From the NCBI GenBank assembly GCA_031258505.1, contig JAIRMT010000020.1, positions 1-38,696 of the forward strand: a stretch of DNA of 38,696 bases, given 5' to 3'. The notes beneath the pieces were generated by a model. The model was not told where the DNA came from and searched no databases. It was given only the letters and a program-made list of their open reading frames with translations. This document shows positions 1 to 38,696 of the stretch, piece after piece. This DNA is from Treponema sp. GTDB taxonomy: Bacteria; Spirochaetota; Spirochaetia; Treponematales; Breznakiellaceae. Position numbers and translations under genes: made by a program. Position 1 is the stretch's first letter. Each line of letters opens with the position of its first letter.

Positions 1-292
1 CTTAGCGTATAAAACTTCCATACGCTAAGTTAGAAGCTCCATACGCTAAGATGAAAGCTCTATCTTAGCGTATAAAACTTCCATACGCTAAGATGAAAGC
101 TCTATCTTAGCGTATAAAACTTCCATACGCTAAGATGAAAGTTCTAACTTAGCGTATAAAACTCCCATACGCTAAGTTAGAAGCTCTAACTTAGCGTATA
201 AAACCTCCATACGCTAAGCTAGAAGTTATACACACCAAATAAAACCTCCATACGCCAAGATGAAAACTCTATACGCCAAGATAGAAACTCAG
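1..292. repeat. Tandem array of a 10-bp core (ATACGCTAAG) in alternating orientation, 42-bp (2x21) period, forming hairpins CTTAGCGTAT-aaaacttcc-ATACGCTAAG
   Basis: Repeated CTTAGCGTATAAAACTTCCATACGCTAAG units spaced by 13 bp; degenerate 21-bp units (atacgccaagatgaaaactct) at the right edge; array runs off the left edge. Confidence 0.95.
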
Positions 293-573
293 TATGTGTC
301 TCATACGCAGGCAAGATCGAGATACGATCGTGGATAGGTGCGCTTTATTTTATGGAGCGGGTTAATGAAGCCTATGTTGCTGGCGTATCGGGAGTATCGT
401 TTATGAATCCGTGGGTCAAGTTTAGCATTTATGCGGGGATGCTTTATTAAAAAAGTATCCGACTAAAACTTCCCCTTATCAATAAGCGCCACACTCAGCT
501 CAGGAACACCGCTTGACAAAAATCAAACATCCGTTAAATCTATGTACAGATTCGCGGTCAAAGGAGCTTTATT

Positions 574-1593
574 ATGTCAAAACGAGAGTTAGTGTTAAAG
601 ACATTCAGAAACGAAAAGCCTGAACGGACGCCTGTTGGGTTTTGGTTTCATTATGCGAAGGATGAACTAGTCGATGGATTTGAAAACCCGGAGGTTTTTG
701 AGGCAAACATTGCAGGCCACAGGAAGTTTTATACAGACTTTCAGCCTGATCTGGTCAAAATTATGACAGACGGCTACTTTATATACCCTAATAAGCTGTT
801 TATGGAGGCAAAAACCCTTGATGACCTACGAAAAGTGCAGCCTATCGGGGAAAACCATGAGTGGATCGAGCGACAGGTGGGCTTTGCCAAGACCATAAGG
901 GGCATATTTGGCGATGAAGTTCTCTCTTTCTATAACATCTTCGCGCCCGCCACGCTTTTCAAGTTTGGCAATCATGGCGAAAAGAACGCCGCAAAGCTGT
1001 TCACGGATTTCGCGGTGGAAGACGCTGCCGCGCTTGCCCGCGCGCTCAGGGTGGTTGCGGGAGACCTCGCCATCCTTGCGCAGCGCGTCATAAGCGAGGC
1101 AAAGATCAGCGGCCTCTATTACAGCGTCCATGATGTGGCGGACAGCCGCTTCAGCGACGCGCTCCGCCTCTCGGTGAACGCGCCGGCTGATCGCGTCTTG
1201 CTTGACGCAGCTAACGAGACAGGCGCGGCCAGCGAAACCGGCGCGCTCAATATCCTCCACATCTGCGGCTATGAGGGACAGCGGAATCAGCTTTCGCATT
1301 ATGTGGACTATCCCGCGCAGATCATCAACTGGGCTACTACGGTGGAAAAGGTTTCCCTGGGGCAGGGGAAGCGACTTTTCGGCGGACGTCCGGTTATTGG
1401 CGGCTTTGATAGCACGGTCAATGGCGTGCTGTACAAAGGCGGCAAGGCGGAGATTGAGGCTGAAACTGGACGCCTGTTGCGGGAGGCCGGAACCACCGGC
1501 GTGGTTCTGGGCGCTGACTGCACCATCCCGCGAGACATCAAGCTGGACCACCTGCGCTGGGTGCGCGACGCGGCTGCGGCTTTTAAGGACTGA
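574..1593 (+). CDS. Uroporphyrinogen decarboxylase (URO-D) family protein
   Basis: 339-aa ORF with RBS AAAGGAGC upstream; URO-D-like N-terminus (KRELVLKTFRNEKPERTPVGFWFH) and C-terminal GGFDSTVNGVLYKGG...GTTGVVLGADCTIPRD. Confidence 0.88.
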   Translation: MSKRELVLKTFRNEKPERTPVGFWFHYAKDELVDGFENPEVFEANIAGHRKFYTDFQPDLVKIMTDGYFIYPNKLFMEAKTLDDLRKVQPIGENHEWIERQVGFAKTIRGIFGDEVLSFYNIFAPATLFKFGNHGEKNAAKLFTDFAVEDAAALARALRVVAGDLAILAQRVISEAKISGLYYSVHDVADSRFSDALRLSVNAPADRVLLDAANETGAASETGALNILHICGYEGQRNQLSHYVDYPAQIINWATTVEKVSLGQGKRLFGGRPVIGGFDSTVNGVLYKGGKAEIEAETGRLLREAGTTGVVLGADCTIPRDIKLDHLRWVRDAAAAFKD

Positions 1594-1647
1594 GCAAGAG
1601 ACGGGGCAAGTATGCCTCGCCTCTTGCCTCAAAATTCTATTTATTTA

Positions 1648-1763
1648 CTCATGTTACGCAGGAAGAAAAAACGGTAAGAATTGGTCATCGAAGGGACGCG
1701 AATATTTCATCGCGTTCATTCGCGTAATTCGATGATCTTTTTCTTTCCGGTGCGTAAGGTGAG
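1648..1763. repeat. MITE/REP-like imperfect palindromic element, copy 1
   Basis: Left end CTCATGTTACGCAGGAAGAAAAA is the imperfect reverse complement of the right end TTTTTCTTTCCGGTGCGTAAGGTGAG; second copy at 3588-3729. Confidence 0.8.
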
Positions 1764-1840
1764 TCAATAAATCTGAAATACTCTTCATCCGCTCTTTTCA
1801 TTCCCCTTTCTTCATTTTCTCCTTCCGCCGTATCGTTTCA

Positions 1841-2077
1841 AATATTCCCTCAAGCCGCAAAGGGAAAATAAATCCCGAAAAACTAAAGGAAATGGCGGAA
1901 AACCATCTCGACGGGTATTTAAGGGAATTCGGTGTCTGCTTTCAGGCAATAGACAAAAGATTTAAGTCTCTCGGTATTACCTGTAAAAAAACTTTTACTT
2001 ATTCCGAAAAAAGGGAAGGGTTTTTAACGAAAATTGAGCAGATATTGTGGAAAAACCGAGTGTATGTAGAAGAATGA
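1841..2077 (+). pseudogene. IS630-family transposase N-terminal (HTH) fragment
   Basis: In-frame reading IPSSRKGKINPEKLKEMAENHLDGYLREFGVCFQAIDKRFKSLGITCKKTFTYSEKREGFLTKIEQ resembles the IS630 OrfA helix-turn-helix region; no DDE domain follows. Confidence 0.6.
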
Positions 2078-2110
2078 TCAATAAGCCCAATTCCCCATAG
2101 AGAGCCTTTA

Positions 2111-3508
2111 TCAAACTTTTTGTTTAACTTCGGTCTCGACTCCAGCCCCATCTTTGAACGAAACAAGGTTCTGCGTTGTCTCAAGTGCATAAGATAACAA
2201 AGCGTGATGCTCATATTCCACTTCACCGGTCTGGTTATCAACCGGATCGGCGCGGAAGTGCTGTTTCGGCGGAACAAAATCCGTACAAATGGCGCTGTTG
2301 GCGGCCATTCTGAATATGTCAAGATTACCGAAGTAGTAGTTCCAGCGATCAAACGCACCGGACTCCAGGGCTCCGCCGCCAAACGATGGGTCGGCGAAGA
2401 GCCAGCCCCACGGCTCAACGTAAAACTCAGCCCAGTCATGGCAACCGGTCGAGAACTCCGACACGGACAGGCCGGACTGCCAGCGCGCCGGAACGCCAGC
2501 CATGCGGCAGAGCGTAATAAACAGAATAGCCTGCACACCGCAATCCCCCTTGAGATTCACCGCCGCATACTCAGCAATGTTTTCAATGATCGCGTATTCG
2601 GGCATGAAGGAATAGCGCACCTTACGGGTGATGAAGTCATAGATACGCCGAGCCTTTTTCAGCGGATTGGTCTCGCCATCAAGGATTTCCTCAAGCAGAA
2701 AACGCAGGTACGGCGTAAAGCGGATATGTGGCGCTTGTTCCTCAAGACAAAAGTCGTAGACCCCAGCCTTTGCCGCCGCCGGCTCCGGGCTGACAAACTC
2801 AAGCTGATTACAATAGGTGTACTCGACCCAGAAAACGCTGTCTGGCGCCAGTGCTGTCTCAAAACACACGGTGCGTTGTTCCGCGTCCAACGGCGCAATG
2901 CTGACTTTTGCTGCTGGCGAAGTCCCCAGCAGAGCGATCTTGCTGGTCTGCCGCGCCTCACGGGGTATGGGCAAGTGAACCAGAACACGGCGTCCGGTTT
3001 CTTCAAACGCTTTCTTAACCTGAATAGAGGCGCGAAGCCGTATCTCCGCGCTTCTACCGCCGTCTTTCCGCATGACATCGACGTTTATATCAAGCTGTTC
3101 TTTCCGTTTGTTGGATCGCTCACTCAGATCGGGCGTCAGAAGCCGTTTACGGTAATCGTCCCGTGTTTTCAGCAGGTTATCAAAAAAGCGCCGGTGAAAG
3201 TGCGGCTCGCCCACAACAAAAGCCCAGTCCGCCTCCCCGTTAGCCTTGAGCGCGTCAAGCTCGTCCGGCACGAAGTCGCGGATTTGCTCTCGCATAAGCC
3301 GCTGCGCCGCGTCTACACTATATGGATACTCGTCATGAGCGAGGATATCGAGCGTTTGCGTTTCAATTTCAAGCCGCTGACGCAGAGCGCACGGCAGGTC
3401 TTTCTTCAACAGGGCGGCGATGAGCCGGTTTGCGCCGGCAAAGTCGCCGACAGCCCTGAGCTTCTGCACATCTTCAGGCAGAGGCACAGATTGATAGGCA
3501 AGATTCAT
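2111..3508 (-). CDS. Transglutaminase-like domain protein
   Basis: 465-aa ORF with GDCGVQAILFITLCRMAGVPARW...CHDWAEFYVEPWGWLFADPSFG (Cys-His-Asp arrangement of transglutaminase-like superfamily). Confidence 0.88.
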   Translation of the reverse strand: MNLAYQSVPLPEDVQKLRAVGDFAGANRLIAALLKKDLPCALRQRLEIETQTLDILAHDEYPYSVDAAQRLMREQIRDFVPDELDALKANGEADWAFVVGEPHFHRRFFDNLLKTRDDYRKRLLTPDLSERSNKRKEQLDINVDVMRKDGGRSAEIRLRASIQVKKAFEETGRRVLVHLPIPREARQTSKIALLGTSPAAKVSIAPLDAEQRTVCFETALAPDSVFWVEYTYCNQLEFVSPEPAAAKAGVYDFCLEEQAPHIRFTPYLRFLLEEILDGETNPLKKARRIYDFITRKVRYSFMPEYAIIENIAEYAAVNLKGDCGVQAILFITLCRMAGVPARWQSGLSVSEFSTGCHDWAEFYVEPWGWLFADPSFGGGALESGAFDRWNYYFGNLDIFRMAANSAICTDFVPPKQHFRADPVDNQTGEVEYEHHALLSYALETTQNLVSFKDGAGVETEVKQKV

Positions 3509-3517
3509 AGCAGTAAT

Positions 3518-3546
3518 ATGGACTTAAAAAGGAAAAGCGTCAAGGA
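3518..3546. repeat. 29-bp direct repeat, copy 1 (ATGGACTTAAAAAGGAAAAGCGTCAAGGA)
   Basis: Identical 29-mer at 3986-4014. Confidence 0.95.
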
Positions 3547-3587
3547 TATGTTTTGTACTTTTGACGTTGACATGGGTGTTTTAATAT

Positions 3588-3729
3588 CTCATGTTACGCG
3601 GGAAGAAAAAACGGTAAGAATTTATCATCGAATGGACGCTGATATACGCGAATATTTCATTTCTCTAAAGAAAATTCGCGTTCATTCGCGTCATTCGATG
3701 ATCTTTTTCTTTCCGGCGCGTAAGGTGAG
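3588..3729. repeat. MITE/REP-like imperfect palindromic element, copy 2, flanked by TTAATAT direct repeats
   Basis: CTCATGTTACGCGGGAAGAAAAA...TTTTTCTTTCCGGCGCGTAAGGTGAG; TTAATAT at 3581-3587 and 3730-3736. Confidence 0.82.
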
Positions 3730-3752
3730 TTAATATGGGATAATAACACGGA

Positions 3753-3985
3753 TACTCTCCAAGACCAAACGGATACTCTCAGAGACTCAACGGATACTCT
3801 CAGAGACCAAACGGATTACTCTCAGAGACCAAACGGATACTCTCAGAGACCAAACGGATACTCTCCAAGACCAAACGAATACTCTCAGAGACCAAACGAA
3901 TACTCCCAGAGACCAAACGGATACTCTCAGAGACTCAACGAATACTCTCAGAGACCAAACGGATACTCTCCAAGACCAAACGGAG
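3753..3985. repeat. Minisatellite, 21-bp unit (cggatactctcagagaccaaa), about 11 copies
   Basis: Direct reading; units differ mainly at CAGAGACC/CCAAGACC and GGAT/GAAT; one unit is 22 bp. Confidence 0.97.
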
Positions 3986-4014
3986 ATGGACTTAAAAAGG
4001 AAAAGCGTCAAGGA
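3986..4014. repeat. 29-bp direct repeat, copy 2
   Basis: Identical to 3518-3546. Confidence 0.95.
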
Positions 4015-4096
4015 AGAAATGAAGTATTCGCGTATATTCGCGTTCATTCGCGGACAAATTCTTACGGTTTTATTTAACGTACCTTACGCGCCGGAG
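4014..4096. repeat. Partial, inverted copy of the MITE-like element
   Basis: aaatgaagtattcgcgtatattcgcgttcattcgcggacaaattcttacggtttta matches the reverse complement of the left half of copy 2. Confidence 0.7.
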
Positions 4097-4141
4097 ATTC
4101 AAGTCCAACCGCCGAAGATTCAAGTCCAACCGTCAAGGATT
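4095..4141. repeat. Short 21-bp tandem repeat (agattcaagtccaaccgccga), 2+ copies
   Basis: agattcaagtccaaccgccga / agattcaagtccaaccgtcaa / ggattc..., exact 21-bp spacing. Confidence 0.85.
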
Positions 4142-4234
4142 CGTCTTCAATCAGCGTTGATTTCTCCACATTGGGCTGTCCCAAAAGAGTAGACATTTTT
4201 TACCGAATTTTACCCGCAAAAAAGTACACGGCAC

Positions 4235-4269
4235 TTGACACATCTTTGTTAGTACATTATAACAAAGAT
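4235..4269 (+). promoter_or_regulatory. Sigma70-like promoter (TTGACA-17-TATAAC) overlapped by a perfect inverted repeat ATCTTTGTTA-gtacatta-TAACAAAGAT
   Basis: -35 TTGACA 4235-4240, spacer 17, -10 TATAAC 4258-4263; 10-bp arms at 4242-4251 and 4260-4269. Confidence 0.75.
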
Positions 4270-4394
4270 AGCAATAGTTAACTATCAAGATTGGATAAGG
4301 GAGTGATGTTGCCGCCGGACCGGATGTGGGCTGTTTTTGGTCAATCAGCTCCTTGAAAGACTTGCTGTGTCCGGTTTGGGTTTTGGGAGACGAT

Positions 4395-4973
4395 ATGAAC
4401 ACTACGGGTAACTGTTTATTGTTGGATATGACGCTGGCGCGGCATTGCGCGCCGGTCTTGCTGGGGAAAAAACCGGCGGCTCTCTTTCCCATACCCCTGG
4501 GCTGGGACGAGATGCTAACCAAGATGCCGCTGCCGGGAAATATGCGCTTTCTGTTGCTACGGCGTCCGGGGAAGAAGGCGCTGGTTTTTGCCTACCAGTT
4601 GCGGCTCTTGTCCCGCGCGCTGGATACGGACGGGGCGCGTGAAACTCTCGGCGCTTTAGGCTATCCGGCGGCAGAGGAAGCGGGTGATCCTGGTCCGTGT
4701 CTTGCTTTTTTGGAGCGGCGGTTCTGGGAAGGCGCGGATTTTCCCCACGAGGTCGGGTTTTTTCTCGGCTATCCGCCTGAGGATGTGCTTGGGTTCATCC
4801 ATCATCGGGGAAGCCACTGCAAGTTATGCGGTATGTGGAAGGTTTACGGCGACGTGGCGCGGGCGGCGGCCCTGTTTGCCGAATACGCGAAGTGCAGAGA
4901 ACGCTTGCTGAAATACGTTCAAAACGGCGGCGTGATTCTGAGGGAGAAACCGTCCGCAACGTTGGCGGGTTGA
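4395..4973 (+). CDS. DUF3793 family protein
   Basis: MNTTGNCLLLDMTLARHCAPVLLGKKPAALF...FPHEVGFFLGYPPEDVLGFI...CKLCGMWKVYGD; the upstream in-frame ATG at 4326 seems less likely as start. Confidence 0.8.
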   Translation: MNTTGNCLLLDMTLARHCAPVLLGKKPAALFPIPLGWDEMLTKMPLPGNMRFLLLRRPGKKALVFAYQLRLLSRALDTDGARETLGALGYPAAEEAGDPGPCLAFLERRFWEGADFPHEVGFFLGYPPEDVLGFIHHRGSHCKLCGMWKVYGDVARAAALFAEYAKCRERLLKYVQNGGVILREKPSATLAG

Positions 4974-5078
4974 AAGCGCTAGGAATGACGGTCAATCCGG
5001 TTGTTCCGTTAAATCGCATAAAGCTGTCCAAAACAGATGTTGAGGAACAGTTTTATATATATATTTTAGGAGGCCTAT

Positions 5079-5501
5079 ATGAGTAAGGCGGTAGTTGTTT
5101 ATTGGAGCGGTACAGGAAACACTGAGGCGATGGCGAAGGCTATCGAGAAGGGTTTGAAGGAGGGCGGCGCAGAGGTTACGTTGCTTGAAACCGCACAGGC
5201 GAAGGCGGACATCATTGATCAATACGATCTGTTCGCGTTCGGTTGCCCGGCGATGGGAAACGAGGTGCTGGAAGAAGAGGCGTTCGAGCCTTTTTTCACG
5301 TCCATCGAGGGAAAGCTGGCCGGGAAGAAGGTCGCGCTATTCGGCACGTATGACTGGGGTGACGGTCAGTGGATGCGGGACTGGCAGAAGCGGACGGCGG
5401 ATGCCGGAGCGACAGTGTTCGAGGAGGGCTTTAGTGTCCAGCAGGAATCCTCGGATGAAGAGGCGAGCGCCGCATTCGGCAAGCGATTTGCGGCGTTTTA
5501 G
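5079..5501 (+). CDS. Flavodoxin
   Basis: VVVYWSGTGNTEAMAKAIEKGL phosphate-binding loop; GTYDWGDGQWM; strong RBS TTAGGAGG. Confidence 0.93.
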   Translation: MSKAVVVYWSGTGNTEAMAKAIEKGLKEGGAEVTLLETAQAKADIIDQYDLFAFGCPAMGNEVLEEEAFEPFFTSIEGKLAGKKVALFGTYDWGDGQWMRDWQKRTADAGATVFEEGFSVQQESSDEEASAAFGKRFAAF

Positions 5502-5514
5502 GCGGTGAGAAATG

Positions 5515-5548
5515 GGCGGGCTTACGGGTTAGCCCGCCTATTTTATTT
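5515..5548 (+). terminator. Rho-independent terminator-like hairpin after flavodoxin
   Basis: GGCGGGCT-tacgggtt-AGCCCGCC followed by tattttattt. Confidence 0.75.
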
Positions 5549-5565
5549 GTTGAGAGGAGTATGGT

Positions 5566-5889
5566 ATGAATGTGGTGATTATTGGGGGGAATGACCGGAT
5601 GGTGTGCCGGTATCGGGACATTTGCCGGGAGCATGGGTGTAAGGCGAAGATTTATACGCAGCCTAAGGGGAACTTGGAGTGTCTCATGGGAAGCCCGGAG
5701 CTAATTGTGCTATTCACAAATCCTGTGGCGCATGAGATGATCAGGATTGCAAAGAAGATAGCAGCGGCTCAAGCAATTCCGCTGGTACAGTCGCACTGCG
5801 CGAGTTGTAGTTCCTTGCGGAATGTGCTGGCGGTGGCGAAGCGGGACGGCGTGAATGTGGGGACCACGGGACGTAACGGTAGAAGATGA
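5566..5889 (+). CDS. DUF2325 domain-containing protein
   Basis: MNVVIIGGNDRMVCRYRDICREHGCKAKIYTQ...PLVQSHCASCSSLRNVL. Confidence 0.8.
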   Translation: MNVVIIGGNDRMVCRYRDICREHGCKAKIYTQPKGNLECLMGSPELIVLFTNPVAHEMIRIAKKIAAAQAIPLVQSHCASCSSLRNVLAVAKRDGVNVGTTGRNGRR

Positions 5890-5938
5890 GGCAATTCGTT
5901 GCTTGAATAAATAACGTTATACGAGTATCCTTGCCTCT

Positions 5939-6826
5939 ATGAAAAAGATACAATATCTGTTTTTAGTGTGCATACTCTGTGCGTTGCGCGCCGTGCTTTA
6001 CGCGCAAACCCCTATCAACACGATCGATGTTCTCGGAAGGCGGGTGAGCTTTAGCGCCATCCCACAGCGGATTATAAGCCTCAGCCCGGGCGTTACCGAG
6101 ATACTCTTTGCCATTGGCGCAGAGGCACAGGTGGTAGGCGTTACCGAGTACTGCAACTATCCACCGGAAACCGCGAACCGGACTAAGGTCGGTGGGTTTT
6201 CCGGCATAACGGTTAATGTTGAACAGATCGTGGTACTCAAGCCGGACCTGGTTATTGTTTCCGGGGAGATGCACGAGCGTATCATTGCCTTACTCGACGA
6301 GCTTGGGATCAAGTCCTTCGCCGTTGAGCCGTCAACCTTTGCTCAGGTGTACACGACCATTGAAACCATAGGCCGGTTCACGGGGCATGAGTCGGGCGCG
6401 GCCAGCGTGGTTGCCGCTATGCGCGCCAAGATAACGCGGGCGCAGGCGCAGCGCGGGAATCGGGAGCGGCCTGGGGTGTTCTGGGAACTGACCGACGATC
6501 CGCTTATGAGTACCGGCGGCGGTACTTTTATCAACGAGGCCATCAGTCTGGCTGGCGGGAGAAACATTTTTGAGGACCTTAGTGAGCGCTGGCCCATAGT
6601 GAGTACGGAACAGGTGCTGTTGCGAAGACCCGCGTGGATTCTGGCTGGAGACGATCACGGTGTGGTTATTGATCCGCAGGCGCTTGCGCGGCGTCCGGGC
6701 TGGTCGGCTTTACCCGCAGTGCGGGATAAACACGTCGCGTTGGTGAACGCGGATATGCTCTACCGTTACGGGCCCCGCCTTGCTGATGCGGTGCTGGCTA
6801 TTTCTAACATTTTGTTTGCGAACTGA
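5939..6826 (+). CDS. ABC transporter substrate-binding protein (iron-siderophore/cobalamin type, BtuF/FecB-like)
   Basis: Signal peptide; IDVLGRRVSFSAIPQRIISLSPGVTEILFAIGAEAQVVGVTEYCNYPPE. Confidence 0.92.
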   Translation: MKKIQYLFLVCILCALRAVLYAQTPINTIDVLGRRVSFSAIPQRIISLSPGVTEILFAIGAEAQVVGVTEYCNYPPETANRTKVGGFSGITVNVEQIVVLKPDLVIVSGEMHERIIALLDELGIKSFAVEPSTFAQVYTTIETIGRFTGHESGAASVVAAMRAKITRAQAQRGNRERPGVFWELTDDPLMSTGGGTFINEAISLAGGRNIFEDLSERWPIVSTEQVLLRRPAWILAGDDHGVVIDPQALARRPGWSALPAVRDKHVALVNADMLYRYGPRLADAVLAISNILFAN

Positions 6827-6862
6827 AGGGGCATCCAACTGCTGAAGCGTTTTTCTCCGCTG

Positions 6863-7843
6863 ATGATCATTCTTATTCTGTCCCTGACTCCGGCGTTTCT
6901 GGTTGGCCTGGCGAGTGGTTCAGTGTTTTTTAGCCCAACGCAGCTTATGGAGGCGCTGCGCGATACAGAGGGAACAACAGCGCTTATTCTGTTTGAGATA
7001 CGGCTTCCCCGTCTGATTCTGGCAATGGCAGTGGGCGCGGCCCTCGCAGTGTCAGGCGCGGCGTTTCAGGGCATCTTTCGCAATTCGCTGGCCGATCCCT
7101 ATGTGATAGGCGCATCATCGGGCGCGGCGCTAGGCGCGGCCATTGCCGTAAGCACGGGACTAACGTTTATCGGGCCAATTTCGCCAATATCACTCTGCGC
7201 CTTTTGCGGCGCGTTACTAGCAGTTGCTCTAGCTTTTACCATAGCGCGAAGCGCGGGCAATCCGCCGCCTGCAACCGCGCTCCTGCTTGCCGGAACAGCT
7301 CTCAGCGCGCTCTTTTCTTCCCTGCTTTCGCTCATACTCCTGCTCAAGGATCAGACGTTTCAGCGGGTGTATTTCTGGCTTCTGGGGAGCCTTAACGGAA
7401 CCACCTGGTCAGCCTTGTCAGCGGTTCTGCCGGTGATGACGCTTGGCTGTCTCATCGTGTTTCTGCACGCCCGCCCCCTTGATCTGCTTTTACAGGGCGA
7501 AGACGTAGCCGAAAGCCTGGGCATTGAGGTACGAAAAACCCGCTCCGCCATCGCGCTTGGCGCAGCGCTTGCTACAGCCGCCGCTGTTTCCGCCTCCGGC
7601 GTCATCGGTTTTGTGGGACTCATTGCCCCGCATACCATGCGGCTCCTCATTGGGCCGTCGCACAAACGGCTTCTCCCCAGTTCCGCACTTGCCGGAGCCT
7701 TGCTGGTACTTGTGGCGGACTGCGTGGCGCGAAGTGCAGCGGGAAGCCTTGAGTTGCCCATCGGCGTTATCACGTCTTTATGTGGAGCGCCGTTCTTTAT
7801 TTGGCTCCTTATCCACCACAGTGGACGCCTCGGACGCTTATAA
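6863..7843 (+). CDS. FecCD/BtuC-family ABC transporter permease
   Basis: RLPRLILAMAVGAALAVSGAAFQGIFRNSLADPYVIGASSGAALGA; GFVGLIAPHTMRLLIG. A CTG codon at 6842 could be an upstream start. Confidence 0.93.
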   Translation: MIILILSLTPAFLVGLASGSVFFSPTQLMEALRDTEGTTALILFEIRLPRLILAMAVGAALAVSGAAFQGIFRNSLADPYVIGASSGAALGAAIAVSTGLTFIGPISPISLCAFCGALLAVALAFTIARSAGNPPPATALLLAGTALSALFSSLLSLILLLKDQTFQRVYFWLLGSLNGTTWSALSAVLPVMTLGCLIVFLHARPLDLLLQGEDVAESLGIEVRKTRSAIALGAALATAAAVSASGVIGFVGLIAPHTMRLLIGPSHKRLLPSSALAGALLVLVADCVARSAAGSLELPIGVITSLCGAPFFIWLLIHHSGRLGRL

Positions 7844-7845
7844 AC

Positions 7846-8688
7846 ATGGATACCCTGAAACTTGTCCCCCGACTGGAACTAGAACAGCTTTCCATAGGCT
7901 TTGGTAAAAAGGCAATTCTAAGCAACATCACCCTTGCCATTAAGCCGGGCGAACTGATTGCGCTGATCGGCCCCAACGGAAGTGGGAAAACTACGCTCCT
8001 CAAAACCATCGGCGGGCTTCTAAAACCACTCATCGGCGCAGTGATGCTTGATGGACGGAACATTACGCTTATGGGCAAACGGGAAAAGGCGCTGAAAATC
8101 AGTCTGCTCTTTCAAGGCGCCACATCAGACTGGGGTTTCACGGTTGAGGAGCTGGTAACCCAAGGGCGTTTCCCCCACCACGGCTTTTTTAAGAGTAGTG
8201 CGGCGCAAAACACGAAACAAACAGCAGCCTTAGACAAAGACATCGTGGAAAAGGCGATACGTTCCACTGGCTTGAGCGGCTTTGAACATCGTGTGGTAAC
8301 CGAGCTGTCTGGCGGCGAGTTTCAGCGGGTACTCATTGCCCGCGCCATGTCCCAGGAGTCGGGTTTGCTCCTGCTAGACGAGCCAGCCAATAACCTTGAC
8401 CCAAAGTATCAGTACATGGTGATGAATCTAGTACGTTCAATGACCGCTTTTGGTCGTGTCGCCATTGTGAGCCTCCACGATCTCAACCTTGCCAGTCTTT
8501 ATGCGGATCGCGTCATGCTCGTGGGTAAGGGCGGCCTTGTGGCAATGGGCAGGCCGGGCGAAGTCTTGCGGGAAGATATCCTTGAAGCTGTCTTCGGTAT
8601 TCCCCTGGTGATTGCTCCGCACGTCCACAATCCCCATATACAGGCCGTATTTCCACCCCTGCCAGACATACCGGAGCGGCCTGTGTGA
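7846..8688 (+). CDS. Iron-chelate/cobalamin ABC transporter ATP-binding protein
   Basis: Walker A GPNGSGKTTLLKT; LSGGEFQRVLIARAM; Walker B LLLLDEPANNLD. Start taken at 7846 rather than 7780. Confidence 0.93.
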   Translation: MDTLKLVPRLELEQLSIGFGKKAILSNITLAIKPGELIALIGPNGSGKTTLLKTIGGLLKPLIGAVMLDGRNITLMGKREKALKISLLFQGATSDWGFTVEELVTQGRFPHHGFFKSSAAQNTKQTAALDKDIVEKAIRSTGLSGFEHRVVTELSGGEFQRVLIARAMSQESGLLLLDEPANNLDPKYQYMVMNLVRSMTAFGRVAIVSLHDLNLASLYADRVMLVGKGGLVAMGRPGEVLREDILEAVFGIPLVIAPHVHNPHIQAVFPPLPDIPERPV

Positions 8689-8701
8689 TGGCTGTCAGAC
8701 A

Positions 8702-10807
8702 ATGATCCCAATCAAGCGTTTGTTACTGATATCTTTCTGTTTCATATCGCTTGTTTCCCTCCATGCTCAGTCGCCGCTCTTGCCAATATCCACTACAGCG
8801 CTGGAACAGGAACGCCGTGAGGCGCTGATTGACGCGCTCAATGCCCGCGAAGTTCTGTTTGAAGAACGTTCTCTGTTTTCTGCCGGAGGCTTTGGCGCAT
8901 CAATCTATGTTAGCTTTCATCCAGAAACTCCAGAGACCAAAGCTGCTGGCACACAGCTGATATTGGCGATCCCGCTCGCGGGAACTAACGCTTCAGAAGG
9001 CGCGTTTTCGTTTGGCATAGAGGTTGGACTTACGTTCATTGAAGCAATCCACGAACAGAGCGCGCTTCTTTCAATACCTGTTCTCATCGCCTTTCTCGGA
9101 GACGAGACCGCGAAGCTGCCAAAAGAACAGAGGCGTCCTCATCTTGGACTGAAAGACCTGTATACCACGCTCGACAGTCCTGAAACCACGATTCTGCTGT
9201 ATGTAGACCTAGAAACAGCGCCAGAACAAGTGCTTATCCATCATGGCGCAGCATATACCATCACGGCTCGAAATGCGCTTGAGAGCCTGAACACGCTGTG
9301 CAAAAGCCAGCGCCTCCCTTATACGCTGGCGGTTCGTTTCAACGAACTATACAAACTTGGCTTTGTTGACGGGCCAGACGTGATCAGCAGCGCAGCTGAA
9401 CAAGAAATCAACGCGCTCTATCTGGAAACCAGAACGCGCCCCCGAGTGGCCAATGCGACTATAGCCCCGCAGAGTCTGGCGGATACGCTTGCCGCCTATG
9501 CCGCGTCCCTCACCCTGACCATGGAGAATCTTGACTATCACTTCCTGATTCTTGACTTCTTTGGTAATCTTATCATTATCTCAGAAACACTGACTGTTAC
9601 GCTTTTTGCGCTGATTATGGCTCTGTTCTTCTTTGCCCTGCTCGTTTATACCATTGTCCACCGCAAGCGCTGGCTCATGCAATGGGCGAGTTTCATCAGG
9701 CGTATCTGGGTTCCCGTGCTTTTTGTTTGTATTATGATACTCTGCCTAGAGGTATCAGGCTCGTTTATCACTCTGGTATCAAATTTCTTCGCCATTGATC
9801 CCCGCATTGTTGATTATGGGCGGCCAGCTTGTAAAATACTTATGGCGCTCTTCCTCTTTTCCCTCTTCTCTCCCCTGCAGCAGGTACTCAGGATACCGCG
9901 AAAAGCCGCCTTCTACGGCAGTATCGCCATACTCTTTGTTACCCTGAGCGTGTTTATAGCGATCTTTTTGGAATTTACGCTTATACCCTTGCTTCTGTCG
10001 ATCTTTCTGCTTATGCTCCTTGGCGGTTTTATCAAAATCCCCTTTTTGACGTATCTCTGTGCTTTTTCTCTGCCTATACTCTGTCTCAGTCGATTCCTGG
10101 ATATGCTTGCCATTGGAAGTGAGAAATTCGCCCGCATCATACTTTCTGAAAACATTCTGACTTCTTTCTACTTCACCGTTATCATGTTACCTTTTATGTT
10201 GATACTTGAACGGGCGAAAGCGCTTTCCGAGCAGCAGCGCGAGTTTAAGAAATCACCAAGTCCATTGAGTATGGACAGGCAGCGGAGAGCCATTATTATC
10301 CGGCGGCTTATATGTTCGGCAGGTATCTTGCTGGCTGGTTTGGGGGGCTTCATGATCTATATGAATAGGCTGGCAAAGGTTCCCCTGGTAGAAGCAGAGC
10401 GGCGGAATCTTATTGAGGAGGAGGGAAGCAGCGCGCCAGAGGTTCTTACCATAGAGACCACAACACAGGTGTTCCTTGAACGGCGAACAGTACAGATCAA
10501 CCTGTCGGCGCGTGGAGAACCCACTCGTTTTGACCTGTATCTGGATTCAAATGATGGAAGCCGACCAGTTCTCTACTCTGCGCCCATGCCGTTTGAGACG
10601 AATGAGCAAAGAAACTCACTTACCCTCATTATGGGTGAAGGCCCGCCAAACCCGCTAACGCTTGAAATCGTAGTTCCGCTGGGGATATTCGAGGTCTTGC
10701 GCGTTGAAGCGCTCTATACAACCTGGGACCCGACGATTGATTCTCTGCCGGCTCCTGCGACAGATGACTACTTGTTTAAGGTAAGCAAAACCGCGCCTAT
10801 TTTATAG
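8702..10807 (+). CDS. Large membrane protein with signal peptide, extracytoplasmic N-terminal domain, multiple TM helices and C-terminal extracytoplasmic domain; function unknown
   Basis: MIPIKRLLLISFCFISLVSLHAQS leader, multi-TM segment about aa 290-540; ATG at 8702 preferred over 8612. Confidence 0.75.
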   Translation: MIPIKRLLLISFCFISLVSLHAQSPLLPISTTALEQERREALIDALNAREVLFEERSLFSAGGFGASIYVSFHPETPETKAAGTQLILAIPLAGTNASEGAFSFGIEVGLTFIEAIHEQSALLSIPVLIAFLGDETAKLPKEQRRPHLGLKDLYTTLDSPETTILLYVDLETAPEQVLIHHGAAYTITARNALESLNTLCKSQRLPYTLAVRFNELYKLGFVDGPDVISSAAEQEINALYLETRTRPRVANATIAPQSLADTLAAYAASLTLTMENLDYHFLILDFFGNLIIISETLTVTLFALIMALFFFALLVYTIVHRKRWLMQWASFIRRIWVPVLFVCIMILCLEVSGSFITLVSNFFAIDPRIVDYGRPACKILMALFLFSLFSPLQQVLRIPRKAAFYGSIAILFVTLSVFIAIFLEFTLIPLLLSIFLLMLLGGFIKIPFLTYLCAFSLPILCLSRFLDMLAIGSEKFARIILSENILTSFYFTVIMLPFMLILERAKALSEQQREFKKSPSPLSMDRQRRAIIIRRLICSAGILLAGLGGFMIYMNRLAKVPLVEAERRNLIEEEGSSAPEVLTIETTTQVFLERRTVQINLSARGEPTRFDLYLDSNDGSRPVLYSAPMPFETNEQRNSLTLIMGEGPPNPLTLEIVVPLGIFEVLRVEALYTTWDPTIDSLPAPATDDYLFKVSKTAPIL

Positions 10808-10859
10808 GTGATTCAGCTCGCAAGGTCCAGCGCCGGGTTCGGGATCAGGGGTGTTCCAA

Positions 10860-11110
10860 GAAACGAGTCATTCGTTGCAAGCAGCGCATCATTCGTTGCA
10901 AGCAGCGCATCATTAGTTATAACTGGCGCATCACTACTTGTAACTAACGCATCACTACTTATAAGGAGCGCATCATTACTTGTAACTAACGCATCATTAG
11001 TTGTAAGGAGGGCATCACTATTTGTAAGGGGCGATTTATTAGTTTGACTAACGCATCATTAGTTGTAAGGAGCGCATCATTAGTTGTCAGGGGCGCATCA
11101 CTAGCTATGG
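10860..11110. repeat. Minisatellite, 21-bp unit (gcgcatcattagttgtaagga), about 11 degenerate copies
   Basis: Repeated GCATCA(C/T)TA(G/C)TTGTAA at 21-bp spacing; starts shortly after the 10807 stop. Confidence 0.92.
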
Positions 11111-11309
11111 ATTTTGACTCATCCGCTGCAATGAGCGGCTCATTAGTTTCAGCTTAAACCGCATGAAGGAGAAAAACAGGGTAAAGAGCGCTGATTGGCT
11201 GGGAACTCAGGCTGATGTCCTATTCATTGACCGCGATGTCTTACAACACACGGAGAAAGACTATATACTCTTAGCGGCTATAGCTTTATCTAGGTTTTAA
11301 GGAAAAAAC

Positions 11310-13133
11310 ATGAAATTATCCCGCTCTCTCAAATTCCGTTTCATTCTGTTTTTTGCGGTCTTTCTTACCGCGATTTGCGTGGTAAACTCCTTTGTCGCAA
11401 GCCGTTCCTCCATTGATGTGGCCTCTGATGTATTTGTCAACCAGGGAATAGCCATAATCAAGATAGCCGCAAAGTATATCGACGGCGATGGCTTCAAAGC
11501 CCTGCTTGAAAATCCTGACATGGAAGCTCCCTATTATGTGGAAACTCAGGCGCAGCTCCTCAGCCTAAAGGAACATTCCGGCGTCATGTACCTCTACACC
11601 ATGGCGCCGGTCAAGGACCACATCTATATGTTTGTCATAGACGGAAGCGCGCGTGTAGGAGACAGCGATGAGTTTTCCTTTCTTGGGGAGGAGGAGGATG
11701 TCTCCGAGTACGACGAGGCTTTTATGCGCTGCTGGGAAACCAGAAGCATAAGTTTCGATATACCCACAAATCAAGGCGAATGGGGTTGGATGCTGTCAAT
11801 TTACGCCCCCATTTTCACTTCATCAGGAGAGATGGTAGGGATCATCGGCTGCGATTTCGATGCGGAACAACTTATGCATAATATCAGTATAGCCATTATC
11901 CACCAGATTCTTTTGGGCGCGGGCTTTCTGATTCTGGGCATTGTTATTATGCTTGTTTTTCTCAGAATGATTTTTCATCCTCTCCAGACCGTCCACAGCA
12001 TGCTGCAGGAAATTGCTTCCGGCGAGAGTGACCTCACCCGGCGCATTACCATATCACGAAAAGACGAAATCGGAGAGCTGGCCGAATGTTTCAACCTCAC
12101 TATGGAAAAAATTATGAATCTGATCGTGGTGATAAAAGCCCAGACTGTGAATCTTTCTAGCATAGGAAGCGAACTGGCGGCAAACATGAATCAGTCCGCC
12201 GCTGCTGTCAACCAGATAGTTGCAAGTGTACAAAACATCAAAAAGAAGATTACTAACCAGTCGGCATCGGTAACCGAAACCAGCTCCACGATGGAACAGA
12301 TCACGCTTAACATCAAAAGACTCAATGGCAGCGTGGAAGATCAGGTTTCCAGCGTTTCCCGGTCGACATCGGCCATTGAACAGATGCTGGATAACATTAG
12401 CAGGGTTACCCAAACCTTGATTCATAACGCGAAAAATGTAGAGGAACTCATTGCCACTTCGGAAGAGGGCCGGGAAGGGCTGCAGGAAGTGGCGCGGGAT
12501 ATTGGGGATATTTCCAAAGACTCCGAAGGTCTTTTGGAGATCAACTCGGTCATGCAGACTATTGCAAGTCAGACGAACCTTCTTTCCATGAATGCCGCCA
12601 TTGAAGCGGCTCATGCGGGCGAAGCGGGCAGGGGTTTTGCCGTTGTTGCTGATGAAATCCGCAAGCTGGCGGAAAATTCAGGCGGGCAGTCAAAAAACAT
12701 TTCCGTTGTCTTGAAGAAAATCAAAAACAACATTGATCTGATAACCAAATCCATCGGCGCGGCGCTGGACAAGTTTCAGGCCATCAACGACCGGATACGG
12801 CTTGTTTCGGAACAGGAATTCCAAATCCGCAACTCAATGGGAAAACAGGATACGGACAGCCGGCAGATACTTGAATCGGTAAGCAATCTGAACGAGCTAA
12901 CCGGAAAAGTCAAACAGAGTTCGGAGGAAATGCTTAACGGCAGCCATGAAGTTATTAAAGAAAGCGACCATCTCGAAACAGTTACGCATGAAATCAGTAG
13001 CAGCATAAACGAAATGGACTCAAGTGTCAGAGAAATCAATGCTGCGGTAAACAGGGTCAAGGAAATCAGCGTAACAAACAAGAACCACATTGATGCCCTG
13101 TCCGCCGAAGTCGCCAAGTTCAAAGTAGAGTAA
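11310..13133 (+). CDS. Methyl-accepting chemotaxis protein
   Basis: N-terminal TM + periplasmic sensor, HAMP, signalling hairpin INSVMQTIASQTNLLSMNAAIEAAHAGEAGRGFAVVADEIRKLAE. Confidence 0.95.
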   Translation: MKLSRSLKFRFILFFAVFLTAICVVNSFVASRSSIDVASDVFVNQGIAIIKIAAKYIDGDGFKALLENPDMEAPYYVETQAQLLSLKEHSGVMYLYTMAPVKDHIYMFVIDGSARVGDSDEFSFLGEEEDVSEYDEAFMRCWETRSISFDIPTNQGEWGWMLSIYAPIFTSSGEMVGIIGCDFDAEQLMHNISIAIIHQILLGAGFLILGIVIMLVFLRMIFHPLQTVHSMLQEIASGESDLTRRITISRKDEIGELAECFNLTMEKIMNLIVVIKAQTVNLSSIGSELAANMNQSAAAVNQIVASVQNIKKKITNQSASVTETSSTMEQITLNIKRLNGSVEDQVSSVSRSTSAIEQMLDNISRVTQTLIHNAKNVEELIATSEEGREGLQEVARDIGDISKDSEGLLEINSVMQTIASQTNLLSMNAAIEAAHAGEAGRGFAVVADEIRKLAENSGGQSKNISVVLKKIKNNIDLITKSIGAALDKFQAINDRIRLVSEQEFQIRNSMGKQDTDSRQILESVSNLNELTGKVKQSSEEMLNGSHEVIKESDHLETVTHEISSSINEMDSSVREINAAVNRVKEISVTNKNHIDALSAEVAKFKVE

Positions 13134-13292
13134 CCTAAATCTAGGTGATTCAGCTCGCAAGCTCCATTAGGACAATGAGGAGCTGAAACAAGAGGCGCTC
13201 AAACCAGATCACATCACATAGTGTTTCATCTGTTTCATTACGTTCCCTTTTAACAGGGTTTTATGTGAGGCGTCAGGTTCCTCTGCCAGCTT

Positions 13293-15143
13293 TCAATGGC
13301 CGATTTGCAGGCGTATCTCCGTCTCGAAACGCTCTCCAGCGGCGAAAGACACGGGTATGAGCGGGCTTATGCAGGTTGACTGATATACATCGGCGGCATG
13401 GCTGGAAGAGCTTGTTATGGATTTGATTTCAATGTCAACTTGGCGGTCGAACAGCAGGTTAAGGTTTACCTCGTTTCTGATGTCCTGAAAACAGAGCGCG
13501 TTGGTATCCGTAAGCGCGACATTATCCGGCGCGATACGTTCTTTGGCTTCGCCGGAACATCTGAAAAGCCGTAACATAGTTTCCCCATCACTGGGGAAGG
13601 AAAGATCGATTACCGGGACAAGGTTAAAGCAAGCTGGATCAGTTCCCTGATTGCTCAATACGTAGCGCAGGCAAAGCACATTCTTTTCAAGGTGATATGT
13701 TTTGTCAAGCGCGATGTTTCCAAATGGCAGCGTAACACTTGGCGCATGGTTAAGCGGCTGCAGGCAAAAACGGACAAGGCTACGATTCTTGTCCAGTTCC
13801 ACAAGCTCAAAGCGTTCATCGCCACAGAAACGGCTGTCTGCAGAGATCGTGAAACGCGCTTCCGGCGGGGCAAGGTGATCAACAAAGGCGTTACGTCGGA
13901 TTGACGCGCGCTGTGTCGCGCGCTCAGGCGAGAAAGTGTCAAGGTAGTTCCAGCACCTGGGCAGGTAGTCAAGCTCAAACACGCTTGCGCCGGCGGCCTG
14001 TATATAGCAATTAAGTTCTTCGCCCTGAAACAGCGCCTCCCGCTCTCCGTCCAGATCAAAATCAAAGCTGATCAGGGAAGGGGTAAAGCCGTTTTCACGG
14101 GTGATTTTTTCAGCGGAGAGCAGGGCTTTGTACGCGGCTTTTCTCACCGCAGGCCGGTATATGCCGCCGTTTTTGCTTGGGTAAAAGGCGTCGCAGGCTT
14201 GAGCTTTCCACAGTTCCTCCCGCGCCGAGTGTTTACGCTCCTTATCGCCCCTCAGTTGATTGATGAGAATATGGGTGAACATCATCTTGGCATAGATACC
14301 GTTTGCCTCTGGATAATCAATGAGACACTGGCGGGGAAGACCGTCGAACCGGGTTGTTGAACAGGGGAAGTATACTTTGGGAAGTGTGTGAAAGTTTCTA
14401 AAGATTTTGCCCGGGGTCGTGAACTCAAAATGGGGAGCAAAACTTGATAGGGCTTCAAAAAAAGTGTGGAGTGCGAATTCGGGCGCGCTGTCTTCACGTT
14501 CCACGTAAAAGCGCTCTGGGAACACGGTGATAACGCGCGCATCTTGCTCGTTTGATCTGGTCTCAAGCAGGTTTTTCAGAACCTGTCTAGGATTTTGCCG
14601 GGCGAAGTTCCGGCTCAACGTGTCTGACACTGGGAACACGGTGATGAGCTTCCCCTGATCCTCGGTGAGGCAGGGGACAGTCGGGGACGGAAACCATTGC
14701 TCATCAAGAAACGTGTAGGCCATGCCACAGGTGGTGAGTGGGCCGACGAGGTTTTGCTCCCAGACCTGAGCCGGAAGCACGCAGCCTTGTGGACGTTTGC
14801 CAAACTGTCGCCTGATGTAGGTGGTCAGCAGCTCTATCTGGCCAATCTTGTCCTGCAAGGGAAGCAGAGGCAAGACTGGCTCATAGAAACCGCCGCCGAG
14901 CAGTTCGATCTGTTTACGGGAAACAAGGTCTTCAAGCAACATAAAAAATTCAGGGTGAGCCTTTTCAATTCGGCGCAGTAGTATCCCTGAATAATGCAGG
15001 CTGGCCTGAATCTTGGGGTATTTATACAGTGTAGCGACAAAGGGTTTTACCTGAGTTTTGTACAGGCGCTCAAACTCTTCATCTCGCGTGGCGCGCGCGA
15101 TATGAGCATGGGCGGCCAGTATAAAACGGATACTCATACTCAT
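13293..15143 (-). CDS. Glycoside hydrolase family 57 protein (alpha-amylase/4-alpha-glucanotransferase-like)
   Basis: IRFILAAHAHI...IELLGGGFYEPVLPLLPLQDKIGQIELLTTYIRRQFGKRPQGCVLPAQVWEQNLVGPL; three bases from the upstream rnfA-like gene. Confidence 0.85.
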   Translation of the reverse strand: MSMSIRFILAAHAHIARATRDEEFERLYKTQVKPFVATLYKYPKIQASLHYSGILLRRIEKAHPEFFMLLEDLVSRKQIELLGGGFYEPVLPLLPLQDKIGQIELLTTYIRRQFGKRPQGCVLPAQVWEQNLVGPLTTCGMAYTFLDEQWFPSPTVPCLTEDQGKLITVFPVSDTLSRNFARQNPRQVLKNLLETRSNEQDARVITVFPERFYVEREDSAPEFALHTFFEALSSFAPHFEFTTPGKIFRNFHTLPKVYFPCSTTRFDGLPRQCLIDYPEANGIYAKMMFTHILINQLRGDKERKHSAREELWKAQACDAFYPSKNGGIYRPAVRKAAYKALLSAEKITRENGFTPSLISFDFDLDGEREALFQGEELNCYIQAAGASVFELDYLPRCWNYLDTFSPERATQRASIRRNAFVDHLAPPEARFTISADSRFCGDERFELVELDKNRSLVRFCLQPLNHAPSVTLPFGNIALDKTYHLEKNVLCLRYVLSNQGTDPACFNLVPVIDLSFPSDGETMLRLFRCSGEAKERIAPDNVALTDTNALCFQDIRNEVNLNLLFDRQVDIEIKSITSSSSHAADVYQSTCISPLIPVSFAAGERFETEIRLQIGH

Positions 15144-15146
15144 ATC

Positions 15147-15725
15147 TTAACGCCATTCCAGCAAAATGACTGTCAGGGAAGAAAAGACCAGAGACAGGAG
15201 TCCCAGAGCGATAAGCATAAGCGGGGTGTTCCGCAGAAACAAAGGCACTGATTCCAAGCTAGAACGCATATAGATCGTGGAGAGCAGGTACGACACACCG
15301 ATGGTTCCGGCGGAAAAGCCGAGCGATAGAATGAACGCCTCACCAATCGACGTGGCAAGGTGCAGGGTGAGAAAGAGCGCGGTAAGCACAAGCCCGTTAT
15401 ACGCTGAAACAGCGCTGAAGCTGTTTGCTTTGGGCGCAAACAGTGCGAAGTCTGCAAAGAACTGCGTTCTGAGCCATTCAAAGCCGATGCAAGTAAGGGC
15501 GCTGAGTGGGAACAGCAGTATGTATTCAATGCCTCCCATGTGCAAAAGAAGATAGCTAAAAACAGGCCACAGTATGAGTACCGACACAAAAAGCACGAAC
15601 GTCTGAAATAGGGAAATTACATGGTTCTGCTGCATTCCAGTCCGAATGTCCCGTAGTCCCAGACCAAATTGCAGGATCATATTAAAGGAAAGGCTTGAAA
15701 GAACGATGAGAGAAAACGCGCGCAT
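15147..15725 (-). CDS. RnfA/NqrE-like membrane protein (divergent)
   Basis: C-terminal FILSLGFSAGTIGVSYLLSTIYMRSSLESVPLFLRNTPLMLIALGLLSLVFSS parallels RnfA; in an rnf-like operon. Confidence 0.7.
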   Translation of the reverse strand: MRAFSLIVLSSLSFNMILQFGLGLRDIRTGMQQNHVISLFQTFVLFVSVLILWPVFSYLLLHMGGIEYILLFPLSALTCIGFEWLRTQFFADFALFAPKANSFSAVSAYNGLVLTALFLTLHLATSIGEAFILSLGFSAGTIGVSYLLSTIYMRSSLESVPLFLRNTPLMLIALGLLSLVFSSLTVILLEWR

Positions 15726-16351
15726 CAGAGACGCTCCTTTGTCTTGAGGTAAGTTTTCCTGATACTCTGGAACAAGGCAGTCGCATAGCCCAGCAATATG
15801 AGGGCGCCTGCTGAGGAGGAGACGACCTGTATGGGAATAATGAAATTCCAGTCATACCCCAGTTCGATGATGCCCCAGGTCCCGCCAGGCAAAGAAAGCG
15901 TCATGTAGCCGAAAGGTTCCCGGACAAGAGCAAAGGCCACAATAAGCACACCCAGACACAAGGCTTCAAATAGCGCTCTGACGCACACTTCCTTACGCAG
16001 CATCTTGTGGAAACTTTTCGGCAGATTTGATCCAACACAAACAACCGGTATCAGAATAATCAGGTACTGAATTCGCATGGCAAGCAGGGGGCTAAACAAG
16101 AAGAGCAGGAACAGAAAGAGACCTGCTATAAAACTGGTGAGGAACAGAGAAACAATGGTTTTCATCTTTTTGGGGAAAAACTTTTGGGTTATAAATGCCA
16201 GCGGTATAGACAGGCCATACACCCACACAAGCGCGCCGAGTGTGATGAGAGCAAACGCGAGCCGACTTGACGCCATGATCAAAAGGCCGAAACCAGCCAG
16301 CGTAACAAATGGTGAGTCGACTAGAAAATAGTATCGCAGATAAGGCCTCAT
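15725..16351 (-). CDS. RnfE/NqrD-like membrane protein (divergent)
   Basis: VDSPFVTLAGFGLLIMASSRLAFALITL and IQYLIILIPVVCVGSNLPKSF parallel RnfE; overlaps neighbours by ATGA-type junctions. Confidence 0.7.
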   Translation of the reverse strand: MRPYLRYYFLVDSPFVTLAGFGLLIMASSRLAFALITLGALVWVYGLSIPLAFITQKFFPKKMKTIVSLFLTSFIAGLFLFLLFLFSPLLAMRIQYLIILIPVVCVGSNLPKSFHKMLRKEVCVRALFEALCLGVLIVAFALVREPFGYMTLSLPGGTWGIIELGYDWNFIIPIQVVSSSAGALILLGYATALFQSIRKTYLKTKERL

Positions 16352-16836
16352 GGCTCCTCCTCATTTTCAACTTCCAGCGGTTCTGCCATCAATTCTACCA
16401 CCGGTACCTGTTTTAGCGTCGGCAGAACGCTTTGCTCAATGCGCTGTTTATACACATTGATGATACCCTGACTAAAGCGCGTTGCCTCACGCGCATTGTG
16501 TTGTAGAAAAAAAAATTCAATGACCCTTCCTTCTGGAGAAACCCAGGCCAAGCAAGGCTGAAGTATCCCATGGTCCATAATGGAAAACACAAAAGCCCGA
16601 TTCTGGGACGATCCTTCATAGTACCAAAATCCGAGGGAGTTGTGCTTTGCTAGATTAGACGGAATACGCTCAAGTCGCCGTGTGTCTCCGACACTCTCCA
16701 GCGCGATATTCACGCTCCTGAGCAGGCGCGAGTAAGGCAGGCTTTGGGTGAAAAACCACAACGCCCCACTAAGAAGCATGATGAGCGCAATCCACGCGGC
16801 AAGGAGCGCGATATCCTTTGTTTTATCGTCGCTCAT
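16348..16836 (-). CDS. RnfG/NqrC-like protein, short and divergent (no FMN-attachment motif)
   Basis: Single N-terminal TM, 162 aa, operon position between rnfD-like and rnfE-like; no SGAT motif. Confidence 0.5.
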   Translation of the reverse strand: MSDDKTKDIALLAAWIALIMLLSGALWFFTQSLPYSRLLRSVNIALESVGDTRRLERIPSNLAKHNSLGFWYYEGSSQNRAFVFSIMDHGILQPCLAWVSPEGRVIEFFFLQHNAREATRFSQGIINVYKQRIEQSVLPTLKQVPVVELMAEPLEVENEEEP

Positions 16837-17807
16837 GCCATTCCCCTATAAAAAAGATGAGTCTCTATACGGCGTATCACGGGAACAAGCGCGTTCAGCA
16901 GGGCCACAGCAAAGAAAGCGCCATAAGGTTCCCCGCCGTGATACCGGAAAAGCCAGCTCAGGAAACCAGCCAGGATCGCCACAATGAGCGAACCGGCTCT
17001 GGATTTGGGGCTTGTGGCCGAGTCCGCCACAAGTAGAAACGCGGCTACAATGATACTGCCTGAAAAAAGTCCGAGGAACAGGTCGTTGCCAGATACCTTT
17101 ACCAGAAAAGCATAAAAGCAAAGGTAGGCCACTGGAATCCAGATGCGGCTTACCTGAAACGCGCCAAGGATGATGGTTCCCAGCAAAAAGGCAAAGAGGC
17201 CTCGGTCAATGATGAGGCCACTGCCTGAATACGCGAACAGTTCAATGTAGTTCTTGGGCAGTTCCACGCCAAAAACATGAAAAATCGAAGTATTAAGCGT
17301 GTCGCTTATCCATGAGCTTATGTTGTTCGCGCTGTTTGCGCCACCAATACTGGGCGGATTAACGTTGAGCGCTTCCTCAAACGCCGCTGGCCATGAGAAG
17401 CGAATAAAGAGCCAGCCGCCAAGCGCTGGATTGAGCCAGTTTGCCCCAAGACCGCCAAAACTGTACTTTACCACAAGCATAGTGAAGAATACACCCAAAG
17501 CCACATAGAGCGGGTTCAAGCAGTTGGGAAGAAGCAGGGTAAGGATAAAGGCTGAGGCAATGGCGCTTCCGTCTTTGGGCATGGCCTGTTTCTCGGTTCT
17601 GAAGTAAAACAAAAACTCGGCAAGCTCCGCCATGCTTACTGCGGCAAACGCTACTAATAAGGAAGAAAACGAATCACTCAATGAAGACTGTATGATTGTA
17701 ACAAAGGCGCAGAGGCTCACGAGCCACATTCGGAGTGCGCTTGGATTGGCGCGGTTTATCTGTGGTTTTAGCTGCAGGATAGTTTCTTTCTCAAGTTTAT
17801 CAAACAT
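16833..17807 (-). CDS. RnfD/NqrB-like membrane protein
   Basis: MFDKLEKETILQLKPQINRANPSALRMW; VADSATSPKSRAGSLIVAILAGFLSWLFRYHGGEPYGAFFAVALLNALVPVI typical of RnfD. Confidence 0.85.
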   Translation of the reverse strand: MFDKLEKETILQLKPQINRANPSALRMWLVSLCAFVTIIQSSLSDSFSSLLVAFAAVSMAELAEFLFYFRTEKQAMPKDGSAIASAFILTLLLPNCLNPLYVALGVFFTMLVVKYSFGGLGANWLNPALGGWLFIRFSWPAAFEEALNVNPPSIGGANSANNISSWISDTLNTSIFHVFGVELPKNYIELFAYSGSGLIIDRGLFAFLLGTIILGAFQVSRIWIPVAYLCFYAFLVKVSGNDLFLGLFSGSIIVAAFLLVADSATSPKSRAGSLIVAILAGFLSWLFRYHGGEPYGAFFAVALLNALVPVIRRIETHLFYRGMA

Positions 17808-19296
17808 TCTTTTTACGCTCCAGAATCGCCGCGTTGGTAACAAGCGTACTCAAAGGCAGGCGTGAGGGACAAACCACATTACAGCATCCACATCCGTGGC
17901 ACTCAAACACCCACGGCGCTACTTGTACCCTCAACTCAATTCGTTTAAATAAAACTTCGGGATCAAGCCCGACCGGACACACGAGCCGACACTCCCCACA
18001 GCCAATACAGCTCCGCGTAACCTTGCCTCCAACCTGCTTTGATAAAAGCGCGAACAGGGCATAGGTTGTTTTGCCAATCGGCTCATCAAGGTTGGCGATA
18101 CGGCGGCCTGAGAGCGGGGAACCTTCGGCGATACGGCTTGGTTCACGGACAAAACCGCCACATTCATTGAACGCTTCCCGAATACGCTTCCCAATCCGCA
18201 CCCGCAATACCTGTGGTTTCCTGACCGCTGAACCGCCCACCGCAACAAAGCGTTCCAAAAGAGGTTTCTTTAAAACAACCGCATCCCGGACTGCAGCCAG
18301 AGTCGCAGGGCCTTGTATGAACAGGCGTCCCAACTTCACGTTTTCCTGTCCTTCATAGATGCGCAGGGCAAGCTCCAGTTCCCGATGATTTCCCTGGGGA
18401 TAACGATAGCCGACTGAAACATGGGCCGAGGGAATCTGGTACTTCGCGGATTCGGCAATGAGCCGCTCTCCCAGGGACTGCTCACGCGATGAAACCGCAT
18501 AGACAATTTGTTCAGCCCCACACATCTTACTGATAATAGCGCTTCCCTCAACTACAGATTCAAGGTATTCCTGACAAAGTACATAATCAGCCACACGCCA
18601 CGGGTCGTCAAACACACAGGAAACCACAAGACTAAGCGGTTTTGGTCCATTATCAAACTCCATAAGCGTTTCCACGACCGGTTTACCAGAGCCTTCCATT
18701 TCCACAACGCCACAGTCCCTGACCCGTTTTCTCAATTCAGCGGACGTAAGATAGTTCCATGGCAGGGGCGCTTCCTGTTTGCCCGATCGTTCAAAGTTTC
18801 CGCCCAAGCGTATAACCACACCTTCGTTCATGACGCCTTCCGCCATTTCCCACGAAACCAGCCGAACCACGGTACCCGGAACTGATGCGTGGATATTCGC
18901 CGCACCCGCTTCCTCGCCCTTGCCCACGAGCATTCCCTCACGAACCGTATCGCCAAGTTCGACAAGTCGTCTTGTCTTTACCCCGTTGTTCTGCGTCAGT
19001 GGTATCACCGACAGCACGGGTAAGAATGAATCAATATAGCCGCTACCGTTCGCTGGTTTAAGCATTGGCTGGGTCTCTGTTTGGGAAACCGGATCGCGCT
19101 GGACGACTGCCGACGCTTTGAACACGTTAAGTCCTTTACGCGCGATGCTTATAAGTGGATGTTCAGACTTCCAGATGTTCCTGAAAAATGCCAGAACGCT
19201 CCATCTCCACGAGCCGTCATGAAATGTGGAGATGGGAGTAACCGTGCTATCTTCAAACAAAATTCCCCCACGGGGAAATGAATACACTTTCTTCAA
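17800..19296 (-). CDS. RnfC-like ferredoxin subunit with two 4Fe-4S motifs
   Basis: CIGCGECRLVCP and CHGCGCCNVVCP; HASVPGTVVRL; TTG start with GAGGAGAT upstream. Confidence 0.87.
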   Translation of the reverse strand: MKKVYSFPRGGILFEDSTVTPISTFHDGSWRWSVLAFFRNIWKSEHPLISIARKGLNVFKASAVVQRDPVSQTETQPMLKPANGSGYIDSFLPVLSVIPLTQNNGVKTRRLVELGDTVREGMLVGKGEEAGAANIHASVPGTVVRLVSWEMAEGVMNEGVVIRLGGNFERSGKQEAPLPWNYLTSAELRKRVRDCGVVEMEGSGKPVVETLMEFDNGPKPLSLVVSCVFDDPWRVADYVLCQEYLESVVEGSAIISKMCGAEQIVYAVSSREQSLGERLIAESAKYQIPSAHVSVGYRYPQGNHRELELALRIYEGQENVKLGRLFIQGPATLAAVRDAVVLKKPLLERFVAVGGSAVRKPQVLRVRIGKRIREAFNECGGFVREPSRIAEGSPLSGRRIANLDEPIGKTTYALFALLSKQVGGKVTRSCIGCGECRLVCPVGLDPEVLFKRIELRVQVAPWVFECHGCGCCNVVCPSRLPLSTLVTNAAILERKKNV

Positions 19297-19364
19297 AAGC
19301 CTCTATCTCCTCAAAACCTCGCTGGGGTTTTCAAAACCCTATTGAGGCTTCTGTAAGGTTGTCT

Positions 19365-20489
19365 TTAGTAATCCCCAAACCGGGATTCTGAGAACCGTAC
19401 CGTCTTTGTATAATCCACGAAATTCGCTAGAAAGTCCATGAGTTTTTTTAACGGAAACAACGCTTCTGTTGAAAAAACCACTTCTGGTAAAAGCGCCGCA
19501 GACAGTTCCCGCGTACCGGCGATAAGGCCGTCCGTTCCTATATCATAACGCAGATAAGGATTTTCATTAAGTACCCTACTTCCCAACGGGCGCAGGCTAA
19601 ACGATGTCTGAAACGCAATATGCGCCTCATACTCAGCGACGTCAATAAGGCTAGTGGCAAGCTCGCTTGACGGCGCGTGATAGAGCCTGAGCCGTTCCGC
19701 AAGCAAAGGCAGGGAATGTGCCGTCAGAGCGACCGCAATGGCGAACAGGACAATGGCGCCGGCCACGACGAGGCGCTGCGGCATCCGCTTCCCATGTGCA
19801 GAAACTGCGAGCCGCCTGATAACGCATAAGGCAAAGCGCCAGAGCAGAAACGCCAAAACACACGCCGCATCAGCAAAAGCAATATACAGGTAGCGCGGTT
19901 CACGGTCATAACCCAGCCATTCGATTGAAAAGGGAATACCATTCAGTCCCTTTGCAATGGCAGCTTCCAGGTTTGCATTACCGCTCCTTGTTCTCTGTAC
20001 CCAGACCGTATTGAGTTCCTCCAATAATGATGGCCGCATAAAGGGGATAAAAAAGAGACGCTGGCCATTACGAACAAAGAACGAATGAAGCCTCGCTGCA
20101 TAGCCATCATCACGGGGGTCAGGCTGCAGGGCTGAGGCCGCAAGGCGCTCCTGATACTCGTCAAGCGAAAGAGTGAGAATTGTGTCAAAATCGTTCAAAA
20201 ATACCCATTGGGTTGACTCGGATACAAAGTCGATTGAGATATAGTTATTGATTGACGCGGCTAGACGCTCGCTAATCTCGCGGTCAGGCAAAGCGGCATC
20301 CACGCGGAGAACCGCGTAGCCTTCGGCGGCTTCGTCAGGCAGGAGCGTGATGACCAGCAAAAACACGCCGCCGCCCGCAATGCACGCGCCCAGAGTTGTC
20401 GCCAGCATGAGCAACCCAGCCTTGAGCCTAGAGGTTGGCATACGCTGCGGCGATAAACACCCCCAGAAGCGCTCCAACAGCCACTTCAA
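19365..20489 (-). CDS. Membrane protein of unknown function
   Basis: 374-aa ORF, N-terminal TM and mid-protein TM helices; slightly overlaps the DUF212 gene start-to-end. Confidence 0.65.
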   Translation of the reverse strand: MKWLLERFWGCLSPQRMPTSRLKAGLLMLATTLGACIAGGGVFLLVITLLPDEAAEGYAVLRVDAALPDREISERLAASINNYISIDFVSESTQWVFLNDFDTILTLSLDEYQERLAASALQPDPRDDGYAARLHSFFVRNGQRLFFIPFMRPSLLEELNTVWVQRTRSGNANLEAAIAKGLNGIPFSIEWLGYDREPRYLYIAFADAACVLAFLLWRFALCVIRRLAVSAHGKRMPQRLVVAGAIVLFAIAVALTAHSLPLLAERLRLYHAPSSELATSLIDVAEYEAHIAFQTSFSLRPLGSRVLNENPYLRYDIGTDGLIAGTRELSAALLPEVVFSTEALFPLKKLMDFLANFVDYTKTVRFSESRFGDY

Positions 20490-20889
20490 GCGGTGTATGT
20501 CCGTTCACTTCCTTTACTGGATGGTATTCAACCGCAAGTTTCTGCTCCACGCTGTGTCCCAGCATATTAAGCACCTTTGCCTGAAGGCCAGAGGAACGCC
20601 GCACACCCAGCGCGTCCCTCATCACGACAAGGGCAAGCCAGAACGAAACCATAAACAGATTCGAGCCTATGCCTTCGATGAAGGCCACAGAGGTCGTCAT
20701 GGCGGAAACCAGCGCCGCGTGGCTTGAAGGCATCCCACCAGTACGCCAAACGCTAATCTCCAGCAGCTCGTGGAAGGTTTTTTTACGACGGGAAAGGAGT
20801 ACGATTGCTGTTTTAATGAGTTGCGCCATGAACCAACTTGAAACAGCCGATAGAAAAATGGGATTTTCAAAGAAGCTCTTTAGACCCAT
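20428..20889 (-). CDS. Divergent PAP2 family (DUF212) protein
   Basis: AQLIKTAIVLL...TGGMPSSHAALVSAMTTSVAFIEGI...RDALGVRRSSGLQA...VNGHTPLEVAVGALLGV. MGLKSFF start (20889) preferred. Confidence 0.88.
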   Translation of the reverse strand: MGLKSFFENPIFLSAVSSWFMAQLIKTAIVLLSRRKKTFHELLEISVWRTGGMPSSHAALVSAMTTSVAFIEGIGSNLFMVSFWLALVVMRDALGVRRSSGLQAKVLNMLGHSVEQKLAVEYHPVKEVNGHTPLEVAVGALLGVFIAAAYANL

Positions 20890-21054
20890 ACTACGCATTA
20901 CCATTACTTAACTTTCCTTCATGAGAAATTTTTTGTCAAGACATTCCATTCTGTACGCCATAGCCCGTAACACTTTGGGCACTGAGCGCGGCAGGTTCGC
21001 TACTCATGCTGAACTATAAAAATCATAAAAATTCTCTAAAAACTTCTTGACAGA

Positions 21055-21096
21055 TTGTACTAGTTCTTTTATCTTTGAACTATAATACTAGTACAA
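21055..21096 (+). promoter_or_regulatory. Putative promoter/operator: perfect inverted repeat TTGTACTAG ... CTAGTACAA around TATAAT
   Basis: Arms at 21055-21063 and 21088-21096; TATAAT at 21081-21086; a TTGACA lies at 21047-21052. Confidence 0.6.
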
Positions 21097-21139
21097 CATT
21101 GCAAAAGAGCGTGTAAGTGCTTAATTATGGAGGATAGAT

Positions 21140-21823
21140 ATGACAGTAGTAAAAGCTGTTAATGTAAAGAAGGATTACGGGCTGAACGGTACAACAGTAC
21201 ACGCTCTGCGGGGCATAAGCCTGAGTTTCGATGGCGGCGAGTTTGCCGCTATCGCGGGACCGTCGGGAAGCGGGAAGTCCACCTTTCTGCACCTCGCTGG
21301 TTGTCTCGATACCCTCACGTCAGGGTCGTTCAGCATCGCGGGAACTAATGTAGCGACACTTACCAAGCGCCAACTCGCGCTACTACGGCGCAACAGCATC
21401 GGCTTCATCTTTCAGGCGTATAACCTGATTCCCGTGCTGACTGTGCTGGAAAACGTGTCGTTTCCCCTCACTCTGCTGGGACTTGGCAGAAAAGAAGTGC
21501 GGGAACGGTCTCTTGAGGCGCTGGAAAGCGTGGGTCTAAGCGGCATGGAAAACCGGCGTCCCAAGGAAATGTCCGGCGGTCAGCAGCAGCGCGTAGCCAT
21601 TGCCAGAGCCTTAGTAAAGAAACCCAGCCTTATCCTCGCGGATGAGCCAACTGCAAACCTCGATTCTAAAATCGGCAAGGAAATCCTAGAACTCATGGTC
21701 AAACTCAACAAGAGCGAAGGCGCCACATTCATCTTCTCCACCCACGACGCTATGGTTATGGACTTTGCCCGCAGAATCGTACTGCTGCGCGACGGGCAGG
21801 TTGAACAGGAGGTAGTTAAATGA
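21140..21823 (+). CDS. ABC transporter ATP-binding protein (MacB/LolD type)
   Basis: GPSGSGKSTFLHLAGCLD; MSGGQQQRVAIARAL; LILADEPTANLDS. Confidence 0.95.
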   Translation: MTVVKAVNVKKDYGLNGTTVHALRGISLSFDGGEFAAIAGPSGSGKSTFLHLAGCLDTLTSGSFSIAGTNVATLTKRQLALLRRNSIGFIFQAYNLIPVLTVLENVSFPLTLLGLGRKEVRERSLEALESVGLSGMENRRPKEMSGGQQQRVAIARALVKKPSLILADEPTANLDSKIGKEILELMVKLNKSEGATFIFSTHDAMVMDFARRIVLLRDGQVEQEVVK

Positions 21824-23547
21824 AGGGATTTGTTGAACTCAAGCGTATAGCGCTGCGGAACCTTGGACGGCATAAGGTGAAAACCTTCCTCACCTGCGCG
21901 GCCATTATGGTGAGCGTGGCGGTCTATATCTGGATGGACAGTTGGCTCGGCGGCGTCTCCATGGAGTCTCGGCGGAACATCATTAACTACGAAATAGGCG
22001 CAGCAAAACTGCAAACCAAACTTTACTTCGACAAGCACGACGAAATGCCTTCCTACGAGAACTTCGCCGGATGGGAACCCTATGCCGCTATTCTGGACGC
22101 CGCAGGTTACAATGTGGCGCCTCGTTATGCCTTCTCTGGCACCATGTATTCCACAACCGGTTCCGCGCCGCTCGTGGTCAATGCTGTTGACCCTGTTGCT
22201 GAAGCAAAAACATTGTCCTATACCGCCTATGTCGAATTAGGCCGCTACATCCACAGCGGCGAATTCGGCATTGCCCTAGGAGCGCAGACCGCAGACAAGC
22301 TCAAGGTGGGCATCCCAACCCGGCCAACGATTCAGGAACTTGACGACCTAATCGCTATGGCAGCGCAGAACAGTGCGGACGAGACATTCATCCGTTCCTG
22401 CTACCAACAGGTAGAAGTCAAAGCGCAGTTTGGAGAAACCCAAGACTATGCGGAAGACCGGGCAAAGAACAGAATGGCCTTGAAGCGGGATATTTCCAAA
22501 GCTGACGCGGATAAGCTCTGGGCACTGTTTGACGCCACAGGCCGTAACGACGTCCGTATCTCTACAGTCATTGACTACAAGCTGGCGCCAGAACAGATAA
22601 GCAAGGACAAATGGAACGTGGAGCTCTGGCCCCTACTCACCTCAGCGGAACAGCAGCTTGTGGGCGCGGTCTACCAATTCGACGAGCCAACCAGCTCCTA
22701 TCTGCTGACCGAACAGGATGAGGCAAAGCAGAATACCGCGCTTCAGGCCATGATTCGCGTGGACTTTTCCGGCGCAGTGCGCCATGTGAACCAGGTAATC
22801 AACGCCAAAGTGGTAGGAATGATCAATTCCCCTGATCCGGTCAACAACTTCAACACCGCTTATATGCCTCTGGACGTCTTGCAGGACGAGGCAGGGATGA
22901 TGCTCCAAGGCCATGTAACCGAACTGCTGATTCGGGACAAGACTTTGGGACCCGCTGACATGACCAGTAAAATCGAAACCGCCGATGCTATACGCGCCGC
23001 ACTGAATGTCGGACTTGCAGATCAGGGAAAGCAGCTACCCGAAGAACTGGATGTCCGTTCATGGATGGATTACGTGTCTGATTACCTGAATTATGAAGGC
23101 ATGGAAAACGGGTCAAGCAAGATTGTCTCCATCCTCCTCTTCTTCCTTGCCCTCATCAGTATCTCCAACACCATACTGCTTGCCATTCTGGAGCGCACTA
23201 AGGAGACCGGCATGATGCGGGCGCTGGGCATGACTGACGGCCAGATGGTTTTTGTCTATATGATGGAAGCGGCAGCTCTGGGGCTTATCGGCTCTATCTT
23301 GGGCATCATCGTAGGCTGCATCCTCAATATCCCTATGGTTAATACAGGAGTTGACTTCTCGGAAATGATGGAACAAATGGGCGGCAATATGGGATACCGG
23401 GTCGCCGGTAACTTCCGGGGTATGTGGCGGCCAGGAACCATCATCGGAAGCGGCATTGTGGCAACCCTCTTGTCGTCCCTTATGGCTGTGGTTCCCACAC
23501 GCCGGGCCACGAAAATGGCCATCACCGAAAGTCTTAGGTTTGAATAA
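21820..23547 (+). CDS. FtsX/MacB-like ABC transporter permease
   Basis: N-terminal TM, large extracytoplasmic domain, C-terminal ALISISNTILLAILERTKETGMMRALGMTDGQM. Confidence 0.92.
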   Translation: MKGFVELKRIALRNLGRHKVKTFLTCAAIMVSVAVYIWMDSWLGGVSMESRRNIINYEIGAAKLQTKLYFDKHDEMPSYENFAGWEPYAAILDAAGYNVAPRYAFSGTMYSTTGSAPLVVNAVDPVAEAKTLSYTAYVELGRYIHSGEFGIALGAQTADKLKVGIPTRPTIQELDDLIAMAAQNSADETFIRSCYQQVEVKAQFGETQDYAEDRAKNRMALKRDISKADADKLWALFDATGRNDVRISTVIDYKLAPEQISKDKWNVELWPLLTSAEQQLVGAVYQFDEPTSSYLLTEQDEAKQNTALQAMIRVDFSGAVRHVNQVINAKVVGMINSPDPVNNFNTAYMPLDVLQDEAGMMLQGHVTELLIRDKTLGPADMTSKIETADAIRAALNVGLADQGKQLPEELDVRSWMDYVSDYLNYEGMENGSSKIVSILLFFLALISISNTILLAILERTKETGMMRALGMTDGQMVFVYMMEAAALGLIGSILGIIVGCILNIPMVNTGVDFSEMMEQMGGNMGYRVAGNFRGMWRPGTIIGSGIVATLLSSLMAVVPTRRATKMAITESLRFE

Positions 23548-23595
23548 GAAATCAATTTATGGTGCGGCAATAACGCCCATGAAAAGGAGTTAATT

Positions 23596-24873
23596 ATGAA
23601 TGATATGTCATACAGTCGCGGAGGAACCGGAACCCTCGTCAAGATAGCGTTCCGCAATATGTTCAGGAATATGCGGCGCACCATGTTTTGCGTCATATCA
23701 GTGGGCATCGCGGTGTTCTTTATCGTCTTTTATTCATCAATGATTGAGGGGCTGTTGAACAGCATGCACGAAGTGGTGCAGGTCTTTGAGTTAGGAGACG
23801 TGCGCGCTGTGTCCGCGCAGTACGAGGCGGAAAGCGAATACAGCCCTGTGCAGTACCCCGTCGCAGAGGGCAAGAGCCTTACCGCTGTAATAGAACAGGT
23901 TAAGGCCATACCCGGAGTCAGGGCAGTGTTCCCCCGCATAATGGCATACGCCACCTTGCAGGAAAGCGTGGTGAAGCACGCGAACCTCTGGGGCATAAAC
24001 ATGAACGAGGAGATTAAGGTAAATAACTTTAACCTCACCGACCGCACAGACGGCTTGGTACAAGGCCGTTACCCCGCGCTTGACAGCAACGAGTGCGCCA
24101 TCGGCCTCAAGTTCGCCGAAAAGACTGGACTTAAAATCGGCGATCGCCTTCCCTTGAAAACCATATCCGCACAGTTCTCTGACAAGATGTGGTCTCCGGT
24201 GATCACCGGCATCTTCCGCTTTGACTACGCCAAGATGGATGGCGAAGCCATCATCGCGGACTTCAGCCGCCTCCAGCGCCTTTTGGTACTGGAAGACGCA
24301 AGCCAACAGATCGTGGTCTACGCTGACAAGCCTGAAATGAGCGGGACCATTGCCCATGAGATGGAAAAGATATTCGGTCCCGACGATGTGGTCAGCCAGT
24401 GGAACGAGCAGTACTGGATCGTCATGATGAATATGTACCAGCCCCTGTTCTACGCAATCTACCTGATATTCCTCGTTGTCGCCTGTTTCCTGATTGTCAA
24501 TACCATTGCCATGATTATCCACGAGCGGATTAAGGAGATTGGCATGATGGGAAGCCTGGGCATGACTCGCGGTGAAATCGTGAAAGTGTTCTTCTTTGAG
24601 TCAGTCTTTCTGTCCATGCTAGGCGCCACTATCGGAGTGCTGGTCGGCGGGACTTTGACCGGAATCCTCCAGAACTACCCTATTCGCTGGACAGCCATTG
24701 CTGGAGAAAGCACCTTTGCCGAGCTGCCCTCAGCCAACGCCATATTCATGGACTTCAGTTGGCTCAACCTGCTGCAAAGCTGGTTCATGGGTGTAGTAGT
24801 AGCGTCTCTGTTTACCCTGTTTCCGTCGCTTAAAAGCGCGTTTGTCGAGCCAGTGGAGGCGCTTCGACGGTAG
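23596..24873 (+). CDS. FtsX/MacB-like ABC transporter permease
   Basis: FRNMFRNMRRTMFCVISVGIAVFFIVFYSSMIEG; LIVNTIAMIIHERIKEIGMMGSLGMTRGEI. Confidence 0.92.
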   Translation: MNDMSYSRGGTGTLVKIAFRNMFRNMRRTMFCVISVGIAVFFIVFYSSMIEGLLNSMHEVVQVFELGDVRAVSAQYEAESEYSPVQYPVAEGKSLTAVIEQVKAIPGVRAVFPRIMAYATLQESVVKHANLWGINMNEEIKVNNFNLTDRTDGLVQGRYPALDSNECAIGLKFAEKTGLKIGDRLPLKTISAQFSDKMWSPVITGIFRFDYAKMDGEAIIADFSRLQRLLVLEDASQQIVVYADKPEMSGTIAHEMEKIFGPDDVVSQWNEQYWIVMMNMYQPLFYAIYLIFLVVACFLIVNTIAMIIHERIKEIGMMGSLGMTRGEIVKVFFFESVFLSMLGATIGVLVGGTLTGILQNYPIRWTAIAGESTFAELPSANAIFMDFSWLNLLQSWFMGVVVASLFTLFPSLKSAFVEPVEALRR

Positions 24874-24983
24874 ATAGAAAGTAGGGATACGGGAAATAGA
24901 AAGTAGGGGATGCGGGAAATAGAAAGTAGGGGATACGGTAGATAGAAAGTAGGGGATACGGGAAATAGAAAGTAGGGGATGCG
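24871..24983. repeat. Short tandem repeat, about 23-bp unit (gtaggggatacgggaaatagaaa), about 5 copies
   Basis: Direct reading; begins at the stop codon of the second permease. Confidence 0.92.
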
Positions 24984-25022
24984 GCTTGCCGTATCACAAC
25001 AAAGCAAGGGTACGGCAAGCCG
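24982..25022. promoter_or_regulatory. Perfect 12-bp inverted repeat CGGCTTGCCGTA ... TACGGCAAGCCG between permease and lolA-like gene
   Basis: Arms at 24982-24993 and 25011-25022. Confidence 0.8.
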
Positions 25023-25043
25023 TACCCAATAAAGGAAAGAGTT

Positions 25044-25799
25044 ATGAAAAAGATTATAGCAGCGGTATTAGCGCTCGTTATGGCAGCGGGCATGGTTCTG
25101 GCGCAATCAGCGCCTTCGGCATCGCCAACAGCGATGGAGCTTCTGCGTCGTATTGACGACAACGAAATCTACGACACGATTCAGTATGAAGGCAGCATGA
25201 TAATCCAGTATCAGGGGCGCAGGTATGTAAAGACCATGCGAGCATGGGCGCGGGGAAACAGCGACAGCTTCATTGAGTTTACCAACCGTGAAGACCGCGG
25301 CACAAAGTACCTCAAGACCAATGGCCGACTCTATGTTTACTCGCCGGACACTGAGGAAGTGATGCTCATCAGCGGCCACATGCTGAAAGAGAGCATGATG
25401 GGGTCAGATATGTCTTATGAGGACACCATTGACAACGGCTCGCTGGAGAGCCGCTACACGCCGAGTATTACAGGTTCGGAGAACTGGAATGGGCGCGCCT
25501 GCTGGATACTGGAACTGACGGCAAAGAAGCGCGCGGAAAGTTATCCCAAGCAGAAGATGTGGATAGATAAGGCAAACGGCGATATGCTCCACTCCGAGCA
25601 ATACGCGCTTTCCGGCGCAAAGTTGAAGGAAGTAACAGTACTCAAGGTTCAGGAATTTGGCGGACGCCGTTTCCCGGTAGAAATCGAGATGCGCGATCTC
25701 CTCCGCCGCGACAGCAAGACCACCTTCACCATGAGTAACGTTATTCTGGATGCGCCCATCGCGGACTCGGTATTCAGCCAGCGGAACCTGAGCCGCTAG
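25044..25799 (+). CDS. Outer membrane lipoprotein-sorting protein (LolA-like fold)
   Basis: Signal peptide MKKIIAAVLALVMAAGMVLAQ; YEGSMIIQYQGRRYVKTMRAWARGNSDSFIEFTNREDRGTKYLKTNGRLYVYSPDTEEVMLISGHMLKESMMGSDMSYED. Confidence 0.88.
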   Translation: MKKIIAAVLALVMAAGMVLAQSAPSASPTAMELLRRIDDNEIYDTIQYEGSMIIQYQGRRYVKTMRAWARGNSDSFIEFTNREDRGTKYLKTNGRLYVYSPDTEEVMLISGHMLKESMMGSDMSYEDTIDNGSLESRYTPSITGSENWNGRACWILELTAKKRAESYPKQKMWIDKANGDMLHSEQYALSGAKLKEVTVLKVQEFGGRRFPVEIEMRDLLRRDSKTTFTMSNVILDAPIADSVFSQRNLSR

Positions 25800-25833
25800 T
25801 GCGCGTTATGTATGAATGCGCCCCGCCGCAAGG

Positions 25834-26374
25834 ATTAGGGTGTCCAATCCTAGAGGATTAGGGTGCGCAATCCTATAAGGATTAGAGTGCGCAATCCTAT
25901 AAGGATTAGGTGTTAGTTCCTAGAGGAACTAGGTGTTAGTTCCTAGAGGAACTAGGTGTTAGTTCCTAGAGGAACTAGAGGTTAGTTCCTAGAGGAACTA
26001 GAGGTTAGTTCCTAGAGGAACTAGGTGTTAGTTCCCATAAGGAACTAGAGGTTAGTTCCCATAAGGAACTAGGTGTTAGTTCCCATAAGGAACTAGAGGT
26101 TAGTTCCCATAAGGAACTAGGTGTTAGTTCCTAGAGGAACTAGAGGTTAGTTCCCATAAGGAACTAGGTGTTAGTTCCTAGAGGAACTAGGTGTTAGTTC
26201 CTAGAGGAACTAGGTGTTAGTTCCTAGAGGAACTAGACGTTAGTTCCTTATAGAAACTAGGTGTTAGTTCCCATAAGGAACTAGGCGTTAGTTCCTATAA
26301 GAAACTAGGTGTTAGTTCCCATAAGGAACTAGGTGTTAGTTCCTATAAGGAACTAGGTGTTAGTTCCTAGAGGA
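25834..26374. repeat. Array of about 23 small hairpin units (23/24 bp), AATCC/GGATT-type followed by TAGTTCC/GGAACTA-type
   Basis: 3 units CAATCC(TAGA|TATAA)GGATTAG then 19 full + 1 truncated TAGTTCC(TAGA|CATAA|TATAA)GGAACTA units. Confidence 0.97.
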
Positions 26375-26421
26375 TGACGCGCTAACACAGACGGCGCTGA
26401 CAACGTCGTCCGTGTTATATG

Positions 26422-27795
26422 CTATTTTTTAATATCTTTGAGGTAGTACTGATCGCTTGAGAAAAACTCTTTGGTAAGTTTTGCCACAAGAGGGCTTAAA
26501 ACCAATATCGTGATCAGATTGGGCAGGATTATCAGCGCATTGGCAAGGTCAAGCACGGCGAGAATCGCCTCTACTCCGAAAAAAGCGCCCAGCATGACGC
26601 TAAGCGTATAGATGACGCGGGTATATTTTGAAATCCCTGTATTGAAGAAAAATTCCACCAACTTTTCGCCGTACCAGATGACGGCGATAATGCTTGACAG
26701 GGCAAAGAGGAAGAGGGAGATGGTAACAATATAAGCGCCTGCATTGCCCAGCACTTTTTGGAACGCGGCTGCGGACATGGTAAACGCCATATCCGCGCCG
26801 ATCTCTTTCCATACACCGCTTGACAACACTACCAGACCGGACATGGTACAGACAAGACCATCAACCAAAACCTCAAAAACGCCCCAGAATCCCTGACGCA
26901 CCGGGTGGTCGGTAATGGCCGCTGCGTGGGCCATGGGAGCGGAGCCCATGCCCGCTTCGCAGGAATAGGTCGCGCGGGCAAGACCCATGCGGATAGCCAT
27001 AGACGCCCCAGCACCCATAAAAGCTCCGGCAGCTGCGGTTCCGGTAAAAGCTGACTTGCATACCAAGATCAGGGAGGGAATGATATTGTCCGCATAGGAA
27101 AATAGTACGACCAGAGAGCCTATAAAATACAGCACGAACATGATTGGCACCATCTTGTCAGCAGTTTTAGCCACGCGGATAAGCCCGCCTAACACCACAG
27201 CGCCGACCAGCACCATCAATATTGCGCCAGCAAGGTACTTGTTGATACCCATAGTTTCAGCGTTCTGAATCAGAGAGATGGATTGAGTAGCTATGGACGG
27301 CAGGTAGTATACCATAGCGACGAACGCTCCGGCGCGAGCCATGGCCTTGCCAACAGACTTTATGGGAAACCCCTTGGTCATGTAATAACCGGGTCCGCCT
27401 ATATAGTGTCCGTCCGCGTTTTTTTGCCGAAAGTGAACGCCCAGCACAACCTCAGTGAATTTAGTAGCGCCCCCTAACAGAAAAATCACCCACATCCAGA
27501 AGAGCGCTCCAGGACCACCGAAAGCAACAGCCGCCGACACTCCGACGATATTTGAAGCGCCGATAGTGGAAGCCATAGCTGTAGCAGCCGCCTGAAAGGG
27601 GCTTACCGTGCCTTCTCCCTTGCCTTTGTCAAAGATTCTGCCAAAGGTCTGTTTGATGATGTAGGGCAGATGCCGGATCTGAAAGAATTTGAGCCTGATG
27701 CTAAGGTAGATTCCCCCGCCCACCAGTCCAACCAAGAAGAGGAAATTCCAAAAAAAGCCTGAAATAGCCCCCACAACCGTAAAAAAGCTCTCCAT
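26422..27795 (-). CDS. Alanine/glycine:cation symporter (AGCS) family protein
   Basis: QAAATAMASTIGASNIVGVSAAVAFGGPGALFWMWV; GGPGYYMTKG; MESFFTVV start with AAGGAG RBS preferred over 27855. Confidence 0.93.
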   Translation of the reverse strand: MESFFTVVGAISGFFWNFLFLVGLVGGGIYLSIRLKFFQIRHLPYIIKQTFGRIFDKGKGEGTVSPFQAAATAMASTIGASNIVGVSAAVAFGGPGALFWMWVIFLLGGATKFTEVVLGVHFRQKNADGHYIGGPGYYMTKGFPIKSVGKAMARAGAFVAMVYYLPSIATQSISLIQNAETMGINKYLAGAILMVLVGAVVLGGLIRVAKTADKMVPIMFVLYFIGSLVVLFSYADNIIPSLILVCKSAFTGTAAAGAFMGAGASMAIRMGLARATYSCEAGMGSAPMAHAAAITDHPVRQGFWGVFEVLVDGLVCTMSGLVVLSSGVWKEIGADMAFTMSAAAFQKVLGNAGAYIVTISLFLFALSSIIAVIWYGEKLVEFFFNTGISKYTRVIYTLSVMLGAFFGVEAILAVLDLANALIILPNLITILVLSPLVAKLTKEFFSSDQYYLKDIKK

Positions 27796-27886
27796 AATAG
27801 CACACTCCTTAGAAGATTTACCCATAGCGCCATAACAGAGCTGCCGCAGCGCCATCGGCTAATATAATGAGGGCGTAAGCCCTTAT

Positions 27887-29002
27887 TCACTCATCAAGCA
27901 AAGCCCGAAAGAAATCCACCACCGCAGGTATAATCGCATCGTTAAAATCGAATTGAGGTGTGTGAATGGGAGCCCTATCCAACCCGAGTCCCACTCCGCA
28001 CATAGCTCCCTTTATCCGCTTGGTAAACCATGCGAAGTCTTCAGACCCCCGAATAGGTACGTTCGCTTCAAGCACGTCAAGCCCTAGCTTCTTCGCGGCG
28101 TGGCGCATCTTGTCCGCGCTTTCTTTGTGATTGAACGTCGCGGGAACATTGTCCCGGAATGAAAAAGTGTATTTCAACCCGTATTTGCCGGCTTCTTCCC
28201 TGGCCTTGCACTCGATCCTCTGCCGCAGTTCATCAAGCTCTTCATCAAATTGACTGCGAATGGTCAGCATCAGGCGCCCCTCGCTGGCGGACATACCGAA
28301 CGCTTCCCTCCCCGCGTTTATCCCGATGATCGTACACAGCACAAGCCCCTTGTACAGGGACGGATCGGTCAACTCAGGGATGCTTTGTATAAGCTCCGCA
28401 ATGGCAAAACACGGGTTGCGTCCATCCTCCGGCTGGCTTGCGTGCGAGGGAACTCCTTCAAAATTGATGATCATGCCCACTGAACCGCAGCAAACCACGC
28501 CGTCTATCATAATGATGACATTTTCAGGCACACCCGGCACGTTGTGGTAGGCGAATATTTCAGAAATGCCCGCTTCATCCATCAGGGGAGCGCACTCCAA
28601 CGCCCCTTTAACCGTTTCTTCAGCATGTTGAAACACAAAGTAGACGTTTTTATCCGCGCCGTACTTGTCCACTTCCAAAGCAAGCCCGATCAAACACGCA
28701 CTATGTCCGTCATGCCCGCATTTATGGGACACGCCGGGAAACCATGAGCCATAGGGCAGATCAATAGTCTCGTCTATGGGAAGCGCATCAAAATCTGCGC
28801 GGAAAGCTGCGTTGGGTTTGCCTTCACCCGCGCGGTACAGGGCGTAGAACCAGCGCCCCTTGTCCACGATCTCAAGCGATGTGCGCTCTTTCAAAAACTC
28901 TATCAAATGCCCCTTGGTCCACACCTCGTGTCCAGACAACTCCGGATGCTGATGCAATTCATGACGCAATGTTACCGCTAAGTCCAAATGCTCTTTATCC
29001 AT
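27887..29002 (-). CDS. M20 family amidohydrolase/aminoacylase
   Basis: LRHELHQHPELSGHE; FRADFDALPI; HKCGHDGHSACLIGLA; GSEDFAWFTKRI; start MDKEHLDL with AAAGGGGGAGC RBS. Confidence 0.93.
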   Translation of the reverse strand: MDKEHLDLAVTLRHELHQHPELSGHEVWTKGHLIEFLKERTSLEIVDKGRWFYALYRAGEGKPNAAFRADFDALPIDETIDLPYGSWFPGVSHKCGHDGHSACLIGLALEVDKYGADKNVYFVFQHAEETVKGALECAPLMDEAGISEIFAYHNVPGVPENVIIMIDGVVCCGSVGMIINFEGVPSHASQPEDGRNPCFAIAELIQSIPELTDPSLYKGLVLCTIIGINAGREAFGMSASEGRLMLTIRSQFDEELDELRQRIECKAREEAGKYGLKYTFSFRDNVPATFNHKESADKMRHAAKKLGLDVLEANVPIRGSEDFAWFTKRIKGAMCGVGLGLDRAPIHTPQFDFNDAIIPAVVDFFRALLDE

Positions 29003-29018
29003 GTTGCTCCCCCTTTGA

Positions 29019-29133
29019 ATGATATGCAAACTTACTGTATATATATTCCATATAAATTACAAGATCGCATTTATTTTTGGATGATATACAAACTTACTGT
29101 ATATATATTCCATATAAATTACAAGATCGCGTT
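29019..29133. repeat. Tandem direct duplication (62-bp period) of the promoter-like segment upstream of the M20-AGCS genes
   Basis: gatat(g/a)caaacttactgtatatatattccatataaattacaagatcgc(a/g)ttt occurs twice at 62-bp spacing. Confidence 0.92.
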
Positions 29134-29288
29134 TGCGAAGGAGAACAGATTGTACTAATGTGGGTCAGAGGTTTTACGGAGGGTTCAAAAGAGGTTGCTC
29201 CAAGTCCCAGTGTAAAATGTCAGCTATACCACGCGCTATCACGGTACTGCGGGCGGGATTGTACATCCGCCTAAGCTGGTATTCACGC

Positions 29289-31967
29289 TTAAATTCCTTT
29301 AACAAAGCGTGGATTGATCACTAAAAGCAGCGCTGGTATAACCGTGAGGCTGATAAGCGCGCTCGTGAACATCGTCAGGGCGATAAGCAGCCCAAAATCA
29401 GAAAGGATCACAAACTGGGAAAGGGCCAGCACCGCGAAACCCGCACCCACAGAAACCGCGTTGATGATGATCGCTTTGCCTGATACCGCGAAGGCAAGGC
29501 GCAGAAAGCCGCCGCCGCCGCCCAAAGCCCGGTACTCCCGCTTATATGCGTCAATAAAGTGAATCGTGTAATCAATCCCAATGCCCACCGAGACACTCGC
29601 CACCAGCGACGTTCCCAGATTCAACTTTATCCCCAGAAAGCCCATCACTGCAAAGTTCACCAGAATCGAAATGAGCAGCGGCAGGCTCCCTATCAGACCT
29701 GCAATCAACGACTTGTTGGAAACAGCTATGATGATGAACACCATCACCACCGAGACCGCCACTGATATGATCTGAGACTGAACCACAAGGCCGCTTAAGG
29801 CGCTTTCCACCAGAGCTGGCCCGCCTATGCTCACCTTCACTGTCTTGGGAAACTTCGCGTCAATATACGACCGAATCCGCGCTATAACCGCCTTCGTGTC
29901 CGCATCACCAGTAGTCCGCAGTTGTATGGTTGTTTTGATTGCCGTTGGCTCCAGCGGATGGTTGGCATAATCGCTGATATTGCCCGAAAGCAGCACCAGG
30001 TAATTGGACACAAGCATCGACAGTTCCACGCTGTCCGTTTTGCCGTAGCGCACCGCATCCGCAGGTATCTCGTAGTAGGCCGCGCCCTCGTAGTTCACGA
30101 GTTTCTTCACCTCCCACACCAAATCCGCTGCACTCATCTCAGGTGAAGCCACTGCCTTGTCAAGCAAAGCAAGATCAACAGAAAAATCTGGAGAGGAGAT
30201 CGCCAACTTCGTTGGCTCATCTTCCCCCGCGCCCCCACCTTCACTCCAAAAATCAAACCCATTGTCTGTTTCCTCTTCGCCAAAGCCAAAACCAAAGCCG
30301 TCAGTTTCTGTATCATCACCAAAGCCAAACCCGCTGTCTGTTTCCTCTTCGCTAAAACCAAAGCCAAAACCAGCGGCACTACTACTCTGTGATACTACAG
30401 GCGCAAGACCTTCAGGCGACTCATCGGCGTTAAACACCTGGTTTGTCCGTTTCACCATATCGGTAAAGCCAATGATCTTACCCACATTCGGGATATGCTC
30501 CTCAAGATATGCCTTCATACCATCAAGCGCGCTCAAGACTTCGGGCATAAGCAGTGTCGTCGAATCCTCCGCCTCAACCACCACATTCACCACTTTGGTT
30601 CCACCAAACTTCTCGCGGATAAAAACATCAGACCGCCTGACATCGGTACTTGGCTTGAAATACTCAACGAACACATTATCAATAATCAGCTTTGATACGC
30701 CGTAGAGGGAGAACGCTGTTACGATACCGGTAAAAACCAGCACAAAGCGTTTTTTCCGCACCACACTCAAAAAGCTATCTGCTATAGCCTCACTCAAGGG
30801 ATCGCTTACATCCTCGTTCTTTCGCGCCTTGGTCATTTGCTTTGGACCGCGAATGATGAGCAGCGCGGGTATCAGCGTGATAGCCACTACAAAACTAGCG
30901 ATAACGCCAAAGCTGGCAAAATAACCAAACTCCCGGATAGGAGCCACTGCCGTGAAACAGAACGAAAAGAAACCGGCAAAGGTCGTGAGCGCGGCAAGCA
31001 TGACCGGTTTACCAATCTTCTGTAAAAGCGTAAAGACCAGCTCGCGGTGTTCTGTATCCGAAAGTTCTTTTCCTCGCGCGCTTAAATCTCCCATATAGTG
31101 CGTAACAACATGGATGCCGTACGCGCTCCCCACTGCCACGAGGATCACGGGAAGCACTGTTGAAAGTATCGAAAGTTTGACGCCAAACAGCGGCATAGCG
31201 CCGATAGACCAAATGACTGCCACTATCACCGTGATAAGGGGCAGAACCAGCGCCGTAAAGTTGCGAAACGACAGGAACAGTATCACTAACACCACGATCA
31301 CCACCAACGGAATAAGGTACTGAAGGTCTGTCTTAATTGATTCATTTATCTCGGAACTGATTACCGGAAGCCCCGCCGTATACACCATTGCCATTCCGTC
31401 AAACATTTCCCTAGCTGTATCGCGTACCGTATAAAAAACATCCTGCGCTTCCTGACTTCCCGCTTCTTCACTGTTGATCTCCAGTGGGACGAGTACCTGC
31501 GTTGCGGTAAAATCATCAGAAATCAGGGCGCGTTTATATATATCCCATGAAAGCAGTTTCCTGCGCAGCTCCATGATTTCCTCCGGCGTTCCCGCAAAGT
31601 CATCAGGGACAAGATTTTCTACCGTGATGGTCTCGCCGTCTGCGGTGATGTAATCCGTTGTCATAAGGGAATTGATCGTACCGGTAGTTTCGATTTCATC
31701 TATACGTCCGACATATTCTCTGAGTCGCTCAAGAAACTCCGGCTCAAACACAGTTCCATACTCGCGCTCAAGTCCCACGATGATGGCAAGGGAACTTCCG
31801 AAGGTGTCATCGATCTCCGCCGAAACAAGACGCGCAGGATCGGCCTCTGGCACAAAGCGGTAGTTGTTGTTATCCAGTTCCGCCCTCGGCAGCTGTGCGG
31901 CGAAAAACACGGTGATGGCCGTTACGACAGCCACTATTGCCCAAGGATACTTAAAAAATCTTTGCAT
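29289..31967 (-). CDS. RND superfamily (HAE3/MMPL-type) transporter
   Basis: 892 aa, two repeated 6-TM halves, GIGIDYTIHFIDAYKRE and GSAYGIHVVTHYMGD motifs. Confidence 0.92.
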   Translation of the reverse strand: MQRFFKYPWAIVAVVTAITVFFAAQLPRAELDNNNYRFVPEADPARLVSAEIDDTFGSSLAIIVGLEREYGTVFEPEFLERLREYVGRIDEIETTGTINSLMTTDYITADGETITVENLVPDDFAGTPEEIMELRRKLLSWDIYKRALISDDFTATQVLVPLEINSEEAGSQEAQDVFYTVRDTAREMFDGMAMVYTAGLPVISSEINESIKTDLQYLIPLVVIVVLVILFLSFRNFTALVLPLITVIVAVIWSIGAMPLFGVKLSILSTVLPVILVAVGSAYGIHVVTHYMGDLSARGKELSDTEHRELVFTLLQKIGKPVMLAALTTFAGFFSFCFTAVAPIREFGYFASFGVIASFVVAITLIPALLIIRGPKQMTKARKNEDVSDPLSEAIADSFLSVVRKKRFVLVFTGIVTAFSLYGVSKLIIDNVFVEYFKPSTDVRRSDVFIREKFGGTKVVNVVVEAEDSTTLLMPEVLSALDGMKAYLEEHIPNVGKIIGFTDMVKRTNQVFNADESPEGLAPVVSQSSSAAGFGFGFSEEETDSGFGFGDDTETDGFGFGFGEEETDNGFDFWSEGGGAGEDEPTKLAISSPDFSVDLALLDKAVASPEMSAADLVWEVKKLVNYEGAAYYEIPADAVRYGKTDSVELSMLVSNYLVLLSGNISDYANHPLEPTAIKTTIQLRTTGDADTKAVIARIRSYIDAKFPKTVKVSIGGPALVESALSGLVVQSQIISVAVSVVMVFIIIAVSNKSLIAGLIGSLPLLISILVNFAVMGFLGIKLNLGTSLVASVSVGIGIDYTIHFIDAYKREYRALGGGGGFLRLAFAVSGKAIIINAVSVGAGFAVLALSQFVILSDFGLLIALTMFTSALISLTVIPALLLVINPRFVKGI

Positions 31968-32208
31968 AAAATAACCCCTTTCTCCCTATCACTATAGGAA
32001 GTATATTTACGATGGTAATGAAAAGCAACTCTTCGCTATGCCTAATAATTTTCTAGCCGAACAGGATTGCCTAAGAACCAAGATTCAGCCGAAATCAGCC
32101 ACAATAACCTGTTCCGCCTCCTAACAAGAGCCTGTTTCACCGCAGCCCTTTTCCCGGTTTATCCGCAAGAGCCTTCCCAGCGCCTCGTTCAGTAGTGTCG
32201 AAGCGGAA

Positions 32209-32335
32209 GAACTAAGCGGACTATCTTCTGAACTAAGCCCACTATCTTCTGAACTAAGCGCGCTATCTTCTGAAGTAAGCGCGCTATCTTCTGAGATAAG
32301 GCGACTATCTTCTGAAGTAAGCGCGCTACAAAATG
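32209..32335. repeat. Minisatellite, 21-bp unit (ctatcttctgaactaagcgcg), about 6 copies
   Basis: Direct reading; exact 21-bp spacing. Confidence 0.95.
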
Positions 32336-32476
32336 AGGGTAAGCGTAACACTATCGCTCAAAATGGCTATGCTTATGAAGACATACTATTCTTGGAATAC
32401 CTGTCTTGAAGGATATGAACTATGACATCTTCCTATCTATCAGCTTTTATCCTTTAATAACTTGGAATAAAGTATC

Positions 32477-33015
32477 ATGCCTAAAATTCTCACCCGCTTA
32501 CAACGCGACGTTATCAGCTATATCCTCTCGTCAAATGAAGAACGGGAGCTGCCGGTCAATAGCGCCGCGCCTTATATGCAGACGTTTGAGGGCGGGTTTT
32601 CGCCGCGCTTGCTGTTTACGCTGTTTATGCCAAACGCGAGCAGGGTTATACTGTATATGGCGGAAGAGGGCGCAAATGACAGCGCGGATAAGCGTTCTGA
32701 ATTTAACAAGAGGCGCGAAATAATAAAAAAGGCGCTTGTAGAAATAGCCAATTTTATCATTGATATGGCGGAACATGTTACCTGCGCGTTATCACAAAGC
32801 ATGAGCGGGCGGACTTGCCGGCGAATTATGGGACGCGCTGGCGGCGTTGCGAGGCGTTTTACGCTTCGGAGATTGACGCGCTGCGCTTTATGTGTTCCGC
32901 ATGGCTTGTGCCAAAACTCAAACTGTTCCAGCTTAAAAATATGCAGACTGTAAAAAAGGAAACACATAGTAACGCTGCCAATCACAGTTCTCAGCATCTG
33001 AGCGTCAGCGCCTAA
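32477..33015 (+). pseudogene. Hypothetical protein gene, apparently frameshifted in its 3' half
   Basis: MPKILTRLQRDVISYILSSNEERELPVNSAAPYMQTFEGGFSPRLLFTLF...ALVEIANFIIDMAEH then plausible protein shifts frame (WRRCEAFYASEIDALRFMCSAWLVPKLKLFQLKNMQTVKKE). Confidence 0.5.
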
Positions 33016-33044
33016 GACCCGATCAAGAGCGGGGCTTTTTTTGC
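33014..33044 (+). terminator. Terminator-like GC hairpin with T-tract
   Basis: GACCCGatcaagagCGGGGCTTTTTTT. Confidence 0.55.
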
Positions 33045-33079
33045 GTTTTGCCATGACTGCTGTTCAACGTATTGTAACA

Positions 33080-35062
33080 TTACGGTTTTGATGCTTGTGG
33101 AACCCGCGTGATGTCAAAGCCGTCGTATGCGCAAAACATCCAGCAGGGATCAAAAAAGGACGCCGGCATATTTTGGTTATAAGGGTCCCATTCGCGCAGT
33201 TTTTTAGCAACAGCAGGGGAAATAACGCGATATTCCTGCATTAAGGCGGATATATCGGCGCGGATTCGCCGGTCGCTATGACGCGACAGCGTCTTTTCCT
33301 TTGCGCTTGCCGCATTGAAATACTGGCGGCGAATTTCAAGTAATTCACGCTGTTTTATTTGTATAAGCGGAGCGTTTAACAAAAAGAGCTTGCCGCTGTT
33401 TTTGGGTATGGCGGCGCGCATATTCGCTACGGCAAACTGGGTTTCAAGGTTCGGCAGCGGGCATATACCAAAGTTGTCTCTGGTTTTATCAGGGCTTTGT
33501 CCGGCAATAAACAAAATAAAAAAACGCAGTTTGCTGATTTCTATTGCAATGGGCTGTATATCAACGCCATAAATGCGCTCGATTAAATACCATTCGCGGC
33601 GTTCCTTATTATCAGGATTGAGTTTATCAAGAATAAACATGAGTTTGTTCAGAACGTCAATGAGAAAAGCGCCGGAACCACAGGCTGGGTCAATGATTTT
33701 GCAGGTATCAATGGCGTTTAGTAAAACAGCGGTTTGCTTTTCGCTGAACCCATGAGGGACATCGGTGTACGAAAAAAGCGTGTCCAGGCTTTCGCTGTAT
33801 TCAGCGCCAGTATTTTTCAGCTTTTGCCATAAATACGCTTTAAGCGATTCGCTTTCGCGGGACGGGTAAAACGCGCTGGAGAGGTTTTCAAGCACAGCGC
33901 CCAGAATGTCCGGAGTAATGGCTATGTCAATATCCTGCGGCGTGTTTTCCTCAAGGGTAAAATAATAGCGGCTGAAAAGCGGAATGACGCCGTCGCGCGC
34001 GCTGTCGCCCCAGAAAAGCGCGTTTGGCACAAAGGCGGCGCGGTCTTTTTCACGACTGAAACCGTCGATATATTGCTGGCTTATACCGCCAACCATGCTG
34101 TCCAGACATTCAAAAAGACCGCTGTTAAGAAAAGGAATTGTTTTAAATAAATCAACAAACGCTGAATGGCTTATGGCAAAAAGCGAATCGCCTTTCTGGT
34201 CCCGGTAGAGCGTCTTGATTCCATAATGGGGATTTTGCTTTGATTTGCTATCATCGGTGAAGGCGCGCTCGGCGATATGTTTATTTAACGTAGCAAAAAA
34301 CAGGTTCTGGATTATGCCGTTATAATATGCGCCGCTTGTTTTACTTGCCGCGTCAAAATTGTTCAGGATGCGCTCCATTTCTTTTTTATCAAAAACCCAT
34401 GAAGGAATAAGACTTTTTTGGTTGATAAACCAGACAAAAATGAGCCGCGTAATAAGCCGGATAAGACGCTGTTTGTTGTCGTTCTGCGTTAATATAACAT
34501 TATAACCACGACCTTCTGGAAAACGCGCCAGCGTTACAGCCCATTTATGCCACGCGGCTATGTTTTGACAGAAATCTCTGACAACAGCGTCAACGGCGAA
34601 GCGCGAGAATAAGTCTTCAACGCCGTTTACTTTTACGGTAAGCGTCTTTTCAGCCGCGCGGGTTTCGCGGTTTTCCCCCAGAGGGAACGAATAGCGGGAA
34701 GGCTTGCCGCGGTAAAGCTTGCCGCTGTGCGCCAGCGAGAAACGGTAGGTCGCGGGCTTGTCCTCCGGTACAAAAATGATGAGGGCGAGGTTTTTATCGC
34801 TATGTCTGAGCAATAAACGAAACGCCTCTTTTGCCGTGCTGGAGCGGCTTGCGTTGCTGGCATGGATAAGCTCGAACACATCAAGCCCCAGCGAGGGACT
34901 GGTTCCCAGTCGCGTTACCCGCCGCGTGTACTCGCTGGAGAAAGCGATTGCTTCGCCGTTTCCGTCCGTCTGGAAATCGTCTGGCAGGAAGGTTCTGGTT
35001 AGGAACTGGAGAAAGGCGCTGCGCTTGTATGCCTGTCCAAAATTAAACGAGGCCATGAACAC
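33080..35062 (-). CDS. Type IIG/Eco57I-like DNA methyltransferase, N-terminal part and motif I only (C-terminally truncated)
   Basis: IIDPACGSGAFLIDVLNKL motif I; ends LREWDPYNQNMPASFFDPCWMFCAYDGFDITRVPQASKP* where homologues continue FDIVIGNPPY. Confidence 0.8.
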   Translation of the reverse strand: MFMASFNFGQAYKRSAFLQFLTRTFLPDDFQTDGNGEAIAFSSEYTRRVTRLGTSPSLGLDVFELIHASNASRSSTAKEAFRLLLRHSDKNLALIIFVPEDKPATYRFSLAHSGKLYRGKPSRYSFPLGENRETRAAEKTLTVKVNGVEDLFSRFAVDAVVRDFCQNIAAWHKWAVTLARFPEGRGYNVILTQNDNKQRLIRLITRLIFVWFINQKSLIPSWVFDKKEMERILNNFDAASKTSGAYYNGIIQNLFFATLNKHIAERAFTDDSKSKQNPHYGIKTLYRDQKGDSLFAISHSAFVDLFKTIPFLNSGLFECLDSMVGGISQQYIDGFSREKDRAAFVPNALFWGDSARDGVIPLFSRYYFTLEENTPQDIDIAITPDILGAVLENLSSAFYPSRESESLKAYLWQKLKNTGAEYSESLDTLFSYTDVPHGFSEKQTAVLLNAIDTCKIIDPACGSGAFLIDVLNKLMFILDKLNPDNKERREWYLIERIYGVDIQPIAIEISKLRFFILFIAGQSPDKTRDNFGICPLPNLETQFAVANMRAAIPKNSGKLFLLNAPLIQIKQRELLEIRRQYFNAASAKEKTLSRHSDRRIRADISALMQEYRVISPAVAKKLREWDPYNQNMPASFFDPCWMFCAYDGFDITRVPQASKP

Positions 35063-35143
35063 CAGTATACCACAGCATAACGGCGTAAAGCGACTTCATT
35101 GTTGGGCAGCGATACTCTACAAAAAGACGGCCGTAATCTTTTA

Positions 35144-36094
35144 CTACCATACTGCTGGCTTTCCCGCCGGCGCTTCTATCTTTACCGTATCGCCGGATGG
35201 TTCAATTACAAAGAAGCCCTTCTGTATGGCATAGGTTCTTGCCTTTTTCGTCATCTTTATCCCGGCCATGGCCCCGTACAACTTCCGGTCGCCTAACAAG
35301 CGATTTGGCTTACTGTGCAATAGCGCCATGTGCTTCAGATGCTGATTTACATCGCGCACGGTCATTTGCGTCTTGGCTTCAATCGCTAACGCCATAGTTC
35401 CATTGAGCATGAGCATATCTATCTCGGCAAGTAATCGCTTTGTCCCTTTCTCACACGCCTCATAGTTAGCTATCGACTCCTCAAAGTCATAACCCAGCGC
35501 ATGGAACTTCTCAAACAAGTCAGTGGTCAACAAACCCTCAGCAATATCGCCAAGCATATTCCCAATGCCGCCCAGATTCTTCGACACCTCCTCAACCTTT
35601 CTCGACATTTCCTCAACCTTCCTGCTTGTTTCGGCAACTATCTTGCGTGTTTCATCGAGTCCCTTGCTTGTTTCGGCAACTATCTTACGCGTTTCATCGA
35701 GTCCCTTACTTGTTTCGGCAACTATCTTACGCGTTTCATCGAGCCCCTTGCTAAATTCCTCAATCTGTTTATCTGTTTTTGCGAATTGCTCCTCCATCTT
35801 CCTATGAGACTCTGCAAGCCGCTCGTCTATCTTCCTACGAGACTCTGCAAGCCGTTCCTCCATCTGTCTATGAAACTCTTCAAGCCGCTCGTCCATCTGC
35901 TTACGAGATTCTGCAAGCCGCTCGTCCGTCTTCCTATGAGACTCTTCAAGCCGCTCGTCCATCTGCTTACGAGATTCTGCAAGCCGCTCGTCCGCTTTCA
36001 GGCCCATCTCGCTGATTTGCCTACCCGTTTCTTGTAGATATGCCCACACCTCAGTCGGTGTGGGCGAGTTTACTGCCAAAGTTCGTTTAGCCAT
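35144..36094 (-). CDS. Coiled-coil protein with C-terminal PD-(D/E)xK nuclease-like domain (DUF3782-like)
   Basis: Hendecad repeats DERLAESRKQM, 14-aa repeats ETSKGLDETRKIVA, then EIDMLMLNGTMALAIEAKTQM; AGGAGGT RBS before MAKRTLAV. Confidence 0.75.
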   Translation of the reverse strand: MAKRTLAVNSPTPTEVWAYLQETGRQISEMGLKADERLAESRKQMDERLEESHRKTDERLAESRKQMDERLEEFHRQMEERLAESRRKIDERLAESHRKMEEQFAKTDKQIEEFSKGLDETRKIVAETSKGLDETRKIVAETSKGLDETRKIVAETSRKVEEMSRKVEEVSKNLGGIGNMLGDIAEGLLTTDLFEKFHALGYDFEESIANYEACEKGTKRLLAEIDMLMLNGTMALAIEAKTQMTVRDVNQHLKHMALLHSKPNRLLGDRKLYGAMAGIKMTKKARTYAIQKGFFVIEPSGDTVKIEAPAGKPAVW

Positions 36095-36226
36095 CGAAAT
36101 ACCTCCTTTTTGATTATACCTCTTCTTAGCCCATATTTCATCATTGTTAAAGCCGAAAGTTTCCGGTCCAGTATCACACTGAACATATAGCGCTCGCTTC
36201 AACACGCTTCAACGCGGTATGGTTCC

Positions 36227-37399
36227 CTAAATCTTAACCACAAGCGCGCGGCTTTTCGGGTCTCGCGGTAAGGGAGAACGCTCGTCCGGCGGGTCAAGAT
36301 GCAACAACGCGCCAGATGGCCGCTGTTCCAACGCGGCTCTGCTTCCAGTGAGGAGAACGAGACCCCGCGCTGAACAGGCATATCTGCCGTACAAAGGTGC
36401 GCCCACCGGAAAGGCGTCGGAAATGACCCGCGTTATAAAACCCTCCGACATATCGTCCGGCTTGCCTGCCATGAGAAAGCTCATGGTCGCCCGTTCTTTG
36501 GGAATACCAGCCGCGTCGGAAAGCTTGTGCAAAGGCTTTGGCGCATCGCTCGTGTCAAAGGCGAAATGGCACCACTTCGCCTTGCCGTGATTCGAGCCGT
36601 CGCCTGAACAGGGACAGCGTTCCGTATGGGGACAAGGCGCACGGGGCGTACGGCCTCGCTCGATAAGTGCGGCGCGTAACGCGGCGATAAATATGCCTGA
36701 TTGCGGAATCCCCGGCTCCACCACAAGCACCGAAGCAGCCTCGGTGATAAGCGAGGTGAGTAGCTGCACATTCCTTTCCGCAAAGGCCGTAAGCGCCGCT
36801 GACTGACCGTGTGCTATATCCCAGAATAGCTCGTTGAACACATTGATTGCTGTAACAAGAGCGGCTTTCGGTCCCCGCAGTTCCGCGCCCAGCGGAGCGC
36901 GAATCAAACGGATAGTCCATGAACTGTTTCCGCCGCTCAGGGCGTCGAAGAGCTTTTTACCCGCGTCAAGCGCCGCGCCAGTCTTATCCAAACAGCGCAG
37001 TTCCAGCCGCCGTTTCCGCAGTTCAGGCCGCGCAATCCAGAGCGCAAGCGGCAAGGTAAGCGGCCCAGACCCCAGGTCAACGATGCTGTCCCCATCGCTA
37101 AGGGTGAGCGGCAGGGCTGGAAGCAGCCTGCAGAGCCGGTACACGTTCCACGGCAGGAAGTAGCGCAGGTATGCTGAGAGGAATGGCGCCTTTCCCAGAT
37201 AGGCTCCGCCCCGCTCACCCCGGTTGAACGTGAGCAGGCTGGAAAGCGTGGCCACATCACGCGGGAGACCAGCGCGGAATCGTCCGGGCAGGGGGAATAG
37301 TTCGTCCACAAGCGCGGGAATACGGTCAACGAGGTGATGGGAAACGTCATCAAGACGCGGGAAGAGCGGTAAAACAGATTCATTTATCGTAAAAGACAT
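36227..37399 (-). CDS. Small ribosomal subunit Rsm22-like methyltransferase family protein
   Basis: IVDLGSGPLTLPLALW SAM-binding motif; CPHTERCPCSGD...KWCHFAFD cysteine cluster typical of Rsm22. Confidence 0.8.
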   Translation of the reverse strand: MSFTINESVLPLFPRLDDVSHHLVDRIPALVDELFPLPGRFRAGLPRDVATLSSLLTFNRGERGGAYLGKAPFLSAYLRYFLPWNVYRLCRLLPALPLTLSDGDSIVDLGSGPLTLPLALWIARPELRKRRLELRCLDKTGAALDAGKKLFDALSGGNSSWTIRLIRAPLGAELRGPKAALVTAINVFNELFWDIAHGQSAALTAFAERNVQLLTSLITEAASVLVVEPGIPQSGIFIAALRAALIERGRTPRAPCPHTERCPCSGDGSNHGKAKWCHFAFDTSDAPKPLHKLSDAAGIPKERATMSFLMAGKPDDMSEGFITRVISDAFPVGAPLYGRYACSARGLVLLTGSRAALEQRPSGALLHLDPPDERSPLPRDPKSRALVVKI

Positions 37400-37504
37400 G
37401 ACAAGAGCTTATCAGCTATTTTTCATTTTGACTTGAGTAGGTTGTGATACCTGTGTTTCACGATTGGCATGAATGAAATTATCTGAACGTATCTATGTTG
37501 AAAA

Positions 37505-37945
37505 AGAAGCCTCTGGCATGATTAACAAAGGCGCGATCAGTTAGAACAGCGCGACAAACTGTACTGGTCGTCCCAGAAACTTTTCTGCCTGCCCAAGAAA
37601 CCTTTGCAGCAGCGCGTATATCGAAAGCGTTACCACTGATTAAAGGCGCGATCATCTATAACAAAGCCCTTATAGGCGCTGAATCAAACATCGGAGAAGG
37701 CAGCGCATTTTCGATGAAGGGCGGTTTTATAAGCGATAACACTGTAGAGCAATATGTGGCGGCGGCGCAAATGTCGAGGAGAACAGCACGTTTACTGCCA
37801 AAGGCAGTCTTGTTACCCAAAACAAAACCGGCAAACAGGGGAGTACCTTTGCCATATTGGTTCAAAGCCCCTTCGTGAAAACGTGTTTTGAGGGCAATGC
37901 AGTCCCTTACGCTCAAAGCGCCTTGATGGTATACTTCCTTTATGT
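37505..37945 (+). pseudogene. Decayed beta-helix/polymorphic surface protein fragment
   Basis: Fragments MINKGAIS*NSATN, GSAFSMKGGFISDNT and, in another frame, CGGGANVEENSTFTAKGSLVTQNKTGKQGSTF match the GGGVYVE-GTFTMKGGTISGNTA repeat style. Confidence 0.6.
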
Positions 37946-38696
37946 ATAATCTCGAAGAGAAAGCTACCCGCGCCGCGCTTGTCGGCGTTTATGACGAAAC
38001 AACAGCAAAAGAAGAGGCTGAGTCTCTTTCAGAAGAATTGGCAAGCCTTGCCAAGACACTGGGGCTTGAAATCGTTGCGAGGGAACTGGTTCATGTCCGC
38101 GAAAAGTCTGCTAAATACGGCATGGGAACCGGCAAGGCCGCAGAACTGGTTGAAAAGGCAAGAGAACTAGAAGCAGACTGTCTGGTGCTGGACTGGGAAC
38201 TCTCGCCAGCGCAGCAGCGCAACTGGGAAGACATAGCTGGTATCCCCACGATTGACCGGCGCGAACTCATTATCCAGATATTCGCGGACCGCGCCAAAAC
38301 ACGGGAGGCGTCGCTTCAGGTGGAACTTGCCGGCTTGCGCTATTCGCTGCCAAGATTGAGCCATAAGTACATCAACCTTTCGCGGCAGAGAGGCGGGCGT
38401 TATGGTACCAAAGGTTCCGGCGAAACCAAGCTGGAAACCGACCGGCGTCAAGTACAAATGCGTATCCATAAGCTGGAGCGTGATATTGAAGAGGTACGCA
38501 AGCAGCGCGCTTTGCAACGAGAACAGCGGGAAAAGCGGGGCATCAATGCGTGCGCCCTGGTCGGTTACACAAATGCGGGTAAGTCATCACTGCTCAACGC
38601 CATTACCGGCTCTGAGGTCTTTGTTGAAGATGAACTATTCGCCACGCTTGATCCGACCAGCCGCCGCCTGCGCCTGTCGTCAGGAAAAACAGCGAT
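37942..38696 (+). CDS. hflX: GTPase HflX (partial, runs off window)
   Basis: YGMGTGKAAELVEKARELEADCLVLDWELSPAQQRNWED; DRRELIIQIFADRAKTREASLQVELAGLRYSLPRLS; GRYGTKGSGETKLETDRR; GYTNAGKSSLLNAITG. Confidence 0.95.
   Translation, partial: MYNLEEKATRAALVGVYDETTAKEEAESLSEELASLAKTLGLEIVARELVHVREKSAKYGMGTGKAAELVEKARELEADCLVLDWELSPAQQRNWEDIAGIPTIDRRELIIQIFADRAKTREASLQVELAGLRYSLPRLSHKYINLSRQRGGRYGTKGSGETKLETDRRQVQMRIHKLERDIEEVRKQRALQREQREKRGINACALVGYTNAGKSSLLNAITGSEVFVEDELFATLDPTSRRLRLSSGKTA

Follow-up and report, generated by a model that had tools for sequence, protein, structure and literature searches.

The 38,696-nucleotide window analyzed here, from a Treponema sp. of the family Breznakiellaceae, holds a long run of tandem hairpin units between two convergent genes, and within that run one block of units has a stem different from the rest and is itself paired. 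The locus raises the question of why both arms of a stem should change together, which the initial annotation had attributed to selection or a conversion mechanism that preserves pairing. We found that the array is one of numerous hairpin satellites that lie between genes in a spirochete family. The spirochetes that carry such arrays are probably termite-gut members, as indicated by bin naming and by the habitat known for Breznakiellaceae.

The array extends from approximately position 25829 to 26380, and the roughly 23 units reported earlier between the convergent genes were recovered as three AATCC/GGATT units, 19 units of the TAGTTCC type, and one truncated unit. When the sequence was split into units, the left block (25829 to 25912, plus strand) resolved into a partial unit and the three AATCC/GGATT units (25842 to 25912), with loops TAGA, TATAA, and TATAA in that order. 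The main block (25913 to 26359, plus strand) consists of 19 units of 23 or 24 bp with the stem TAGTTCC/GGAACTA, and the truncated unit closes the array (26360 to 26380, plus strand). The count of 19 full units stood, but two of them, at 26240 to 26263 and 26288 to 26311 (both plus strand), have GAAACTA rather than GGAACTA, so that one arm alone is changed and the stem is left unpaired. The unit at 26240 also has the loop TTATA, the reverse complement of TATAA. The loops of the main block (nine TAGA, seven CATAA, two TATAA, and one TTATA) are interspersed, as had been described. The 7-nucleotide linkers (12 AGGTGTT, 5 AGAGGTT, 1 AGACGTT, and 1 AGGCGTT) are asymmetric, with no inverted copies in the window array. 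Single-strand folding gave −125 kcal/mol, compared with −53 ± 4.6 kcal/mol for shuffled sequence (z = −15.7), and this fold together with recurrence in the same genome places the array far beyond chance. Rfam models searched against the window at gathering scores gave 0 matches. We agree that the array is not CRISPR, as loops and linkers are 4 to 7 nucleotides long and recur many times, with no unique spacers of constant length. The head-to-tail, near-identical, noncoding units, with a copy number that varies between loci, are those of a minisatellite or satellite.

The gene on the left (25044 to 25799, plus strand) encodes a protein of 251 amino acids that is conserved in the genus, and the gene on the right (26422 to 27855, minus strand) encodes a protein of 477 amino acids that is symporter-like by sequence. 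A hairpin read between the array and the symporter-like gene (26384 to 26416) is likely the terminator of that gene, and a hairpin of similar form occurs at the same place in G003 (MAG Treponema sp. Gsp477_bin62). In both G003 and a second relative, G004, the left gene is followed directly by mutually similar sequence, which looks like another reading frame or following gene, and no array is present. The symporter-like gene of G003 lies elsewhere and does not adjoin the left gene. The window array thus marks a synteny break with respect to these relatives.

The TAGTTCC array was found at at least six further places in the same genome, on contigs C154, C118 (two sites), C20, C47, and C42, with 76 to 91% identity, and a diverged form is present in G003. 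Read unit by unit, these sibling arrays have a constant left arm, mostly TTAGTTCC, facing right arms GGAACTA, GGAACGA, and GGATCAG, with GGAATGA in G003. Since several of these right arms do not fully match the left arm, pairing is not strictly kept in the siblings, and unpaired arms have been amplified, for example GGATCAG facing TTAGTTCC. An array in G001 was considered as an orthologue beside the C118 array and rejected, as the two lie on opposite sides of a homologous block and so at different sites. The AATCC stem had no other occurrence and no donor across the 200 family genomes searched. Import from a known family was accordingly rejected; because the stem is absent elsewhere in those genomes, the three AATCC units look like a private block that may have arisen in one event rather than by repeated compensation. 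Outside Treponema there were four single pattern matches that, by our rough estimate, look compatible with chance. We set apart one of them, in a Tannerella MAG (L069:3560-3620), where GGAACGAGGTGTTAGTTCCAGCTTGGAACGAGAGG resembles the G003 units and chance, transfer, or contamination is possible.

To place the array in context, we surveyed four genomes of the genus, over contigs totaling approximately 970 kb, for arrays of at least three copies. Array density was 10.6 to 13.3 per 100 kb (approximately 12), a figure somewhat raised by the partial selection of contigs for holding a TAGTTCC-like array, and was 0 to 3.3 per 100 kb in four genomes outside the genus (35 to 60 kb sampled from each). 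A density of this order seems high for a bacterium, and the arrays often lie at contig breaks. The dominant periods in the genus were 21 and 23/24 bp, with period 21 the commonest in the sampled contigs of G000 (26 arrays). The 23/24-bp class is strongly palindromic, whereas the 21-bp class is hardly above shuffles: a palindromic unit (P ≤ 0.05) was present in 24 of 44 arrays of period 23 to 25 and in 4 of 45 arrays of period 20 to 22, and the noncoding arrays of the 23-to-25 class had a mean stem of 5.5 compared with 3.3 for shuffled units. Inclusion of the 21-bp arrays in the same superfamily was rejected, as they are not palindromic above shuffles and their shared k-mers fall within the shuffled range.

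Other repeats were noted in the course of the survey. The window itself has four more intergenic arrays of period 21 (9 to 290, 3748 to 3984, 10868 to 11104, and 32209 to 32328), whose units are mutually unrelated and not palindromic above shuffles, and a 23-bp array (ACGGGAAATAGAAAGTAGGGGAT, 24867 to 24984), without a clear palindrome, that overlaps one gene at its end. Tandem 7-bp arrays occur at L012:14841-14922, L021:1-118, L049:1-118, and L102:1-118; several close contigs with pure repeat over approximately 118 bp, a pattern suggestive of assemblies breaking at a k-mer limit. Another dispersed repeat, containing ATGGACGCTGATATACGCGAATATTTCAT, lies beside several arrays, at 3700 to 3790 of the window and in the flanks of L011, L041, L093, and L097.

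A search for the same architecture with different stems, which had been suggested earlier, returned many 23-bp arrays with stems that differ yet are mostly paired. Many have a common layout, the linker AGGCTTA followed by a 6-nucleotide arm, a 4-nucleotide loop, and a 6-nucleotide arm. A 6-4-6 palindrome preceded by AGGCTTA was counted 54 times in 0.97 Mb, compared with a mean of 0.33 for shuffled tags, although most of the 54 are tandem copies and therefore not independent. Only seven matches in the 0.97 Mb were nontandem, and six of those lay inside degenerate arrays. The heptamer occurred in 4 of 26 nonredundant arrays among the sampled 23- to 25-bp units, where the top 7-mer of shuffled units reached a maximum of 3. 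The pattern AGGCTTA-N16-AGGCTTA occurred in 32 of the 200 family genomes and in 12 of 59 genera, against a handful of matches for the reversed control; as the linker was fixed, this search gives no measure of its conservation. The window array, with its AGGTGTT linker, would be a member of this superfamily, judging from the same layout and the related linker. Arrays from two different genera (L228 in G181 and L097:7150-7864 in G000) mix the same two stems, GTTATG and GTTCAC, suggesting either transfer or an old common ancestry.

Pairing was then compared between and within arrays. Between arrays, we used 57 distinct 30-mers with the AGGCTTA linker, picked by hand at one or a few per array. In this set 81.9% of stem cells pair, compared with 50.3% in shuffled and at most 44.2% in slid controls; 106 cells changed on both sides where 34 were expected, and the covariation score was 0.736, compared with 0.194 shuffled and at most 0.224 slid. 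The set includes related arrays, which makes the shuffled control generous, but the slid control keeps that relatedness and is still far lower. Whole-stem switches between adjacent units were observed directly at L227, from GATCGG/CCGATC to GAGTGG/CCACTC, and at L228, between GTTATG and GTTCAC. Paired stem replacement is general between arrays, and some arrays change stems from unit to unit. To this extent the proposal that both arms change together was upheld. Selection on pairing inside an array was not: within 13 arrays (180 units, counted apart from the AATCC block and the mosaic arrays L227 and L228), there were 61 one-sided arm changes, 3 two-sided changes that were unpaired, and 0 that were paired. 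Unpaired stem changes, which the initial annotation had named as counting against its reading, thus occur in part, as one-sided changes within arrays and as unpaired arms in the siblings. In contig C60 of G181, GTTCAT/ATGAAC units adjoin GTTCAC/ATGAAC units, an example of a paired change lying next to an unpaired intermediate.

We favor, with somewhat better than even confidence, the explanation that the array is a hairpin-unit satellite belonging to a lineage-specific 23/24-bp superfamily of Treponema-like spirochetes, one that changes by whole-unit copying and by template switching from arm to arm. The unit would consist of a directional 7-nucleotide linker, of the AGGCTTA type in general and AGGTGTT here, followed by a stem of 6 to 7 bp with a loop of 4 to 5 nucleotides. 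Arrays would grow and shuffle by copying of whole units, through slippage or unequal recombination. Because whole units are copied, both arms of a stem would move together, and because the linker is the sequence in common, blocks with different stems could be joined. Occasional template switching between hairpin arms would copy one arm to the other and invert the loop, and over time may restore pairing after one-sided mutations. Template switching is known to homogenize arms and to invert spacers (PMC8604942, PMC8794818). Among 38 variable AGGCTTA-type arrays, 7 held a loop together with its own reverse complement, a modest excess over the null mean of 2.5 (P about 0.009), and a linker together with its inverse was found in none of 21 arrays walked by stem. 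A short loop hairpins more easily than a 7-nucleotide linker, which could explain the asymmetry without selection. We infer the step that restores pairing from its outcome, as no compensated change was seen forming in the 13 arrays counted. Copying of units with occasional template switching would account, in the absence of selection, for paired replacement between arrays and one-sided change within them, and no cellular function is needed to explain the features of the array. A linker that is common across genera with differing stems, on the other hand, is not predicted by a purely neutral process unless there is spread between species or a constraint on the linker.

A functional array, in which the hairpins are protein-binding or nucleoid sites or a structured RNA and selection keeps the linker and the pairing while leaving stem sequence free, would account for the very stable fold and for a linker common to 12 genera with stems that differ yet pair. 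We regard it as unlikely, given that sibling arrays amplify unpaired arms, that changes within arrays are uncompensated, and that most family genomes are without the AGGCTTA pattern. Nor was there any bias in linker orientation or gene position over the 24 AGGCTTA-type arrays with two flanking open reading frames, by simple calls: the linker strand was the same as that of codirectional neighbor genes in five cases and opposite in seven, and the flanking pairs were convergent in 5, divergent in 7, and codirectional in 12. An intrinsic terminator or RNA element was rejected on the same 24 arrays for want of a consistent position and strand. A rather doubtful candidate is a family-wide system in which an enzyme or binding protein would recognize the 7-nucleotide linker beside a hairpin whose own sequence is free, and would build or maintain the arrays; stems would diversify while linker, unit length, and pairing were kept.

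The closest precedent for these arrays is BrickBuilt of Porphyromonas gingivalis (PMC4596501), which likewise has 23-nucleotide spacerless tandem units, intergenic and at many loci per genome, with predicted stem-loops. BrickBuilt forms a single element family whose leader and tail segments bear terminal inverted repeats similar to the ones in IS5-family elements, whereas the arrays here have many stem families with a common linker and mostly no terminal inverted ends. Carriage of a minisatellite in such a MITE would fit the several arrays of G000 that adjoin MITE-like ends, GGATAAACGCATAGAAAT. It is an improbable explanation of the window array and was rejected in general for most of the 63 arrays tested: inverted repeats spanning the flanks were found at 4 of the 63, two of them with a GGATAAACGCATAGAAAT end, and the window array has none; G003 is rich in arrays but has few GGATAAACGCATAGAAAT ends. 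Approximately 38 such ends occur in G000, where some elements enclose a 23-bp array; MITE-like elements with inverted GGATAAACGCATAGAAAT ends were seen at L034:4249-4685 and L097:7001-8090.

Still less probable is mobilization by a Y1 (RAYT) transposase, in which the unit would be a REP-like element and the arrays extended BIMEs. The tag and variable-stem palindrome do resemble GTAG- and CGTC-tagged REPs (PMC3733652), which likewise combine a short intergenic palindrome with a directional tag that stays unpaired, and the genome has six Y1_Tnp genes. The arrays here, however, have a different tag (linkers of AGGCTTA or AGGTGTT type, neither GTAG nor CGTC), are strictly tandem in one orientation, are practically absent as single copies outside arrays, and had no linked RAYT. 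The two linker types were sought at each of the six Y1_Tnp loci, where isolated linker heptamers alone turned up. The flanks read, covering portions of five loci, carried GTGCCAGAGAC/TGGCACC repeats, and a RAYT link was rejected. The GTGCCAGAGAC/TGGCACC-type repeats, seen with Y1_Tnp genes at L063, L064, L065, L066, and L067, may be the true REP-like partner of the transposases. That a block junction or the whole array is an assembly artifact is very improbable: several arrays do lie at contig ends and short reads cope poorly with long repeats, but similar mosaic arrays occur in other genomes and the sequence flanking the window array is unique on each side. As the arrays come from metagenome bins, 55 to 82% complete in the genus and apparently from short reads, lengths and unit order may be wrong.

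Two other repeat types bear comparison. The TAACTGA-type heptamer direct repeats (PMC4679880) are likewise intergenic tandem sets of a conserved heptamer, patchily distributed across lineages, but there the heptamer is itself the repeat, whereas in the present arrays heptamer and covarying hairpin alternate. Bacterial satellites (PMC6749651) include noncoding tandem arrays in a spirochete genome; that survey reports transposed families of long-repeat satellites in Leptospira interrogans and Methanocella conradii only, and a satellite type combining a linker with variable stems does not appear in the portions consulted. Treponema is absent from its text, and a partial literature search returned no published account of such arrays in these spirochetes.

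Stem covariation is routinely taken as proof of functional structure. In these spirochetes, pooled arrays covary strongly, yet the changes within every counted array are all uncompensated. The combination of strong covariation between arrays and only uncompensated changes within them therefore offers a natural test of copying and template switching alone producing covariation.
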